Origin: Methanoculleus formosensis
GTDB taxonomy: Archaea; Halobacteriota; Methanomicrobia; Methanomicrobiales; Methanoculleaceae
Direction of reading: 5' to 3'
Assembly: GCF_025384765.1 (NCBI RefSeq)
Contig: NZ_VHLL01000001.1
Location: forward strand, 496,001 to 560,000
DNA length: 64,000 bases
A model generated the notes under the pieces. That model did no database searches and had not been told where the DNA came from. It worked only from the letters and a program-made list of their open reading frames with translations. This document shows, piece after piece, positions 1-64,000 of this stretch. Each line of letters opens with the position of its first letter. Position 1 is the first letter of the stretch. The translations under genes and the position numbers were made by a program.

Positions 1-624
1 GGGTTTGAGCTGGACGATGTACTTGAATACCAGCGCGATGATCGCGCCTTCGATGATGGCGAGCGGAACCTGGGTTACGGCGAAGATCGCGGCGAAGGCC
101 GTGAACGCCCCGAAGAACCCGACGCTCCCGGGGAACGCGAGCGCGAGCTGGACCGAGGTGACGACGTAGGTGGTCAGATCGGCAAGGGCTGCGGCAAGAA
201 AGACCGTCGCGTAGGTGTTTGCGCCCGCCCGCGTCCCGGCCTTGTAGATGAGATAGGCGACAAGGGGCCCTGCGATCCCCATCGAGAAGACGTTTGCCCC
301 GAGGGTGGTGATCCCGCCGTGCGCGAGGAAGACCGCCTGAAAGACCAGGACTATCAGCCCGAGGACGGCGGCGATGCAGGGGCCGAAGAGGATGCCCCCG
401 AGCCCCGTCCCCGTGGGATGGGAGCAGCTCCCGTTGAACGAGGGGAGTTTGAGCGAGGAGAGGACGAAGACGAAGGCGCCTGCGACCGCGAGGAGCGGCA
501 GGGCTTCCCGCTTCTCCCGCACAAGTTTGTTCAGCTGGTACAATCCGATGACGATGAAAGGCAGAGAGACGATGAACCAGATCTGCCACCAGGGACTCGG
601 TAAGAATCCTTCCATAATGTGCAT
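1..624 (-). CDS. cbiM: CbiM, membrane component of a cobalt/nickel ECF transporter (3' end cut by window edge)
   Basis: Reading the minus strand from position 624 gives an open frame of 208 codons that runs off the window. It begins MHIMEGFLPSPWW, the hallmark CbiM N-terminus whose Met-His helps bind the metal, and continues with the conserved motifs GSCSHPTGTGLG and FGPC. CbiM is the substrate-specific membrane subunit that brings Co2+ or Ni2+ into the cell, working with CbiQ and the ATPase CbiO, which would lie outside the window. It is divergent from a cobyrinate / Ni-sirohydrochlorin amidase, so the imported metal plausibly feeds B12 or F430 synthesis. Whether it prefers cobalt or nickel cannot be read from the sequence. 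Confidence 0.93.
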   Translation of the reverse strand, partial: MHIMEGFLPSPWWQIWFIVSLPFIVIGLYQLNKLVREKREALPLLAVAGAFVFVLSSLKLPSFNGSCSHPTGTGLGGILFGPCIAAVLGLIVLVFQAVFLAHGGITTLGANVFSMGIAGPLVAYLIYKAGTRAGANTYATVFLAAALADLTTYVVTSVQLALAFPGSVGFFGAFTAFAAIFAVTQVPLAIIEGAIIALVFKYIVQLKP

Positions 625-670
625 GATATCACCAGTGGCTACCGCCGCGAAGGCAGCAGGACAAATTTGT

Positions 671-685
671 TTTACCTAAGGCAAA
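671..685. promoter_or_regulatory. Palindromic operator-like site between cbiM and cbiA/cfbB
   Basis: The 15-mer TTTACCTAAGGCAAA is an inverted repeat around a central A, with one mismatched pair (position 4 against 12). It lies 47 bases upstream of the cbiM start and 71 bases upstream of the divergent amidase gene. Its CCTAAGG core resembles sites of DtxR/MntR-type metal regulators. That a metal-responsive repressor binds here is inference from symmetry and gene context. No riboswitch is visible. Confidence 0.5.
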
Positions 686-755
686 CTTATTTGATGTACC
701 CTGGTTATCCCCGGTCATATTTATCTTCTGCGGTATTCAACACTACAGGAACGTT

Positions 756-2087
756 ATGCGCACGATTCCACGAATTGTCGTCGCCGGAACCCACAGCGGC
801 TGCGGCAAGACCACGCTTGCAAGCGGCCTGATGGCGGCGCTCGTCGCCCGCGGGCTCGCCGTCCAGCCCTTCAAGGTGGGCCCGGACTTCATCGATCCCA
901 CGCACCATTCGGCTATCTGCGGCCGGACGTCGCGCAACCTCGACCCGTTCATGATGGGGGAGGCGGGGGTGCGAGAGACGTTCGTCCGTGCCTCCGCCGG
1001 GGCCGATATCGCCGTCGTCGAGGGTGCGATGGGGCTCTTCGACGGGCTCGAAGGAACCGATACCGCGAGCACGGCGCACGTCGCAAAGGTCCTCGACGCC
1101 CCGGTTCTTCTCGTGGTCGACGCGGGGGGCGCGTCACGGAGCGTCCATGCCATGGTCCAGGGATACGCGGGGTTTGATTCGGCCGTCCGGGTCGCTGGAG
1201 CCATCTTCAACCGGATCGGGAGCCCCCGCCACCTTGCCATGATCGAGGAGACGAAGAGCCTCCCCATCTATGGGGGAATCCCGCGGCGAAAGGATCTTGT
1301 GGTCGAAAGCCGGCACCTCGGACTCGCGATGGCGGCCGAGACGGGGATGATGGCGCGGTTCGGCGCGGTGGTCGAGGAGACATGCGATCTCCCGGGGCTC
1401 ATCGACCTCGCCCGGTCGGCCCCGCCCCTCCCGGCACCGGCGGAGGAACCCGCCCGGCCGGAGACCGGGGTGCGCATCGGCGTCGCGAACGATGCGGCGT
1501 TCTGTTTTTACTACGCGGACAACATCGACCGGCTCGTGCGGGCCGGGGCGGAACCGGTCTTCTTCTCGCCGATGACCGACCGGCTCCCGGACGTGGACGC
1601 TCTCTACCTCGGGGGCGGCTACCCGGAGCTCCACGCGGAGGCGCTCTCCTCATCCCGGTGCCGGGAAGATCTCAGCCGCGCTGTCGATGACGGGATGCCC
1701 GTCTACGCCGAGTGCGGCGGGCTCATCTACCTCACCGAACGGCTTGCGACCGGCGAGGGGGATTACCCGATGGCCGGCGTCCTCCCGGCGGCGGCGGAGA
1801 TGACGGGCCGCATCCAGGCCCTCGGGTATGTCGATGCCCGGGTTGCCGGGACGGCACCGATCCTTACCCCGGGGTCGGCCTTCCGGGGCCACGAGTACCA
1901 CTACTCAAGGCTTGACTGTGCTCGTGACGCCCGGTTCGCCCTGGAGCTCCTCCGCGGGCGGGGTATTGACGGCGGCCGCGACGGGCTTACCGTGCAGAAC
2001 GCGGTCGGGCAGTACACCCATGCCTACTTCCTCGAAGGGTTCGCCGAACGGCTGGTCGAGGCCGCAGAGGCATACCGGCGGACGTAA
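756..2087 (+). CDS. cbiA: Cobyrinate a,c-diamide synthase / Ni-sirohydrochlorin a,c-diamide synthase
   Basis: The 443-residue protein has the N-terminal P-loop of the CobB/CbiA family (GTHSGCGKT, residues about 11-19), the motif KVGPDFIDP, and a C-terminal class I glutamine amidotransferase domain with YAECGG, whose nucleophile is Cys320, and a distal HEYHYS motif. The family amidates the a and c carboxylates using ATP and glutamine. In methanogens the same fold makes cobyrinate diamide for B12 (CbiA) and Ni-sirohydrochlorin diamide for F430 (CfbB), and these cannot be told apart by eye, so the substrate is left open. It is divergent from cbiM, which supports a role in metal-tetrapyrrole synthesis. 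Confidence 0.9.
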   Translation: MRTIPRIVVAGTHSGCGKTTLASGLMAALVARGLAVQPFKVGPDFIDPTHHSAICGRTSRNLDPFMMGEAGVRETFVRASAGADIAVVEGAMGLFDGLEGTDTASTAHVAKVLDAPVLLVVDAGGASRSVHAMVQGYAGFDSAVRVAGAIFNRIGSPRHLAMIEETKSLPIYGGIPRRKDLVVESRHLGLAMAAETGMMARFGAVVEETCDLPGLIDLARSAPPLPAPAEEPARPETGVRIGVANDAAFCFYYADNIDRLVRAGAEPVFFSPMTDRLPDVDALYLGGGYPELHAEALSSSRCREDLSRAVDDGMPVYAECGGLIYLTERLATGEGDYPMAGVLPAAAEMTGRIQALGYVDARVAGTAPILTPGSAFRGHEYHYSRLDCARDARFALELLRGRGIDGGRDGLTVQNAVGQYTHAYFLEGFAERLVEAAEAYRRT

Positions 2088-2134
2088 GGGAGTTTCGGAG
2101 GTTCCCTTACAGGCACCGGTGAGAAAAAAGAGAG

Positions 2135-2743
2135 TCAGGCGGTGACGATGATCTCACCCTCAAATCCGCCGGTCATCGACTGGTAGGTGTAGTTGCCCAC
2201 GCCGTTGAAGGTGTAACTGAACGTATCGCCCGGCGCGAGTAGCCCGGAGTCGAAGAATCCAGCCTCTCCATTGGCCGACACGGTCTGGTTCGTCGAACCG
2301 TCGTTGGTCCATCCCACCGTGGTGCCCACGGGGACGGTGAGCGTGTTCGGCACGTACCCGCTGTCGGTGATGGAGACGGTCTCGTCAGCGACGAGTGCCG
2401 CCGGCGGTCCCGGCGGGGTCTCCGTCGCGCCTGTGACGGGGGTCGTTGCCGTCGCCATCGGTGTTTCGCCTCCCGCTAGGGTCGTCGCCGTTGTCATCGG
2501 CGTCTCAGTACCCACCGGAGTTGTCTCGGTCTCCATCGGCGTTGTTGCCGTTGTCATCGGCGTCTCGGTCTCCATCGGCGTCTCCGTTATCGCCGGCGTC
2601 TCCTCTGTTGTTCCCATCGGGGTCTCGGTGAGTCCCGGGGTTACACCGGGTGTCACCGTCTCGTTGCCCGCAGGCTGCACACACCCCGCGATCATGATGC
2701 TCGCAATCACCATGAGAGCAAGGATACCAAACATCCTCTTCAT
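2135..2743 (-). CDS. Secreted lipoprotein with Thr/Pro-rich stalk and cupredoxin-like domain lacking copper ligands
   Basis: The 202-residue protein starts with a lipoprotein signal (MKRMFGILALMVIASIMIAGC; the Cys would be lipidated). A stalk of about 95 residues follows, made of TETPM / TATTP repeats and probably heavily O-glycosylated or extended. The C-terminal domain of roughly 90 residues is cupredoxin-like: it keeps the framework VGWTNDGS, FFDSGLLAPGDTFSYTF and GEIIV. The usual copper ligands seem to be gone: His is Gln in NQTV, and the C..H..M loop reads YQSMTGGFEG. A TATA-like TTTATTTA lies upstream near 2770-2777. It is probably a surface protein, and electron transfer is doubtful. 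Confidence 0.8.
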   Translation of the reverse strand: MKRMFGILALMVIASIMIAGCVQPAGNETVTPGVTPGLTETPMGTTEETPAITETPMETETPMTTATTPMETETTPVGTETPMTTATTLAGGETPMATATTPVTGATETPPGPPAALVADETVSITDSGYVPNTLTVPVGTTVGWTNDGSTNQTVSANGEAGFFDSGLLAPGDTFSYTFNGVGNYTYQSMTGGFEGEIIVTA

Positions 2744-3131
2744 GTGGGGGACGATGCTTCTTGGCGTAAATAAACTTTACCCCTTGCCCGAAAACGAAAA
2801 TTCAGGGCGTAAGCGCCCTGTTGATGGATGTTGCACCTCCGTCCCGCCGTTGGATCGTTTTCGTGGCCCTGTTCTTCAGGAGAATCCCTCAAAGATGATG
2901 GTTGCCCGGATAACGGGTCTCCCGCTCGTATCCGGGAGTCTTGCCGCACTGCCTTCATACGGTGGGACCGGGGGCGGGCCGGGGGGTGTTTGCGGAGCAG
3001 AATGTCCTGAATGCTGTTCGGGGTAGTGGGTGCCGCACCGGCCGGCAGCCGTCGTCTCATCTTTTTGGAGTGGGTAACCCTCCGGCTCCATGGTGAGGGT
3101 TTTATTACGAGGGTGTCGGATAAGGTGGCCC
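2744..3131. other. Intergenic region, divergent promoters only
   Basis: This stretch separates the minus-strand lipoprotein gene from the plus-strand aldo/keto reductase. It holds AT-rich promoter-like sequence at each end (about 2770 and about 3105, TTTTATTA). The middle part has short open frames, one ending in a Gly/Cys-rich string, but none has a convincing start or family resemblance. No RNA gene or repeat was recognised. Confidence 0.4.
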
Positions 3132-3980
3132 ATGGCAGGGCTCGATACGCGTCGGTTCGGGAAGACCGGGCGGGAGGTCACCCGGGTGGGGCTCGGGGGA
3201 GAGGGGGTTCTCCGAACGTTCGGGCGGCACGCGGAGGCGGCGGCCGTCATCACCGAGGCGCTCGGGCAGGGGATCACCTACTTTGACTCGGCGAAGGCCT
3301 ACGCGGGGAGCGAGGACTACTACGGCGAGGTCTGGCGGGACCGCCCCGATCTCAGGGAACCGGTTTTTCTGGCCAGCAAGTCGGCGAGCCGGCTCCACGC
3401 GGACGCCGAGATGGACCTCCAGGCGACCCTCCAGAGGATGGGCATTGAAACCCTCGACCTCTGGCAGATCCACGACATCAGAACGTTTACCGATATCCGG
3501 GATATCGAGGCCCCGGACGGCGCCCTCGAAGCCTTCATCGAGGCGAGGGAGTCCGGCGTCGTCCGGCATATCGGGGTGACGGGACACCACGACCCTGACG
3601 TCCTCACACACGCGGTGGAGACCTGGCCGGTCGACGCGGTGATGATACCCGTAAACCCCGTCGAGGAGGCGCTCGGGGGGTTCATGGATACGACGCTCGC
3701 GGCCGCGAGGGAGCAGGGTGTCGCGGTCATCGGGATGAAGGTGCTCGGCGGGTCGAACTACCTCGTCCCCGGTGTCGGGGTGACGCCCGAAGTCCTCGTC
3801 CGGTACGCTCTTGCCCGGGAGGTCTCCGTCGCGATCGTCGGCTGCTCGACGCCGGCGGAGGTGCAGGCGCTTGCCGCCGCCGGTCGGAGCGGCCCTCTGC
3901 CCGACGACGAGGCGGCGGCGCTCGTCGAGGTCTTCCGGCCGCATGCCCGCGAGCTCGCCTACTACCGCGCATTCCGGTGA
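3132..3980 (+). CDS. Aldo/keto reductase family oxidoreductase
   Basis: A 282-residue TIM-barrel aldo/keto reductase. The catalytic tetrad is visible: Asp52 and Tyr57 in YFDSAKAY, Lys83 in LASKS, and His114 in WQIHDI. The start chosen is ATG 3132 (MAGLDTRRFGKTG), because the family normally begins a few residues before the RRFGKTG motif. The longer frame from 3090 would add an unsupported leader upstream of a likely transcription start, given a TATA-like sequence near 3105. The family reduces carbonyls with NAD(P)H; the substrate is unknown. It stands alone, followed by an MFS gene 92 bases downstream. Confidence 0.88.
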   Translation: MAGLDTRRFGKTGREVTRVGLGGEGVLRTFGRHAEAAAVITEALGQGITYFDSAKAYAGSEDYYGEVWRDRPDLREPVFLASKSASRLHADAEMDLQATLQRMGIETLDLWQIHDIRTFTDIRDIEAPDGALEAFIEARESGVVRHIGVTGHHDPDVLTHAVETWPVDAVMIPVNPVEEALGGFMDTTLAAAREQGVAVIGMKVLGGSNYLVPGVGVTPEVLVRYALAREVSVAIVGCSTPAEVQALAAAGRSGPLPDDEAAALVEVFRPHARELAYYRAFR

Positions 3981-4072
3981 GGCGGCCCGGCAAAACCTTC
4001 TTCTGTAACCGATATAACCCGGCGGCGCCAACCTACGGGAGAAGAGAGTCCTCTTCGGGGAGATGAATCAGC

Positions 4073-5275
4073 ATGACGACCGGAATACTGCATCGGCTCC
4101 GCGCCTTCAGGAGCCGTATCGCCGCATCGCCGGACGCCATCCTCGTCCTGGTCGCACTCGTCATATTCATGGATATGGCGATCTACGGCCTCCTCATCCC
4201 GGTCTTTCCCGAGTATGCCCCCCGGCTCGGGGTGGACGAGTCGTTCGTCGGGATCGTCTTCGGGCTCTATGCCGCGATGCTCCTCCTCTTCTCCATCCCG
4301 ATGGGCCTCCTCTCCGACCGGGTTGGGCGCCGGCCGCTCATCGTCGTCGGGATGCTCCTCCTCGCCCTTGCGACGGCGCTCTTCGGCTTCTCTGCCACGG
4401 CCACCCACCTGATCGTCGCCCGGGTGGTCCAGGGGATAGCCGCTGCCGCCACCTGGTCGGCGGGGCTTGCCCTCCTCGCCGAGACCTGTGACCCGGCACG
4501 GCTCGGGGAGAAGATGGGGATCGCCCTCTCGGCGGTCGGGTTCGGGACGGTCATCGGTCCGGTCATCGGGGGGCTGCTCTTCGAGTACCTGGGCTACACC
4601 GCGACCTTCCTCATCCCGGCGGTGCTCGTGGCTGCGGTCGGTCTTGTGGTCTTCGCCGTCCCGGTGCGCACCTGCAGGCAGAAAGAGCGGTCGACGGTGC
4701 TGCCCGTGAAGAACCGCCGCCTTCTTGCCGCCTGTGCGGTCGTGGTCGTCGCGGTATCCGCGACCTACGGTATCGTGGACCCCTACCTCCCGGTCCACCT
4801 GCACGCCGCCTTCTCGGCGTCCCCGGCAACGATCGGGCTTGTCTTCGCGGTCCTCGCGGTCGCGGCTATCCTCGCCCAGCCGGCCGCAGGAAGGATCTAC
4901 GACCGCTACGGGGGAGCCCGCCACCTCATCGGCGTTGGGCTCCTCCTCTCCGCGGCCGCGGTCGTCGCCGCCGTGCAGGCCCCAACCCTCGCCCTCACCA
5001 TCATCGCCGTCTTCGTGCTGGGGGTCGCCCTGAGCTGCGCCATCGTCCCGGTGATGCCGATCCTCGCCGGCATCTACCGCGACCACGGTTCGCAGGGCGC
5101 CGCCTACGGCATCTACAACACCTTCTACTCCCTGGGTCTTGCGGCCGGACCGTTTGCGGGCGCCGCCCTCATCGGCCGGGTGCCGCTGCCGGTGCTCTTC
5201 CTTCTGCAGGCCATAGGGCTCGCGATCACGGGGGTGGGGGGCTGGCTTGCCGCCGGGAGGGCCGGACGGCGGTGA
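4073..5275 (+). CDS. MFS transporter, drug/metabolite efflux type
   Basis: The 400-residue protein has about twelve hydrophobic segments in two halves. The loop 2-3 signature of the major facilitator superfamily is clear (GLLSDRVGRRPL), with a partial copy in the second half (AGRIYDRYGGARH). A short polar N-terminus (MTTGILHRLRAFRSR) precedes the first membrane helix. The sequence looks like a proton-coupled exporter of the DHA1 kind, but the substrate cannot be inferred. A GGGGAGATGAA ribosome binding site precedes the ATG. Confidence 0.87.
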   Translation: MTTGILHRLRAFRSRIAASPDAILVLVALVIFMDMAIYGLLIPVFPEYAPRLGVDESFVGIVFGLYAAMLLLFSIPMGLLSDRVGRRPLIVVGMLLLALATALFGFSATATHLIVARVVQGIAAAATWSAGLALLAETCDPARLGEKMGIALSAVGFGTVIGPVIGGLLFEYLGYTATFLIPAVLVAAVGLVVFAVPVRTCRQKERSTVLPVKNRRLLAACAVVVVAVSATYGIVDPYLPVHLHAAFSASPATIGLVFAVLAVAAILAQPAAGRIYDRYGGARHLIGVGLLLSAAAVVAAVQAPTLALTIIAVFVLGVALSCAIVPVMPILAGIYRDHGSQGAAYGIYNTFYSLGLAAGPFAGAALIGRVPLPVLFLLQAIGLAITGVGGWLAAGRAGRR

Positions 5276-5339
5276 GCCTGCGTTACCTTCATTGCGGCCG
5301 CGCGTGAACAGGTATTCTGCCTCATAGCGGGAACCAATT

Positions 5340-6488
5340 ATGTCACGAGAATTTTTCCAACGACACGCACCCGAACTCCTGATCGCTTTCTTCGGCCTCA
5401 TCATCCTGGTTGCGGCCTTCGGGGAGATCGGTGGGGAAGTGGGAGCGTTCCTCACCTCGGCGCTCGACGTGGCGCTCTTCGTCATCCTCGCGATGCTCGT
5501 CTACCTCGCCGGAACCCGGCACCCTCTGTTCCGGTGGATCGCCGTCCTCTGGCTCCTGGTCGTGGTCGCCGGGCTTGCGGCTATCGCGACGGGGTTCGGC
5601 GCCATAGCAATCCTGCCGGCGGAGGCGCTCGAGTCCGAGGAGATCGATCCGGAGACGGTCGACCTTGCCCTGGCCGCGGAAGTTGCCCTCCTCCTCCTCG
5701 GTGTCATCGTCGCGGGGTTTGCAAGCCTCATCGGGTTTTCCCGCCGGTTCAGGGGATGGCTCGCGGGGTACCTCCCGTTCGACCCGGACTCCCTCCTCCA
5801 TACGGTCGCGCTCGTGGTCATCCTCGCCATGATCCTCATCCCGCCCATACCGCTCCTTGTCACGGGGGTTCCGCCTTTCCTCTCGGAGCCGTTCCTCGAC
5901 CTCCTGCTCGAGTCCGGGGATCTCTTTGCGGAGTCGATCACGCTGAACGCCTACACGCTCTTCTGGACGCTCATCGGCTCGTTCTTCATCGCCGGAGCGT
6001 TCATCCGGCGGACGGGGCGCGAGACCCTCGAACGGCTCGGACTCGTCCGCCCGACGGGGAAAGAGGTCGCTTTTGCCGTCGGTGCGGGTCTCGTGCTCGT
6101 TGCCGTCTTCCACTTCGTTGATCTGGCGCTCGCCATGCTTGTGGGCTGGCTCGGCCTTCCGGTCACCGACATGGAGGCCGTCAACCTGCTCTTTGCCGGA
6201 GCGCTCACGCTCCCCGGGATCATCATGGCATCCGTCGCGGCGGGGTTCGGCGAGGAGGTGAGCATCCGCGGCCTGCTCCAGCCCCGGTTCGGCATCCTCC
6301 TCCCGGCGCTCCTCTTTGCGTCGCTTCATGCGTTCCAGTACAGCTGGGACGGCCTCATATCGGTCTTCCTTGCAGGGATCGTCTTTGCCTATATCCGGCA
6401 GTATACGAACACGACGACGTCGGCGATCACGCATACGGTCTACGATCTGGTGCTTTTCTCGATGATGATGGTCGGGATGTCGATCTGA
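5340..6488 (+). CDS. CPBP-family intramembrane metalloprotease (CAAX protease-like)
   Basis: The 382-residue polytopic membrane protein has a long N-terminal region of about six helices and a C-terminal CPBP (Abi/RCE1-like) domain. The diagnostic motifs are present: GEEVSIRG near residues 303-310 (EExxxR), FASLHAF near residue 328, and a third conserved His in THTVYD near residue 364. Family members cleave membrane or prenylated peptides, and some act in bacteriocin immunity. The substrate here is unknown. A possible terminator is the CCCCTTTTTTT run just after the stop. Confidence 0.85.
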   Translation: MSREFFQRHAPELLIAFFGLIILVAAFGEIGGEVGAFLTSALDVALFVILAMLVYLAGTRHPLFRWIAVLWLLVVVAGLAAIATGFGAIAILPAEALESEEIDPETVDLALAAEVALLLLGVIVAGFASLIGFSRRFRGWLAGYLPFDPDSLLHTVALVVILAMILIPPIPLLVTGVPPFLSEPFLDLLLESGDLFAESITLNAYTLFWTLIGSFFIAGAFIRRTGRETLERLGLVRPTGKEVAFAVGAGLVLVAVFHFVDLALAMLVGWLGLPVTDMEAVNLLFAGALTLPGIIMASVAAGFGEEVSIRGLLQPRFGILLPALLFASLHAFQYSWDGLISVFLAGIVFAYIRQYTNTTTSAITHTVYDLVLFSMMMVGMSI

Positions 6489-6518
6489 GGGGTGAAACCC
6501 CTTTTTTTCCGAAAAAAA

Positions 6519-6791
6519 TCAGTGCTTCCGGTATACTCTCGACCGATGACCTACTTCCACCACGACGATCAGAAGGACATCGTCACAGATATTCAAAATA
6601 GCACGGTATTTTCCGACCCGCAGTGAATAGAAAGGGTTCTGGCTCCCTCCTTTCAGCTTCTTCACGTGCCGGGTGGGATCCGGTTCCTGAGCAAGCGCCT
6701 CCACCTCGTCGAGGATCCGGGTTCCGACACTCGCGGGCATCTTCGCGAGGTTCCGCACCACCGCCGCCGTGAGTTTTACTCTGTATCCCAT
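6519..6791 (-). CDS. RelE/ParE-superfamily toxin
   Basis: The 90-residue basic protein has the typical RelE order: MGYRVKLTAAVVRNLAKMP (an N-terminal strand and helix), a central HVKKLKGGSQNPFYSLRVGKYR strand region, and a C-terminal VEVGHRSRVYRKH with the conserved GHR-x-x-VY element. RelE-type toxins cut mRNA on the ribosome. The gene overlaps the 3' end of its putative antitoxin by 16 bases, the usual antitoxin-first order. Confidence 0.88.
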   Translation of the reverse strand: MGYRVKLTAAVVRNLAKMPASVGTRILDEVEALAQEPDPTRHVKKLKGGSQNPFYSLRVGKYRAILNICDDVLLIVVVEVGHRSRVYRKH

Positions 6792-7021
6792 ACCGCCTGC
6801 AACTCGGCGCGCGCTTCTTCCAGGGTATACAGGCGGCCGGCCTTGATATCTTCGAGCGACTCCTCGATTCCCCGGATAGCCTCGGCGCTCAGGGGCTCTT
6901 CGTCCTCGGCGGTATTCATGAGCCGCCTGATAACATCGTCAAAGGTCTCGCGAGGGTACCGCTTCATCCCTGCCAGCCGCTCTTTTGTCTCCTTAGATAC
7001 CCACACTGTCGTCTGAGACAT
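6776..7021 (-). CDS. Antitoxin of the RelE-type pair (VapB/RHH-like)
   Basis: The 81-residue acidic protein starts MSQTTVWVSKETKERLAGMK, a ribbon-helix-helix-like strand plus helix suited to DNA binding, and ends in an acidic helix (SLEDIKAGRLYTLEEARAEL) suited to covering a toxin. It precedes and overlaps the toxin gene. The start codon coincides with the edge of an inverted repeat at 7021-7037, which suggests autoregulation. Confidence 0.83.
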   Translation of the reverse strand: MSQTTVWVSKETKERLAGMKRYPRETFDDVIRRLMNTAEDEEPLSAEAIRGIEESLEDIKAGRLYTLEEARAELQAVWDTE

Positions 7022-7037
7022 ACTATGATCTATAGTA
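7021..7037. promoter_or_regulatory. Inverted repeat at the start of the toxin-antitoxin operon (putative operator)
   Basis: TACTAT and ATAGTA form a perfect 6-base inverted repeat around a 5-base spacer, directly upstream of the antitoxin ATG on the minus strand and within its AT-rich promoter. Autorepression by the antitoxin is inferred from position and symmetry. Confidence 0.5.
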
Positions 7038-7122
7038 GGCTATTGAATATCATCGTTGCGATCATCCTCGCCACTTCTCTGCGACGCCATCTCTTACGCC
7101 TTAAAGACGGGGATCGAATCGT

Positions 7123-7779
7123 TTACAGCCCGATGTGGATCCCGTCGCAGAACGGTTTGTTCCGCGATCTCCCGCACCCGCAGAGGGTAACCCGGTTTCT
7201 GATCGTATAGGTTCTCCCGTCGGCGGACTCGACAGGGATCCCGCCGCGGACCCAGAGCGGCCCGTGTTCACCCCTGGCGGGGTTTTCGATCACGACGATA
7301 GCTCTCTCAAGAGCGGGCTCGATCGCCTCACCGCTCTTTCGATCACGGAGAACGAGCCGACCGGAGGGGCAGTTGCACGCTTCATCTATCGCTGTGTCCC
7401 GGGCGTCCGGGATATCGGACCGCTCCGTGAGGTTCCAGATTCCCCCTGCCCTCAGGCAGAACCGTGCGTGTGCACAGAGCCCTTCATAATCGGCCAGCTC
7501 CAATTCCGGCCCTCTGATGACGGTGGGGTTCTCAAGATACGGTTCATCTCCGGCGGTTTCGGTACCGTTAAAGCGATCCTTCGCATGTGTCCCGTCGCAG
7601 AACGGTTCGTTCTTCGAATGCCCGCAACGGCACAGGGCATATTCTTCCCGCAGGGGATACTCCCGTACCTTTTGCCATGAACGGCAGTCGCCCCTGTCAT
7701 CGTTGGCGATCTCCATCACTGTGAGCGGGACACCTCCGGTCACGATATACGGGCCATTCGTGCTCACCCGGATCTTCAT
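7123..7779 (-). CDS. Tandem CDGSH-type iron-sulfur protein
   Basis: The 218-residue protein carries two CDGSH iron-sulfur motifs. The first is CRCGHSKNEPFCDGTH (about residues 50-65), the second CGCGRSRNKPFCDGIH near the C-terminus. Each supplies three Cys and one His for a 2Fe-2S cluster. Between them is a region with CAHARFC and CNCPSGRLVLRD, typical of the family that joins a divergent Fe-S binding segment to CDGSH domains. The role is probably redox or Fe-S transfer; no partner gene is adjacent. About 100 bases separate it from the toxin-antitoxin operon downstream. Confidence 0.88.
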   Translation of the reverse strand: MKIRVSTNGPYIVTGGVPLTVMEIANDDRGDCRSWQKVREYPLREEYALCRCGHSKNEPFCDGTHAKDRFNGTETAGDEPYLENPTVIRGPELELADYEGLCAHARFCLRAGGIWNLTERSDIPDARDTAIDEACNCPSGRLVLRDRKSGEAIEPALERAIVVIENPARGEHGPLWVRGGIPVESADGRTYTIRNRVTLCGCGRSRNKPFCDGIHIGL

Positions 7780-7950
7780 AGCATCGCCCCCGGTAGCTCT
7801 TCTGCATGTTAATCTATGGGTGAAGGGGGTCGAACCGAGGAGTTCTCACGCTAAAGGGTAAAGAACACGGCACAATCCAGAGAATAACGATCGGAGCCTG
7901 CAGGGAGTCTGCATAATAGATCCGATAAAAGAATCAATCGTATGTTAAAA

Positions 7951-8037
7951 CGCTGAGGGGGAGATTTGAACTCCCGAGGGGCTCAACGCCCCACGGGCTT
8001 TCCAGGCCCGCGCCCTACCGGTCTAGACTACCTCAGC
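7951..8037 (-). tRNA. tRNA-Ser (anticodon GGA)
   Basis: The minus strand folds into a class II tRNA of 87 bases: acceptor stem GCTGAGG/CCTCAGC, anticodon loop CTGGAAA with anticodon GGA, a long variable arm (TGGGGCGTTGAGCCCCT) and the T-loop GTTCAAATC. No CCA is encoded and a T-run follows. It lies 41 bases downstream of cbf5. Confidence 0.95.
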
Positions 8038-8078
8038 ACGGAATGTGCATCATTAGTTGGCGGGATATTCTATTAATA

Positions 8079-8987
8079 TTAACTCTTGCCGTGCGCTTTC
8101 CAGCCGCGGGGATAGGTGCCGGGCTGCATCAGGACGGAGGTGGGCGCGACGACGAACCCCGGTTCCCCGGGCTTCAGCGCCGACGAATTGACGAGGCCCT
8201 TCCCGAGCCCGACGAGTTCGCCGCGCCCGGTCACGATCGCGACCGTCTCGCCCTTTGCAAATCCGCCCTCCTTCCCAACGACCCCCACTCCGGCAAGCAC
8301 CGCACCGTGGCAGACGGCATCGACGGCGGTGTCGCGGATGACGACCTTCGCAAGGTCGGCGACGGCGGCCGCCGCGGGGAGGATCATCCTCTGCAGGGGC
8401 TCATTCTCGCCCTCCCGGGCGACCGCAGCGGCATCGGCGAGTTCGTGGAGCGTGACGGCGGCGGTCTCGCCGAACGATCCCGAGCGAATTCTCCGGAGTT
8501 CCTCCATATGGGCGCAGGTCCCGATCGCGTAACCCAGGTGGATGCAGAGCGTCCGGATGTAGGTCCCGGCATCGCACCTGACCCGGAAGAGGACGAGCCG
8601 GCCATCCATATCCAGGATCTCGATCTCCTGAATCTTCCTGATCCGGAGGTTCCTCTTCACCGCGCTCTTTCTCGGCGGGCGCTGGTAGATCCGGCCGACG
8701 AACTCCGCTGCCGCCTGCTCCACGCTCTCCCGGGAGGCGTCGGCGTGGAGGCGCATCAGGCAGACATACTCCTTGTTGTGCGAGAGGAGGACGGGGGCGA
8801 GCCGGACGGCGCCGCCGAACATGACGACGAGCACCCCGGATACCTGCGGGTCGAGCGTCCCGGCGTGGCCGACCCGCCGCCCGAGGATATCCCCGACCCA
8901 GGCGGTCACCTGGTGGCTGCTCGGCCCCCGGGGCTTGTCGACGACGACGATCCCGGACTCCGGGATGGAATAGTCCTGGTCGGTCAT
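8079..8987 (-). CDS. cbf5: Cbf5/TruB-type tRNA and rRNA pseudouridine synthase
   Basis: A 302-residue protein with the N-terminal DKPRGPSSHQVTAWV segment and motif II GHAGTLDPQVSGVL, which holds the catalytic Asp. It also has RPPRKSAVKRNLR and RCDAGTYIRTLCIHLG, and a C-terminal PUA domain (VCHGAVLAGVG...VLMQPGTYPRGWKAHGK). Archaeal Cbf5 is the catalytic subunit of H/ACA RNPs and also makes tRNA Psi55. The stop of hemD lies only a few bases upstream, so the two genes are co-transcribed. In many archaea cbf5 closes the ribosomal spc operon; here it is about 47 kb from cmk. Confidence 0.95.
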   Translation of the reverse strand: MTDQDYSIPESGIVVVDKPRGPSSHQVTAWVGDILGRRVGHAGTLDPQVSGVLVVMFGGAVRLAPVLLSHNKEYVCLMRLHADASRESVEQAAAEFVGRIYQRPPRKSAVKRNLRIRKIQEIEILDMDGRLVLFRVRCDAGTYIRTLCIHLGYAIGTCAHMEELRRIRSGSFGETAAVTLHELADAAAVAREGENEPLQRMILPAAAAVADLAKVVIRDTAVDAVCHGAVLAGVGVVGKEGGFAKGETVAIVTGRGELVGLGKGLVNSSALKPGEPGFVVAPTSVLMQPGTYPRGWKAHGKS

Positions 8988-8991
8988 CTCC

Positions 8992-9672
8992 TCACCTGCC
9001 TTCCGCGTAGCGGTTCAGTGCTTCAAGCGTTCCCGCGAGTGACCCGTCCCCGACGACCGCCGGGGGATGCCCGCCCGCCCGCATGGCATCGGCGGTGATC
9101 TCGCCGATGGCGACGAGGAGGAGGTCGCCGCGGGGCTGCCACCGGGCTTCCCGGTAGGACATGGCGCTCGTGAAGAGGACGGCGTCGGCGGCGTCGAGCG
9201 CGAGTTCGGCACCGGTGGGGATGAGGGCGTAGACCCGTTCCTCCCGGACGGTCCCTCCCGCATCGGCGATCGCCCCGAGAAGGCCCGGGTTTGGGACGTC
9301 GGCCCGCGGGATCCCGACCGTCCGGCCCCGGAGCCACTCTCCGAGGTAGGGGACGAAGTCACGGGAGTAGAACGTGGGGAGAACCTCCGCCTCGATCCCG
9401 AACCCCCGGAGGACTTCGGCGGTCTTCGGCCCGATCGCGATCACCCGCGGCCACCGTTCGAGTTTCGGCCCGACGATCGCCGCCGGGAGGGCGCTTGAGA
9501 AGAAGAGGCATTCGAACTCGCCGCGGTGGACGGCCTCGACGAACGTATCGACCCGCTCGGGCCGCAGATCCGCCCGGAGGGGTGAGACCGTGTAGCAGTC
9601 GTGACCATAGGTTGCGCAGAGGGCGCGGTCTCCCGCCGCCTTGTTCTCGAGCCGGGTGATGGCGATCTTCAT
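8992..9672 (-). CDS. hemD: Uroporphyrinogen-III synthase
   Basis: The 226-residue protein begins MKIAITRLENKA, as HemD proteins often do, and shows the two-domain pattern with FFSSALPAAIV, AIGPKTAEVLRGFG and a second-domain VLFTSAMSYREA, ending with VAIGEITADAMRAGG. HemD closes hydroxymethylbilane to uroporphyrinogen III, the precursor of sirohydrochlorin, F430, B12 and archaeal heme. It heads a two-gene operon with cbf5. The divergent permease gene begins within about 90 bases. Confidence 0.9.
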   Translation of the reverse strand: MKIAITRLENKAAGDRALCATYGHDCYTVSPLRADLRPERVDTFVEAVHRGEFECLFFSSALPAAIVGPKLERWPRVIAIGPKTAEVLRGFGIEAEVLPTFYSRDFVPYLGEWLRGRTVGIPRADVPNPGLLGAIADAGGTVREERVYALIPTGAELALDAADAVLFTSAMSYREARWQPRGDLLLVAIGEITADAMRAGGHPPAVVGDGSLAGTLEALNRYAEGR

Positions 9673-9760
9673 CGTTACAACCTTCGCCCCGGTGGAATAT
9701 GACTGTATCGGGAACGCAATTCGGTTGATTTATCCCCGCCCGCTTCGACCGTTATTTCAC

Positions 9761-10972
9761 GTGCTCGCGAGTATCGTGCTTGGGACAGTGGTCGGCATCG
9801 GTTGCGGCGCCGTGAGCGGCCTCGTTCCCGGGATCCATGCAAACACCGTGGCGGGCGTCCTCCTCTCCCTCCAGGCGCTCCTGCTCGCCTGGTTCGATCC
9901 GGTCTTCATCGCCTCGGCCATGTTCTCCACGCTCGTTACGCATACGTTCCTCGACAACGTCCCGGGCACCTTCCTCGGCATCCCCGACGCCGACACATCG
10001 CTTGCGGTCCTCCCCGCGCATGCCCTCTGCCTCGAGGGCCGGGGAGAGGAGGCCGTCAGGATATCGGCTCTCGGGAGCGCCGCAGGCGTCGCCTTCTCCC
10101 TCCCGCTCGGGCTGGCGTTCGTCCTCTTCCTCCCCGCGCTCCAGCCGGCGATCGACTGGGGGATCGGTCTTGTCATCCTCGCCGTCGCCGGCTACCTCAT
10201 CGTCGTCTCCGAATCCCCCGGGTGGGCGCTTGCGGTCTTTGCGGTATCCGGGCTCCTCGGGCTCTTCTCGCTCGGCTACTCCTTCCTCGCCTGGCCGACG
10301 GGCGGCGAGTCCGGGGTGCTGATGCCTCTCCTCTCCGGGCTCTTCGGGATCGCGGTCCTCCTCCATGCATCGCACGGGGCGATGCCTGAGCAGCGCTTCT
10401 CGGGGATCGCCCTCCCCGCGGGCGCACTCCGGCGGGGCTCCCTCCTCGGCTCGGCCGCCGGTGCTCTCGTCGGCTGGCTCCCGGGCCTCTCGAGCGCCAC
10501 GGCGAACGCACTTCTCACCTCGGTCGTCGGCTACGACTCGAACCCCCGGGAGTACATCCTTGCGACGAGCGCCGCAAACACCGTGAACGCCTTCCTCGGG
10601 CTTGCGGCATTCTACGCCATAGCCCGGACGCGGAGCGGAGTGATGGCGGCGATCGGGGCGCTCGAGGAGCTCCCGCCGGCGACCGCCATCCTTCTTGCGG
10701 GTGCGCTGGCCGCGATCGGCGCCTACCTCCTCACCATCCGCCTCTCGTCGATGGCTGCGTGGTTCTCCGGCGTGAACACCACGTTGCTCAACCACGCCGT
10801 CATCGTCTTCGTCGCCCTCCTCTCCCTCTTCCTCTGCGGCCCGTTCGGGGTGCTCGTCCTCCTGCTCGCGACAGCCGTCGGTTACGTCCCGACTCTCGTC
10901 AACGTCCGCCGGGTCTACTGCATGGGGGCAATCATGGTCCCGGTGATGGTCTACTCCTTCGGTCTTGCCTGA
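9761..10972 (+). CDS. TctA/DUF112-family membrane permease
   Basis: The 403-residue protein, counted from GTG 9761, has about ten hydrophobic segments and the glycine-rich family motifs GIGCGAVSGLVPGIHANT, DNVPGTFLGIPDADT and GWLPGLSSATANA. These mark the archaeal branch of the tripartite tricarboxylate transporter TctA-like permeases. The frame is open from 9641, but that region overlaps the start of hemD and reads poorly. A TATA-like TTTATCC near 9730 would place the transcript start close to 9755, so GTG 9761 is preferred. No TctB/TctC partners are near; the substrate is unknown. Confidence 0.78.
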   Translation: MLASIVLGTVVGIGCGAVSGLVPGIHANTVAGVLLSLQALLLAWFDPVFIASAMFSTLVTHTFLDNVPGTFLGIPDADTSLAVLPAHALCLEGRGEEAVRISALGSAAGVAFSLPLGLAFVLFLPALQPAIDWGIGLVILAVAGYLIVVSESPGWALAVFAVSGLLGLFSLGYSFLAWPTGGESGVLMPLLSGLFGIAVLLHASHGAMPEQRFSGIALPAGALRRGSLLGSAAGALVGWLPGLSSATANALLTSVVGYDSNPREYILATSAANTVNAFLGLAAFYAIARTRSGVMAAIGALEELPPATAILLAGALAAIGAYLLTIRLSSMAAWFSGVNTTLLNHAVIVFVALLSLFLCGPFGVLVLLLATAVGYVPTLVNVRRVYCMGAIMVPVMVYSFGLA

Positions 10973-11006
10973 CGCTCTTATATCGACTGCCTCCCAATAC
11001 CGTACC

Positions 11007-11867
11007 ATGCTACAGCGCTACTGGTTCGGGGAGATCGACGAGGGGGGGTGCCGGGGGGCCGGCACCGATCCGGCCGCGCTCGCCGAGCGGGCTGCCGCGC
11101 TCCGCACCGGTATGGAGTCCTACGTCCCTATCGACTGGGAGGCTGCCCGGGACTGCGGGGTCGTCCGGACCCGGGAGGAGTACGTCGACCTGCTCCGCTC
11201 CGTCTGCACCGTCCTTGCCCGGCAGAAGATCGCCCGGGCATACCAGGGCCGGGACGTCGAACTCCTCCAGATGGTCAGGATGCTCGACGAGCTCGACAAC
11301 GTCATCAACCTCCTCTCGGAACGTGCAGCGGAGTGGTACCAGGTCACGAACCCCTCGTTCTCCCGGAAGTACCGCAGCCTCCCGGCGAAGAAGATGCTCG
11401 GCATCGTCCGGAAAGGGGCGCGGGGCGGGTTATCGGACGTCGCCGACGAGATCGAGCGGCTCGCCGGGACGAGAACCCGCCTGATGCGGGAGGTCTCGGC
11501 CCGGGCCGACGAGGTGATGCCGAATACGAGCGCCCTCATCGGCGGGCTGGTCGCGGCCCGGCTCCTCTCCCGTGCGGGAGGGCTTGCCACACTCGCGAGG
11601 ATGCCGGGGAGCACCATCCAGGTTCTCGGCTCGGAGCGGGCGCTCTTCTCGCACCTCCGGGGCGGGACACCGCCGCCGAAGCACGGGATCATCTTCCAGC
11701 ACCGCCGGGTCCACAACGCCCCGAAGGATGTGCGGGGGCGGGTGGCCCGGGTGCTCTCGGCGAAACTCGCCATCGCCGCCCGGCTCGACTACTACCGGGG
11801 CGAGGCGGTGCCGGAGTTCCTCGAGGGCGCCCAGGCGCGGATCGACGAGGCGGGGGTCGAGGCATGA
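11007..11867 (+). CDS. nop5: Nop5 (Nop56/58), C/D box RNP core protein
   Basis: A 286-residue protein with the coiled-coil region and a Nop domain: GSTIQVLGSERALFSHLRG followed by TPPPKHGIIFQHRRVHNAP and AARLDYYRG. It bridges L7Ae and fibrillarin on C/D guide RNAs. The start is set at ATG 11007 because a TATA box (CTTATATC, 10977-10984) lies about 25 bases upstream, giving a leaderless mRNA; frames further upstream precede that start. At 286 residues it is shorter than many archaeal Nop5 proteins, mostly at the N-terminus. The stop overlaps the fibrillarin start as ATGA. Confidence 0.94.
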   Translation: MLQRYWFGEIDEGGCRGAGTDPAALAERAAALRTGMESYVPIDWEAARDCGVVRTREEYVDLLRSVCTVLARQKIARAYQGRDVELLQMVRMLDELDNVINLLSERAAEWYQVTNPSFSRKYRSLPAKKMLGIVRKGARGGLSDVADEIERLAGTRTRLMREVSARADEVMPNTSALIGGLVAARLLSRAGGLATLARMPGSTIQVLGSERALFSHLRGGTPPPKHGIIFQHRRVHNAPKDVRGRVARVLSAKLAIAARLDYYRGEAVPEFLEGAQARIDEAGVEA

Positions 11868-12466
11868 TCCGGCTCGGGAACATGCTGGTCTCGCCCGGCG
11901 AGGGCGGGGTCTACGGGGAGCGGACGCTCGACGGCTACCGGGTCTGGGACCCCTACCGGAGCAAGCTTGCGGCGCTCTACACCCTCGGCGGCGGGGTGGA
12001 ACTGACGCCGGAGATGAGGGTGCTCTACCTCGGTGCGGCGAACGGAACCACGGTCTCGCACGTCGCCGACTACGTCGAGACGGTCTACGCGGTGGAGTTT
12101 GCGCCCCGGCCGATGCAGGATCTCCTCGAGGTGGCCCGCCGGAGGAAGAACATCGTCTCGATCATGGCCGACGCGAACCGTCCGGACGAGTATGCACCGT
12201 TCATGGAGGCGGTCGACCTCCTCTACCAGGACGTGGCGCAGCCGAACCAGGTCGAGATCGCGATGAAGAACATCGTCTTCCTCAAACCGGGCGGCCATCT
12301 CATCCTGATGCTCAAGACCCGGAGCGTGGACGTCCGGCAGGACCCGGCCGAGGTGCTCGCCGGGGCGCGGGCCGGGCTTGAGCAGCGCCTCAATATCGCG
12401 GATGTCCGGTGGCTCGAGCCCTACCACCACGATCATGCCGCGATCGTCTGCACCCTCCGGGAGTAG
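11864..12466 (+). CDS. flpA: Fibrillarin-like rRNA/tRNA 2'-O-methyltransferase
   Basis: The 200-residue SAM-dependent methyltransferase has the fibrillarin pattern: VWDPYRSKLAALYTLGG, motif I VLYLGAANGTTVSHVAD, YAVEFAPRPMQDLL, DLLYQDVAQPNQ, and a C-terminal EPYHHDHAAIV. It methylates ribose 2'-OH groups as the catalytic part of C/D RNPs. It is translationally coupled to nop5 by a 4-base ATGA overlap, the usual archaeal pair. Confidence 0.96.
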   Translation: MIRLGNMLVSPGEGGVYGERTLDGYRVWDPYRSKLAALYTLGGGVELTPEMRVLYLGAANGTTVSHVADYVETVYAVEFAPRPMQDLLEVARRRKNIVSIMADANRPDEYAPFMEAVDLLYQDVAQPNQVEIAMKNIVFLKPGGHLILMLKTRSVDVRQDPAEVLAGARAGLEQRLNIADVRWLEPYHHDHAAIVCTLRE

Positions 12467-12497
12467 TATATATTAGAGGGGAGAGCGACTCCATCAC

Positions 12498-13232
12498 ATG
12501 GACCGGGTAGTCTTCAACCCCTTCTCCCCGCTGCTGCTCCTCTTCTTCGTCGGGCTGCTGGTTCTCTTTCTCCTCGCCGTCATCGTCTTTCCGATCCTTT
12601 TTTTAACCGCGATCGGGGCAACGTTCACGCGGCTCGGGTTTTCCTGGTGGCAGGCGCTCCTCATCCTCATCCTGACGCTTGTCGGGAGTTTCATCAATAT
12701 CCCGGTGAAGACGCTTGAGGGCCGGCCGGGGGTGCCGGCCTACGACCGCTACGCCGTGATGTACGGGCGGCTCTACCGCATCCCGCAGCAGGCGCCGCGG
12801 ACGGTCCTCGCGGTCAACGTCGGCGGCGCAGTGATCCCTGTCCTGATATCGCTCTACCTGCTCTATGACTCGGTCGTTCTCAGCGGCGGCTACCAGCTCT
12901 TCGCCCTCGCTCTCATCGGGGTCGCGGTCGTGACGGTCGTAACAAAACTCGTCGCCCGCCCGGTGCCCGGCCTCGGGATCGCGACGCCGTTCTTCATCCC
13001 GCCGCTCGCGGCGCTCTTTGCGGCGCTGATCCTCTCGCTCTTTGCGGGCGGCGTCCCGGCCGCGGCGGTGATCATCGCCTACGTGAGCGGGACGCTCGGC
13101 ACCCTGATCGGGGCGGACCTCCTGAACCTCAACCATATCGCGGAACTGGGGGCGCCGATGGCGAGCATCGGGGGAGCGGGGACGTTTGATGGGATCTTTT
13201 TAACCGGGATCATCGCGGCGCTGCTGGCATGA
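12498..13232 (+). CDS. DUF1614 family membrane protein
   Basis: A 244-residue protein with about seven hydrophobic segments. The conserved middle (FINIPVKTLEG, VNVGGAVIPVLISLYLL) and C-terminal GTLIGADLLNLNHIAELGAP followed by SIGGAGTFDGIFLTGI match the DUF1614 family, whose function is unknown. A strong TATA box (AGTATATATTA, near 12464-12474) overlaps the end of flpA, so the gene has its own promoter with a very short leader. Family assignment is by recognition only. Confidence 0.8.
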   Translation: MDRVVFNPFSPLLLLFFVGLLVLFLLAVIVFPILFLTAIGATFTRLGFSWWQALLILILTLVGSFINIPVKTLEGRPGVPAYDRYAVMYGRLYRIPQQAPRTVLAVNVGGAVIPVLISLYLLYDSVVLSGGYQLFALALIGVAVVTVVTKLVARPVPGLGIATPFFIPPLAALFAALILSLFAGGVPAAAVIIAYVSGTLGTLIGADLLNLNHIAELGAPMASIGGAGTFDGIFLTGIIAALLA

Positions 13233-13590
13233 GGACGGGGTTGTGGGTGCTGCTTGATTATTTTGATGTATGAAGTTAGAGGGCCCATCTGGTTTTGGTT
13301 TGCGGGTGGATGCATACTTCAAGACATCGAATGATTTCATGCACCTCAAGTTGCCTCATGCAGAAGCGCATGAAGATCGTCGTGTAGTTATTAGCGCTTT
13401 CCTTGAACGGCATGCTGGATTACGAAGCCCTCCATCGACGCTATGAAAGGATGGGCCTGATGGGAGATGCAGGGCGAAAGCGAATATGCAGTTAGTAAGG
13501 TCGTATGGTGCTATGCAACCCTAACACATATTAATACGGTGAGAGATACCATAACCAAAAGCCAAAAAGATACGTGGGGATGATGTAGAT
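13233..13590. other. Lower-GC intergenic region, no recognisable gene
   Basis: About 360 bases without a supported gene. Composition shifts to more A/T than the flanks. Short open stretches (for example around 13400-13470) lack a good start and match no family I recognise; they may be decayed remnants. It marks the left edge of an apparent acquired island running to about 14.7 kb. Confidence 0.35.
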
Positions 13591-13752
13591 ATGGCCCAGA
13601 AAATTGAATTAGGCCTCTACCTGGAAGGGGATGACGCACGCCGTTTCGAGAGATATATGGCGGACCCCGACTGCTATGACACTCCGGAAGGCCGGAAGAT
13701 GACCCGGTGGGTACGTGACCACGGAGAGGAACTTGTAAAATCCATCCGCTAA
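13591..13752 (+). CDS. 53-residue protein, possible antitoxin partner of the downstream GNAT protein
   Basis: ATG 13591 opens a 53-codon frame encoding MAQKIELGLYLEGDDARRFE, then a charged helix and TPEGRKMTRWVRDHGEELVKS. It begins 8 bases after GGGATGATG and stops 38 bases before a GNAT gene on the same strand. An N-terminal strand followed by helices would fit a small ribbon-helix-helix protein, which is what precedes TacT-type acetyltransferase toxins. I do not recognise the family. Coding potential is moderate. Confidence 0.5.
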   Translation: MAQKIELGLYLEGDDARRFERYMADPDCYDTPEGRKMTRWVRDHGEELVKSIR

Positions 13753-13790
13753 AAACTCTCTTCACTTGTATCTATTTTTGCGCGATCAAA

Positions 13791-14342
13791 ATGCCTTCCA
13801 GGAACTTCCCCGCGACCCCGGACATCAGGTTACCGGAGATATCTCTATCGAATATATCCTTTGAGCATCTCGCCACACGTCATGATACTTCATCTTTTTC
13901 CTGCACACATCAGGAACTTACTGACTACCTGACCAATGATGCACAGAAAAACCAGGATGCCCACGTCGCCGCTACTTATCTCGCCATCTACAAAGGAGGG
14001 TGTGTCGGATACTTCTCGCTCCTCAATGATAGTATCATCAAGAAGGACATTGATCCCGAGGACGACAAAGATTGGTATAACCACTCCTATTATCCTGCAA
14101 TCAAAATTGCCCGGTTCGCCGCACATCAGGAATACGAGGGAAGAGGTGTTGGGCGAGCCATGTTAACCGCGATAAGGTCGATAGCAATAACTGTATCAAA
14201 GTATTCCGGATGTTGCGTTCTCACTGTCGATGCCAAACCTGGTGCTGAACTGTTTTATGAACGCTTTGGATTTCATAGGGCCTTGAAAACGAAAAAGAAG
14301 AACACTATACCGATGTACCGATGTAACATCTTCAGAAGATAA
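13791..14342 (+). CDS. GNAT acetyltransferase, TacT-like (possible toxin)
   Basis: The 183-residue GNAT-fold protein has the substrate strand ARFAAHQEYEGRGVGRAML, which contains the acetyl-CoA pyrophosphate loop (GRGVG), and the C-terminal FYERFGFHRAL found in TacT/AtaT-type toxins that acetylate aminoacyl-tRNA. The N-terminal half, with THQELTDYLTNDAQ and ATYLAIYKGGCVGYFSL, also fits that branch. Its codon usage is more A/T-rich than its neighbours. The 53-codon frame upstream may encode the antitoxin. It could instead be an ordinary small-molecule or protein acetyltransferase. Confidence 0.75.
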   Translation: MPSRNFPATPDIRLPEISLSNISFEHLATRHDTSSFSCTHQELTDYLTNDAQKNQDAHVAATYLAIYKGGCVGYFSLLNDSIIKKDIDPEDDKDWYNHSYYPAIKIARFAAHQEYEGRGVGRAMLTAIRSIAITVSKYSGCCVLTVDAKPGAELFYERFGFHRALKTKKKNTIPMYRCNIFRR

Positions 14343-14344
14343 CT

Positions 14345-14471
14345 GTGAATCTCTGCCACAATGATCATAGAGGTGCTCTTTGACCATGTCGACGTATCCC
14401 AGGGCCTGAAGATTCTTCACCAGCTGGTTCCATGAGACTGGTCTGATCCTATGCTCCGGCACCTGTATCAA
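14345..14471 (-). pseudogene. Truncated hicA toxin remnant
   Basis: Following HicB on the minus strand, a frame from ATG 14471 reads MIQVPEHRIRPVSWNQLVKN then LQALGY, which looks like the first strand and helix of a HicA mRNA interferase. The glycine-serine-histidine (GSHH-like) catalytic segment that should follow is absent. The frame then runs into sequence antisense to the GNAT gene. The start overlaps the hicB stop by 23 bases, as in intact hicBA operons. A broken hicA is the best explanation. Confidence 0.45.
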
Positions 14472-14721
14472 CCCTGGCGACCTCTCCTACCGTGCGGCCG
14501 GCGATTGGAGGTATCGGGAGGCCACGCCGGAGTCGTATAACCAGCCATTCGTCGATGACGCTGGCAAGGTTTCTCCTGCACTCCTCAAGCGTTCTGCCGG
14601 TTGCAAAGACCCCGGGAAGCTCCGGGATCTCTCCGTAATACGGTTCGTCGTCCTCGATGATCTCGTAGCGGGCGTGTTCGAGTGCCGCATTGATGTACTC
14701 AAGGATCATTGCGTGCTTCAA
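14449..14721 (-). CDS. HicB-like antitoxin (orphan)
   Basis: The 90-residue protein has the HicB partial RNase H-like core: YEIIEDDEPYYGEIPELPGV, ATGRTLEECRRNLASVIDEW and a short RRGLPIPPI tail. HicB antitoxins neutralise HicA. Here the following hicA frame is truncated, so HicB may be orphaned or serve only as a regulator. Confidence 0.83.
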   Translation of the reverse strand: MKHAMILEYINAALEHARYEIIEDDEPYYGEIPELPGVFATGRTLEECRRNLASVIDEWLVIRLRRGLPIPPIAGRTVGEVARVDTGAGA

Positions 14722-14816
14722 TGGGATTGCCCCCGCATATAGGATTTTGCTTTTCCTGGTCGGGCGGGATCACGACTGCTGTTGTTGAGCCGATTCTTCG
14801 GGGTGGCCCCGATGTG

Positions 14817-15659
14817 CTACGGGTGCGCTTCACTCCCGGCACGGTCTTCCCAGAGCCCGGCAAAGACCCGCACCTGCCGGGTGTAGACGTCCACCGAGTC
14901 ATCCTTGTACTCGAGCGTCGTCGGGACAGTGGGGTGCCGCCGCAGCCGGGCAACGACCGCCGCAAGATCGAGGCCGCCCTCGGGGTGGTCGAGTTCGAGG
15001 TGCTCGTCGGTGATCGAGCCCCGCCGGATGTTCGAGAGGTGGTGGAGAGCCACGTTGAGTTCCTCGAACTGTTCCAGTTCATCCAGGAACGAGAGGCGGC
15101 GGTGGTTTGCGGTGCAGGCGAGGTGGGGAAAGTCGAGGCAGAACCGGGTGATCTTTTCGCCCGCAAGCGCCGTGAGTTCTCCGGCGGTGTTCCCAAGGAG
15201 GGGGTAGCCGGCGTAGACGGCGGGGAGGTTTTCGAGGGCGAAGCGGGGATCGTTATGGCGGTCGAGGAAGTGGGCGAATGTCTCGATGGCAGCGAGCCGT
15301 CCCCCCGGCTCGAACCTCCCCGCGTGGAGGACGATCGTCTCCGCGCCGAGGATGTCGGCGGCCTCAAGGGTCTGCCGCATCGCCTCTTCTATATATTCCT
15401 CGATCTCCTTCGCCGGCCGGTCGTCGTATGCCGCCGGGGCGCAGGGGTTGACGCCGTGGCTGTGGTGGGGCGCGTGGACGACCGAAGGGATGCCGGATGC
15501 GGCGACCCGGTCGAGGCGTTCCCGGAAGACCGGCCGGGGCAGGGGGACGGCCTGCACCTGGATGTGGCGGATTGCGCCGTCGTCGTAGAGGCCCGCGAGC
15601 AGGGCAAGCGTCTCTTCGTCGTCGAGGCGCACGGTGCCGCCGAGATTGTGATCAATCAT
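14817..15659 (-). CDS. Sugar phosphate isomerase/epimerase-like TIM-barrel protein
   Basis: A 280-residue protein of the xylose isomerase-like / AP endonuclease family 2 superfamily. Metal-binding residues are suggested by VVHAPHHSHGVNP, ETIVLHAGRF, FALENLP and FCLDFPHLACT, the usual His and Glu/Asp positions at strand ends. Members isomerise sugars or repair DNA; the exact reaction cannot be read from the sequence. It is flanked by hicB downstream and tRNA-Gln upstream, on the same strand, with no clear operon. Confidence 0.75.
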   Translation of the reverse strand: MIDHNLGGTVRLDDEETLALLAGLYDDGAIRHIQVQAVPLPRPVFRERLDRVAASGIPSVVHAPHHSHGVNPCAPAAYDDRPAKEIEEYIEEAMRQTLEAADILGAETIVLHAGRFEPGGRLAAIETFAHFLDRHNDPRFALENLPAVYAGYPLLGNTAGELTALAGEKITRFCLDFPHLACTANHRRLSFLDELEQFEELNVALHHLSNIRRGSITDEHLELDHPEGGLDLAAVVARLRRHPTVPTTLEYKDDSVDVYTRQVRVFAGLWEDRAGSEAHP

Positions 15660-15707
15660 ATACCACCCTCCGGTGTATGCCGTTTGTAGACGGAGAAAAA
15701 GATTGAG

Positions 15708-15780
15708 TAGCCCGGAGCAGATTCGAACTGCTGTCGCGAGATCCAGAGTCTCACATGATTGACCGCTACACTACCGGGCT
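15708..15780 (-). tRNA. tRNA-Gln (anticodon CTG)
   Basis: A 73-base cloverleaf on the minus strand: acceptor AGCCCGG/CCGGGCT, anticodon loop CTCTGGA with anticodon CTG, T-loop GTTCGAATC, discriminator A, no encoded CCA. Confidence 0.95.
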
Positions 15781-15832
15781 ATTGGGCTCTAAAATGTTGT
15801 CTGTGAATCTTAATTAAAGTGACGGCCGGGGT

Positions 15833-16558
15833 TTATGCCCCGGACGAGCGCGGGCACTTTCCGCAGGCCCGGCAGACTTCGACAACAGGCCGGATATCGG
15901 CGCCTGATCTGCAAAACGGCTCGATATCGTTGATATCCCGGCGGTAGTAGACGTGGGGGACGAGCGCGATGTGGGTGTAGCGCCCGCAGGGGACGCCGAG
16001 CCTATCTGCGATCATCCTCTGGAGGCGGACGAGCGCGTACATATTGGAGCCGGCGGCGGAGAGGATGTCGTTGCTCCTGAAGACGACCTTCATCTGGAGT
16101 TTCCCGTCCCGCAGCAGGCACTGGACGAGCTGGAGGCAGGGGCAGTCGTCGAGGTTCTCGTCGACGACCGGGTTCCAGGTGATCGCGACCGCCCGCCGGG
16201 AGTTCGGGGCGGCGGCGAGCTTCCGGGCGATGTAGTCGATCTGGTCGATGTGGACGTCCTCGCCGTTCACCGTGAGGGTTTCGCCCCAGTCGAAGAGCCG
16301 CCGGTGGTAGTCGTACTCGAACTTCGCGTCGGAACCCTTGAGGAGGTTCTCGGCGTAGACGTCCAGGAACCGCTGCTGGAACCTTGAGGCGGGGCTTGCC
16401 ATCGGCTCGCTCTCCGGCGACTCCACCTCGAGCGCGAGTTCCTCGCACTCGATCGTCGCCTCGTCGTTCTCCGTATCCAGCACCCATCCCTTCTCGAGGA
16501 CGGTCCTGACCGCCAGTTCGTGTGCCCGTGCGAGCGTAGGCGCCCGAATGATCCGCAT
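15833..16558 (-). CDS. thyA: Archaeal (methanogen-type) thymidylate synthase
   Basis: A 241-residue protein of the archaeal ThyA branch. Recognisable elements are the DCPCLQLVQ loop, where Cys141 should be the nucleophile (equivalent to the PCH motif), FRSNDILSAAGSNMYALV for dUMP binding, and YTHIALVPHVYYRRDINDIE. It would methylate dUMP to dTMP with a methylene-pterin donor. The last 25 residues hold CRACGKC plus another Cys, an unusual Cys-rich tail. A TATA-like element at 16609-16618 (read on this strand) lies about 50 bases upstream of the ATG. The dUTPase at 31.7 kb supplies dUMP. Confidence 0.9.
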   Translation of the reverse strand: MRIIRAPTLARAHELAVRTVLEKGWVLDTENDEATIECEELALEVESPESEPMASPASRFQQRFLDVYAENLLKGSDAKFEYDYHRRLFDWGETLTVNGEDVHIDQIDYIARKLAAAPNSRRAVAITWNPVVDENLDDCPCLQLVQCLLRDGKLQMKVVFRSNDILSAAGSNMYALVRLQRMIADRLGVPCGRYTHIALVPHVYYRRDINDIEPFCRSGADIRPVVEVCRACGKCPRSSGA

Positions 16559-16608
16559 GGAGAATAGTTTGCAGGCCGGGGTAGAAAAGGCTCCCCACTG
16601 GGAACGGT

Positions 16609-16618
16609 CTTATATATA
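16609..16618. promoter_or_regulatory. Strong TATA box, possibly bidirectional
   Basis: CTTATATATA reads as a good TATA box on the plus strand, directing transcription into the GC-rich segment at 16640-16790. On the minus strand its complement sits about 50 bases before the thyA start and could drive that gene. Both uses are possible. Confidence 0.5.
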
Positions 16619-16639
16619 CGTGCTCCGGTGGTCTCCCCG

Positions 16640-16790
16640 CCGGGGGCGGTTGCCCGGGTGCGGGCATGGCGGGCACCCGGGCGGGTGCAGGGCGCGTGCG
16701 GCACCGCGGAGAGTAAGCGCGGCAGGGTCGCGCAGGGAGCGCTGCCGGGGCCGGGGGCTCCCGCTAATCCGCGGAGTAAGATTTTTATCC
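16640..16790 (+). ncRNA. Candidate structured small RNA (H/ACA-like?)
   Basis: Between a TATA box (16609-16618) and a T-run (ATTTTTATC near 16780-16789) lies a very GC-rich, non-coding segment. It contains a perfect 10-base-pair stem, 16652-16661 with 16673-16682, around an 11-base loop. After each of two hairpin regions comes a near-identical CCGCGGAG(AG)TAAG, at about 16704-16717 and 16770-16781. The first includes AGAGTA, which fits an ANANNA box. Two hairpins each followed by such a box is the plan of H/ACA guide RNAs, but no kink-turn or clear ACA was verified. Confidence 0.35.
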
Positions 16791-16906
16791 TCGCGTATCT
16801 ATGGACTCCGGTGATCCGGGAATGAAGCGTGATCCTGACGTATTCGGGGCGTTTTCCAGTATTGTGGTGCCTTTCGGGGGCGTCGGACACCCGGTCGACC
16901 ACAAAG

Positions 16907-17040
16907 GATATATTAAGTGTTCCACAAATATTGTGACATATTCCGTGAATCGGAGTATAGAGCGTGGTGAACCCGTATTCGACGTCTGTCGAGTACCTCG
17001 CGTTCACACTCCCTCATGTCATCACAAATGGAGGTATAGT
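16907..17040 (+). promoter_or_regulatory. S-layer gene promoter and long leader
   Basis: GATATATTAA at 16907-16916 is the nearest TATA box; the transcript should start near 16938 and carry a leader of about 100 bases. A strong GGAGGT ribosome binding site at about 17030-17035 precedes ATG 17041. This site fixes the start, because the frame is open from 16801 but that part precedes the TATA box. Confidence 0.6.
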
Positions 17041-19362
17041 ATGAAGAGTATGACAAAACTGATGGTGGTCGCCATGATCCTCGCGGCTGCGCTGGTCGTT
17101 GCACCGGCTGCGGCGGCGCGGAATGTTACTGACGGCACAACCATCTATGTGGGTGAAGAAAACCTCAACCTGACAGGTGTATTTAATCCTGGAGCAGGTG
17201 TAACAAGTGGTGTTCTGGTTTATGCTCCTGGTGAGTCTAATCAGAAGATCATGTCGGTATACAGCATTATCGACTACGATCTGCTCGAAGCCGATGTTGG
17301 AAGCACGACCGGACTCTGGTATGCTTACAATTCCTCTAGCGATGTCGCCAAGGATGGGGCTGGAGCCGCGGGTACCGTCCAGATCCAGAACCCCTCGAAG
17401 AACCTTCGCGTCCTGCTGGGATCCAGCGGTACCACGTCCGTTGACGGCCAGCGTGTAACCGGGACGCAGTCCATCCGGTTCCGGATTGACAGCAACCTCG
17501 GAGATCTCGCAGTTGGCGCCCCTGCCGGCTACGCCAACATGACGGTCCGTGTTACCACACCCGGCGGCGGTACTGTGGAGGTCATCGATGGCGTTCCCCT
17601 CAGTGTGAACGTTACCACCCGGCCGAGTGAGACCGCTGCGATCCCTATGGCGAACCTCACATTCGGCACCTACACCGCCCGTGCGGTCTGGGGCAGCGGC
17701 ACTGCTGATCTTGGGGACACCAATGCTGTGACCTTCGAGGTTGTCTCGGGATCCGTTGCCATTACGGCCAAGCAGGACACGGTTGTTCGCAACAACGCTA
17801 TCGCCGTGGACATTACCGGCGAGTCGGAGATGTACTACTGGGTGAACGTTACAACAACCGGCAACATCGCCCCGGCGCTCAGACCTTCCCAGACTGGCGT
17901 TCAGCCTTTGAGTCCTGATGAATTCCATGCGTTCGTAAAGACCACTGCAGCTGGCACCCGGACCTTGGAGTTTACCACCAACGCCTCGACTGAGGCCAAG
18001 ACCTACACCTTCGAAGTCAGTGGTCCCTTCAACGCGGCTGGTGCTGCGATCGGTCAAACCCAGGATGACAGCGTTAAGGTGAGAGTTGAGAAAGGCGCCG
18101 TCACCATCACGACGTCCGGTACCGGTGTCTACTACATCGGTGAGGAGGTTACCCTATCCGGTACCAACACCGACAACAAGAAGGTTTACCTCTTCATGAC
18201 CGGTCCGAACCTCCCTGGCAACGGTGTCAACCTTGAGGACGTCACGAAGCCGGTTGCAACCGGTGTTAAGACCAACTTCACCGAAGTGGATGTGAAGGCT
18301 GACGATACCTGGTCCTGGAAGTGGGACACCTCTAAGGCCAAAGTCGATGCCGGCAGTTACACAATCTACGCGGTCTCAGATGTTAAGGCCAAGGACAAGA
18401 TCTCCGAAGCCAAGTATGCCACCGCTTCCGTATCGCTCAGATCCGGGTTCATCACCGCGACCACGAGCGGTGCCACTGTTGCAAAGGGGAACGACCTGAC
18501 GCTCTCCGGAACCGCACAGGGCAACCCTGGGAATGTGTTCGTCTGGATCTTCGGCAAGAACTACTACGGTGCCAACGATGGCCAGCTGAATGTGCTGTCC
18601 CCATCCGTTGAGTCCGACGGCACCTTCGAGGAAGAGATCTCAACCGATCAGCTCGCTGCAGGCCAGTACTTCGTCATAGTCCAGCACCCGATGGGCGTTA
18701 CTACTGTTGGTAATGCAGGATCACTCACCTGGACCCCCGCTGGATCGGTCTCGGCTCCGAGCATGAACCCTGTGACGATCACCAACCTGCAGGCACCAGC
18801 CGCGGCATCCGCGCTGATCGACATTCTCGATTCCCCGAACATTCCGGACACCTACGTGAAGCTCACGTTTGTCATCGAAGAACCCCAGCTCTTCATTGAT
18901 GCGATCGGTGACAAGGCTGCGGGCAGCAAGTTCACGATCACCGGCACGACCAACCTCGCTGTCGGCGACACGCTGAACATCGAGGTCACCTCCGCTGCGT
19001 TCCAGCCCGGCCAGAAGACCGAGGCTTCCGCCTTCTCCGGTGTCGGCGGCACTGCGGTCATCCAGCAGGGTGACGGCGCGAACACCTGGTCGTTCGAGGT
19101 TGACGGTGCGAGCTTCAAGCCCGACCAGTACATCGTCAAGGTCGAGTCCATCGAGACCGACACGACCGCGACCGCGGCCTTCAACGTAGTCGAGGCAGTC
19201 CCGACGACTCAGGCTACCCCGACCGCGACCGCGACCGGTGAGGTCACCCCGACCGCTACCACGACCACTGAAGCTACCCCCACCCAGTCCCCAGGGTTCG
19301 GAGCACTCCTTGCTCTGGCCGGCCTTGGTGCGGTTGCCTTCCTGGTCCTGCGTCGGGACTAA
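17041..19362 (+). CDS. S-layer protein with PGF-type C-terminal sorting signal
   Basis: A 773-residue secreted protein. It has a signal peptide (MKSMTKLMVVAMILAAALVV to AAAARN), an N-terminal S-layer region of the DUF3821 kind, and at least two Ig-like modules in the second half. One module contains GEEVTLSGTNTDNKKVYLF, TGPNLPG and AGSYTIYAVSDVK. A Thr-rich stretch (TPTATATGEVTPTATTTT) and the C-terminal anchor SPGFGALLALAGLGAVAFL-x-LRRD follow, which is the archaeosortase A target layout. Codon choice is strongly biased, fitting high expression. It probably forms the main surface lattice. A single-module relative lies at 60369. Confidence 0.88.
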   Translation: MKSMTKLMVVAMILAAALVVAPAAAARNVTDGTTIYVGEENLNLTGVFNPGAGVTSGVLVYAPGESNQKIMSVYSIIDYDLLEADVGSTTGLWYAYNSSSDVAKDGAGAAGTVQIQNPSKNLRVLLGSSGTTSVDGQRVTGTQSIRFRIDSNLGDLAVGAPAGYANMTVRVTTPGGGTVEVIDGVPLSVNVTTRPSETAAIPMANLTFGTYTARAVWGSGTADLGDTNAVTFEVVSGSVAITAKQDTVVRNNAIAVDITGESEMYYWVNVTTTGNIAPALRPSQTGVQPLSPDEFHAFVKTTAAGTRTLEFTTNASTEAKTYTFEVSGPFNAAGAAIGQTQDDSVKVRVEKGAVTITTSGTGVYYIGEEVTLSGTNTDNKKVYLFMTGPNLPGNGVNLEDVTKPVATGVKTNFTEVDVKADDTWSWKWDTSKAKVDAGSYTIYAVSDVKAKDKISEAKYATASVSLRSGFITATTSGATVAKGNDLTLSGTAQGNPGNVFVWIFGKNYYGANDGQLNVLSPSVESDGTFEEEISTDQLAAGQYFVIVQHPMGVTTVGNAGSLTWTPAGSVSAPSMNPVTITNLQAPAAASALIDILDSPNIPDTYVKLTFVIEEPQLFIDAIGDKAAGSKFTITGTTNLAVGDTLNIEVTSAAFQPGQKTEASAFSGVGGTAVIQQGDGANTWSFEVDGASFKPDQYIVKVESIETDTTATAAFNVVEAVPTTQATPTATATGEVTPTATTTTEATPTQSPGFGALLALAGLGAVAFLVLRRD

Positions 19363-19830
19363 ACCCTAAACAACCCTATTTTTTATTCAAGTCGGTTTTA
19401 TTGAGCGTCATTTCGGGTATGGGACAGGATGTCAGGCTGTTCGTCCTGGGCCCAAGGTCCTTTTGAATCCCCCGGGCTTCACCCTGAAAAGCACCGAAGA
19501 GAGACCCGATTGTCATGGGCTTAACCTGTGTTTTGCCGCCTTCCGGTCAGGATTTGCGGGAGCTAACTCATCCGGATGAATGATGGGGCTGAGGATCAGC
19601 ATACTCCCCTCGCTGCCTGATGGGCATTTCACCGTATCTGTGTGGATCCGTGCAGAGCGCCACCTCACGCGAAGCCGCGAAAAACGCGAAGGACGGAACG
19701 TCCGGAACTTGAGGTGCCACCAGCCGCGTGAGCTGATGGGGTGCTACGTGAAACATTGGATGAAAAATAATCCACCCGGGAAAATCCTTATATCCCCTGC
19801 TTCATAAGATCGATGCAGGAGAGGGTTTGA
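19363..19830. other. Intergenic region after the S-layer gene
   Basis: A TATTTTTTATT run at about 19377-19388 is the likely S-layer terminator. A small hairpin, GGACG-GAA-CGTCC, occurs near 19690-19702. CCTTATATCCCC near 19785-19796 is the probable TATA box of the MNT/HEPN operon. No gene could be supported in the remaining sequence. Confidence 0.4.
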
Positions 19831-20121
19831 ATGGGTCTGCATGCGGAACTGCTCGAACGAAAAGGTGAGATCCTCGAGATCGCAGCCAGACATGGTGCCC
19901 GCAGGGTCAGAGTCTTTGGATCGGTGGTTCGGGGTGAGGAGACCCCGGCAAGCGACCTCGACCTCCTCGTCGAGTTCGAGCCCGGAAGGAGCCTCCTTGA
20001 CCACATTGCCCTCGCCCAGGATCTGCAAGACCTGCTTGGCCGTGATGTCGACGTGGTGACCGAGAAAGGACTGCACTGGTATATCAGGGATCGCGTCTGC
20101 CGGGAGGCCGTGCCGCTGTGA
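19831..20121 (+). CDS. MntA-like minimal nucleotidyltransferase (antitoxin)
   Basis: The 96-residue protein has the polymerase-beta-like nucleotidyltransferase motif FGSVVRGEETPASDLDLLVE (GSxxRG and the catalytic DxD), followed by LLGRDVDVVTEKGL. In MntA/HepT pairs this enzyme AMPylates and silences the HEPN toxin. A GGAGAGGG ribosome binding site lies 7 bases before the ATG. The stop overlaps the HEPN start as GTGA. Confidence 0.9.
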   Translation: MGLHAELLERKGEILEIAARHGARRVRVFGSVVRGEETPASDLDLLVEFEPGRSLLDHIALAQDLQDLLGRDVDVVTEKGLHWYIRDRVCREAVPL

Positions 20122-20459
20122 GTGACGACTGCCTCTATCTCATCCATATCCTCGAGTCGATAGAGCGGATTGAGGATTATACGCGAGAAGGGCGAGACGT
20201 GTTCATGAACTCTCCGATGGCGCAGGATGCAGTGATACGAAACTTTGAGATCATCGGCGAGGCTGTGAAGCAGATCCCGGAATTCTTGAAGAAAAAGTGT
20301 CCGGATGTCCCGTGGCGCCGGATCGCCGGTCTCTGGGATGTCTTGATCCACCAGTACATGAGCGTGGATTTGGAGGCCGTTTGGGCTATCGTTGGAGATG
20401 ATCTCCCTGGATTCAAACAGGCAGTCACGGAGATCCTTGCTGGAATGCAGGACCGCTGA
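20118..20459 (+). CDS. HepT-like HEPN protein with altered RNase motif
   Basis: A 113-residue DUF86/HEPN protein that starts with GTG overlapping the mntA stop. The family hallmark near the middle is RxxxxHxY, normally in a context like GLRDVLIHQY. Here it reads GLWDVLIHQY: the catalytic Arg is Trp (codon TGG, one base from CGG), while the His and Tyr are kept. The rest is typical (YLIHILESIERIEDY, VIRNFEIIGEAVKQIP). The RNase toxin may be inactive, or the locus may be in decay. Confidence 0.87.
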   Translation: MSDDCLYLIHILESIERIEDYTREGRDVFMNSPMAQDAVIRNFEIIGEAVKQIPEFLKKKCPDVPWRRIAGLWDVLIHQYMSVDLEAVWAIVGDDLPGFKQAVTEILAGMQDR

Positions 20460-20657
20460 ACGATACCTTCAAACTGGATGATCTCGTGATCGGGACTGGC
20501 ACCGCCAGGGGCGACTGAGCCGGTCCCGATGTCGCTGACCGGGAACACGAGGGAAATGAGGGCGGCACCAACCGCGGTCCGCCGGGGCGATGGCGGCGAA
20601 AGATAACGTGGCGAAGAAGAGATCCGCCTATCCGGGCACCCGGGAACGGGTGCAGCC

Positions 20658-20867
20658 TCAGGCGCGGTTTTCCTTCTTCCGGCGCTCCAGGATACCTGCA
20701 GCAACCGTGTCGAGATCCTTCTCAAGCCAGGTTTTGCGCTCTCTGGTGTAATCCCCGCTACCATGGGAATAACTCTGGATAAACCGTATCGCATCTGCAG
20801 GTCCGAGATTCTTCACCAGCACTTCGAACCCCCGGATCCTGATCTCATTGAGCGTCTTTACTTCCAC
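20658..20867 (-). CDS. Small protein paired with PIN toxin (possible antitoxin)
   Basis: A 69-residue charged protein (MEVKTLNEIRIRGFEVLVKN, LGPADAIRFIQSYSHG, then a basic DYTRERKTWLEKDL). Its start overlaps the end of the upstream PIN-domain gene by 23 bases, so the two are translated together. I do not recognise a DNA-binding motif, and the order toxin-then-partner is the reverse of most VapBC pairs. An antitoxin role is inferred from context. Confidence 0.6.
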   Translation of the reverse strand: MEVKTLNEIRIRGFEVLVKNLGPADAIRFIQSYSHGSGDYTRERKTWLEKDLDTVAAGILERRKKENRA

Positions 20868-21303
20868 AGATTGTCACCTCCATGAGCCACTGCACAGGGT
20901 TGTATACCTTGGTAGAGATCTTATCCGCATGATTCATAATAACTTTGATGAGTGCATCGTCGGTTGTAAGAAACACAGCACCTACACTCTCGGCAGTTGC
21001 GAGGTGTAGAGCATCGAATGCATCAATGCCTATCTCGTTGAATGTCCGGGCGCGATCCGTGGTCGCTTCATCGATCATAACTGGTCCCTGTGTAAACTGG
21101 AGAAGACCTTCGACCGACCTCCTCCTCTCTTCGTCTGGAATTCTGGCTATTTCATATCCGATGATTTCGCTCCCAATTAACTCCCAGCCTTCCATACCCC
21201 CATTAAGGATTGCGATCACGGCTTCTGCCTCTATCCTGATGCGGTTAAATCTTTGGTCGTCAAAAGGGCGGCACAGGCAGCAAACGTCCAAATAAACCTT
21301 CAT
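20845..21303 (-). CDS. PIN-domain ribonuclease (VapC-like toxin)
   Basis: The 152-residue protein shows PIN-domain features: an N-terminal YLDVCCLCRPFDD with the first catalytic Asp, AFDALHLATAESVGA, and a C-terminal FLTTDDALIK with the last acidic pair. This branch contains the CLCRPFDDQ motif typical of archaeal PIN proteins. The start is set at ATG 21303; a GTG two codons upstream is also possible. PIN toxins cut tRNA or rRNA. It forms a two-gene unit with the 69-residue protein downstream. Confidence 0.8.
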   Translation of the reverse strand: MKVYLDVCCLCRPFDDQRFNRIRIEAEAVIAILNGGMEGWELIGSEIIGYEIARIPDEERRRSVEGLLQFTQGPVMIDEATTDRARTFNEIGIDAFDALHLATAESVGAVFLTTDDALIKVIMNHADKISTKVYNPVQWLMEVTICGSKDAQ

Positions 21304-21478
21304 ATACACGTCCTAACGTTGAATTGTTCTTTCCTCTCGATAAATATTCACCCTGGTATTCAACAGTCACCCTACAACCTGCTACACACTTCGTCGCTGG
21401 AGAAGTGATCGGCACTCCCCGATCACCCGTCCTTAAGTAGTACAACACCTCAATCTCAATCAGGATGGGATTACGCAG

Positions 21479-23002
21479 ATGAAACTGACCGTGAAACTAC
21501 TCGACATCGCAAACCGGGGGGTTCTCCTCCACAGCACCGACGCCAGGAACATGCGGGTCCGCGACGGCGACCGCGTTCTGGTCGCCGACGAGGCGACCGG
21601 AAAGACCGCCCAGGCCCACGTCGACACCACCGGCTCGCTCATCGAGCCGGGTGTCATCGGGGTCTACCGCCCGCTGAACGCGACGCTTGCCGTCGATGAA
21701 GGGACCGTTGTCGTTGTCCGGAGTGCCGAGCGGCCGGCATCCCTCCGGCACATCAAGAAGAAGATGGACGGCGGCCGGTTCACCAAGGACGAGACCGTGG
21801 ATATCGTCAGGGATATCGTCGACGACATCCTCTCGCCCGGCGAGATCACCGCCTACGTCACCGCGTCGTACATCAACGGCCTCGACATGGACGAGGTGGA
21901 GTATCTGACGAGGGCCACGGTCGAGACCGGGGAGCGCCTCCACTTCACCCGGCACCCCATCGTCGACAAGCACTCAATCGGGGGCGTGCCCGGGAACAAG
22001 ATCACCCTCCTGATCGCGCCGATCATCGCCGCGAGCGGCCTTTTGATCCCGAAGACCAGTTCCCGCGCCATCACCGGCGCCGGCGGGACCGCCGACCTCA
22101 TGGAAGTTCTCGCGCCGGTCTCATTCACGGCGACCGAGGTGCAGCAGATGACCGAGAAGGTCGGCGGTGTCATCGTCTGGGGCGGCGCCACGAACATCGC
22201 CCCCGCCGACGACAAGATCATCACCTACGAGTACCCGCTCCGGATCGACGCCCGGGGCCAGATGATCGCGAGCGTCATGGCGAAGAAGTTTGCCGTCGGC
22301 GCCGACCTCGTGGTCATCGACATCCCGGTCGGTCGCAACACCAAGATCCCGGACCCCCAGGAAGGCCGGAAACTCGCCCGGGAGTTCATCGAGATCGGGG
22401 AACGGCTCGGCATGCGGGTCGAGTGCGCGCTCAGTTATGGGGAGTCGCTCGTCGGCCACACCATCGGCCCCAACCTCGAGGTGCGTGAAGCCCTCGCCGT
22501 CCTCGAAGGCGCGACCGAACCGAGTTCCCTGGTCCAGAAGAGCCTCTCGCTCTCCGGGATTGCGCTCGAGATGGCCGGGAAGGCCGCACAGGGGCAGGGG
22601 TACCAGGCAGCCGCAGAGTTACTCCGGAGCGGCAAGGCGCTCGAGAAGATGCGGCAGATCATCGAGATCCAGGGCGGTGATCCGACCGTGAAGGCCGAGG
22701 ATATCGTTCCGGGCGAGTACCGGTTCGATGTCCGGGCGCCGCAGGACGGCTACGTCATCGAACTGAACAACAGCGCGCTCGTCACGCTCGCCCGGCTCGC
22801 GGGCTCCCCCTACGATCACGGCGCGGGGCTCGAGATCCACGCAAAGAAGGGGACCCGGGTCAAGAAGGGCGACCCCATCTTCACCATCTACGCCGAGCGG
22901 GAATGGCGGCTCGAACGTGCGATCGAGGTCGGCCGGACGCTGATGCCGGTGGTTGTGGAAGGTATGGTACTTGAACGTATCCCTCACGAGCGCTGGGTGT
23001 AA
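21479..23002 (+). CDS. deoA: AMP phosphorylase (DeoA-type)
   Basis: The 507-residue protein belongs to the archaeal AMP phosphorylase branch of the thymidine phosphorylase family. It has an archaea-specific N-terminal domain of about 85 residues ([20 protein letters not shown]). The catalytic core follows with [38 protein letters not shown] and [13 protein letters not shown]. The C-terminal part is [20 protein letters not shown]. The enzyme converts AMP and phosphate to adenine and ribose-1,5-bisphosphate in the nucleoside pathway that ends in type III RubisCO; neither R15P isomerase nor RubisCO lies in the window. Length fits the family. Confidence 0.94.
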
Positions 23003-23042
23003 ACCGATGCACTCAAATTTTTTGCCGCAATAATACTCCTTC

Positions 23043-24437
23043 ATGAAGAAAAGCCGTCTCGTCATAGCCCTTCTGATCTCCTGCGTCCTTCTCTGCTGCA
23101 CGGCGCAGGCGGTCACCCTGCGCATCAACGTGGTCGACGATAAGACCAATGACGCGCTTGCCGATGCCTCGATATACATCGATGGTGACTACGTGGGAAG
23201 CACCAACTCGGTTGGAACCTACTCCTATGTCCATTCCGGGAAGAAGGACCTCTACCTGAAGGTTGTCCGGAAAGGCTACCGGAACTGGGTGGAATACGTC
23301 GACTACGATGCAACCCGCGTCAATGTCGATATGATCCGGGAGGACGCGACCCTCACGTTCGAACTCTACGATGCGGGCACCTTGAAACCGATCGTAGGCG
23401 GCGTGGTGCGCGTTACGGGTACCGACTACTCCGACTCTGAAGTCACCGGCAGCAGCGGGAGCGTGAACTTCCCGGTGAAGGCGAATGAGTTGTACAACGC
23501 CGAGATCCGCGCGTCGGGATACCATGACCTCTCGAAGACCGTGCAGATGGAGAGCGGCGGCAGAACCGTCCAGTGCCTCCTCTTCTCTAATGACATCCTG
23601 GGCGTCCAGGTGCTGGACGCCGAGACCTTCACCCCGCTCAAGGGCGCGGAGGTGTACATCGACAACGCGCGCGCCGGGGAGACCGACGCCGACGGCAGGC
23701 TACAGCTCCACCTGGAGCGAGCGAAGCGGTACTCATTCAGGGTGACGGCGCCCGATTACCAGCCCTACCAGGAGAGCCGCTACCTCGAGGTGGACAATGT
23801 CTTCCTCCCGGTACGCCTCTCGAAGTCGGAATACCCCGTCTCGATAACGGTCTTCAACGAGGCGACGAAGCCGGTCGAAGGGGCCGAGATCTATCTCAAC
23901 GGGACACTGCAGGGCAAGACCAGCCAGTATGGCAGGTTCACGCTCTCCAACATCCATGCAGGTGCCTACGAGATTGTGGTGCGGGCGCCCGGTTACGCGG
24001 CCTGGAGCGAGACGCGCCAGATCACCGGGCAGGGCGAGGATATCGTCGCAGAACTCGGTTACGACCGGGCGAGCGTGACCGTCCGCGCAGAAGACCCCGA
24101 CAGGAACCCGGTTGTAGGCGCGGTCGTCGTCATCGACGGCCAGGTTGCCGGGGTGACCGACAGCCTGGGACACCTCAAGACGCCGCTCGTCACGAACAAG
24201 GTGCATGCCGTCGCCGCCAGCCGTGAGGGTTACCGGAACATCTCGGTCGATGCCGATATCCCGCTCGGCATAACCGAACTCACCATCCCGCTGGTCATGG
24301 AGAAGGATTTCAACGTCTGGGTGCTCGTGGCCGGCGTCGGTGTTGTTGCCGTGCTTCTCCTTGCGGCGGTCATGGTCGTGCGGCACAGGCGGGCGGGGCG
24401 GAACCGGGGCAGGCCACGCCGCCCGGACAGCCTGTAA
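23043..24437 (+). CDS. Surface protein with carboxypeptidase-regulatory-like repeats
   Basis: The 464-residue protein has a signal peptide (MKKSRLVIALLISCVLLCCT), then about five beta-sandwich repeats of the carboxypeptidase-D regulatory type. Each repeat ends in a glycine-aromatic pattern such as VVRKGYRNWVEY, EIRASGYHDL, RVTAPDYQPY, VVRAPGYAAW and ASREGYRNI. A single C-terminal membrane helix (VWVLVAGVGVVAVLLLAAVM) and a very basic cytoplasmic tail (RHRRAGRNRGRPRR) follow. It is an anchored extracellular stalk. No enzyme domain is visible. It opens a block of cell-surface genes that continues to 31.5 kb. Confidence 0.82.
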   Translation: MKKSRLVIALLISCVLLCCTAQAVTLRINVVDDKTNDALADASIYIDGDYVGSTNSVGTYSYVHSGKKDLYLKVVRKGYRNWVEYVDYDATRVNVDMIREDATLTFELYDAGTLKPIVGGVVRVTGTDYSDSEVTGSSGSVNFPVKANELYNAEIRASGYHDLSKTVQMESGGRTVQCLLFSNDILGVQVLDAETFTPLKGAEVYIDNARAGETDADGRLQLHLERAKRYSFRVTAPDYQPYQESRYLEVDNVFLPVRLSKSEYPVSITVFNEATKPVEGAEIYLNGTLQGKTSQYGRFTLSNIHAGAYEIVVRAPGYAAWSETRQITGQGEDIVAELGYDRASVTVRAEDPDRNPVVGAVVVIDGQVAGVTDSLGHLKTPLVTNKVHAVAASREGYRNISVDADIPLGITELTIPLVMEKDFNVWVLVAGVGVVAVLLLAAVMVVRHRRAGRNRGRPRRPDSL

Positions 24438-24699
24438 CCTCCATCTATTTTTCTTCGCGGGGTCGGGTCTCCGGGGATATCTTTTTCCGGGCCCGGCGAC
24501 CGGATCGGTTCTAGAAGGAAAGATCGTTCTCTGTTCCGGAGAATCAACGCCGGTTCATTCAGACCCCTGGCGGTGTGTGGAAAATATGTTTGATTTGAGC
24601 AGATATTATTGTCTGATCTGGAAAAGAGGCTTTCTTAGCCATCTATTGAATTAATAATATTTATAAGGGATAACGTGTCAGGGATACATACGGTGACGT

Positions 24700-27600
24700 A
24701 TGAACGGATGGACGTATGCGTGCCTGGTGGTGGGTTTGCTCTTTCTTGCGGCCCCGGCCGGGGCGCTGATACCTGACAATATTACCCTCAGTACCGATAC
24801 GCCGTGGCTGACGGCGGGGAGCGGGGGGTCCTCGACCGTCACGATACTGGTCACAAACGGCACCCCTGCCAGCCCGGTCTCCGGCGCTGTTGTCGATCTT
24901 GCGGTCGACAGCGCCTACGGGAGTATCTCGCCCGTGCGCGTGGTCACAGGCAGCGACGGAACGGCCACGGCGACCTTCAGGCACGGGACGCGGAGCGGGA
25001 CCGCGACGATCACGGCGACGGTGTCGGAGGGGGTGGACGCGCCCCTGACCGAAAGCGGCGAGCAGCAGATCGACCACGCGGTGGCGCATAAGATTGCCCA
25101 TCTTGGGTACGATCCGGAAGTGACCGCCGGAGAGACGACGAAGATCGTCGTTCGGATGGTGGACAAATATGGGAACCTGGTGGACAGCAGGTGGGAGAAT
25201 GACATGGGTGGCGTTCCCGAGAAGGTGACGTTCATGGTGAGTCCACCGGCAGGGCTCTGGGACGGTGCATCCTTCGTGGACGAACTCTTGGTGCCGGTGG
25301 ACGATGCGGGGAACGCCACCACAACGCTCCGGATCGATACGCTGGCCGGGCAAAATATTGTACTTGTAACATTCCCCGGAAACATCGGGCTACGTTATCT
25401 GACCATCACCGGGATCGCGAACGGAGAGCCGTCGAAGATCTACCAGTTTGTCTCTCCGAAGGTGGAGGATCCGAATCCCGATTACTACCCCGAACTGCCG
25501 CTCGGCGAACAGTTCACCATCACTTATGCCCTCTATGACGAGTATGGTAACCCCGCAGGTGACCGGCAGATAAGAGTAAACGTCCAGCCGATATCCGGTT
25601 TCCTGAACCCGGAGGAGTTGTTCACCAGAACAAACAGTATGGGTAAGGCGCAGATCACGTATACATCGCTTGACCGGATCGGCGTCGCAGAGATAAACGC
25701 GACCGCCGTCGACAACAGCAGTGTTTCATGTACGCAGAAGGTGGGCTTCTATAGCGCCGACCCGACTGGTATAGTTCTTACTGCCGTCCCCCAGACCATC
25801 GCGAGCGGGGACGTGAAAGGCGATATTTTCTCTTCGATCAGGGCGAAAGTGATGGACTCGAAGGGCAACCCCGTTCGGGACCAGAGTGTTTCGTTCAGGA
25901 TCACCGGGTTCGACGGCGAGGGGAATAATATGACCGCCGAGCCCCGGATATCGAATGGCAGTTCCACTTCCAAGAAAGATGGTGCACCTCTTGTTGCCAT
26001 GACCGATGGGGACGGATTTGCCACGATCAAATTCCACCCTGGGAACTTCACCCGGGATACGGATCCCCTGTACAATTACAATGATACGGCCTCGGGAAGT
26101 GCAACGATCCAGGCCGAATGGGAGGGTATGCAGGAAGACACTACAGTGTCCTTCAGGAACTACCCCTACCTCAGCGTCAACGTCACGGTCGAGCCACAGG
26201 TGGTCAATGTGACCGATAACGTCAGCGTCACAATCCGGTTGATCGGCGACGGCTGGGCACTCCAGAAGAAGCCAATCGATGTGATGCTCTGTACCGACCG
26301 ATCGGGAAGTATGTTGAAGGATTATCCCGATCGTATGGTCAAGGCGATGGATGCCTCCAAGATCTTCAATACCCTGATTGATCATGGATATGATCGACTT
26401 GGACTTGTGTCCTTTGGTGGCCGGGGGTGGACAGATATTATTGAGTATAGCAAGCAGTATGATAATCGGAACAGGGTCATTGGCGGATGGCTTGGTAAGG
26501 ACAATACTGTTATAGATGACGAGGGTTATCGCAAGCTTTACGGCCCTGATAAGAAATATGCTGACTATGCAACCCTTGACCTTGGATTGAGCAGCAACCA
26601 ATTAGAAATTAATACCACCATTGGAGAAATGATCCCTTATTGGGGAACGCCTATGCGGTATGGTATTTACAGAGCGATCACTGAGTTGAATAATACTGGT
26701 CGTTCCAATGCCGTGAAAGCGGTTGTTATTCTCGGTGACGGCGAATATAATGACTATGGCGATCCGCTTGCCAAGGAGAGTTATACATCCTTCGAGGATC
26801 TTGAGGACGATGAGCAGAATATGTCTGTCTATGCGAGCAAGAACAACATCCGGCTGTACACGATATCGTTCTCGGAAGGTATCGTGGAGGGCGGCAACAC
26901 ATGGAATACGATGGTAGTTCTTGCAAATGCGACCGGTGGGGAGCATCACGATGCGCCCACCGGCGATGACCTTGCCGAGATCTACACCAAGATTGCCCGG
27001 AACCTCCAGGAGGCGGCCAGCGTCGACACCGAAATGGACCTGGCGTTCGATAAGGTCACGATCAATTCCACTACTCCCACCGAGGACGTCTTTGAATATG
27101 AACCACCGACCAACATGATCAAATACTGGACAGGCAACGAAACGACCATCTGGGAGTCGGAGCCGAAAGATCTGAGCGATGATTGGGAAGGTGACCAGAC
27201 TCTCACCTTTGAAGTTGGGGACATCTACCTCGACCAGACCTGGAAAACCACCTTCCGCCTGAAGGTCCTGAAAGAGGGGAACATCGACATCTTCGGCAAC
27301 GATTCCGTCATCAAGTTCAACGGCACTGTGGGTCCGACGGAACTGGGTCTTCCCCACACCTTCATCACCGCCAGTCATAACCTCAGTGAGTCCGGCGCTG
27401 CCGCGGCGCAGATCTGGTTGACTCAGGAATCTCTCAACACGGATGACCCCGGCGTTCTCGTCCCTACCTGGGGCCTTAACTACACCGGAAATCGGTCGGT
27501 TACGCAGAAGATCATGTACCAGTTCAGCCAGGACGATATCTGGTGGGACGGCAACTGGCACGAGGGCGATACGCTGCACCATCCCGCAGACACCAATGTT

Positions 27601-27771
27601 AACGGCACGTATTCGACCACTCTTAACCTCGGGGAGAAGGAAGGGTGGTACAAGATACGGGTTTTTGCCCAGGAGATTACACCTGACGATGATGGTGCGA
27701 GTAACGAGATTACATGGGCGGACTCCGTTCTGGTGGGAGCGGGCAACCGGGCATACATCAAAATCAGCTGA
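24700..27771 (+). CDS. Giant secreted VWA protein with Ig-like domains (copy 1)
   Basis: A 1023-residue protein with a signal peptide (MNGWTYACLVVGLLFLAAPA). Three or four invasin-like Ig domains follow (motifs LYDEYGNPAG and AKVMDSKGNPV), spanning roughly residues 27-485. A von Willebrand A domain covers about residues 525-790, with MIDAS CTDRSGS near 531-537 and AVVILGDGEYN. The C-terminal beta region has no anchor and ends NRAYIKIS. VWA domains bind ligands through a divalent metal. A TATA box (ATATTTATAAG near 24656) and GGTGAC precede the ATG. The VWA portion, 26.33-26.83 kb, is richer in A/T than the rest. Its closest relative is the gene at 28612. Confidence 0.85.
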   Translation: MNGWTYACLVVGLLFLAAPAGALIPDNITLSTDTPWLTAGSGGSSTVTILVTNGTPASPVSGAVVDLAVDSAYGSISPVRVVTGSDGTATATFRHGTRSGTATITATVSEGVDAPLTESGEQQIDHAVAHKIAHLGYDPEVTAGETTKIVVRMVDKYGNLVDSRWENDMGGVPEKVTFMVSPPAGLWDGASFVDELLVPVDDAGNATTTLRIDTLAGQNIVLVTFPGNIGLRYLTITGIANGEPSKIYQFVSPKVEDPNPDYYPELPLGEQFTITYALYDEYGNPAGDRQIRVNVQPISGFLNPEELFTRTNSMGKAQITYTSLDRIGVAEINATAVDNSSVSCTQKVGFYSADPTGIVLTAVPQTIASGDVKGDIFSSIRAKVMDSKGNPVRDQSVSFRITGFDGEGNNMTAEPRISNGSSTSKKDGAPLVAMTDGDGFATIKFHPGNFTRDTDPLYNYNDTASGSATIQAEWEGMQEDTTVSFRNYPYLSVNVTVEPQVVNVTDNVSVTIRLIGDGWALQKKPIDVMLCTDRSGSMLKDYPDRMVKAMDASKIFNTLIDHGYDRLGLVSFGGRGWTDIIEYSKQYDNRNRVIGGWLGKDNTVIDDEGYRKLYGPDKKYADYATLDLGLSSNQLEINTTIGEMIPYWGTPMRYGIYRAITELNNTGRSNAVKAVVILGDGEYNDYGDPLAKESYTSFEDLEDDEQNMSVYASKNNIRLYTISFSEGIVEGGNTWNTMVVLANATGGEHHDAPTGDDLAEIYTKIARNLQEAASVDTEMDLAFDKVTINSTTPTEDVFEYEPPTNMIKYWTGNETTIWESEPKDLSDDWEGDQTLTFEVGDIYLDQTWKTTFRLKVLKEGNIDIFGNDSVIKFNGTVGPTELGLPHTFITASHNLSESGAAAAQIWLTQESLNTDDPGVLVPTWGLNYTGNRSVTQKIMYQFSQDDIWWDGNWHEGDTLHHPADTNVNGTYSTTLNLGEKEGWYKIRVFAQEITPDDDGASNEITWADSVLVGAGNRAYIKIS

Positions 27772-27966
27772 TACCATCTTCATATCCCCATTTTTTATCG
27801 GAACGAGTTGCAGGGCAATCTGACGAATGATGGATAAACCCGCGGTGATTCCGGGTAATTACACCGGTTTCCCGGAGCGGGCGGGTTAACTATCACTTTC
27901 GGAAGAGATTTTACTCCGAAACAACCGGATCGCCAGGGCCATACTGGCGCGTGTGCGGCTCCCTCA

Positions 27967-28098
27967 GAAGGCCTCCCGCCCGGCGAGTACATCATCCGGG
28001 TCCGTGGTTCGGCGCCCGATACCGAGGATGCCTCGGCAAAGATCACCCAGACTGTAAATGCCGGGGCGACCGGAAACGCGTATATCCGTATCGAGTGA
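27967..28098 (+). pseudogene. C-terminal relic of a third VWA/Ig-like surface protein
   Basis: The frame starting GAA 27967 reads EGLPPGEYIIRVRGSAPDTE and then DASAKITQTVNAGATGNAYI followed by RIE and a stop. This matches the C-termini of both neighbours: FPPGEYLIRVRASADD...TTYIRIM in the second copy and YKIRVFAQ...NRAYIKIS in the first. No start, signal or VWA region precedes it, and the upstream 200 bases are degraded. It is the surviving tail of a third copy. Confidence 0.7.
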
Positions 28099-28611
28099 GG
28101 GGCCCCGGCACTTTTTTCCCACAGGGGAGGAAGACCCCCCCGGCCCGCACCCCCGCCCTCTTCCGTCCAGGGTTCATCCTGTACTCTCGCCGGCCCCTGC
28201 CCCGTGCGGCCCCGGGGCCGCAGGGCTCTGCAGGGTTCGCTCTCGGGGCACCTCTCGGGGCACCTCCGGTTATCTGCACATGCCTGTATTTATCCCTCGC
28301 GGAACGTTCGCAGTTCTTCTGGTGGAATATAATATTTTGGCCTGTGTATTTGCGGCTAAATCGTTTGATGGGATCAATGTTGATTGATTTACGGATTTTT
28401 AATGAGTGAAAATTACTGGAAAGAATCGCTATATTACTGTTGTGTGACGGGGCGATCGTTATACCCCGGTTTGAATTGAAAATTACAGGTATAATGCTCG
28501 GCGTGTTGGCTGTTTTAGTGATGGTGTGCGTTTTTTAATGACTCCCTAAAATCCGGACCAAATGAAAACTCTTATATATATTGCATGGGATCACGGCTCC
28601 CTGATCTCAGC
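28099..28611. other. Intergenic region between relic and second VWA gene
   Basis: The first half is very GC-rich, with C/G runs; the second half turns A/T-rich. CTTATATATA at 28571-28580 is the TATA box of the next gene, giving a leader of only a few bases and supporting ATG 28612 over an earlier in-frame ATG at 28585. No gene was recognised. Confidence 0.45.
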
Positions 28612-31551
28612 ATGAATTTCAAAAAAGTGGTACTCCTCGCGATCCTGCTCGGCCTGATCGTTCCTGCGGCGAGTGCGACGGATCCTGACCGGATCACCCT
28701 CTCAAGCGATCTCGGCTGGCTCGCGGCAGGCGGAGCCGACTCCGCTGAAATAACCGTGCAGGTCTTCGACGGGGGCGGGATGCCGCTCGACAATTGCACT
28801 GTGGCGTTCAAGGTCGACCCGGTCTTCGGCCGCATATCGCCTGCAACCGTCACCACCGGTGCTTCCGGAACCGCGACCACGGCGTTCATCCCCGGCAGGA
28901 CGAGTGGCATCGCCGTGATAACTGCACGGGCCGGGGCTGTAGAGGAGACGTTCTCCCTCCCGATCGACCACGGCCCGGCCGGCCGCGTCACCTACCTTGA
29001 CTACGAGTTCGAGGTTGCCGCAGGTGACGTCACCGTCATCACCGTGGGGCTGGCCGACCGGTACGGCAACCCGGTGGACGATACCCGGGGCACCGAGACC
29101 GTCCGATTCAGCGTCGGTTCGGTCGACGACGATGCCGTCTTCATCGACGATCTGGGGGCGCCGGTGCCCGGGATCGAAAGGACGGTCAACGCCACCGGAC
29201 ACGTTCAGGTGCCTTTCAGAACCGGCCGGGCCGTCGGCGAGAACATCGTCCGGATAACCGCTCTTTCAGGTGGGATCGACCGCTACATCTCCATCCGCGG
29301 CCTCCCGGCCGGAGACCCGGCCGCTATCGCCGTCTCGGTCAACCCCGATGCCGACCCGGAGCCCTACCAACCTGCCGACGGAGAGAGCACGTTCACCCTG
29401 ACCTACCGGCTCTTCGACTCCTGGGGCAACCCCGCAGCCGGCCGGGATATCCGGGTCGCCACCTCCCTTGCAGGGGAAGGCACCCTCCTGACGACAAACG
29501 GCACGGGCGTCGCCCGCCTCACCTACGGCCCGAAGGATACCACCGGCAGGATCACCGTCAACGCAACCGCCGTGGACAACGCAAGCGTGACGGCATCGCA
29601 GGTCGTTGAGTTCGTCCACACCGCTCCTGCAGATATGCTTCTGTCGGCAAACCCCCAGTCGATGCCGAGCCTCGACGTGCCCGGCTCAGGGCCGGCAACT
29701 CTCCGTGCAAAGGTCGTCGATGTGAAAGGAAACCCGGTCGCCGGAGAGAACGTGACCTTCGCCGTCCGGAACATCGATGCCGGCGAATTCGTGCAGGTCA
29801 CCGCCCCCTATCTCTCTGCGTCCTCTGCCAGGACCGATGACGACGGCTACGCGGCCGTCCGATTCTACCCCGGCACGTTCACCACCGACCGGACCGATCC
29901 GCGCTGGAGCGCTGCGGCGAGGGGCGGGTGCGATGTCGTCGCCACGTGGAACGACACCACCCGGACGATACCCCTGGCCTGGGAGAACTACCCCTTCCTC
30001 TCGGTGGAGGCGGAGGTCTCTCCCGGGACGGTGGCGGTGAACGACACGGTGGATGTTACCATCCGGCTCAAAGGCGATGGGTGGGCGCTCCGGCCGGACC
30101 CGATCGATGTGGTGATCTGCACCGACCGGTCGGGGAGCATGCTCTACGACGACCCCGACCGGATGCACTCCGTCCGCGAGGCGGCAAAGGCGTTCGTGGA
30201 TCAGTTCTCGGAGAACCATGATCGCGCGGCCGCCGTCTCGTTCGGGCGTAAAGGATCCATTTCGCGTCCCGGTGCCAACTCCGGCATCGGCACGCACGAG
30301 ATCGATAACGACTACACCTACCCGAAGACCTACGACGACTACGCAACGCTCGATCTCGGGCTCACCCGCGATCTCCCGGCGGTGAAGGGTGCGCTCGACG
30401 GCATCGTCCCCGACCACGGCACCCCGCTCCGGCACGGGCTGAAGGTCTCGATCGACCACCTGGTCGCCGCTGCAGGCGACGATTCGGTAAAAGCCGTGGT
30501 GCTCCTCTCCGACGGCGATTACAACTGGTACGGCGACCCGCTTGCCCGGGGCTCGGGTTCGACCCCTCACTCGCCGGAAGGTTATGGGACGCTGGCCCGG
30601 AGTTACTACCGGTACGCGGATCTCCCCTCGAACTGGCAGAACCTGGCAACTTACGCTGCGGACAACGACATCCGCATCTTCACGATCTCGTATTCGGAGA
30701 GCCTCTCCGACGACGCGAGATCGACGCTCCGGAGCATCGCCGAATCGACCGGCGGGAGATACTACCACGCACCGGCTCCGGATGCCCTGGGGCCGATCTA
30801 CACCGATATCGCCGGGGTCCTCAAGACGGAGGCCGGGGTCAACACCACGATGAGCCTCGACTTCAGCACGGTTCAGGTCAACGGCGAAGACCGGGAAGGG
30901 TCCGGCGTATTCTCCTACGTTTACGAAGACGGGGTCTCGACCGTCATCGAGAGCGTGGTCGTGAACGAGACGGGTCACTATACGATCATGCCGAGAAGAA
31001 CTGTCAACCAGACCGACGACTGGAGCGACGACCGCAACCTGAAGTTCGTGATCGGGACGGTTCACCTCGGTCAGACCTGGGAGGCGACGTTCCGCCTGAG
31101 GGCGCTGACCGACGGCAACATCAACGTCTTCGGGCCCGGCTCAACGATCACGTTCAACGACGCGGCAAAACTCCCCCTCCCCGACACCCTCGTCACCGCC
31201 GTGCCGGATCTCAGCAACACGGGTTTCGGCTCCGCGACGCTCACACTCACAAACCCGCGCTACACCTGCACGGAACCGGTCAGGGAGATCCTCACTGCTG
31301 CCTGGGACCTCACCTACACCGGAGCGGGGACCCTGACCGAGTCCGTAGAGCACTCGAACGACGGCGGCCTCTCCTGGGTGCGGTTCGGGACCGTGACCGG
31401 TGAGGCCGCATCTCTCGATGTCCGGGCATTCCCGCCGGGCGAATACCTGATCCGGGTACGCGCCTCTGCGGACGACGTGCCCGATGCCGGACTGCTCTTC
31501 CCCCCCATCCGGGTCGGGGAGCAGCACACCACGTACATCCGTATCATGTAA
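28612..31551 (+). CDS. Giant secreted VWA protein with Ig-like domains (copy 2)
   Basis: A 979-residue paralogue of the gene at 24700. It has a signal peptide (MNFKKVVLLAILLGLIVPAA), Ig-like domains with the same motifs (ADRYGNPVDD, LFDSWGNPAAG, AKVVDVKGNPVAG), a VWA domain with MIDAS CTDRSGS near residues 503-509 and VVLLSDGDYNWYGDP, and the C-terminal PPGEYLIRVRASADD...YIRIM. The C-terminus lacks a membrane anchor, so attachment to the surface must be non-covalent or via the S-layer. GC content is uniformly high along the whole gene, unlike copy 1. Confidence 0.85.
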   Translation: MNFKKVVLLAILLGLIVPAASATDPDRITLSSDLGWLAAGGADSAEITVQVFDGGGMPLDNCTVAFKVDPVFGRISPATVTTGASGTATTAFIPGRTSGIAVITARAGAVEETFSLPIDHGPAGRVTYLDYEFEVAAGDVTVITVGLADRYGNPVDDTRGTETVRFSVGSVDDDAVFIDDLGAPVPGIERTVNATGHVQVPFRTGRAVGENIVRITALSGGIDRYISIRGLPAGDPAAIAVSVNPDADPEPYQPADGESTFTLTYRLFDSWGNPAAGRDIRVATSLAGEGTLLTTNGTGVARLTYGPKDTTGRITVNATAVDNASVTASQVVEFVHTAPADMLLSANPQSMPSLDVPGSGPATLRAKVVDVKGNPVAGENVTFAVRNIDAGEFVQVTAPYLSASSARTDDDGYAAVRFYPGTFTTDRTDPRWSAAARGGCDVVATWNDTTRTIPLAWENYPFLSVEAEVSPGTVAVNDTVDVTIRLKGDGWALRPDPIDVVICTDRSGSMLYDDPDRMHSVREAAKAFVDQFSENHDRAAAVSFGRKGSISRPGANSGIGTHEIDNDYTYPKTYDDYATLDLGLTRDLPAVKGALDGIVPDHGTPLRHGLKVSIDHLVAAAGDDSVKAVVLLSDGDYNWYGDPLARGSGSTPHSPEGYGTLARSYYRYADLPSNWQNLATYAADNDIRIFTISYSESLSDDARSTLRSIAESTGGRYYHAPAPDALGPIYTDIAGVLKTEAGVNTTMSLDFSTVQVNGEDREGSGVFSYVYEDGVSTVIESVVVNETGHYTIMPRRTVNQTDDWSDDRNLKFVIGTVHLGQTWEATFRLRALTDGNINVFGPGSTITFNDAAKLPLPDTLVTAVPDLSNTGFGSATLTLTNPRYTCTEPVREILTAAWDLTYTGAGTLTESVEHSNDGGLSWVRFGTVTGEAASLDVRAFPPGEYLIRVRASADDVPDAGLLFPPIRVGEQHTTYIRIM

Positions 31552-31592
31552 CGATATTCGGGTGCGTGGGTTTGCGCACCCCCAAAAAACAA

Positions 31593-31664
31593 CGGACCCA
31601 GCGGGAATTGAACCCGCGTCCTTGGGTTCGAAGCCCAAAAGGATGTCCTCTACCCCATGGGTCC
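31593..31664 (-). tRNA. tRNA-Arg (anticodon TCG)
   Basis: A 72-base cloverleaf on the minus strand: acceptor GGACCCA/TGGGTCC, anticodon loop CTTCGAA with anticodon TCG, T-loop GTTCAATTC, discriminator G, no encoded CCA. A T-run follows its 3' end. Confidence 0.95.
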
Positions 31665-31719
31665 CCTCTTCGGTTTCTATCGTAAGTTATTAAGCGTTTT
31701 TATATCAGTACTCTATACA

Positions 31720-32145
31720 ATGATCCTCTCATCCAGTGAGATCGATCGCCGGCGCGAGAACGGCGATCTCGTCATCGAGCCGTACCATCCTGAATCCCGG
31801 CAGCCCGCATCCTACGACCTCCGGGCGGCCGAAGAGACCGTCCTTCCGCGCGGCGTATGCACCCTTGTCTCCTCGATCGAGCGGGTGGAGCTCCCCGCCG
31901 ACCTCGCCGCAACCCTCCGGTGCCGCTCCTCGCTCGCCCGTCGCGGCGTCCTCCTCGGCGGCGGGTTCGTCGACCCCGGGTTCCGCGGCCAGCTGACGCT
32001 CTGCCTGACGAATGCCGGTCCCGAGGATATCCGCCTCGCAGCGGGCGACCGGATCGTACAGATGATCCTGCAGGAAGTGCTGAATGGCGACCGGCTCTAC
32101 CAGGGCCGGTACCAGGACAGCCTTGGCGCGGTGCATACACGATGA
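31720..32145 (+). CDS. dut: dUTPase / dCTP deaminase superfamily protein, probably dUTPase
   Basis: A 141-residue protein with the superfamily motifs ASYDLRAAEE (motif 1), RCRSSLARRGVLLGGGFVDP and GFRGQLTL, and a C-terminal GDRIVQMILQE. The length fits a trimeric dUTP pyrophosphatase better than dCTP deaminase, and the YDLRA motif 1 is dUTPase-like. The position where deaminases have catalytic Glu (TLE) reads TLC. It would give dUMP for thyA. TATATCAGTA near 31701 may be the promoter. Its stop overlaps the nrpR start as ATGA. Confidence 0.82.
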   Translation: MILSSSEIDRRRENGDLVIEPYHPESRQPASYDLRAAEETVLPRGVCTLVSSIERVELPADLAATLRCRSSLARRGVLLGGGFVDPGFRGQLTLCLTNAGPEDIRLAAGDRIVQMILQEVLNGDRLYQGRYQDSLGAVHTR

Positions 32146-33107
32146 GTCCGTCAATACGCTCGGAACGGAAGTATCTTGAGATCCTGCGGATCCTTGCGGA
32201 ATCGCACGAGCCCCTGGGCGCAAAACGGCTGAGCGAGAAGATGGCCGAGAGGGGTTTCGTCCTGAGCGACCGCGCCGTCCAGTACTACCTCCAGTACCTC
32301 GATGAGATGGGGTTTACAGAGAAGGCCGGGAACCGTGGCCGCCTCCTCACCGAGGCCGGGATCGCCGAGAGCGAGAGCGCGCTCGTCGATCAGCGACTCG
32401 GTTTCATCATATCGAGGCTCGAACAGCTCGCCTTCCGGAGCACCTTCGATCCTCTGACCGCCACGGGGAGCGTCGCCTACAACCTCTCCTTCGTGCGGGA
32501 AGAGGATCTCGGGGCCGTCACGACAGCCTTCGACGAGGTGGTGGCGGCGGGTTACGGGTTCCTCTCCGCCTACCGGGTCGTCGACTCCGACCCCCGCATA
32601 CCCGACGGCCACGCCGGAATCATGACGGCCTGCAGCGTCACGCTGGACGGCGTCCTCCAGAAGATGGGTATCCCGACAAGGCTCGAGTATGCGGGGAGGC
32701 TTGCCGTCGACGAGGACGGCTCCGCCGGGTTCCTCGATCTCATCGGCTACCGCGGGACGTCGGTCGACCCGCTCCACCTCTTCATATCCGCCGGGCTCAC
32801 CTCGATCGACCGGCTGGTGACGACCCGGGCCGGCGTCGCGCTTGCAACCATCCGTGCGGTGCCCGCGGCCGCACGCCACCGGGTGGAGACGACCGTCGGC
32901 CTCATGGAGGAGTGCGGCTTCGCCTTCCCCGCCGGAGGGGGCATCGGCGAGTTCAACCTCCCGAACCACCCCTACCGCCTCCCCGTCGTTGCGTTCAGCG
33001 GCATGAACATGGTCGGGCACGCCGTTGAGAAAGGCTACGTCATCAAAACCGAGATCGGCGCAGGAACCATACCGTTTGGAAAAATAGCGGACGCTACAGC
33101 CAGGTGA
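32142..33107 (+). CDS. nrpR: NrpR, global nitrogen-regulon repressor (single NrpR domain)
   Basis: The 321-residue protein has an N-terminal winged helix (SERKYLEILRILAESHEPLG, SDRAVQYYLQYLDEMGF) and one NrpR/DUF128 domain (SAYRVVDSDPRIPDGHAGIM, FLDLIGYRGTSVDPL, GGGIGEFNLPNHPYRLPV). In methanogens NrpR represses nif and glnA and senses 2-oxoglutarate. Some genera carry two domains in one chain, others split them as NrpRI and NrpRII; this is the split NrpRI type, so a second subunit would be expected elsewhere. It is coupled to dut by an ATGA overlap and converges with the tubulin-like gene, sharing 14 bases. Confidence 0.92.
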   Translation: MSPSIRSERKYLEILRILAESHEPLGAKRLSEKMAERGFVLSDRAVQYYLQYLDEMGFTEKAGNRGRLLTEAGIAESESALVDQRLGFIISRLEQLAFRSTFDPLTATGSVAYNLSFVREEDLGAVTTAFDEVVAAGYGFLSAYRVVDSDPRIPDGHAGIMTACSVTLDGVLQKMGIPTRLEYAGRLAVDEDGSAGFLDLIGYRGTSVDPLHLFISAGLTSIDRLVTTRAGVALATIRAVPAAARHRVETTVGLMEECGFAFPAGGGIGEFNLPNHPYRLPVVAFSGMNMVGHAVEKGYVIKTEIGAGTIPFGKIADATAR

Positions 33108-35034
33108 TACCGCTGTCCGTCTCGTCCGATCGCTTCTCTTCGTTCCGGCTCTTCTGCCGGGCGGTTGCGTCGATCACGTCGAGTTTTCCTCGTGAGGGAT
33201 CGACCTCCTTCGGGGCGGGGCCGGGCCGGGCAAGTCCCCGGCCGGAAGGCCCATCCTTCGGCAAGGGCGCCCCTTCGCGCACGCGCAGGCCGGCTTCCTC
33301 GAAGAGGTCGTCCTTTGGCCGCTGCATCCCCTGACCGAGCGTAACGTGGTCGCCGGTGAACACCCCGTCTTTCGGCCGCTGCACCCCGTGATCCAGGGTG
33401 CCCGCATCTGCCGAAAGCGCCCCCTCTCTCGGCCGCTGCACGGGCTTTAAGGGTGCGGAATAGGTTATTGCATCGTCTTTCGGCCCTGCCTTCTCGATGG
33501 TGATCCCTTTCAGGCCGAAGGTAGAATTCTTCGGGGCGGGCATCGACGAGGTGACGGAGGCCGATCCGGCGAGATCGATCTCCCTCCCGCCCGGTTTCGG
33601 GGGGAGGATGAGTGCCCCGTCATCCTGTTCCTTCTCGGCTTTCGGGAGTATGTCGATGGTATCGTCCCTGCGCTTGTGGCCGCTCTCGCCGCGGCCCGAG
33701 AGCGAGATCATCTCATCCCTCTCCGGTGTGGTTGGTTCAGCCATGTATCCGGTCTCCTCAAGATATGCCGACTCAAAGGGCGAGGCAAACCCGGGGATAT
33801 CGCTCTCGTCCGGCACTTCAGAGATTGCGCCGGCCGCGAGAGCTTCCCCCTCCTCGCGCAGTCGCGCCTCTTCCTCCATCCTCAGTCGCTCTTCCTCGCA
33901 CTCGAGCTGGTATTCCACCCGGATCTCCCGGAGTTCCTCGACCCGGGGGATGTTGGCGAGCCCCGAGAGGACGATGATGATCCCCACATACGATGTGCTC
34001 TTCACCGGGTAGTCGCCCGATCGCATCTCGAGTCCGGCGATGCTTCGATCGATCCATTTTCGGACGGTCTGGAACCCCTTCATCGAGAGTTCGGCCGAAG
34101 GCCCGGCGATCAGCACCAGCGCCTTGTCGGCGCTCGTAAGATCACAGGGAATCGATACGTCTTCATAGACCGCTTTTTTGGCGAGGGAGATGATCCGTGC
34201 GGCCTTCTCCTGCGAACCCTGGATGAAGTCCTTCAGCGACTGCCGCCGGCGGAAGACGTTTCGCCATCCGGTCGGCAGCCGCTCCGTGGCGTAGCCGACC
34301 GCGACGAACCCGTTTCCTTTCAGGGTGTTGAGGACCTCCCCGGCATCCAGAACGATCTCCGCGACTTCGAGCCCGGATTCGTTGAACTCCCCGGCGCGGA
34401 GAAGGAGGCCGATTTGACGTGCAATTCTCTCGTTGAGCATGTTGTAGTGCGTTCTCGGGTCCGACCCTATGGAGGTCTGGCGCAGCTGGCCCATGACGCC
34501 GGCGTTCTCGGCTCCGGCTGCAGCGGCGGCCGCCTTGATCTTCTGCGACCATGTCTCGTTGTCGAAGAGGATGACAGCATCGACGAGTTCCTGGAGCGCG
34601 TCGAGGTCGTCGGCGGCCTTGGCCGAGACCCGCTTCCCTTCCTCCAGGCACGGCAGCACGGCAAGAGCAAAGATCGGCTCCACGTAGGACTTGCGGATCT
34701 CGGCGATGATGAGCGGCGCGATATCGATGACGCTGCCCCCGAGGCCGCAACAGAGGAGGATGGCGTCGATCTCCATCGTATCCATGCTCTGGAGGCGGGT
34801 CATCACCTCCTCGATATCGATCACATTCGTGACAAGGGCGTGATCGGGGATATCGACTCGCGGGAAGAAGATCCTTGCGGGGTTCGGGAGGTGACGGAGT
34901 TGCAGCAGGGAGTTCGGGTCGATGTCGATCGCTACCGCACTCATGCAGTAGACCTTGCTGCGCTGGTCATGGTCGTAGAGTTGATCCACAACCCTCGAGC
35001 CGGCGCCGCCCAATCCTATCGTCAGCACTCGCAT
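33094..35034 (-). CDS. Atypical tubulin/FtsZ-family protein with long repeat-bearing tail
   Basis: A 646-residue protein. Residues 1 to about 390 align by eye with the FtsZ/tubulin core: IGLGGAGSRVVDQL (G-box, residues 6-19), AVAIDIDPNSLLQL, and CCGLGGSVIDIAPLIIAEI in place of the GGGTGTG signature. The T7-like VLDAGEV stands where FtsZ has NxDFADV. GTP binding and hydrolysis are therefore uncertain. From about residue 390 a charged coiled segment (EEERLRMEEEARLREEGEAL) leads to a disordered tail with three 19-residue repeats and the end DETDSGITWL. The start is ATG 35034, directly before the first strand. It is not canonical FtsZ or CetZ. Confidence 0.75.
   Translation of the reverse strand: MRVLTIGLGGAGSRVVDQLYDHDQRSKVYCMSAVAIDIDPNSLLQLRHLPNPARIFFPRVDIPDHALVTNVIDIEEVMTRLQSMDTMEIDAILLCCGLGGSVIDIAPLIIAEIRKSYVEPIFALAVLPCLEEGKRVSAKAADDLDALQELVDAVILFDNETWSQKIKAAAAAAGAENAGVMGQLRQTSIGSDPRTHYNMLNERIARQIGLLLRAGEFNESGLEVAEIVLDAGEVLNTLKGNGFVAVGYATERLPTGWRNVFRRRQSLKDFIQGSQEKAARIISLAKKAVYEDVSIPCDLTSADKALVLIAGPSAELSMKGFQTVRKWIDRSIAGLEMRSGDYPVKSTSYVGIIIVLSGLANIPRVEELREIRVEYQLECEEERLRMEEEARLREEGEALAAGAISEVPDESDIPGFASPFESAYLEETGYMAEPTTPERDEMISLSGRGESGHKRRDDTIDILPKAEKEQDDGALILPPKPGGREIDLAGSASVTSSMPAPKNSTFGLKGITIEKAGPKDDAITYSAPLKPVQRPREGALSADAGTLDHGVQRPKDGVFTGDHVTLGQGMQRPKDDLFEEAGLRVREGAPLPKDGPSGRGLARPGPAPKEVDPSRGKLDVIDATARQKSRNEEKRSDETDSGITWL
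33271..33441 (-). repeat. Three in-frame 57-base tandem repeats in the tubulin-like tail
   Basis: Units at 33385-33441, 33328-33384 and 33271-33327 encode VQRPREGALSADAGTLDHG, VQRPKDGVFTGDHVTLGQG and MQRPKDDLFEEAGLRVREG. The core (V/M)QRP(K/R)(E/D) is conserved while the rest has diverged, so the repeats are old. They lie in the disordered C-terminal tail. Confidence 0.85.
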
Positions 35035-35392
35035 ACGATTATGCTCCCCGTCCGGTGCCTTCGCATGCCCGGGGTGACCTTTGCCGCGCAAGAAGCATGA
35101 ATATCATCAAGAAGTAATGATGAATATGTGGGCGGACGAACATATACGTTTCTGTGCGGTTCCGGATGGGCGAAACCCGATCAATCGCGAAACTTCCCTA
35201 TTAGAACGTTCCGGTTTAACTTTCCCCTGATGAAGCCTCCTTCAGGGTAAGGGAGGGGAATTGCCTGATGCCCGTTAGAACCCGTTACACATCCCCGTTT
35301 TGCACAACCTGTGCTGTGCGTGACGTTTCGAGAGCACAAAATGGTAATATATTTAACCAACCGCACGTAACTACTCATTGAGGTGCATAGCC
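35035..35392. promoter_or_regulatory. Divergent region with the mer promoter and ribosome binding site
   Basis: TAATATATTTAA at 35345-35356 is the mer TATA box; transcription should start near 35376-35380. GAGGTG at 35380-35385 is a ribosome binding site seven bases before TTG 35393. A short inverted repeat (CCTGA...TCAGG, near 35227-35247) lies upstream. No gene was seen in the rest. Confidence 0.6.
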
Positions 35393-36385
35393 TTGACTAC
35401 ATATGGAATTGAATTTGTGCCCGGATCAATCAACGTCAAGCAGGTGGTGAACTACACCAAGCTTGCAGAGTCGAAGGATATCGACTACGCTTGGATTACG
35501 AACCACTACAACAACCGTCATGCGTATCCGACCCTTGCCATGATCGCGGCAAACACCGACACGATCAAGATGGGACCGGGTATCATGAACACGTTCACCG
35601 ACACCCCGGCAGCCATCGCGTCCTTCATGGCTACCCTGAACGAGATCTCCGACGGACGTGCCGTCCTCGGTATCGGACCCGGCGACCTCTCGACGCTCCC
35701 CAAGCTCGCGATCGCCCCCGCCAAGCCTGTCGCCCGCCTGAAGGAAGGCGTCGTGCAGATCCGCAATCTCCTCTCCGGTGAAGAGGTCAAGAAGACCGGC
35801 AACATGGAGTTCTTCGACTACGACGGCGCGAAGCTGACCGGCGTCACCCTGCCCGGCAAGAAGGGTATCCCGGTCTACATCGGTGCCCAGGGCCCCAAGA
35901 TGCTTCAGCTCGCCGGCGAGATCGGTGAGGGCGCCCTGATCAACGCCTCGAACCCCAAGGACTTCGAGATCGCCATCCCGCTCATCAAGGAAGCGATGGA
36001 TAAGGTCGGCAAGAAGAAGTTCGACGTCGGCGCCTACACCGCCATGTCCATCGACAGGGACGAGAAGAAGGCCCGGAACGCCGCAAAGATCGTTGCCGCA
36101 TTCATCGCCGCCGGATCCCCGCCCGACCTCCTCAAGCGCCACGGACTCAACCTCGACAACGTCGCGAAGATCAAGGAAGCGCTCGGCCGCTTTGACTTCA
36201 AGGCCGTCGGCGGACTTGTCACCGACGCGGAGATCGACGCCTTCACCATCGCCGGAACCCCCGACATGGTCAAGCAGAAGTGCGAAGACCTTGCAAAGTC
36301 CGGAGTTACCCAGATCATCTTCGGCTCGCCGCTCGGCCCCGACATGACCAACTCCATCCGCCTCCTCGGCAAGTACATTGTCTGA
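35393..36385 (+). CDS. mer: F420-dependent 5,10-methylenetetrahydromethanopterin reductase
   Basis: The 330-residue protein reads TTYGIEFVPGSINVKQVVNY at its N-terminus and has the conserved MGPGIMNTFTDTPAAIASFM and GRAVLGIGPGDLSTL of Mer. This enzyme of the luciferase-like TIM-barrel group reduces methylene-H4MPT to methyl-H4MPT with F420H2, a central step of methanogenesis from CO2. The best start is TTG 35393: it follows GAGGTG by seven bases and matches the usual Mer N-terminus; an earlier TTG at 35378 precedes that site. Codon choice is highly biased, fitting abundant expression. Mtd, the preceding step, is at 39616. Confidence 0.96.
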   Translation: MTTYGIEFVPGSINVKQVVNYTKLAESKDIDYAWITNHYNNRHAYPTLAMIAANTDTIKMGPGIMNTFTDTPAAIASFMATLNEISDGRAVLGIGPGDLSTLPKLAIAPAKPVARLKEGVVQIRNLLSGEEVKKTGNMEFFDYDGAKLTGVTLPGKKGIPVYIGAQGPKMLQLAGEIGEGALINASNPKDFEIAIPLIKEAMDKVGKKKFDVGAYTAMSIDRDEKKARNAAKIVAAFIAAGSPPDLLKRHGLNLDNVAKIKEALGRFDFKAVGGLVTDAEIDAFTIAGTPDMVKQKCEDLAKSGVTQIIFGSPLGPDMTNSIRLLGKYIV

Positions 36386-36530
36386 GGCGGGAAAACCCAA
36401 TCTCTTTTTTTACGGCATTGTCAGAGCGTTGACGCCGGTCAGGTGCTCCCGGGCCCTCGCCGTGATCTCCGATACCGCAGTCCGGACAGGGTTTTATACG
36501 CACGGCGCGCCAACCGGAGTGTGAGGGGTC

Positions 36531-37460
36531 ATGTTCACCACCCGCGAGATCCTGACGGAACGGGGAATCCTCCAGTACCGTCAGGAGTGTCTCACCGGCA
36601 TCCGGTGCCGGATCAGCCCCGTCCGGGTCGAGAGGAAGATCGACGCCGCTCCTGCCATGCCTTCATCCCGTGACGGCTGCCCCTTCTGCCCCGGTGCTAT
36701 CGATACCTCCACCCCGACGTTCGAGGACGGCAACCGGCTCCGGTGCGGGGAGAGCGTGACGTTCCCGAACCTCTACCCGTTCGCCGGGCGCCACGTGGTT
36801 ACGGTGATCACGCCCGATCACGGGCCCGGCCGGTTCGGTGTGAAGTCCCTTGCGGACGCCATATCCGGCACGGCAGAGGCCCTCGCTCGGTCTCCTGGAT
36901 ATGCAAGCATCAACTGGAATCATCTCCCATCGGCGGGCGCGAGCATCGTCCACCCGCACCTGCAGGGCATCGCCGACGCGGAGCCCACCCGCCTCGCGGA
37001 GCTCTACATCTCCGGCGGCCGCCGCTATCTCGCCGATCACGGCCGCCTCTACTGGGACGACCTCGTGGAACGCGAACGCTGCTCGGAGCGGTTCCTCTTC
37101 GAGGACGAGATCTTCTGGTCGGCGAACCCCGTCCCCCTCGGCGAGCGGGAGGTGCGGGGGATCCTCCCGGTATCGGCGCTTGACGAACTCGGACCGTATC
37201 TCGAACCGCTGGCCGGGGGTATCCTCCGGGTCGTCGACTTTTACCGGAGCCTCGGCACCTACGCTTTCAACGCCTCGATCTTCTTTGATGCCCCCGGAAA
37301 TGCCGGGCAGGGTCACCGTGCCTTCTGCTCCATCATCGCACGGCTCAACCCGAACACCTTCTCCATGTGCGACTCGGCGTTCATGGAACGGCTGCACCTG
37401 GAACCGATCATCCTGACGCTCCCCGAGGATCTCGGTGCGCTCTTCCGTGAGAAAAGTTAA
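36531..37460 (+). CDS. Galactose-1-phosphate uridylyltransferase-like protein (HIT superfamily)
   Basis: The 309-residue protein has CPFCPG, which resembles the zinc site, NLYPFAGRHVV, and the nucleotidyl-transfer motif ASIVHPHLQG (HPHxQ), which places it with GalT-type HIT enzymes. Archaeal members transfer UMP or AMP between sugar phosphates or act on dinucleoside polyphosphates, so the exact substrate is open. It is followed after 26 bases by an aldehyde dehydrogenase on the same strand and may be co-transcribed with it. Confidence 0.8.
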   Translation: MFTTREILTERGILQYRQECLTGIRCRISPVRVERKIDAAPAMPSSRDGCPFCPGAIDTSTPTFEDGNRLRCGESVTFPNLYPFAGRHVVTVITPDHGPGRFGVKSLADAISGTAEALARSPGYASINWNHLPSAGASIVHPHLQGIADAEPTRLAELYISGGRRYLADHGRLYWDDLVERERCSERFLFEDEIFWSANPVPLGEREVRGILPVSALDELGPYLEPLAGGILRVVDFYRSLGTYAFNASIFFDAPGNAGQGHRAFCSIIARLNPNTFSMCDSAFMERLHLEPIILTLPEDLGALFREKS

Positions 37461-37486
37461 TTTCGCGGCGTACCGACTCTCTTTCT

Positions 37487-38908
37487 ATGACAGAGCCGCG
37501 TGGATTCCTGGTCGGCGGAGAATGGCGGGCGAACACCGATATCCTGGACGTCCGATTCCCCTACACCGGGGAGGTCGTCGGCCGGGTCTGCCTTGCCGGG
37601 AGCGATGACGTCGAAGACGCCCTCTGTTCTGCCGAACGCGGGTTCTCCGTCACCCGGCACCTTCCCGCCCACCGCCGCTCGGAGATCCTCTACGCTCTCG
37701 CCGCTCTCATCCGGGAGCGCGCAGGAGACCTTGTCGATGCGATCGTACTCGAAGCGGGAAAGACCCGTGCTCTCGCTGAGGGCGAGGTCGTGCGTGCGCG
37801 GGAGACGATCGAGGTCTCTGCCGAGGAAGCGCGCCGGATCGACGGCACGGTCCTTCCTCTCGACTGGAACGCGGCCGGGGAAGGGAGGATCGGCTGCCTT
37901 CGCCGGTTCCCGCTCGGCCCGGTGCTGGCGATCACGCCGTTCAACTTCCCGCTCAACCTTGCCTGCCACAAACTCGGGCCGGCCATCGCCGCCGGGAACT
38001 CCGTCATCCTCAAACCCGCGTCGGCCACCCCGATCTCCTCGCTGATGCTCGGGGAGATGGCGCTCGATGCCGGGGTTCCGCCTGAGGCGATCAGTGTCTT
38101 CCCCTGCCGCACCGATCTCGCGGAGAGGATGGTGCGGGACGACCGGATCGCCTATTTGAGCTTCACCGGGAGCCCGACCATCGGGTGGCACCTCCGGGGT
38201 CTCGCCGGCAAAAAACGGGTCGGCCTGGAACTGGGCGGAAACGCGGCCGTGATCGTTCACTCTGATGCCGATATCCTCCACGCGGTCGCCCGTATCGTTG
38301 CTGGAGGATTCTCGAACGCCGGCCAGACCTGCATCTCGGTGCAGCGGGTCTACCTTCATTGGCCGATCTACGAGGAGGCGCTCGCGCTGCTCATCGAGCG
38401 TGTCCGCGCCCTTACCGCCGGCGACCCGCGCGAGCCCGGCACCGACGTGGGCCCGATGATCTCGGAGTCTGCCGCCGCTACGGCGCTTGCAACGGTGGAG
38501 GACGCCGTCGCGGCGGGTGCGAAGGTGCTCGTGGGCGGAACCCGCGACGGCCCGCTCTTCAGGCCGACGGTCCTCGTCAAGACCACGCCGGATATGGAGG
38601 TGAATCGGACCGAGGTCTTCGCCCCGGTGGTGACGGTCGCCCCCTACGAGACCTTCGAGGAGGCGCTGGCGCTCGCAAACGACTCCGAGTACGGGCTGCA
38701 GGCGGGTATCTTCACCCACGACTCCCGGAGGATCGCGCAGGCCTTCACGGAACTCCGGGTCGGCGGCCTGGTGGTCAACGACATCTCGACGTTCCGGATG
38801 GATCACGCCCCCTACGGCGGGGTCAGGGGCTCAGGCATCGGGCGCGAGGGGCCGAGATACGCGATCGAGGAGATGACGGAAGAGCGGATGATGATCTTTT
38901 TGCCGTAG
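37487..38908 (+). CDS. NAD(P)-dependent aldehyde dehydrogenase, possibly lactaldehyde dehydrogenase CofA
   Basis: The 473-residue ALDH has every core motif: ITPFNFPLNLACHKL with the oxyanion Asn, FTGSPTIGWHL, LELGGNAAVIV with the general-base Glu, GGFSNAGQTCISVQRVY with the nucleophilic Cys, and EVFAPVVTV. In methanogens the closest common relative is the lactaldehyde dehydrogenase CofA, which supplies lactate for coenzyme F420. The sequence alone cannot exclude another aldehyde, so the symbol is left out. Its neighbourhood with F420-dependent enzymes mer and mtd is consistent with CofA. Confidence 0.85.
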   Translation: MTEPRGFLVGGEWRANTDILDVRFPYTGEVVGRVCLAGSDDVEDALCSAERGFSVTRHLPAHRRSEILYALAALIRERAGDLVDAIVLEAGKTRALAEGEVVRARETIEVSAEEARRIDGTVLPLDWNAAGEGRIGCLRRFPLGPVLAITPFNFPLNLACHKLGPAIAAGNSVILKPASATPISSLMLGEMALDAGVPPEAISVFPCRTDLAERMVRDDRIAYLSFTGSPTIGWHLRGLAGKKRVGLELGGNAAVIVHSDADILHAVARIVAGGFSNAGQTCISVQRVYLHWPIYEEALALLIERVRALTAGDPREPGTDVGPMISESAAATALATVEDAVAAGAKVLVGGTRDGPLFRPTVLVKTTPDMEVNRTEVFAPVVTVAPYETFEEALALANDSEYGLQAGIFTHDSRRIAQAFTELRVGGLVVNDISTFRMDHAPYGGVRGSGIGREGPRYAIEEMTEERMMIFLP

Positions 38909-38935
38909 GTGGTTGTGGCGCGAGGGAATATCCCT

Positions 38936-39262
38936 GTGCAGTGGACCGTGGAACTATCGCCATTTGGGGAGAGGTGGCTGATGGGTAGAGAGGTCTCCCC
39001 CCGGTCTCTACCTGATTCAAGGGCACTGTCAGCCCCCCACCGCCCGCGCTTCGCGCTCCTCCCGCCCCCAAGGGGGCGGGCAGTGCGTGGCGATTTCACC
39101 TTGAAAGCCGTGTCAGGGTGCTGAAGTCACCCCAAAAAGATCTGTGAACGTTCTCTGAGGTTTCTGCTATCTGTTCTCTATCCTGGACATACGGGGTGAA
39201 ACGACTTCCCATTGGGTATCGCCACTCGGGGGAGGGATCGGGAGGGGGACACCCCCTCCCGG
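38936..39262. repeat. Intergenic repeat element, copy A
   Basis: This stretch shares three blocks with 56523-56722. A GC-rich block at 39031-39118 matches 56523-56610, with an exact 23-base run at 39041-39063 and 56534-56556. Blocks containing TATCGCCA followed by G-runs occur at 38936-38971 and again at 39214-39262, matching 56642-56722. It contains hairpin-forming G and C runs and encodes no protein. Confidence 0.7.
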
Positions 39263-39615
39263 AAAAGGTGTTTTGCGACAACCTCTGATCACAGAAAAGC
39301 GGCAGGTGCAGAAAACGAGATGTGGTTCGCGAGCACCGACCTTCTCAAACTCCTTTCCTTCCGGAAAGCTACCAACTCATGTAGGAAACTATTCGCCTGG
39401 TACCCGTCGGTCACTCAATTTACCACACAGTGGAAGCCTTCGGTCTTCTCGAACTCCGGACAGTTATGTGTCACTCAAATTACGAGTTGTAGAGTTTCGT
39501 GTGGAGATGGTTCATGGAAACCCGGATCTCATCCCATCGTCAACGGAGACAGACGGCACCCGCCCGGACAAGTAAAAGCACTCTACAATCTCGGAAAAAA
39601 GAATTGGTGTTGGGT
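39263..39615. other. Intergenic region downstream of mtd
   Basis: About 350 bases without a supported gene. Two near-identical short direct repeats (CACTCAATTTAC and CACTCAAATTAC, around 39413 and 39473) are the only structure noticed. Confidence 0.35.
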
Positions 39616-40458
39616 TTACTCGGGCTTGCTGATGAGCGCAGTCTTCGAGACGATCTCGCCGGTCTTCTTGTGGGGCTTCCTGATGACCGCGTCCATACCC
39701 TTCTCGAGTTCGCGTGCTTCCTCGCAGAGGACCATCGCCTGGCGCATCATCTCGTGGGCGCTCGAGACGATCGGGATGTACTTCTCCCACTCCTTCGTCA
39801 TGAAGCAGCCCTTGACGTTGACGCCCGCGACCGCCTGCGCGATCTCGTAGGCCGCACGGGCCTTCGCGAGCGCGTAGGGGTTGCTGAACTCGCCGTCGAC
39901 AGCCTTGTCGGAGGTCATGACGACCTTCGGGAGCGCGAGGTCCGCGCCCTTCTTGCCTGCCTTCACCTGGTCGATCACCTTGTCGAGTTCCATCTGCATC
40001 TTGCGGAACGCGCCGGTGACGGCGAGCACCTTGACGAGGTTTCCGTTGTAGTCCGCCATCTCGATGGGGTCGAGGAACTCACGGCGGGCGCCGATCATGG
40101 CGTCGGCCTTCATGATGATGTAGCCGAAATTGCTCGCCTTGAGCGCTTCGAACTGCTCCTTCTTGGTGGTGACGTCGTCGGTGATGACGATGCAGGGGAT
40201 TCCGGCCGCTGCAAGGTCTTCACGGGCCTTTACAGGTCCGGGAAGGACGCCGTTCGGGGAAACGACGATACAGAAGTCGGGTGCCCATGCCTTCATATTG
40301 CTGACCACACGGTCGATATCCTCGGGCTGCAGCTTCGTGCCGGAGGTCGCCATGAAGGTGATCATATCCTCACGGTCGGCGCGCTCATCGAGAAGGAGTT
40401 CGGCCATTACACCGCTGGCAATATTACCCAGTTTTGCAATTCCAACTTTTACAACCAT
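39616..40458 (-). CDS. mtd: F420-dependent methylenetetrahydromethanopterin dehydrogenase
   Basis: A 280-residue protein starting [20 protein letters not shown], diagnostic of Mtd, with [28 protein letters not shown] and [20 protein letters not shown]. It reduces methenyl-H4MPT to methylene-H4MPT with F420H2, the step before Mer. The start ATG 40458 follows GAGAGGTG closely; the frame is open to 40500, but that part lies around the predicted transcript start. The TATA box on this strand (GTTTATATGAG, about 40508-40518) and a palindrome at 40468-40482 precede the gene. It is divergent from tfx. Confidence 0.96.
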
Positions 40459-40467
40459 ATTAACACC

Positions 40468-40482
40468 TCTCAAAATTTGAGA
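40468..40482. promoter_or_regulatory. Palindrome in the mtd leader (possible operator)
   Basis: TCTCAAAATTTGAGA is a perfect 15-base palindrome (odd centre) at the predicted transcription start of mtd, about ten bases upstream of its ATG. The divergent gene encodes a Tfx-type regulator, a plausible binder. That link is inference. Confidence 0.45.
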
Positions 40483-40598
40483 ACACGATAGTATCGCCAA
40501 GTTCTCATATAAACATTTTGAAATGCCCGCGATAATCCCATCTGGTGATGGGGAGGTTAAGGGAAAGTGTTTAAGTTAAAACTGCCCATATATATTTA

Positions 40599-41003
40599 AT
40601 GAAGCAAGGTCTGCTCACCGATCGCCAGAAGGAAGTCTTGCGGTACCGGAAAAAAGGGCTAACGCAGCAGCAGATTGCCGAGATCATCCACACCTCAAAA
40701 GCTAACGTCTGCACTATCGAGAAAGCTGCCCTCGAGAACATCTCTCGCGCGCGCGAGACGCTCGAGTTCCTCTACACCCTCGATGCCATACACCTCTGTA
40801 CGCTAAAGACCGGCCTCGACCTGCTCAAGGCCCCCGAACTCATCTATGCCGAAGCGGAGAAGCAGGGGTTGAAGGTCAAATACGACACGATCTCGCTCAT
40901 AAACAGGCTCAGGGATGCAAACCCCGAGCGGTTCAGCGGGAGGCAGGTGCGCGAGGATGTCGAGATCTACATCAACAAAGACGGCGATCTCTACTTCGGA
41001 TGA
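40599..41003 (+). CDS. tfx: Tfx-family DNA-binding transcriptional regulator
   Basis: The 134-residue protein has a sigma-like helix-turn-helix at the N-terminus (LTDRQKEVLRYRKKGLTQQQ, IAEIIHTSKANVCTIEKAAL) and a C-terminal acidic domain. This is the layout of Tfx, which in Methanothermobacter binds the promoter of the molybdenum formylmethanofuran dehydrogenase operon. Here the gene is divergent from mtd, so it may control mtd or another methanogenesis operon. TTTAAGTT near 40570 may be its TATA box, giving a leaderless transcript. Confidence 0.88.
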   Translation: MKQGLLTDRQKEVLRYRKKGLTQQQIAEIIHTSKANVCTIEKAALENISRARETLEFLYTLDAIHLCTLKTGLDLLKAPELIYAEAEKQGLKVKYDTISLINRLRDANPERFSGRQVREDVEIYINKDGDLYFG

Positions 41004-41227
41004 TCCGGCCCAGTGAGCGCGCACACGGACTCCGTGCGGGAGCCCGAGCCCTGCGGAGTATCCTCCGCGCCGTGTGGCGTGAACGCAGTCATTCCACCCT
41101 TTCGCTCACCCTTCCATCCCCTCAGCCCGGCGAACCGGTGACGCGCCTGTGGCGATGAAGCAGTCTGCGCAGAATCCTGAAAGATCCAATAACAAGGTTT
41201 ATATCTCATTTTAAGTAATGTTTAAGA

Positions 41228-41730
41228 AACCGTTCTGCACGGTTCCGCCTGGATCCGGGTGATATCCGGCACCGTAAGTGCCTCTGATACCCGGGATGGG
41301 TTCTCAAACTGCATATATCCGGATTGAGGACTCGCGGCGGAGTGTGCAGGAGGTAAGAGACAAGGTCGAACCCTCCTCACGGAGGGCCGATGTCGATATG
41401 GAGTTGTGCTCGTCACAACGGGATGACAGGCTGGATCTGATCGAGACGCTGGGCCAACGCCAGTGCAGCGCGCCCGGTTCCGGGGAGAGTGTCTCCGGAA
41501 GCGTCGAAGTGTCAGGATCTATTGGCGACGACTGGAATGCACCCGATGCACATCGGGACGGCAGAAAGAGAGATCGGTCGAGGCGCACGGAGACGAACGT
41601 CTCTGTGCCTTCACGTTCCGCTGCCTCCATCAACTGTTACCCTTGCGCCACGCCGGAAATGGCGTGACGTTCGATATCCCGCCCCATACGGGTTCGCCAG
41701 AGGGGTTACCGTGCCGGTCCGTCCGGCACG
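41228..41730 (+). ncRNA. Hairpin-rich candidate structured RNA or long leader of the ribosomal operon
   Basis: A TATA box (TTTATATC, 41198-41205) predicts a start near 41228, and nothing downstream looks coding until rpl3 at 41811. Perfect or near-perfect hairpins follow in series: 41228-41244, 41268-41282 (inside an outer 8-pair helix, 41253-41260 with 41289-41297), 41371-41386, 41404-41418, 41478-41500 (nine pairs), 41542-41557, 41585-41608 (eleven pairs), 41649-41666 and 41711-41729. It may be an independent RNA or a regulatory leader. I could not match it to RNase P or SRP RNA. Confidence 0.45.
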
Positions 41731-41810
41731 GCTGCCCGGCGCCACGCATCGCCTGCAGCGAGTCTGCAGTCGATGCCGCACGCTACAACGCATGAAGGGT
41801 TGATTGAGAA

Positions 41811-42824
41811 ATGCCGAATTTACACAGACCACGCAGAGGATCCCTCGCGTACAGCCCGAGAAAACGGGCAAAAAGCCCGGTTCCCCGCTACGGCTCATGG
41901 CCGGAGTATACGGGAACCCCGGCCGTGCAGGGGTTTGCAGGCTACAAGGTGGGAATGACCCACGTCATCATGGTCGATGACCACAAGAGCAGCCCCACCG
42001 AAGGCAAGGACGTGATGGTGCCGGTGACCGTGGTTGAGGTTCCGCCCATGCGGGTGGCCGGCGTGCGCGCATACGGTGAAGACACCTACGGAAAGCACGC
42101 GCTGACCGAAGCGTGGACGACCGATCTCGACGAGGAGTTGTCCCGCCGGATCAACGTCCCGAAGAACCACGACACCGCCGCCGCCCTCGACGCCGTCAAG
42201 GCCGCCATCGGCGAAGGCAAGGTCACGGAACTCTACGCTCTCGCCTACACCCGCCCGATGGAACTCACCGGCGTCCCGAAGAAGGTCCCCGACCTGATGG
42301 AGATGCGGATCGCCGGCGGAAGCCTCGACGACCAGATCGCCTATGCCGGCGAGATTCTGGGCAAAGAGATCACGATCTCCGGGAACCTCGATGTCGGCGA
42401 GTACGTCGACGTCACCGCCGTCACCACCGGCAAGGGCACGCAAGGCCCCGTCAAGCGGTGGGGCGTCCAGGTCCGGAAGCGGAAACACTCCCGCGGAGGC
42501 AAGAAGCGCCACATCGGCAACCTCGGTCCCTGGCATCCGCACCACGTCAGGTGGCAGGTGCCCCAGATGGGCCAGATGGGTTACCAGCAGCGCACCGAGT
42601 TCAACAAGCGGATCTTGAAGATCGGCACTGACGGCGACGAGATAACGCCGGCAGGTGGATTCCTGCACTACGGCCTCGTGCGCGGTCCCTACGTGCTGAT
42701 CAAGGGCTCTGTCCCCGGGCCGAACAAGCGGCTTGTCCGGATACGCTCCGCGATACGGCAGGGTGAACACACCGTTCGCACGCCGACGATCAACTTCGTC
42801 AGCGTGCAGAGTCAGCAGGGGTGA
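41811..42824 (+). CDS. rpl3: Ribosomal protein L3 (uL3)
   Basis: A 337-residue archaeal/eukaryal-type L3: [56 protein letters not shown] and [20 protein letters not shown]. It is one of the first assembly proteins of the large subunit and reaches the peptidyl-transferase centre. It is the first gene of a superoperon of 27 genes on the plus strand that runs without a clear break through rpl15 and secY. Confidence 0.97.
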
Positions 42825-42830
42825 GCAGCG

Positions 42831-43580
42831 ATGAAGGCACAGGTTCGAACACTGACGGGCGATATCGCCCATGAGATCGATCTCCCGGAGATCTTCAACG
42901 AAGAATACAGACCCGATCTGATCAAGCGGGCAGTCCTCGCGCTCCAGAGCACCCGGTTCCAGCCGCACGGGACAAACCCCTACGCGGGCATGCGCACTTC
43001 CGCAGAGTCCTGGGGCAGCGGCCGGGGTGTCGCCCAGATCCCCCGCCTGAAGAACGGCAGCAAGGCAGCCCGGGTTCCGCAGGCAACCGGCGGGCGTGCA
43101 GCGCATCCCCCGAAGGTCGAGAAGATCCTCGTCAAAGAGATCAACAGAAAAGAGAAGCGCAAAGCGTTCAGGTCCGCCATCGCCGCCAGCACGTATCCCG
43201 ACCTGGTTCGGGAACGCGGGCACCTCTTCGAGGGCGACCTCCCGCTGGTCTTCGAGGACCGGTTTGAGGAGATCACCCGCACCGGCGACGTCATCACTGC
43301 GCTCACCGCACTCGGTGTCTATGCCGACGTCGAGCGGGCGAAGGGCAGCCGGAAGGTCCGTGCGGGACGCGGCACCATGCGTGGTCGCCGCTACAAGCAG
43401 CGCAAGAGCGTCCTCATCGTCACCGGCGGCGAACCACTCCGGGCAGCCCGGAACCTCGCGGGCGTCGATTCCGTGACGGTCGACCAGCTCAACGCCGAAC
43501 TCTTAGCACCCGGCACGCAGGCAGGGCGCCTGACGGTCTGGACAGAATCTGCGATCAGGAGACTGGAGGAGTTCTCATGA
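42831..43580 (+). CDS. rpl4: Ribosomal protein L4 (uL4, L1e type)
   Basis: A 249-residue L4 with the archaeal motifs [20 protein letters not shown] and [14 protein letters not shown], part of the extended loop lining the exit tunnel. It begins six bases after the rpl3 stop. Its stop overlaps the rpl23 start. Confidence 0.96.
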
Positions 43581-43825
43581 AGCTGAAACACCCGTTCGTT
43601 ACGGAAAAAGCAACGATGATGCTCGAAGGCGAGAGCAAACTCCAGTTTATCGTCGCGAGAGATGCCACCAAGCAGGAGATCAAGCGCGAGCTGGAATCGG
43701 CCTTTGAGCAGGAAGTGGCCAACGTCCGTACGATGATGACCATGAAAGGCGAAAAGAAGGCCATTGTAACGTTTGCGGACGTGAAGGCGGCTGAAGAGAT
43801 CCTCAGCCGACTGGGGATAATGTAA
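43577..43825 (+). CDS. rpl23: Ribosomal protein L23 (uL23)
   Basis: An 82-residue L23 ([20 protein letters not shown], ending [14 protein letters not shown]). It sits at the tunnel exit, where SRP and the translocon dock. It overlaps the end of rpl4 by four bases (ATGA). Confidence 0.95.
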
Positions 43826-43836
43826 GGTGAGTGACG

Positions 43837-44556
43837 ATGGCACACAGAATTATAGCACAGAGCCGTGGAAAAGGCGGCCCAACCTACCGTGCACCGTCGC
43901 ACCGGTATAAGGCGGCACTGCGGCACGCAGGAAAGAACGACGTCCTGGTATCCGGGAGCGTCATCGATATCGAGCACGATCCAGCCCGCCACGCACCGAT
44001 CGCTCTCGCCAGGCTCGAGAGCGGCGAGAAGCTCTACGTCCTCGCCACCGAGGGTCTCGGTGTCGGGGATGCGATCTCCTGGGGCACGGGTGGCACGGTG
44101 AAGAACGGCAACACCCTGCCGCTCCGGGAGATCCCGGTCGGCGCATACGTCTGCAACATCGAGTCCAAGCCCAACGACGGCGGCAAGTTCGTCCGCTCGA
44201 GCGGTGTCCAGGCTCTTGTCATCGGTAAGGGCGATGACGGCAGGGTCGGCGTTCGGATGCCGAGCGGCAAGAACAAGTGGTTCAACGGTGCCTGCATGGC
44301 AACCATCGGTATCGTTGCCGGCGGCGGACGGGGCGAAAAACCGTTTGCCAAGGCAGGAAAGAAGCACTTCCACGTCAGGTCCTCTTCCGAGAAGTGGCCT
44401 CGTGTCAAGGGTGTCTGCATGAACGTCATCGACCACCCGTTCGGTGGCGGTGGGCACCAGCACTGCGGACGGCCGAAGACCGTCGCCCGCGGCACGTCCC
44501 CGGGAAGGAAGGTCGGGCATATTGCCGCCCGGAGAACCGGCAAGTGGAAGAAGTGA
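43837..44556 (+). CDS. rpl2: Ribosomal protein L2 (uL2)
   Basis: A 239-residue archaeal L2 starting MAHRIIAQSRGKGGPTYRAP and holding the HPFGGGGHQHCGRPKTVARG motif with the conserved His near the peptidyl-transferase centre. ATG 43837 is chosen over a GTG two codons earlier because it matches the family start; GGTGA precedes it. Confidence 0.96.
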   Translation: MAHRIIAQSRGKGGPTYRAPSHRYKAALRHAGKNDVLVSGSVIDIEHDPARHAPIALARLESGEKLYVLATEGLGVGDAISWGTGGTVKNGNTLPLREIPVGAYVCNIESKPNDGGKFVRSSGVQALVIGKGDDGRVGVRMPSGKNKWFNGACMATIGIVAGGGRGEKPFAKAGKKHFHVRSSSEKWPRVKGVCMNVIDHPFGGGGHQHCGRPKTVARGTSPGRKVGHIAARRTGKWKK

Positions 44557-44566
44557 GGGGTGAAGC

Positions 44567-44980
44567 ATGGCAAAGAAGACACAGAAGAGAATGCCGCGGC
44601 GCCGCGAGGAGTTCACCTATCGTGGTCACTCCGTTGCGGACCTGCAGCAGATGGCTCTCTCCGAGCTGCTGCCGCTCATGCCGTCCAGGGCACGCAGAAA
44701 GTTCGACCGGGGCCTCTCCCGGGAGCACGAGAAACTCCTCGCCGATCTCCGGTCGGGAGATGGAAGCATCCGCACCCACCTGCGCGACATGATCATCATG
44801 CCCGAGATGGTGGGAAGGACCATCGAGATCCACAACGGAAAGGAGTTCCAGAAAGTGGAGATCCAGCCCGAGGCGGTCTTCCACTATCTCGGTGAGTTTG
44901 CACTGACCCGGAGAAGGGTCTCCCACGGCAGCGCCGGTATCGGTGCGACCCGGTCGAGTAAGTACGTACCGCTGAAGTGA
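44567..44980 (+). CDS. rps19: Ribosomal protein S19 (uS19)
   Basis: A 137-residue archaeal S19 with an N-terminal extension ([20 protein letters not shown]) and the core [40 protein letters not shown]. It binds the 30S head near S13. Confidence 0.95.
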
Positions 44981-44985
44981 TGAAC

Positions 44986-45447
44986 ATGGCAAGAACAGGT
45001 TATTCAGCACAGGTTGAGGGCGAGAACGTCGCTCGCGCAAAAGCGAACGAACTTCCCGTCTCTCCCAAGCACTCGATCGAGATTGCCAGGTTCATCCGGA
45101 AGATGACCACCCTTGAGGCAAAGACGTACCTCGCCGACGTGGTGGAACTGAAGAAGGCCATCCCCTTCAAGCGGTTCAACCGGAACGTCGCCCACAAGCG
45201 CGGACTCTCGAAGTGGCCCGCCGGCCGGTATCCGGTCAAGGCTGCAGAGGCCTACATCAGGCTGCTTGAGTCTGTCGAGAAGAACGCCGAGTACATCGGC
45301 CTCGACACCGAAAAACTCCGGATCGACCACGTCGCCGCCAACACCGGCCGTGGTCTCCGGGCGTTCTTCCCGCGTGCGATGGGTCGCGCTACTCCGAAGC
45401 GCAGGGAGACCGTGAACATCGAGATCGTCGTGACCGAGGTGGCGTAA
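44986..45447 (+). CDS. rpl22: Ribosomal protein L22 (uL22)
   Basis: A 153-residue L22 beginning [20 protein letters not shown] with the long hairpin [20 protein letters not shown] that lines the exit tunnel. ATG 44986 fits the family start; a GTG and an ATG a few codons earlier overlap the S19 stop. It overlaps rps3 by one base. Confidence 0.94.
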
Positions 45448-46151
45448 TGGCAATCGAGAAGAAATTTATCACTGACGGCGTGCGTAACGTCCGCGTCGAG
45501 CAGTTCCTCACGAAGGAACTCAAGCGGGCAGGATACGGCGGCATGGATATCACCCGGACGCCGCTCGGCACCCAGGTGACGATCTTCGCGGAGAAGCCCG
45601 GTATCGTGATCGGGAAGGGCGGCAAGCAGGTCCGGCAGTTGACGCAGGACCTCGCCACCACCTACGATATCGAGTCCCCGCAGGTGGAGGTCCAGCAGGT
45701 CCAGAACCCCAACTTCAACGCCCAGATCATGGCGGAGAGGCTCGCGAACGCTCTCGAGCGTGGCTGGTACTTCAGGAAGGCTGGGTCGAGCACGATCCGT
45801 CGGATCATGGAGTCCGGTGCGCTCGGCTGCGAGGTCATCGTCGCCGGGAAACTGACCGGCGCGCGGTCACGGACGCAGAAGTTCACCGAGGGCTACATCA
45901 AGCACTGCGGCGAACCCAGCGAGACGATCGTCGAGAAGGGCTACGCGGTTGCGATCAAGAAACTCGGAACCATCGGGGTTCAGGTCAAGATCGTCCCGCC
46001 GGATGCACGGCTGCCCGACACCTTCGACGTCCTCGAACCCGAGCCGAAGCAGGCTCCGGCAGAACCCATCGAGCCCGAAGAGGTCGGTGAAGAGGTCTTC
46101 GAGGAAGAGTTCGAGGAGATCTCCGGAGAAGAGTTCGAGGAGGAGAGATAG
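45447..46151 (+). CDS. rps3: Ribosomal protein S3 (uS3)
   Basis: A 234-residue S3 with the type II KH domain (GIVIGKGGKQVRQLTQDLAT) and the S3 C-terminal domain (GALGCEVIVAGKLTGARSRT). The last 40 or so residues are a strongly acidic tail of repeated E and F/G (EVGEEVFEEEFEEISGEEFE), an archaeal feature of varying length. Confidence 0.95.
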   Translation: MAIEKKFITDGVRNVRVEQFLTKELKRAGYGGMDITRTPLGTQVTIFAEKPGIVIGKGGKQVRQLTQDLATTYDIESPQVEVQQVQNPNFNAQIMAERLANALERGWYFRKAGSSTIRRIMESGALGCEVIVAGKLTGARSRTQKFTEGYIKHCGEPSETIVEKGYAVAIKKLGTIGVQVKIVPPDARLPDTFDVLEPEPKQAPAEPIEPEEVGEEVFEEEFEEISGEEFEEER

Positions 46152-46355
46152 ATGGCAATCTTTCGGGCACAGGAAGTGAAGCAGCTCTCCGATGTCGAAC
46201 TCCTCGAACAGGAGCAGAAACTCTCCCTCGAACTGATCCAGGAGCGGGGGAAAGTCAGCGCCGGCGGTGCCACCGAGAACCCCGGAAGGATCCGCGAGGT
46301 CAGAAGGACGATTGCACGCATCCAGACCGAGAAGAACGCGCGGAGGAACGCATGA
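46152..46355 (+). CDS. rpl29: Ribosomal protein L29 (uL29)
   Basis: A 67-residue two-helix L29 (MAIFRAQEVKQLSDVELLEQ ... NPGRIREVRRTIARIQTEKN). It begins immediately after the S3 stop and overlaps the next gene by four bases. Confidence 0.93.
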   Translation: MAIFRAQEVKQLSDVELLEQEQKLSLELIQERGKVSAGGATENPGRIREVRRTIARIQTEKNARRNA

Positions 46356-46624
46356 TCTCTCCCCAGAACGTCCTTCGCCACGAGCTGATTGGCCTTGACG
46401 TTCTGGTGATTCGTGCGAGCAACCCGGGTCATGCCGGGGTATCCGGTCGCGTCACCGACGAGAGCCGAAATACCCTGGTCATCATGACCGGGCGGGGTGA
46501 AAAGCAGATTCCGAAACGGTTCAGCGTGTTCCGCTTCCGGCTTCCTGACGGCACGACCGTCGACGTCGACGGGTCAAGCCTGGAGATGCAGCCGGAACGG
46601 CGGATCGGCATGCGCATCAGATAA
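46352..46624 (+). CDS. rnp1: RNase P protein component 1 (Rpp29/Pop4)
   Basis: A 90-residue protein of the archaeal Rpp29 family, an SH3-like barrel (NVLRHELIGLDVLVIRASNP, IPKRFSVFRFRLPDGTTVDV). It is part of the RNase P holoenzyme that matures tRNA 5' ends. Its place inside the ribosomal operon, between L29 and S17, is standard in archaea. No SUI1/eIF1 gene lies next to it, unlike in some methanogens. Confidence 0.93.
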   Translation: MISPQNVLRHELIGLDVLVIRASNPGHAGVSGRVTDESRNTLVIMTGRGEKQIPKRFSVFRFRLPDGTTVDVDGSSLEMQPERRIGMRIR

Positions 46625-46637
46625 ACGAGGATGAATA

Positions 46638-46964
46638 ATGGCACGAAACATTGGGTTAGACGTCCCCATTCCAGAGAAGGAATGTGAGGACGCAAATTGT
46701 CCGTTTCACGGCACTTTGCCGGTACGCGGCCAGGTGATTACCGGCAAAGTCGTGAGCGACCGTATGAACGGTAGCGTCGTTGTGGAGCGTGAGTTCCTCC
46801 ACTACGTCAAGAAATACAAGCGGTATGAGAAGCGCAGATCCCGGTACCATGCCCACAGCACGCCCTGCATCAACGCGGGCGTGGGCGACGTGGTCCGGAT
46901 CGCGGAGTGCAGGCCGCTCTCAAAGACCAAGAACTTCGTGGTGGTCGAGGTGATGAAGGAATGA
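46638..46964 (+). CDS. rps17: Ribosomal protein S17 (uS17)
   Basis: A 108-residue archaeal S17 ([40 protein letters not shown], then [20 protein letters not shown]). Its OB-fold binds 16S rRNA early in assembly. The stop overlaps the rpl14 start. Confidence 0.95.
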
Positions 46965-47359
46965 AGGCGATGCAGGCAAAGATCCCGCGCGCCCTCGCCA
47001 CCGGCTCCAGGATGGTCTGCTCCGACAACACCGGCGCACGGCTTGTGGAGGTCGTCTCGGTCGACCGTTACCACGGCGTCCGCCGTCGGCAGCCCTGCCT
47101 GGGCATCGGCGATACCGCGACCGTGAGCGTCAAGAAAGGCACCCCCGACATGCGGCGGAAACTCGAGAAGGCAGTGGTCATCCGGCAGAAGAAGGAGATC
47201 CGCCGCCCGAACGGCATCCGTCTCTCGTTCGAGGACAACGCCATGGTGCTCATCAACGAACGCGGCGAGCCGAAGGGAACCGAGATCAAGGGGGCTGTCC
47301 CCCGTGAGATCGCGGAACGTTTCCCGAAGATCGCCTCCATGGCGACGACAATCGTGTAA
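46961..47359 (+). CDS. rpl14: Ribosomal protein L14 (uL14)
   Basis: A 132-residue L14 starting [20 protein letters not shown] with [14 protein letters not shown], the family signature. ATG 46961 overlaps the S17 stop as ATGA; an upstream in-frame extension reads into S17 and is not supported. Confidence 0.95.
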
Positions 47360-47372
47360 GGTGTGGTGAAGA

Positions 47373-47738
47373 ATGGTACGTATAGTTAGCAAACAGCCGA
47401 GAAAACAGCGCAAGGCGCGTTACAACGCACCGAACCACACCCGGGGCCGTTTCCTCTCCGCATCGCTCTCCCCTGAGCTCCGCGGGAAGTACAACAACCG
47501 GAGAATCCGTGTGGTCAAGGGCGACACCGTGAAAGTGCTCCGTGGAGACTTTGCCGGCGACGAAGGCGTCGTCGATGCGGTGGACCTGAAGACGTGCCGG
47601 CTGGTTGTGCACGGCGTGATGGTGACGAAGGCAGACGGAACCGAGGTTCCCCGGCCGGTCGATCCCTCGAACGTGCAGATCACGAAGCTCAACCTGAAGG
47701 ACAAATTACGTGAGGAGAGGCTCGGAGGCGGAGCATAA
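47373..47738 (+). CDS. rpl24: Ribosomal protein L24 (uL24)
   Basis: A 121-residue archaeal L24 with the KOW motif (NNRRIRVVKGDTVKVLRGDF, AGDEGVVDAVDLKTCRLVVH) and the N-terminal KQPRKQRKARYNAP. It initiates large-subunit assembly. Its stop overlaps the rps4e start. Confidence 0.95.
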   Translation: MVRIVSKQPRKQRKARYNAPNHTRGRFLSASLSPELRGKYNNRRIRVVKGDTVKVLRGDFAGDEGVVDAVDLKTCRLVVHGVMVTKADGTEVPRPVDPSNVQITKLNLKDKLREERLGGGA

Positions 47739-48466
47739 TGTCCAAATATCTCAAGCGACTGGTAGCGCCGGAATCCTGGCACATCCCGAAGAAAGTACAG
47801 AAATTCGTCATGAAGACCGCTCCGGGCCCCCACAACGCCGGCGCTATGCCGGTCGGGGTCTGGCTCCGCGAGCACATCGGTCTTGCACAGAACGCGAGCG
47901 AGGTCAGGAAGATCCTGCACCAGCGCGACATCATCGTCAACGGACGGGCCTGCAAAGACCCGCAGATGGGCCTCGGTGTCTTTGACATCGTCTCGATCCC
48001 GAAGCTCGAGAAGCACTACCGCATCCAGCTCGACCTGCGGGGCAACCTGGTCGCCGTCGAGATCCCGGCGGAGTCCGCAAAGACCCGGCTCTGCAAGATC
48101 CGGAACAAGACCACGGTCAAGGGCGGCAAGGTGCAGCTGAATCTTGCGTTCGGTGCGAACATCCTCGTCGACAACACCTACAAGGCGAAGGATTCCATCG
48201 TCGTGACCCTCGGGACGGACGGCGAAGACCGGTTCAGGATCGTCGACCACTTCCCCTACGCGGAGGGCAACATGGCCACGATCGTCGGCGGGAAGCACTC
48301 CGGCAAGGTCGGCAGGATCGTCGAGATCATCAGGACGGCAAGCTCCGTCCCGAACCGTGTTATCCTCGCGGACGACTCGGCCGGCGAACGGTTCGAGACC
48401 ATCGAAGAGTATGTCTTCATGGTCGGCCGCTCCGCGATAGCACCCGAACTGGAGGCTCTGGCATGA
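47738..48466 (+). CDS. rps4e: Ribosomal protein S4e (eS4)
   Basis: A 242-residue archaeal/eukaryal-specific S4e with an S4-type RNA-binding part ([20 protein letters not shown]), the central domain and a KOW-like segment ([20 protein letters not shown]). It overlaps L24 by one base and L5 by four. Confidence 0.95.
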
Positions 48467-48966
48467 CCGCGATGAAGGACATCTACATCGACAAGGTCGT
48501 CGTGCACATGGGCGTCGGGGAGAGCGGCGAGCGGCTGGTCAAGGCGGAGGATCTCGTGAAACAGATCACCGGCCAGAAACCCGTCCGCACCATCGCGAAG
48601 CGGACTCAGCCGGCGTTCGGTATCCGGAAGGGCGCACCCATCGGGTGCAAGGTCACCCTGCGCCGGGAGAACGCCGAGAAGTTCATCACGACCGCTCTCG
48701 GTATCATCGAAAGGCAACTTGCATCCTCGCAGTTCGACCGGACCGGGAACGTCTCCTTCGGTATCGAAGAGCACACCGACTTCCCGGGAATGGCCTACGA
48801 CCCGGCGATCGGGATCTACGGCATGGACATCAACGTGGTGCTCGAGTACAAGGGCGTGCGGATTGCAAGGAGAGGCGTCGAGCGCAGGAAACTTCCGGCC
48901 GACCAGAAAGTGAATAAAGAGGAAGCCATCGCGTTCATGCGCGAGCACTACCAGGTGGAGGTGTAA
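48463..48966 (+). CDS. rpl5: Ribosomal protein L5 (uL5)
   Basis: A 167-residue L5 ([60 protein letters not shown]). It binds 5S rRNA with L18. Confidence 0.95.
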
Positions 48967-48969
48967 GGA

Positions 48970-49149
48970 ATGGCGGAAGAGTCAGGAGCGCCTGCAACGG
49001 GTGAGAACGTACGGAAGTTCGGCGGCGGCGCGAACGAGTGCCGCATCTGCGGCCGGAAGCAGGGCCTTGTACGGAAGTACGGCATCTACTTCTGCCGCCA
49101 GTGCTTCCGCGAGTGGGCGAGCAAGATGGGCTTCAAGAAGATGAGCTAG
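48970..49149 (+). CDS. rps14: Ribosomal protein S14, zinc-binding type (uS14)
   Basis: A short 59-codon gene that is easy to miss. It encodes [20 protein letters not shown], then the zinc module [20 protein letters not shown] with the second pair CRQC, then [14 protein letters not shown]. The two Cys-x-x-Cys pairs bind zinc, as in archaeal S14. It has a longer acidic N-terminus than many archaeal homologues. It sits three bases after the rpl5 stop. Confidence 0.95.
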
Positions 49150-49162
49150 GGGTGTAGAGAAT

Positions 49163-49555
49163 ATGGCACGACTGAATCCAATCGCTGACGCGATGAGCAC
49201 CATCAAGAATGCCGGAGACGCTGGAAAGGGCGAGGTCATTGTAGAACCCGCCAGCAAGCTTCTCGGCGCAATGCTCCGCGTCATGCAGGAAAACGGCTTT
49301 ATCAGCGGCTTCGAGTTCATCGACGACGGTCGCGGCGGCCAGTTCCGGGTTCAACTCTCCGGAACGATCAATAAGTGTGGCGCCATCAGCCCCCGGTTCC
49401 CGGTGACGATGGCTGATATGGAATACTGGGAGTCGCAGTACCTCCCCGCGAAGAACTTCGGCATCCTGATCGTCTCGACCTCGAAGGGAGTCGTCTCCCA
49501 CACCGAGGCACGGGGCGAAGGGATCGGCGGGCAGCTGCTGGGCTACGTCTACTGA
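49163..49555 (+). CDS. rps8: Ribosomal protein S8 (uS8)
   Basis: A 130-residue S8 ([20 protein letters not shown] to the conserved [20 protein letters not shown]). It binds helix 21 of 16S rRNA. Confidence 0.95.
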
Positions 49556-49569
49556 GGAGGGAGACGAGT

Positions 49570-50094
49570 ATGGCAATAACACGACAGATCGAGATCCCTC
49601 CCGGGGTTGACGTCAAGTTCGACGCCGGTGTGCTCACGGTCTCCGGGCCGAAGGGCACGCTGGTCCGCGACATGCGCTTCCCGCAGATCGACCTCAAGGT
49701 CGAAGGCGGCGAAGTCATCGTCTCCACGGCATCCGACAAGAAGCGGTTCCTCGCCATGACCGGCACACTCGAGGCGCATGCGAAGAACATGATCCGTGGT
49801 GTCGCCGACGGCTACGAGTACCGGATGAAGGTGGTCTACAGCCACTTCCCGATCCAGCTCAAGCAGCAGGGCAACCGCCTCGAGATCACCAACTTCCTTG
49901 GCGAGAAGCAGCCCCGGGTCGCAAAGATCATCGAAGGCGTCACCGTCAAGATCGGAAACGACGAACTGACGCTCACCGGTATCGACAAGGAGAAGGTGGG
50001 CAACACGGCCGCAAACATCGAGCACGCGACCAGGATCACGAAGCGGGATCCCCGGGTGTTCCAGGACGGCGTCTACATCACCGAGAGGGCGTGA
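49570..50094 (+). CDS. rpl6: Ribosomal protein L6 (uL6)
   Basis: A 174-residue L6 with two repeated domains (IEIPPGVDVKFDAGVLTVSG; VTVKIGNDELTLTGIDKEKV). It sits at the factor-binding stalk base. GGAGGGAGA precedes the ATG. Confidence 0.95.
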   Translation: MAITRQIEIPPGVDVKFDAGVLTVSGPKGTLVRDMRFPQIDLKVEGGEVIVSTASDKKRFLAMTGTLEAHAKNMIRGVADGYEYRMKVVYSHFPIQLKQQGNRLEITNFLGEKQPRVAKIIEGVTVKIGNDELTLTGIDKEKVGNTAANIEHATRITKRDPRVFQDGVYITERA

Positions 50095-50099
50095 ATAGA

Positions 50100-50534
50100 A
50101 TGGACAACACAAGAAGACTGATCCGCGTCCGCACCCGGCACAACAAGCCTGCCTTCAAGAGGCGGGGCCTCCACCGCAAATCGAAACTGGCCGATGTCTG
50201 GCGGCGCCCGCGTGGTCTGCACAACAAGCAGCGGCGGCAGTTCAGTGCAAAGGGAGTCCTTCCCAGGCCGGGATACGGGAGCCCCGCCGCAGTCCGCGGG
50301 ATGCACCCGAGCGGGTATGCAGAGGTACTGGTCTTTACCCCGGCAGATCTCGTTGATCTGAACCCGGAGACCCAGGCCGTCCGGATCGGCGGATCCGTGG
50401 GCAACAAGAAGCGTGGAGCGATTCAGGAACGGGCGCTGGAACTCGGGCTCAAAGTCCTGAACGCAAAAGACCTCACCCCTGCGGCCGGGGTACCTGCCGC
50501 AACCGAAGAAGAAGAGGTGAACGAGGATGAGTGA
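50100..50534 (+). CDS. rpl32e: Ribosomal protein L32e (eL32)
   Basis: A 144-residue archaeal L32e (RRLIRVRTRHNKPAFKRRGL, PRPGYGSPAAVRGMHPSGYA). ATG 50100 is chosen over GTG 50091 because the GTG lies within the L6 stop region and the family starts near the RRLIRVR motif. It has an acidic C-terminal tail ([11 protein letters not shown]). It overlaps rpl19e by eight bases. Confidence 0.93.
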   Translation: MDNTRRLIRVRTRHNKPAFKRRGLHRKSKLADVWRRPRGLHNKQRRQFSAKGVLPRPGYGSPAAVRGMHPSGYAEVLVFTPADLVDLNPETQAVRIGGSVGNKKRGAIQERALELGLKVLNAKDLTPAAGVPAATEEEEVNEDE

Positions 50535-50979
50535 TCTCGCCAACCAGAAGCGAATGGCGGCCGCCATTCTCAAGTGCGGGATCAACCGTGTCTGGTTCGA
50601 TCCCGAGCGCCAGGCCGATATCGAGGGAGCGATCTCCAGAAACGACCTGCGCGAGCTCATCGGGGAAGGCGTGATCAAGGCGCACCCCGTGAAGGGAAAC
50701 AGCCGCGGCAGAGCCCGCATCCGGATGGCAAAGCGTTCCTACGGTCACCGGAAAGGTCCGGGCCGCAGGAAGGGTGCCGCCGGAGCCAGGGGTTCCAGCA
50801 AGCGCGCATGGATCCGCAAGATCCGGGCGCAGCGGCGCACGCTGCGTGAGATGCGGGCAGACGGCACGATTGAGCGGAGCCTCTATCGTGTGATGTACCG
50901 GAGGGCTTCCGGAGGTCAGTTCCGGAGTGTGTCGCATCTCGCGGCTCAGATTGAGATTACGGCAGGGAGGATGAAATAA
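50527..50979 (+). CDS. rpl19e: Ribosomal protein L19e (eL19)
   Basis: A 150-residue L19e ([60 protein letters not shown]). It is specific to archaea and eukaryotes. Confidence 0.95.
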
Positions 50980-51506
50980 TGGCAACCGGCCCAAGATACT
51001 TCGTGCCCTTCAGAAGGAGGCACGAGGGCAAGACCGACTACTACAAGCGGATGTCGCTCCTGTCGTCGGGAATGCCGAGGATGGTCGTCCGGAAGACGAA
51101 CCGACAGATCATCGTACAGCTGGTCGTCGCCGAGGTCACAGGGGATCGCACCCTGGTGGCCGCATACTCGGCAGAACTTGCCGGATACGGCTACGAGGGA
51201 TCGACTGCGAGCACCCCGGCCGCCTACCTGACCGGTATGCTCTTCGCGGCCAAGGCGCTGAAAGAAGGGTATGATGGGGCAATCCTCGACATCGGGCTTG
51301 CCCGGGCAAAACCCGGAGCGCGGGTCTTTGCCGCCCTCAAGGGAGCGGTGGACGCCGGTCTCGACGTCCCCTACGGCGAATCGATCCTCCCCGATGAAGA
51401 ACGGCTCAAAGGTGCCCACATCGCGGAGTATGCTCCCGAACAGGCGGGCAACCTGGTAGCGAATGTAGAGGCTACGGCTCTGGCCATCAAGAAGGAGCTG
51501 GTGTAG
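50979..51506 (+). CDS. rpl18: Ribosomal protein L18 (uL18)
   Basis: A 175-residue archaeal L18 ([40 protein letters not shown]). It carries 5S rRNA together with L5. It overlaps rpl19e by one base. Confidence 0.95.
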
Positions 51507-51509
51507 ACA

Positions 51510-52127
51510 ATGGCATACGTACAGGAAGAATGGATTCCGCTCACCGGTCTCGGGCGCATGGTCGCCGCAGGCGAGATCACCAGTATCGATGAGGTGCTCG
51601 CGAGCGGCAGGCCGATCAAGGAGCCCCAGATAGTCGATCTCCTCCTGCCTGACCTGGAAGACGAGGTGCTGGACATCAACATGGTCCAGCGGATGACGGA
51701 CTCGGGTCGCCGTGTGAAGTTCCGCACTGTCGTGGTGGTCGGCAACAGGAACGGCTACGTCGGGTTCGGCCAGGGGAAGGACGTCCAGGTCGGCAACGCG
51801 ATCCAGAAAGCAATCGTAAATGCAAAACTGAACCTGATCAAGGTCTCCCGCGGCTGCGGGAGCTGGGAGTGCGGCTGCGAGACAACCCACTCGATCCCGA
51901 TCGAGGTGACCGGCAAGTCAGGCAGCGTCAAGGTGACGCTGAAACCCGCTCCGCAGGGTATCGGTCTCGTGACCGGGGATATCCCGAAGAAAGTCCTGAC
52001 GCTTGCGGGCATCAAGGATGTCTGGGCGTTCAACCGGGGGCAGACCCGGACGACCATCAACTATGCGAAGGCGACGTTCGAGGCGCTCAAGCAGACGAAC
52101 ATGGTCCGGATTGGAGGGAAAGAGTGA
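51510..52127 (+). CDS. rps5: Ribosomal protein S5 (uS5)
   Basis: A 205-residue S5 with the double-stranded RNA-binding-like N-domain ([40 protein letters not shown]) and the C-domain ([20 protein letters not shown]). It contributes to decoding fidelity. Confidence 0.95.
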
Positions 52128-52588
52128 TGTACGCGGTAGTTCAGGTGCGCGGTGTGGTCAACACCAACCATGAGATCAAGGACACCCTGAAGATGCTGCG
52201 CCTGCATCACGTCAACCACTGCGTCCTCGTGCCCGATACGCCAGCGTATCTCGGCATGATCCGCAAAGTGAAGGACTTCGTGGCGTATGGTGAGGTCGAT
52301 GCGGGGACGCTGGCCACCCTCCTGCGCACCCGGGGCAGACTGACCGGGGACGAGAAGCTGACCGACGAATACGTCCGCGCGCATACCCCGTATGCCGACA
52401 TCGACGAGTTCGCGGCAGCACTATGTAGCGGCGAGACGAGTTTCCGTGATCTGGTGGAGATCAAGCCTGTGCTGAGACTGCACCCTCCACGAAAGGGCTA
52501 TAAAACCATCAAGCGAACCTTTCAGCAGGGTGGAGCACTCGGCTACTATGGCCCCCAGATCAACGATCTCCTCTATAAGATGAGGTGA
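52127..52588 (+). CDS. rpl30: Ribosomal protein L30 (uL30)
   Basis: A 153-residue archaeal-length L30 ([60 protein letters not shown]). Archaeal L30 is longer than the bacterial form. The ATG overlaps the S5 stop by one base. Confidence 0.95.
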   Translation: MYAVVQVRGVVNTNHEIKDTLKMLRLHHVNHCVLVPDTPAYLGMIRKVKDFVAYGEVDAGTLATLLRTRGRLTGDEKLTDEYVRAHTPYADIDEFAAALCSGETSFRDLVEIKPVLRLHPPRKGYKTIKRTFQQGGALGYYGPQINDLLYKMR

Positions 52589-52593
52589 GACTG

Positions 52594-53019
52594 ATGCCCG
52601 TAAACAAGAGATCCAAATACAGGGGTTCACGGACCTGCGGCGGCGGTACGCACAAGAACCGGCGTGGCGCCGGCAACAGGGGTGGACGGGGTAGAGCCGG
52701 GCAGCGCGATCACCGCTTCTCTCACTTCTACCTGAAGGGCGAGATAGCCAACGGCAAGCACGGTTTTATCAGCAAGACCTCCGTGCCGGTATCTGCCCTT
52801 GACATCGGTGAGATCGACCAGATGGCCGAAGCGCTGCTTCGTGAAGGGCTTGCCACCCAGGAGGGCGATATCATCGCCCTCGACGCCGCCGAACTCGGCA
52901 TCGATAAGGTGCTTGGCGGTGGAAGAGTCACCCACAAAATGAGTATCTCGGCCCGGGAGTTCTCCGAACGTGCCCGGGCTAAAATCGAGGAGATGGGCGG
53001 TCAGGCAACGACCGTCTGA
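52594..53019 (+). CDS. rpl15: Ribosomal protein L15 (uL15)
   Basis: A 141-residue L15 (MPVNKRSKYRGSRTCGGGTH, KNRRGAGNRGGRGRAGQRDH). ATG 52594 follows GAGGTGAGACT. Its end is 21 bases from secY, the usual L15-SecY junction. Confidence 0.95.
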   Translation: MPVNKRSKYRGSRTCGGGTHKNRRGAGNRGGRGRAGQRDHRFSHFYLKGEIANGKHGFISKTSVPVSALDIGEIDQMAEALLREGLATQEGDIIALDAAELGIDKVLGGGRVTHKMSISAREFSERARAKIEEMGGQATTV

Positions 53020-53040
53020 TCTTCTTTTTCAGGTGAAATT

Positions 53041-54474
53041 ATGGGAGATCTGCTGGATAGATTTGAACCCATCCTTGCAGCGATGCCTGCTGTCAGAGGG
53101 CCGGATGGGCACGTCCACTTTAAGAACAAACTTATGTGGACGACTGCGATTCTGCTCCTCTACTTTGCATTGACCAACATCAATATCTTCGGGCTCTCTC
53201 CTGAGTCGCAGGATATTTTCGGATTGTACCGTGCCCTGCTTGCCGGTGCGAGCGGTTCGCTTCTGCATCTCGGTATTGGGCCGATCGTCACCGCGTCGAT
53301 CGTGCTGCAGCTGCTCAAGGGTGCCGGACTCCTGCAGATCGATACCAGTGAAGCACGTGGGCAGGTCATGTACATGGGCCTGCAGAAACTGCTCATCTTC
53401 GTGATGATCATCGTCGAAGCGTTCCCCATGGTCGCGAGCGGGATGATGATGCCCGATCCGACGGTGGCAACGCAGTTCTTCGGCGGTAATATGCTCACGG
53501 TCTCGCTCCTGATCTTCCTCCAGGTCTGCCTCGGCGGGCTTCTGATCGTGTTGATGGATGAGGTCGTCACCAAATGGGGTGTCGGTTCAGGCGTGGGGCT
53601 CTTCATCGTTGCGGGGGTCTCGCAGGGTCTCGTGAACGGGTTCCTGAACTGGCAGACGGGCACCGATCCCTTCCCGATCGGGTTCTTCCCGCGGCTCTTT
53701 GCGATAGCTACCTCGGGGGCGAACTTCCTCGAGTACTTCGGCACGGACATGCTGGCCCTCATCACGACGATAGCCATCTTTATGGTCATCGTCTACGTGG
53801 AGTCGACCCGTATCGAGATCCCGCTCGCGCACACCGCCGTTCGCGGCGCCCGTGCACGATTCCCGGTGAAGATCATCTATGCGAGCGTTCTGCCGATGAT
53901 CCTCGTCCGGGTGCTGCAGGCGAACGTCCAGATGATCGGAATGCTCCTCTCGAACGCCGGGATAACTATCTTCGGCGAGTTCCAGAGGCAGGTGCCGGTG
54001 AACGGCCTTATGTGGTACATCGCGCCGATCAACGCTCCGCAGGACTGGATGTGGTGGCTCTCCGATCTCGGGCACGCACCGTGGGAGATCATGTTGCGTA
54101 TGGGCATCGATATCACCGTCATGGTGGTCGGGGGCGCGATCTTCGCGCTCTTCTGGGTCAAGACCGCCGGCCTCGACTCGAAGGACGTGGCCCGGCAGAT
54201 CCAGAGAAGCGGGATGCAGATCCCGGGCTACCGGCGGAATGCCCAGGTGCTCGAAAGGTACCTCGACCGCTACATTCCGCGGATCACCGTCATCGGCGGT
54301 GTCTTCATCGGCCTTCTCTCGGTCGTCGCGAACCTCTTCGGTGTGGTCGGCGCGGTCGGGGGAACGGGGTTGCTGCTTGCGGTGAGTATCACCTACCGCC
54401 TCTATGAGGAGGTCGCAAGTCAGCAGATCATGGAGATGTATCCGTTCATGCGGTCGTTCTTCGGGAAAGAATGA
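53041..54474 (+). CDS. secY: SecY/Sec61-alpha, protein-conducting channel
   Basis: A 477-residue ten-helix translocon subunit (MGDLLDRFEPILAAMPAVRG, GIGPIVTASIVLQLLKGAGL, MDEVVTKWGVGSGVGLFIVA, IPLAHTAVRGARARFPVKII, GGTGLLLAVSITYRLYEEVA). Together with SecE and SecG it exports the signal-peptide proteins seen in this window, including the S-layer and VWA proteins. It ends the ribosomal part of the operon. Confidence 0.96.
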   Translation: MGDLLDRFEPILAAMPAVRGPDGHVHFKNKLMWTTAILLLYFALTNINIFGLSPESQDIFGLYRALLAGASGSLLHLGIGPIVTASIVLQLLKGAGLLQIDTSEARGQVMYMGLQKLLIFVMIIVEAFPMVASGMMMPDPTVATQFFGGNMLTVSLLIFLQVCLGGLLIVLMDEVVTKWGVGSGVGLFIVAGVSQGLVNGFLNWQTGTDPFPIGFFPRLFAIATSGANFLEYFGTDMLALITTIAIFMVIVYVESTRIEIPLAHTAVRGARARFPVKIIYASVLPMILVRVLQANVQMIGMLLSNAGITIFGEFQRQVPVNGLMWYIAPINAPQDWMWWLSDLGHAPWEIMLRMGIDITVMVVGGAIFALFWVKTAGLDSKDVARQIQRSGMQIPGYRRNAQVLERYLDRYIPRITVIGGVFIGLLSVVANLFGVVGAVGGTGLLLAVSITYRLYEEVASQQIMEMYPFMRSFFGKE

Positions 54475-54632
54475 GTTCTGGACTCATTCTCTTCCTCTTA
54501 TCCGCACCGCATCTGTTTTTCCCCTGAATGGCCCTCGCGATCGTTTGAGGCCGAAGCATTCCGAAAGGCATTACTCTTTCAGGCGCGGATTTATCTGAAC
54601 AGTGAATGATACCCTTAACGGGAGTGACAAAA

Positions 54633-55208
54633 TTGGGAAAGAAAGTTGTCGTGACGGGGGTTCCGGGTGTCGGAAAGACCACCGTCATCAATGGCGCGAT
54701 GGAGAGGCTGGCGGCTGAAGGCGTTACCTATACACCCGTCAACTTCGGCACGTTCATGTTTGAGGTGGCCAAAAAAGAGAATCTGGTCTCGGACCGGGAT
54801 GAGATGCGCAAGCTGGCAAAAGACGTCCAGAAACGTCTTCAGCAGGCGGCGGCATCGGGGATCGCTGCCGTGAGTGCTGATGCGAACGTCATCATCGACA
54901 CCCACAGCAGCGTCAAGACCCCTACGGGGTTCCTTGCGGGGCTGCCCGAATGGGTGCTCCGTGAGTTGATGCCTGATATCGTCGTGCTGGTGGAGACCGA
55001 CCCCGACCAGATCCTGATGCGCCGGCTCGGTGACGCTTCGAGAACCCGCGACATGGAAGGGTCGCGCGCAATCGCCGAGCACCAGGAGTTCAACCGCGCG
55101 GTCAGCGCGGCATACGCGATGTATACCGGCTGCACCATCAAGATCGTCCGGAACGAAAACTTCCTGCTCGAACAGGGCATCGACGATCTGGTGAGTGTGC
55201 TGAGGTAA
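54633..55208 (+). CDS. adkA: Adenylate kinase, archaeal AdkA type
   Basis: A 191-residue protein with the P-loop VVVTGVPGVGKTTVINGAME and the archaeal-type pattern VNFGTFMFEVAKKENLVSDR, IIDTHSSVKTPTGFLAGLPE. It interconverts AMP, ADP and ATP. The frame is open from ATG 54606, but a TATA box (ATTTATC, 54589-54595) predicts a start near 54617. GGAGTGA at 54621-54627 then sits five bases before TTG 54633, giving the usual family N-terminus. TTG is therefore preferred. Confidence 0.9.
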   Translation: MGKKVVVTGVPGVGKTTVINGAMERLAAEGVTYTPVNFGTFMFEVAKKENLVSDRDEMRKLAKDVQKRLQQAAASGIAAVSADANVIIDTHSSVKTPTGFLAGLPEWVLRELMPDIVVLVETDPDQILMRRLGDASRTRDMEGSRAIAEHQEFNRAVSAAYAMYTGCTIKIVRNENFLLEQGIDDLVSVLR

Positions 55209-55214
55209 CCTGAT

Positions 55215-55835
55215 ATGGTAGACCTGAAGAAGCACGGCCCGACGATCGCCCTCGTCTTCACCATGCTCGTGATGCTCTCATACGGCATCGAGGGTATACG
55301 GGTGACGGTCGGCCTCGCGATGGATGCAGTACTCGGCCCCTTCATCGACACCCTCGGGGTGCCGTTCTTCGTCATGATCCTGATCCTCTCGAGCATCACG
55401 GGCCTCTACTCCTCGCTCGTCCAGAAGTACACCATCGACTACGAGAAGATGCAGGAGACGCAGGCGAAGATGAAGGTGTTCCAGAAGGAGTTCCGGGAGG
55501 CCCAGCTCTCCGGGGACGAAAAGAGGATCAAGAAACTCCAGGGGAAGCAGGAGCGAATGATGCAGGACCAGCTTGAGTTCTCCCGGCAGCAATTCACGCC
55601 GATGGCGATCATCCTCGTGCTCTCCGTGCCGATCTTCTTCTGGCTTCTTCTGCGGCTCCCGCCGATCGGGACAGAGACCGCGCTCGCAAACGGCATCGTG
55701 ATGCCCTTCCTGGGAGCGGTCACCCTCTCGGACATTGCGTTCTGGATCGTCCCGGCCTGGATCTTGTGGTACATGCTCTGCTCGCTGACCGTCAGCCAGG
55801 TGATCAGGAAGTCCCTCAACATCGGAGGGCTCTGA
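55215..55835 (+). CDS. EMC3/TMCO1 family (DUF106), Oxa1-superfamily membrane insertase
   Basis: A 206-residue membrane protein with an N-terminal helix pair, a cytoplasmic coiled coil (DYEKMQETQAKMKVFQKEFR, KKLQGKQERMMQDQLEFSRQ) and two or three C-terminal helices. This is the layout of archaeal DUF106 proteins, which belong to the Oxa1 superfamily and are thought to help insert membrane proteins. It lies between adkA and cmk, downstream of secY, as in many archaea. Confidence 0.85.
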   Translation: MVDLKKHGPTIALVFTMLVMLSYGIEGIRVTVGLAMDAVLGPFIDTLGVPFFVMILILSSITGLYSSLVQKYTIDYEKMQETQAKMKVFQKEFREAQLSGDEKRIKKLQGKQERMMQDQLEFSRQQFTPMAIILVLSVPIFFWLLLRLPPIGTETALANGIVMPFLGAVTLSDIAFWIVPAWILWYMLCSLTVSQVIRKSLNIGGL

Positions 55836-56380
55836 TGCGGATCACCATCAGTGGCCCGCCGGGGAGCGGCACTACGTCGCTCGCCCGCTACCTTGCCGGG
55901 AAGCACGGGCTCGACCTCATCTCTGCAGGGGAAGTCTTTCGCCAGCTCGCGAAGGAGCACGGCATGGAACTCGCCGAGTTCGGGAAGTTCGCGGAGAGCG
56001 ATCCCTCGGTCGACCGGATGATCGACGCCCGGCAAAAAGAGATCGGTGAAGCCTCCGACGACATCATCGTCGAGGGCAGGCTCTCGGGCAGGATGGTCGA
56101 GAACGCCGATCTCCGGATCTGGCTCTCCGCATCGATCTCCTGCCGGGCAAAACGCATCGCGGGACGCGACGGAATGGACGAGGAGGGAGCCCTGATCTAT
56201 ACCGAGAACCGGCAGCGTTCGGAGACCACTCGCTACCGGAGTTACTATGGTATCGATATCGACGACCTCTCGCCGTACGACATCGTCCTCTCGTCAGGGA
56301 CCTTCGGCGTGGACGCTCTCGCCGCGATCGTAGATGCCGCTATCGAGTGCCTCGCCCGGCAGCGGGAAGGCGCTCGTTAG
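55835..56380 (+). CDS. cmk: Cytidylate kinase, archaeal type
   Basis: A 181-residue P-loop kinase (MRITISGPPGSGTTSLARYL, GLDLISAGEVFRQLAKEHGM, IIVEGRLSGRMVENADLRIW). It phosphorylates CMP and dCMP. It overlaps the preceding gene by one base. In many archaea cbf5 and L14e/L34e genes follow; here the operon ends and a repeat begins. Confidence 0.92.
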   Translation: MRITISGPPGSGTTSLARYLAGKHGLDLISAGEVFRQLAKEHGMELAEFGKFAESDPSVDRMIDARQKEIGEASDDIIVEGRLSGRMVENADLRIWLSASISCRAKRIAGRDGMDEEGALIYTENRQRSETTRYRSYYGIDIDDLSPYDIVLSSGTFGVDALAAIVDAAIECLARQREGAR

Positions 56381-56522
56381 CGAAAGAGCACTTCATCTTA
56401 TTTTTTCGTCTGTTGCCTCTCGTTGTGCCGCGGGAGCCCTGGAGTTGTCCATTTCTGGCGCAGAGGGGGAGCCTTGCTCTACAGAGTGGAGGCAGCCTTC
56501 GCTTCACAGGTTGCCACATGGT

Positions 56523-56722
56523 AGCCCCCACCCCGCCCGCGCTTCGCGCTCCTCCCCCGCCCACGAGGGGCGGGGGCAGTGTGTGGCGATATCCCCTGGA
56601 AATCCGTGCCCTGGGCATAGATATTTTTCCAGGCATTTTCTGTGCAGTGAACTGTGGGGGGTATCGCCATTGGGGAGGCGGCTCGCGGGGAGGGGAGCAT
56701 CCCCTCCCCTGGGGAAGAGACT
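56523..56722. repeat. Intergenic repeat element, copy B
   Basis: The second copy of the element at 38936-39262. Here the GC-rich block (56523-56610) is followed by the TATCGCCA/G-run block (56642-56722, ending in CCCCTCCCCTGGGG). The shared 23-base exact run lies at 56534-56556. The whole interval 56381-56819, between cmk and atpD, carries no supported gene. Confidence 0.7.
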
Positions 56723-56819
56723 ATGATACGCGACAGATTCCTGCTCGCGTCACACCCCGTCCCGTGCCCTCGAAGTAACGACCTGCACCCGAGCCCGAAC
56801 GGTGGGACGAAATCGTCCA

Positions 56820-57464
56820 TCAAAGCCCGGTGCCCCTCTTCGCCTTTATCTTTTTGATGCGCCGGAGCCGTGTCCATTCCTGCCGCTCCATCTCGTCGCG
56901 CTGATCATCGATGAACCGGCGCAGCTCCGTGAGTTCCGGGATGACCTTGAACTCCAGCGCGTTCACCCTCCGCCGGGTCTTCTCGATATCGTCGAGGAGT
57001 TGCCTGACTCCTCCCTCGCGTTCGGCGGTTGCGATGATTGCTTCGAGGAGTTCCTCGTAGGCATCGGCCGCGTCGTCGATGACCGACGATGTCCCGAGGA
57101 TACCGTAACCCCGCTGGTCGAGCGTCTTTCTCACCATCACCGGTTCGAGGTCGGGGAGCCGCACCCCGAAGACGTTCTTGTGTCCGGCTACATAGGACGG
57201 ACTGGTCTCCACCGAGAGCGCTGCAAGGAGCACTCCCGTCGCCCCTTCCATCATGGCGGCGGTCGCTGCCATCTCCTGTGCCCCGGCGTATCTCTCCTCG
57301 AGTGCCTGGCGCTCTTCTGCGGCCTCTTCGGTGAGCCTGACCAGTTCCAGCATCATGCCGTCGAGTTTCATCGATAATAGCCGGTGCACCCGCTCTGCAA
57401 GCGCCAGCCGCCGTTTGACGATCAGGAGGCCGGCCCGGGTAGGTTTAATCTCGTCGACCACCAT
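56820..57464 (-). CDS. atpD: A/V-type ATP synthase subunit D
   Basis: A 214-residue mostly helical protein with the subunit D signature EIKPTRAGLLIVKRRLALAE and RVNALEFKVIPELTELRRFI. It forms the central rotor shaft. It starts 10 bases after subunit C on the same strand. The rest of the A-type ATPase operon is not here, which is unusual. Confidence 0.9.
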   Translation of the reverse strand: MVVDEIKPTRAGLLIVKRRLALAERVHRLLSMKLDGMMLELVRLTEEAAEERQALEERYAGAQEMAATAAMMEGATGVLLAALSVETSPSYVAGHKNVFGVRLPDLEPVMVRKTLDQRGYGILGTSSVIDDAADAYEELLEAIIATAEREGGVRQLLDDIEKTRRRVNALEFKVIPELTELRRFIDDQRDEMERQEWTRLRRIKKIKAKRGTGL

Positions 57465-57474
57465 GATCTCTCTC

Positions 57475-58602
57475 CTACAGGACAATATACTGCCATATCC
57501 GCTCGGGTGCGAGATCGAATGCTTTTCCCCGCGCGATCGCCCGCAGGTTCGCGACCTCGTACTTCTTTCGTTCGAGGTAGGCAAGCACCGGCAGAACCGA
57601 GAACGGGTGCCGCCGGGAGAGGGCGTCCAGGTGGTGGAGCCTGACCCGGGTGACCGCCATCTCGATCTCGTGAACGGGCCGCCTGCGCCGGTGCCATCGC
57701 CGCCAGACCAGTTCTGCAGCGTCGATGCTCGCGAAGCCCGGGTCCTGCCGGTGTTCGCGCACCGCCTGGACGAGAACCGGGACGATATCGGTCTTGAGGA
57801 AGATGCTGACGAATTCCTCCTCCGTCTCGATGCCGTAGAGCCTCTGGAAGAGGGCGACGGGGACACGGCCGCCGGGGATCATCGTCCGGTCGATGGTCGT
57901 GATATCGCATGCCTCAACTGAGCAGTGGAGCCGGAGGAGGTTTTTCATGTTGGCGATATCGATCTCGAATCGGAGGTAGGCGTTCAGTTCCCGGCACCCG
58001 CTGCACCCGGTCGTGGCAAGATTGAGGAGGCTCGCGTAGTATTGCCGGTAAAGTTCGTTCTCGATATGGGCAAAGGCGCCCTTCTCGCCGCAGATCCGGT
58101 AGTACTCCGCAAGAACCGGGTAGAGTCGCCACCCCTGGAGCGCCTCGATAGCCTCGCCGCAGTTCGTGAAGGAGAGGAGACGGTCGAGGAGCGCGGCGTC
58201 GAGTTCCCCCGCCGGAACGAGGAGATCGCGGATCTGGCGTCGGGAGATATCGTATACCGTGCCCCGCAGGATTGCCATGACGTTAGCGATATCCCACCGG
58301 TTGAGGTATTCCCCGGTCAGGGTCCGGAGGTCGCCGGGAGCGATCGCCATGGCGTCCCGGAATGACTGCGCCAGGTTATGGTTCACCGCCTCCTCGATGA
58401 GATGGGCACCGGAGAAGTCGTGTGCGAGATCCAGGACATGCTGCCGGTACGTCTCCTGCCGGGTGAGGTGAGCGACGATCTCCGGTATGCTCATTCGCAT
58501 GATCCGCAGGTAATCGGCACGGGGGAAGAGCGCCGTCCTCTTTACCCGGAACCGGGTGCAGGCGTAGATGTACGAGGGGGAGGTCACGCCCAGCGGGGAC
58601 AT
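57475..58602 (-). CDS. atpC: A/V-type ATP synthase subunit C
   Basis: A 375-residue helical protein of the V-type subunit C/d family (YIYACTRFRVKRTALFPRAD, TVYDISRRQIRDLLVPAGEL, RFEIDIANMKNLLRLHCSVE, ERKKYEVANLRAIARGKAFD). It sits between the rotor shaft and the membrane ring. A TATA-like TTTATACA lies about 35 bases upstream on this strand. It forms a two-gene unit with atpD. Confidence 0.88.
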   Translation of the reverse strand: MSPLGVTSPSYIYACTRFRVKRTALFPRADYLRIMRMSIPEIVAHLTRQETYRQHVLDLAHDFSGAHLIEEAVNHNLAQSFRDAMAIAPGDLRTLTGEYLNRWDIANVMAILRGTVYDISRRQIRDLLVPAGELDAALLDRLLSFTNCGEAIEALQGWRLYPVLAEYYRICGEKGAFAHIENELYRQYYASLLNLATTGCSGCRELNAYLRFEIDIANMKNLLRLHCSVEACDITTIDRTMIPGGRVPVALFQRLYGIETEEEFVSIFLKTDIVPVLVQAVREHRQDPGFASIDAAELVWRRWHRRRRPVHEIEMAVTRVRLHHLDALSRRHPFSVLPVLAYLERKKYEVANLRAIARGKAFDLAPERIWQYIVL

Positions 58603-58686
58603 ACACCCCCATTACCGTCACCCTGTATAAATGCGCACCCGGGTCGGCCGGGAGGTATCGGCGGCAGCATGGCGTACCCGGGAGGG

Positions 58687-59148
58687 TTAGCGCACCGGCA
58701 TGACGATCATCGTCAGCAGTTCGCTCTCTGGACACTCCGGTCCGTTGTAATAGCACTCGTAGACGGTGCCGGTGGGCGTAAGAGCGTTCTTCTCTATCCA
58801 GCCCGCCATCTCGCCGTATGTCGAGGCCATGTCCCTGTAGGGGCCGCGGTACATGCAGAAGACGACGTTGCCTTCCCCGATAGCGCCTGACTGGATATCT
58901 CCCTTCCCCGGCAATGCTCTCAGTACTGGAAATCCGATCTCGACGTCGAGATCCTGCATGTCCATGTTGTGATACGCCACATAGGGGACGTCTGAGAGCA
59001 TCTCCCGCAGTTCCTCCAGGTGTTCGGCTATTCTGCAGTATCCCTCACCGATCAGCATGGGCAGATCTTCGACGTTTGCTCTGGTGCGGATGGATAGGGT
59101 GGGTTGCTCTCGCTTCCGTAGCATCTCGATCTTTGATACTCTTGGCAT
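58687..59148 (-). CDS. GyrI-like / AraC effector-binding domain protein
   Basis: A 153-residue standalone effector-binding domain (REQPTLSIRTRANVEDLP, DLDVEIGFPVLRALPGKGD, CMYRGPYRDMASTYGEMAGW, YECYYNGPECPESELLTMIV). The fold binds small molecules in multidrug-sensing regulators or acts as a stand-alone sensor or hydrolase. There is no DNA-binding domain. Confidence 0.78.
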   Translation of the reverse strand: MPRVSKIEMLRKREQPTLSIRTRANVEDLPMLIGEGYCRIAEHLEELREMLSDVPYVAYHNMDMQDLDVEIGFPVLRALPGKGDIQSGAIGEGNVVFCMYRGPYRDMASTYGEMAGWIEKNALTPTGTVYECYYNGPECPESELLTMIVMPVR

Positions 59149-59326
59149 CTCGTTCCTCCGGTTTGTTCTCTTCTCCCGATGGCGCGTTCTCTCTACGGGC
59201 GCTCAAGGTTTACTCTTCTCATGCGATCATTCCATCCCATCCTTCAAAATACCTTCTGCAGAAGGGTTGCCTCCCGCCGCTCATCGATAAGATTCATATC
59301 CCGCGCCGTCAACCCCATCGATCGTC

Positions 59327-60319
59327 ATGCCCTGTTCGGTCGTGACGGGGGACCTCTTTGCCGGCCACGACGCGCCCGGCCACCCCGAGTCGCAGGCACG
59401 CCTCGATGCCGCTCTCGCGGGGGTGCCGGTCGGTGTCCGCCGCATCGCCCCGGAACAGGCGACGCCGGACGACCTGGCGCTGGTGCATACCCGGCGGCAT
59501 ATCGAGGAAGTCCGTTCGTTCTGCCGGGAGTGCCTGCCGGGCCGTGCCCGTTACCTTGACCCGGACACCTACGTCACCTCCCGTTCTTTCGACGCGGCTC
59601 TCTATGCGGCGGGGGCTGCATGGCAGGCGGTGGAGCGGGCGCTTTCAGGGGAGCACTGCTTCGCTCTCGTCCGCCCGCCGGGGCACCATGCCGGCCCCGA
59701 TCGGGCGATGGGGTTCTGCCTCTTCAACAACGTCGCCGTCGCGGCGGCACGGGCGCTCCGCGAGGTCGACCGGGTGGCGGTCGTGGACTGGGACCTGCAC
59801 CACGGTAACGGGACGGAGGCGATCTTTTACGGGAGCGACCGGGTGCTCTTCTGCTCGGTCCACCAGGCGGGGCTCTTCCCCGGCACCGGGTGGCCGGAGG
59901 AGCAGGGCGCCGGCCCGGGCGTCGGGTATACCGTCAACGCGCCCCTCGAACCCGGCTCGACCGGCGCCGACTACGCCCTGGTCTTTCGCGAGATCTTCGT
60001 TCCGATGCTCCGGCGGTTCGACCCGGACGTCGTCCTGGTCTCGGCAGGCCAGGACGCGCTCGTCGGTGATCCGCTCGGCTCGATGCTCCTTGAGCCGGAC
60101 GACTTCGGAACCCTGGCGGGGATGCTCGTGGACGCGAGCCCTGCACCTCTCGCACTGGTGCTCGAGGGAGGCTACGGGCGGCTGCATGGAGCAGCCATCG
60201 GAGCGATCCTTGCCACCCTCGACGGAGCCCGCTTCAAGCCCGGTGGCGGTGTGGTGAAGGCAGGCACCCGGCGCCTCGTGGAGGCGTATGCCGCCGGCAG
60301 GCGTGCCGTCCCCCGGTGA
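59327..60319 (+). CDS. Histone deacetylase-like amidohydrolase
   Basis: A 330-residue HDAC/acetoin-utilisation (AcuC/class II-like) protein. It has the active-site RPPGHHAGPDRAMGFCLFNN, the metal ligands in DWDLHHGNGTEAIF, and a third acidic ligand in SAGQDALVGDPLG (usual form SAGFDAH). LEGGYG follows. In archaea such enzymes may act on acetylated proteins, polyamines or small amides. It has no obvious partner. Confidence 0.9.
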   Translation: MPCSVVTGDLFAGHDAPGHPESQARLDAALAGVPVGVRRIAPEQATPDDLALVHTRRHIEEVRSFCRECLPGRARYLDPDTYVTSRSFDAALYAAGAAWQAVERALSGEHCFALVRPPGHHAGPDRAMGFCLFNNVAVAAARALREVDRVAVVDWDLHHGNGTEAIFYGSDRVLFCSVHQAGLFPGTGWPEEQGAGPGVGYTVNAPLEPGSTGADYALVFREIFVPMLRRFDPDVVLVSAGQDALVGDPLGSMLLEPDDFGTLAGMLVDASPAPLALVLEGGYGRLHGAAIGAILATLDGARFKPGGGVVKAGTRRLVEAYAAGRRAVPR

Positions 60320-60368
60320 AGGGATCAGGTTCATCGTCTCTCCGGTCGACCTCGGGGAGGTGAATAGA

Positions 60369-60941
60369 ATGCCCGACCGAACTCCGGTTCTCATGGCTCT
60401 CCTCCTTGTCGCGCTCGCCTTCATTCCGGCCGTCTCTGCCGTCACGGTCTATCCCGGAAGCGAGGTTCTACTCGCAGGGACGAGCACGGGAAGCGATACC
60501 GTCTACCTCTTCGTGACCGGCCCGAACCTCCCGCCCGCCGGCGGGCGACTTGATAATCCGCATACGGCTGTCCGTTCCGGGAACCCGGGGAGTTTCACGA
60601 GGGTGCCGGTCGGTGCCGACGACCGCTGGACCTACCGCTGGAGGACGGGTGAGGCCGGGCTTGACCCCGGGACGTACACCGTCTACGCCGTGGACGCGCC
60701 CGTAGACCGCCGGAACCTCTCCGGTCACGGATATACGACCCTCCCCATCACCCTCGGTTCGTCGCCGCCGGCCCCGGCAACCGGGACTGTTGTTCTGGCC
60801 ACCCCGGCACCTGCGGAATCGGAGTCCCCGGAAATGCCGATGGCGACTCCTGAAACTATCCCCACGACGGCGGCGCCAGTTTCCGCCCTTGCAGCGTGCA
60901 GCGCGGTGCTTCTGGCGGTGGCGGTTCTCGTTCGGCGGTGA
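60369..60941 (+). CDS. Secreted single-module S-layer-related protein
   Basis: A 190-residue protein with a signal peptide (RTPVLMALLLVALAFIPAVS), one Ig-like module and a C-terminal Pro/Thr-rich stretch and hydrophobic helix ending RR. The module reads PGSEVLLAGTSTGSDTVYLF then VTGPNLPPAGG and GTYTVYAVDAP, and matches the S-layer module with VYLFMTGPNLPG and GSYTIYAVSDV (gene at 17041). The C-terminal helix resembles a membrane anchor without the PGF motif. GGAGGTGA at 60355-60362 decides the ATG. It may be an accessory surface protein derived from the S-layer. Confidence 0.75.
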   Translation: MPDRTPVLMALLLVALAFIPAVSAVTVYPGSEVLLAGTSTGSDTVYLFVTGPNLPPAGGRLDNPHTAVRSGNPGSFTRVPVGADDRWTYRWRTGEAGLDPGTYTVYAVDAPVDRRNLSGHGYTTLPITLGSSPPAPATGTVVLATPAPAESESPEMPMATPETIPTTAAPVSALAACSAVLLAVAVLVRR

Positions 60942-61160
60942 TCCGACCCGGGTCGGCGGAACATATATATCCAACAATGCACTATTTTGTACAAAGATGT
61001 TTACCGAATCTCGTGGGCCATCCACCCCGTCCGTTGCTTCCGGGAACGCTCCTGGAGGACTTTTCTGGCCTCTCCCTCAGCCACGTTGGCGTCCATACTG
61101 ATATCTCCCCATACTCAACCCGGATCGCCCGTCGAACCCCATACTTCAAAGACTGATATC

Positions 61161-61727
61161 ATGAAATCAAGAGATATTGCAATCGTTGGCATACTCCTTG
61201 CCATAGGGGCCATCATCAGGTACATGTCGCTCCTGATCCCCGGCCCCATCGTATCGAACCTCGTGATCGCCTTCTATAGCCTCGCCATCATCCTCGTCGT
61301 GCCCACGTTCCGTGAGGCGCTCGGGATCGGCGTCGTGGCGGGCATCGTCTGTGCGCTCCTCAGCCACTCGATCTTCCCGCCCGCAAACCTCATCAGCGAA
61401 CCCATCGGCGCGGTCGTCTGCCTCGGGGTCTACCTGGTGCTGAGAGACCGGTTCGCCCTTGCCCCGGCCGTGACGACGCTTCTGGCCACCTTCGCGAGCG
61501 GGTTCTCGTTCATCCTCATCGCGCTCCTTGCCGTGGCCCCGACGGTGCTCGGCAGGTTCGGAACCCTCGAGGCGTTCCTCGCGGTCACGGTGCCGATCGT
61601 CCTCATCACGGCGGCGGTCAACGCCGTCGTCGCGCAGGCGCTCGAGATACCCGCATCGCGGGCACTGATGCGGGGAGCCCGGCAGACTGTCCCGGGACGG
61701 AGTGCGAGGCCGGTCGATGAACCCTGA
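61161..61727 (+). CDS. ECF transporter substrate-binding (S) component
   Basis: A 188-residue membrane protein with about five or six helices (KSRDIAIVGILLAIGAIIRY, EALGIGVVAGIVCALLSHSI). It is followed by an ATPase and a T component, so it is the substrate-specific subunit of an ECF transporter. The substrate cannot be read from the sequence. A TATA box (ACATATATAT, about 60961) is followed by a leader of roughly 170 bases. It overlaps the ATPase gene by 11 bases. Confidence 0.75.
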   Translation: MKSRDIAIVGILLAIGAIIRYMSLLIPGPIVSNLVIAFYSLAIILVVPTFREALGIGVVAGIVCALLSHSIFPPANLISEPIGAVVCLGVYLVLRDRFALAPAVTTLLATFASGFSFILIALLAVAPTVLGRFGTLEAFLAVTVPIVLITAAVNAVVAQALEIPASRALMRGARQTVPGRSARPVDEP

Positions 61728-63237
61728 GACCGATCGCGAGGCCGCCCTCTCCCTTCGGGGGGTCTCCTACACCTACCCGGGGTCGGAGGCGCCGGCCCTG
61801 AGCGGGATCGATCTTGAGATCGGGAAGGGCGAGATCGTCTTCGTCACCGGCCCGACCGGGGCGGGCAAGACGACGCTCTGCCTTGCGGCGTCCGGCATCC
61901 TTTACCATGAGTACGGCGGCGCGCTTGAGGGTGCGGTCGCCATCCTTGGAAAGGACGTCCGGGACTACCGGGACATGGGCGAGATCGGGAGAGATGTCGG
62001 GGTGGTCTTCGACGACGCCGATGCCCAGCTCATCTTCACGACCGTCGAGGAGGAGGTCGCATCCGGGCTCGAGAACCTCGGCCTCTCCCGGGAGGAGATG
62101 GAGCAGAGGCTCCGGGAGGTGATGGAGGCGACCGGGATCGCCGACCTCGCGGAGCGTGCCCCGCACACCCTCTCCGGGGGGCAGAAGCAGCGGGTCGCCC
62201 TCGCTGCGACCATCGCGCTCGGCACGAAGGTCCTGATCCTCGACGAACCCACCGCCGAACTTGACGCGGAAGCGACCGCGGCGGTATCCACCCTTCTCCG
62301 GCGGCTCTCCGGCGAGGGCACCGCCGTGCTCATCGTCGAGCAGAAGATCGGCGACCTTGCCGCCATTGCAGATAGGATGGTCGTCGTCGAAGACGGAGCG
62401 ATCGCAGAGGTCGGGACTCCCGTGGATATGATGCAGGAGCACCCGACGGTCGGCAGCGTCCGGCTTCCCGCACCGGCGACAACCCCGCGAGGCGGAGCGC
62501 CCTCCGTCATATCCGTCCGGGGGCTTGTCCACCACTATGACGGGGTCGAGGCCATCAGGGGCCTCGATATCGAGATCGCTCCCGGAGAGATCGTAGCCGT
62601 CGCCGGGGATAACGGGTCCGGGAAGACGACACTCGTCAAACACTTCAACGGGCTGCTCCGTCCGACCGAAGGCAGCGTCACCGTCGACGGGCTCGACGCC
62701 GGAAGCGTCCCGATAGCAGAACTCGCGCGTCACGTGGGCCTCGTCTTCCAGAACCCGGACACCATGCTCTTTGCCGAGACCGTGGAGGAGGAGGTGGCGT
62801 TTGGTCTACGAAACATCAACCCCGGTGCTTCGGGGGAGCCGATAGACGCGGCCCTCCGCGAGGTGGGCCTTCTCCACCGCAAGACGGCCTACCCGCGCTC
62901 GCTCTCGCGGGGCGAACGGCAGCGCCTGGCCATCGCCTGCGTCATCGCCATGAGACCGAAGGTCATCGTGCTCGATGAGCCCACGACCGGGCTTGATGCC
63001 CGCGAGTCGGGAAGAATCATGGAGATTCTCGCCCGCCTGCGTCAGGAGGGTCACACGGTCGTCATGGTGACGCACGATATGCATCTCCTGCAGGAGTCTG
63101 CGGATCGCGTCGTCAGGATGGAACAGGGAAAAGTCGTCCGCGACAGCGAAACATTTGAGGAGGAACCATGTCCGAGATTATGCAGTATGTCATCCGGGAG
63201 AGCGCCTTTCACCGCCTCCACCCGCTCACCAAACTGA
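61717..63237 (+). CDS. ecfA: ECF transporter ATPase, fused tandem EcfA
   Basis: A 506-residue protein with two ABC domains: Walker A GPTGAGKTTL (about 45-54) and GDNGSGKTTL (about 303), each with its own Walker B and signature (TLSGGQKQRVALA and SLSRGERQRLAIA). One chain therefore replaces the EcfA1/EcfA2 pair. The stop lies 70 bases inside ecfT, giving about 23 extra residues (ending TASTRSPN) beyond the usual end. Confidence 0.9.
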   Translation: MNPETDREAALSLRGVSYTYPGSEAPALSGIDLEIGKGEIVFVTGPTGAGKTTLCLAASGILYHEYGGALEGAVAILGKDVRDYRDMGEIGRDVGVVFDDADAQLIFTTVEEEVASGLENLGLSREEMEQRLREVMEATGIADLAERAPHTLSGGQKQRVALAATIALGTKVLILDEPTAELDAEATAAVSTLLRRLSGEGTAVLIVEQKIGDLAAIADRMVVVEDGAIAEVGTPVDMMQEHPTVGSVRLPAPATTPRGGAPSVISVRGLVHHYDGVEAIRGLDIEIAPGEIVAVAGDNGSGKTTLVKHFNGLLRPTEGSVTVDGLDAGSVPIAELARHVGLVFQNPDTMLFAETVEEEVAFGLRNINPGASGEPIDAALREVGLLHRKTAYPRSLSRGERQRLAIACVIAMRPKVIVLDEPTTGLDARESGRIMEILARLRQEGHTVVMVTHDMHLLQESADRVVRMEQGKVVRDSETFEEEPCPRLCSMSSGRAPFTASTRSPN

Positions 63238-63953
63238 TCTTCGTGGTCGTCGTCGTCGCCCTCGCGGTGCTGACGAGCGATATCGTCATGCTCGCACTCC
63301 TTGCCGGAGCGGTCATGGCGGTGGCGATAGCGAGCGGGCTCGGCCGCGACCTCCTCCGGCAGGTGCCCCTCCTCCTCTCGCTCGCGGTGAGTCTGCTTGC
63401 CCTCACCATCCTCACCATCAGGAGCGGGGAGATCGTCGGTTACCTGGTTCCGCAGTCGGTCCCGGTCATAGGCGGGGCGTTTCCCGTCACGGTAGGGGCG
63501 ATCGACCTTGCGCTCGCGATGTCGCTCCGGTTCGCCGCGATGCTCTTTGCGTTCCAGCTCCTGGTCATATCGACCCAGCCGCGCGACCTCGTCCACCTCA
63601 TGGACCGTCTCAGGGTGCCGGTCGACTACACCCTCATGCTCCTGATCGCGCTCCGGTTCATCCCGAGCCTGCAGCTCGAGGGGAAGCGGATCCACGAGGC
63701 GCAGCTCGCCCGCGCATACAACCCGGGCAGCGGCATATCCGGAAAGGTGCGGGGGCTCTTTCCCATCATCATCCCGCTGGTCTCGAACTCGCTCGGGAAA
63801 GCCACCGTCCTCGGGCTGACCATCGATCTCCGCGGATACCGCTCCGGGACGCGGACGCCGATGCGCGACCTTGCTCCCGGCAGGGCCGACGTCGCCGGGG
63901 TCTGCTGCATGGGCGTTCTGGTCGCAGGATATTTGGCCGTGCTGCTCGTATGA
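63168..63953 (+). CDS. ecfT: ECF transporter transmembrane (T) component
   Basis: A 261-residue EcfT with the N-terminal MSEIMQYVIRESAFHRLHPL, helices, and the cytoplasmic coupling helices (ALRFIPSLQLEGKRIHEAQL with an ARA-like motif, then ATVLGLTIDLRGYRSGTRT). GAGGAGGA just before ATG 63168 fixes the start, although it overlaps the ATPase frame by 70 bases. It couples the S and A components. Confidence 0.9.
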   Translation: MSEIMQYVIRESAFHRLHPLTKLIFVVVVVALAVLTSDIVMLALLAGAVMAVAIASGLGRDLLRQVPLLLSLAVSLLALTILTIRSGEIVGYLVPQSVPVIGGAFPVTVGAIDLALAMSLRFAAMLFAFQLLVISTQPRDLVHLMDRLRVPVDYTLMLLIALRFIPSLQLEGKRIHEAQLARAYNPGSGISGKVRGLFPIIIPLVSNSLGKATVLGLTIDLRGYRSGTRTPMRDLAPGRADVAGVCCMGVLVAGYLAVLLV

Positions 63954-63959
63954 TCGGGT

Positions 63960-64000
63960 ATGCATAGCGGTGCCTCCCCGAAGGCGTTCGAGTTCTACAT
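63960..64000 (+). CDS. Possible start of the next gene (cut by window edge)
   Basis: ATG 63960 opens a frame (MHSGASPKAFEFY) that runs off the window seven bases after the ecfT stop. Too short to identify. Confidence 0.35.
   Translation, partial: MHSGASPKAFEFY

Follow-up and report, generated by a model that had tools for sequence, protein, structure and literature searches.

A T4-less CetZ paralog, probably a pseudo-GTPase, is conserved throughout the Methanomicrobiales

The window analyzed here, a 64,000-nucleotide stretch of the Methanoculleus formosensis genome, encodes a divergent CetZ paralog from which the T4 phosphate loop is missing, and it is very likely that this CetZ-type protein has turned into a pseudo-GTPase that is fixed throughout the Methanomicrobiales. 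Its gene consists of a globular core followed by a long tail:

33094..35034, (-) strand: the entire paralog gene, a 646 aa open frame with a TAG stop at 33094-33096
33916..35034, (-) strand: globular CetZ-type core (residues 1-373), with a GTPase-like domain (PF00091, 3-164) and a CetZ_C domain (PF21011, 195-372)

Re-reading of the translation bore out the preliminary description of this frame, including its G-box GLGGAGSRVVDQL, AIDID, GLGGSVIDIAP, VLDAGEVLNT and the terminal DETDSGITWL, and the N-terminal start (MRVL or similar) is common to the relatives of the protein.

The assignment to the CetZ proteins is based on profiles, on the predicted fold and on the side of the tree on which the family falls. 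The paralog matches Pfam CetZ_C at 1.9e-46 (158 bits against a cut-off of 21.6) and Tubulin at 1.7e-11, also above the Pfam cut-off, so its homology to tubulin is not due to chance; all 53 of the 53 members of set A2 match CetZ_C as well. The Tubulin profile scores 45 bits in the paralog and 110 bits in the canonical CetZ encoded alongside it in this genome, and CetZ_C scores 158 and 243 bits, respectively; judged from these scores, the GTPase domain of the paralog is more decayed than its C-terminal domain. The closest solved structure is CetZ1 4b46 (1e-56). An AlphaFold2 model of residues 1-391, which leaves the tail outside and falls below a pLDDT of 50 at residues 215-227, just before T7, reached a pTM of 0.84, and its comparison with VIA-align gave Z-scores of 37.5 to both CetZ1 4b46 and CetZ2 4b45 and of 35.7 to 3zid, versus 30-31 for TubZ and about 28-29 for tubulins. 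Hence, the structure overlay that had been proposed yields a fold of the tubulin superfamily with CetZ as best match, and not the unrelated fold that would have spoken against the original reading. The NCBIfam ftsZ equivalog stays far below its cut-off (35.7 versus 295.2 bits), as does FtsZ-like 1 (Tubulin_2, PF13809; 11.9 versus 27 bits). A protein with a von Willebrand domain is encoded near the paralog gene and had brought the FtsZ-like 1/von Willebrand system to mind; membership in that system is rejected on the PF13809 score.

In a quick tree restricted to CetZ-type and FtsZ rows and rooted on FtsZ, the family lies on the CetZ side, nested among the CetZs, and in a more careful, unrooted tree without FtsZ all canonical rows stand opposite the family across a branch supported at 99/96. 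As one side of a branch, the family receives a support of 65 in the former and of 96/97 in the latter. Since the canonical CetZ rows of the Methanomicrobiales cluster with those from another group (support 89 in the quick tree, 95/84 in the careful one), a duplication of CetZ within the order is not favoured. We do not claim the grouping of the family with the short f9 proteins, in which long branches are joined. On this basis, the family may be either a deep branch or a fast-evolving, nested CetZ paralog. The earlier statement that the protein is neither canonical FtsZ nor CetZ is only partly right: by profile, fold and FtsZ-rooted tree it is a divergent CetZ paralog.

The elements of the nucleotide site and of the catalytic loop were compared between 118 distinct family members and 14 canonical CetZ proteins:

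34987..35019, (-) strand: T1 glycine loop GLGGAGSRVVD (residues 6-16), retained, with G7, G9 and G12 in 118/118
34918..34932, (-) strand: T2, AIDID (residues 35-39), with Asp37 instead of the CetZ Asn (D in 117/118; N in 14/14 canonical CetZ)
34807..34872, (-) strand: T3 region (residues 55-76), shortened to 19-27 residues in 118/118, versus 30 in 14/14 canonical CetZ
34711..34746, (-) strand: T4 region GLGGSVIDIAPL (residues 97-108), GLGG retained, GTGSGG gone, an acid at position 104
34549..34563, (-) strand: T6, DNETW (residues 158-162), Asn159 being N in 118/118
34432..34434, (-) strand: H7 Asn201, N in 116/118
34324..34359, (-) strand: T7 catalytic loop EIVLDAGEVLNT (residues 226-237), with D230 in 118/118, E233 in 117 plus one D, and N236 in 118/118

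A phosphate loop of the GGTG or G-x-G-G-G-T-G-S-G type is found in none of the 118 family members, while GLGGGTGSGG occupies T4 in all 14 canonical proteins, and residue 104 is D or E in 101 of the 118. The replacement of GGGTGTG by GLGGSVIDIAP is therefore genuine; no relative with a full loop, which would have pointed to an error in this sequence, came to light, and a sequencing error or frameshift at T4 is ruled out because the same loop, one residue shorter, recurs across the 118 members. The T5 positions P128 and E132 are nearly invariant. By analogy with FtsZ and CetZ structures we take Asn159 to be a guanine-contact residue and Asn201 to be the second such position, and the retention of both suggests that some nucleotide may still be bound. 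The letters read for T7 (VLDAGEV for NxDFADV, acidic residues kept, Asn lost) are correct, but the loss of the Asn is unremarkable: canonical CetZs carry VVDSSE at this site, and the T7 loop of the paralog is hence intact by CetZ standards. The suggestion of a non-GTPase cytoskeletal or regulatory relative gains ground from the loss of T4, which makes the paralog a probable pseudo-GTPase with a role of that kind.

The profile search proposed for the order detected the family in 55/55 sampled Methanomicrobiales genomes, and no match of comparable strength appeared in 239 other genomes of the phylum. Going by this distribution, the T4-less state is old and fixed in the Methanomicrobiales. Two neighbours recur beside the gene:

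35378..36385, (+) strand: mer (methylenetetrahydromethanopterin reductase), divergent neighbour, NCBIfam equivalogs over cut-off
32142..33107 (start approximate), (+) strand: NrpR-like regulator, convergent neighbour, Pfam NRD1_2 and HTH_12

The most frequently conserved neighbour is mer, from which the paralog is divergent in 63/65 named loci and 18/20 further representative loci, often with mtd beyond it; the NrpR-like gene is present in 56/66 named loci and 14/20 representatives. At least four Tubulin-family proteins are encoded in 55/61 close genomes, the paralog usually coexisting with a normal CetZ and FtsZs, and SepF is present in the genome of the window, the one genome searched for it. 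Family members are between 371 and 1134 aa long in total, and all 118 distinct frames close with a proper stop. It is thus extremely improbable that we are dealing with a functionless, decaying paralog: the loss of a signature motif might be read that way, but that reading is already contradicted by the proper stops, by the presence in every sampled genome of the order, by nearly invariant motif positions and by conserved synteny.

Beyond the core, the protein comprises a tail (residues 379-646 have no Pfam family match) in which the following can be distinguished:

33820..33942, (-) strand: charged helix/coiled-coil-like segment (residues 365-405), modelled as a helix at 363-390 (the model stops at 391) and assigned by eye for the rest
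33121..33819, (-) strand: presumed disordered linker (residues 406-638), family tails being rich in P/E/G/S/K/D/R and poor in W and C
33271..33441, (-) strand: three weak 19-residue repeats (residues 532-588), identical between copies at 9, 7 and 4 of 19 positions
33097..33126, (-) strand: FtsZ-CTP-like C-terminal peptide DETDSGITWL (residues 637-646), with a W[ILVM]x? end in 92/107 tailed members

The three repeats noticed earlier do exist, but they are weak: at the DNA level, a search for repeats in the tail returned short, weak copies only, and QRPKD-type units, numbering one to three in 10 of 15 members examined, are absent from the other five, so a conserved module is rejected. The terminal peptide is better maintained. 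In those 92 members the tail closes with an acidic run and GI[T/S/D]W[I/L] or similar (mostly [I/L]xW[I/L]), with 4.3 D/E in the 10 residues preceding the motif versus 1.6 per 10 across the tail, and W makes up 0.16% of internal tail residues. The residue before the terminal W is T in 41, S in 20, F in 12 and Asp in only 8, and therefore the Asp of GID is mostly not kept. The motif is missing from 15/107 tailed members and from all 11 short ones, so the peptide is not required in every species, and a GI...W-aliphatic end was not found in the other CetZs examined. When the window's genome was searched with a narrow DNA pattern (GI, one of a limited set of residues, W, I/L/V/M, end), there were two matches; the one outside the paralog lies at the end of a frame of 19 residues and is regarded as a chance match rather than as a second protein with this tail end. 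Within the same order, FtsZ1 ends in [FY][DE]IDF[LM][KR] in 19/19 proteins and FtsZ2 (n=17) in LIDF[LI](R) in eight, [DE]W[VI]x in six and variable sequences in three. In archaea, SepF recognizes the C-terminus of FtsZ through a segment with a GID motif at its centre, and acidic residues take part in ion pairs (Pende 2021, PMC8178401). The proposal that the terminal peptide could be a docking motif is consistent with these data, in that it resembles the FtsZ1 and FtsZ2 ends and is a candidate for such a role.

The loss of the phosphate loop, the retention of the catalytic loop and an FtsZ-like tail tip in most relatives together indicate that the paralog probably acts on tubulin-like filaments as a regulator or adaptor instead of being an ordinary subunit of them. 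As a full mechanism we tentatively propose, from sequence features, a one-faced pseudo-GTPase that would act on the ends of CetZ or FtsZ filaments while anchored by SepF. Its top (nucleotide) face would no longer form the normal GTP-dependent contact, and its bottom (T7) face could still settle on that end of a canonical CetZ (or FtsZ) protofilament at which GTP is exposed, completing the active site. With one face disabled and the other usable, the paralog would cap or shorten filaments, or set their nucleotide state, rather than extend them. Through its tail peptide the paralog would be tied to SepF, which anchors FtsZ in archaea, and would thus work at the membrane or at the site of division, coupling the CetZ and FtsZ systems. 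The strict retention of T7 counts in favour of this mechanism because such strictness would be unexpected in a protein that no longer makes filament contacts. The more specific version, in which the T7 face both caps canonical CetZ filaments and triggers GTP hydrolysis while an FtsZ-mimicking tail on SepF wires CetZ to the divisome, is unlikely as a whole.

Contacts between FtsZ or tubulin subunits normally require nucleotide bound by T3 and T4. This speaks against a nucleotide-independent scaffold, either self-polymerizing by insertion of T7 into the altered top pocket or static, with a tail that recruits partners to the envelope; the conserved acid at 104 would moreover face the incoming T7 acids. 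The joint conservation of T7 and of the remaining pocket, which self-contact would demand, the full tubulin fold predicted for the core and a length range that implies an adaptable tail speak for the scaffold, which we nevertheless regard as unlikely. The same pocket might instead still hydrolyze GTP, with GLGG and the start of helix H3 as an alternative phosphate site, as the near invariance of T1, GLGG, T5, T6 and H7 and the Tubulin match would allow, but the shortened T3 and the loss of GTGSGG in 118/118, together with an acid beside the expected phosphate site, make this quite improbable. Finally, GxGGAG...AIDxD resembles what we take to be the Rossmann dinucleotide fingerprint, with Asp37 all but invariant, and the conserved position beside mer, often with mtd beyond, would fit a pocket occupied by a different ligand (guanosine, GMP or a dinucleotide/cofactor) in a sensor tying shape or division to the methanogenic state. 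The fold and the guanine-contact residues are, however, of the tubulin type, and a conserved neighbourhood need not imply a shared function; we regard such a sensor as decidedly doubtful.

The defining feature of tubulin-family filaments is a contact between two faces with GTP sandwiched in it. A naturally occurring, conserved subunit with the phosphate side lost and the catalytic side kept offers a ready way to test how the two faces share capping and hydrolysis. The role of the paralog could also account for the maintenance of two different CetZs per genome and, if the regulator proposed here is correct, would physically connect the system for shape (CetZ) with that for division (FtsZ-SepF) in methanogens, among them the coccoid Methanoculleus, in which the role of CetZ is likely different from that in Haloferax (PMC12008871). 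Deep-branching, non-Halobacteria-like CetZs have been described in Methanomicrobiales and Archaeoglobales (Brown and Duggin 2023, PMC9856176), and our family probably corresponds to these Methanomicrobiales proteins, an equation based on two CetZs per genome, one of them divergent. A word search of the main text of that article for GGGTGTG, T4 loop, catalytic and degenerate gave zero hits for each; we found no report of T4 loss in CetZ among titles and abstract openings of the open-access literature, and nothing there that combines pseudoGTPase with FtsZ.

Among known systems, canonical CetZs (Haloferax volcanii CetZ1 4b46 and CetZ2 4b45, and other CetZs of the Methanomicrobiales) share with the paralog the CetZ_C and Tubulin domains and a V-x-D-x-x-E T7, whereas the paralog lacks the GLGGGTGSGG T4, has a shorter T3 and Asp for Asn in T2, and its long tail terminates in a GI(T/S/D)W(I/L)-type rather than a DDGIEPLFE-type sequence. 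FtsZ1 and FtsZ2, with their SepF-binding peptide (PMC8178401), are likewise built of a core and a linker, with an acidic run before a GI(D)-aromatic-aliphatic terminus, but the core of the paralog is that of a CetZ and the Asp of GID is mostly Thr or Ser. Chloroplast ARC3 combines a degenerate FtsZ domain with an extra C-terminal region and regulates rings; it is alike in both of these respects, while its lineage and tail differ. The septin fold is presumably unrelated to the tubulin-type fold of the paralog. PseudoGTPase septins are, likewise, filament subunits that have degenerated as GTPases and act in hetero-oligomers (PMC10731463).

The gene under study (33094-35034 (-)) is an open frame that encodes a 646-aa protein, here termed the T4-less CetZ paralog. 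A preliminary description had placed it outside both canonical FtsZ and CetZ. The first half of that statement agrees with the NCBIfam FtsZ equivalog, whose score on this protein lies far under its cut-off, but the second half cannot be maintained in view of the Pfam match to CetZ_C (1.9e-46; Tubulin, 1.7e-11) and of a fold that is nearest to CetZ. The solved structures closest to the protein are CetZ1 4b46 (1e-56) and CetZ2 4b45 (8.4e-31). A model of the core (residues 1-391, input alignment of 53 rows, pLDDT 82.7, pTM 0.84) scores Z 37.5 against both CetZ1 and CetZ2, 35.7 against Methanosaeta CetZ 3zid and, among the 50 matches shown, 30-31 against TubZ and about 28-29 against tubulins. Because structural similarity falls from CetZs to TubZ to tubulins, the modeled core is of the tubulin superfamily with CetZ as its nearest relative, and the tubulin-type fold proposed earlier is thereby upheld.

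Four proteins of the window's genome exceed the Pfam Tubulin cut-off and were named from their sequences as two FtsZs, one CetZ and the T4-less CetZ paralog. Relatives of the latter (the T4-less CetZ family) give a clear match in 60 of 61 close genomes, the sole exception being an 86% complete assembly of 370 contigs, in which the top match is a canonical CetZ (the normal second CetZ of these genomes, with T4 GLGGGTGSGG). An even draw across the phylum gave 294 genomes. The 55 among them that belong to the order Methanomicrobiales (12 from the own or same genus and 43 from elsewhere in the order) all match at no worse than 1.1e-87, and the top match in the other 239 is a CetZ at 1.6e-54. Members occur, among the best 80 of 158 named relatives, in Methanoculleus, Methanogenium, Methanofollis, Methanomicrobium, Methanocalculus and Methanoregula. 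These names point to Methanomicrobiales as the order and, most likely, to Methanoculleus as the genus of the window. A record titled Thermoplasmata archaeon isolate 3300003432D also holds a member, with mer and NrpR adjoining, and is probably a mislabeled or contaminated MAG.

A quick tree of 76 rows rooted on FtsZ, 29 of them taken from the 75 family proteins of the genome survey, nests the family among CetZs, with a support of 65 for the family alone and of 99 for the family plus the short proteins of genome group f9. A second tree, unrooted and built with more care from 50 rows, retained 15 of those 29; two highly divergent members, all FtsZs and four divergent sequences of other groups were omitted. 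Here the family is supported at 96/97 and all canonical CetZs lie across a 99/96 branch. Long branches meet there, which leaves both the pairing with f9 and how deep the split lies uncertain.

The gene lies in a conserved gene order, and its genomic context comprises the following features:
31657-40500, gene order dcd, NrpR-like, T4-less CetZ paralog, mer, mtd, kept across much of the order
33094-33107, 14-base overlap between the stop ends of the T4-less CetZ gene and the convergent NrpR-like gene
36531-37460, frame between mer and an aldehyde dehydrogenase gene, present in many relatives, galT-like by eye and without a hit to any NCBIfam or Pfam model at 1e-5
28585-31551, large protein upstream of dcd with Pfam Big_1, Invasin_D3 and VWA matches, matched in relatives at about 30 to 94% identity

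Family models confirmed the identities of mer, mtd, dcd and NrpR. In 65 named loci the upstream sequence reaches 700 bp or more, and in 63 of these a divergent mer lies within 1500 bp; where at least 2600 bp follow the core match, the NrpR-like gene is convergent in 56/66 loci and dcd present in 63/66. Twenty further genomes, picked so that tailless and strongly divergent members were represented, yield 18, 14 and 16 for mer, the NrpR-like gene and dcd, respectively. Beyond mer there is often mtd, with one gene between (galT by eye). In a Methanoculleus co-culture transcriptome, shaking and stirring raise an operon with von Willebrand proteins, mer, mtd and a CetZ (PMC12008871); mer and mtd are named there as upregulated, with no statement on a rise of the CetZ gene itself. 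The agreement in gene content suggests that this operon is the T4-less CetZ locus.

For motif analysis, the 75 survey proteins (the window's own included) and the 73 of 80 named loci with a complete frame were reduced to 118 distinct members, all of which end in a proper stop. These were gathered by similarity to the 646-aa protein, and the motif-loss counts hold within that set; synteny and presence in every genome of the order in the 294-genome draw argue for orthology and against a selected subset. A GGTG-type T4, the loop that with T3 grips the GTP phosphates, was found in none of the 118, so that the reported replacement of the GGGTGTG signature is corroborated and no relative restores the full loop. 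G97 and G99 (118/118) and G100 (117/118) are retained and the GTGSGG part is gone. T3 spans 19-27 residues, versus 30 in 14/14 canonical CetZs, and T2 carries Asp instead of Asn in 117/118. Residue 104, where helix H3 begins, is acidic (D or E) in 101/118 and would sit near the expected phosphate position. The guanine-contact residues Asn159 of T6 (118/118) and Asn201 of H7 (116/118) persist, as do Asp230 (118/118), Glu233 (117/118, one Asp) and Asn236 (118/118) of the catalytic loop T7. The Asn that had been described as lost from T7 is no loss in CetZ-type proteins, since canonical CetZ reads VVDSSE. Judging from these loops, this order-wide, fixed CetZ is probably a pseudo-GTPase.

Four f9 genomes encode a second, short CetZ-like protein (309-324 aa) that has lost the T4 glycines and retained the T7 D..D; hence, T4 loss with T7 retained may have more than one origin or be older. 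Neighboring CetZ pairs, one with normal and one with altered T4 (DLGSGTGSGAG or GLGGGTGGGSG), occur in two genomes (f13, f21). Our guess is that f9 represents Archaeoglobi and f13, f17, f21 and f23 Haloarchaea.

Complete Methanomicrobiales genomes have been described as carrying two CetZs each, one deep-branching, suggested as possible functional pairs (Brown and Duggin 2023, PMC9856176). We believe the T4-less CetZ family to be that deep-branching group as it is outlined there; a word search of the main text found no pseudo-GTPase statement for it. The absence of key motifs from some archaeal FtsZ paralogs has been remarked in general (Makarova and Koonin 2010, PMC2875224).

Family members range from 371 to 1134 aa, with tails rich in P, E, G, S, K, D and R and poor in W (0.16%); residues 379-646 of the window's protein match no Pfam family. 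A terminal W[ILVM], followed by no more than one residue, closes 92 of the 107 members that reach 460 aa and none of the 11 shorter ones; inside tails (30,976 residues) W[ILVM] occurs only 12 times. The ten residues before the terminal motif average 4.3 acids, versus 1.6 in the tail, and W is preceded by T in 41, S in 20 and F in 12 of the 92. No W was found in the last eight residues of 14 canonical CetZs of the order or of 31 other CetZ-type proteins. By eye, and with FtsZ labels assigned here, FtsZ1 ends in [FY][DE]IDF[LM][KR] (19 loci) and FtsZ2 (n=17) in LIDF plus L or I in 8, [DE]W[VI]x in 6 and varied forms in 3; in the members sampled from two of the order's families, f5 and f6, the FtsZ2 peptide is (D/E)W(V/I), not LIDF(L/I). 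On sequence grounds, most members thus appear to carry an FtsZ-like C-terminal peptide.

In tubulin and FtsZ alike, each GTPase site is completed by the T7 loop of the adjoining subunit. A subunit with T7 but without T3/T4 could still attach to a filament end that bears GTP, but not be extended in the normal way. Two counts speak against the likeness of the tail end to archaeal FtsZ ends: D precedes W in only 8/92 members, and 15/107 tailed members lack the motif. The GID motif is nearly invariant at archaeal FtsZ ends, and in Methanobrevibacter smithii archaeal SepF, the FtsZ anchor, binds the FtsZ-type C-terminal end (Pende et al., PMC8178401). The T4-less CetZ may cap filaments and bridge them to SepF.
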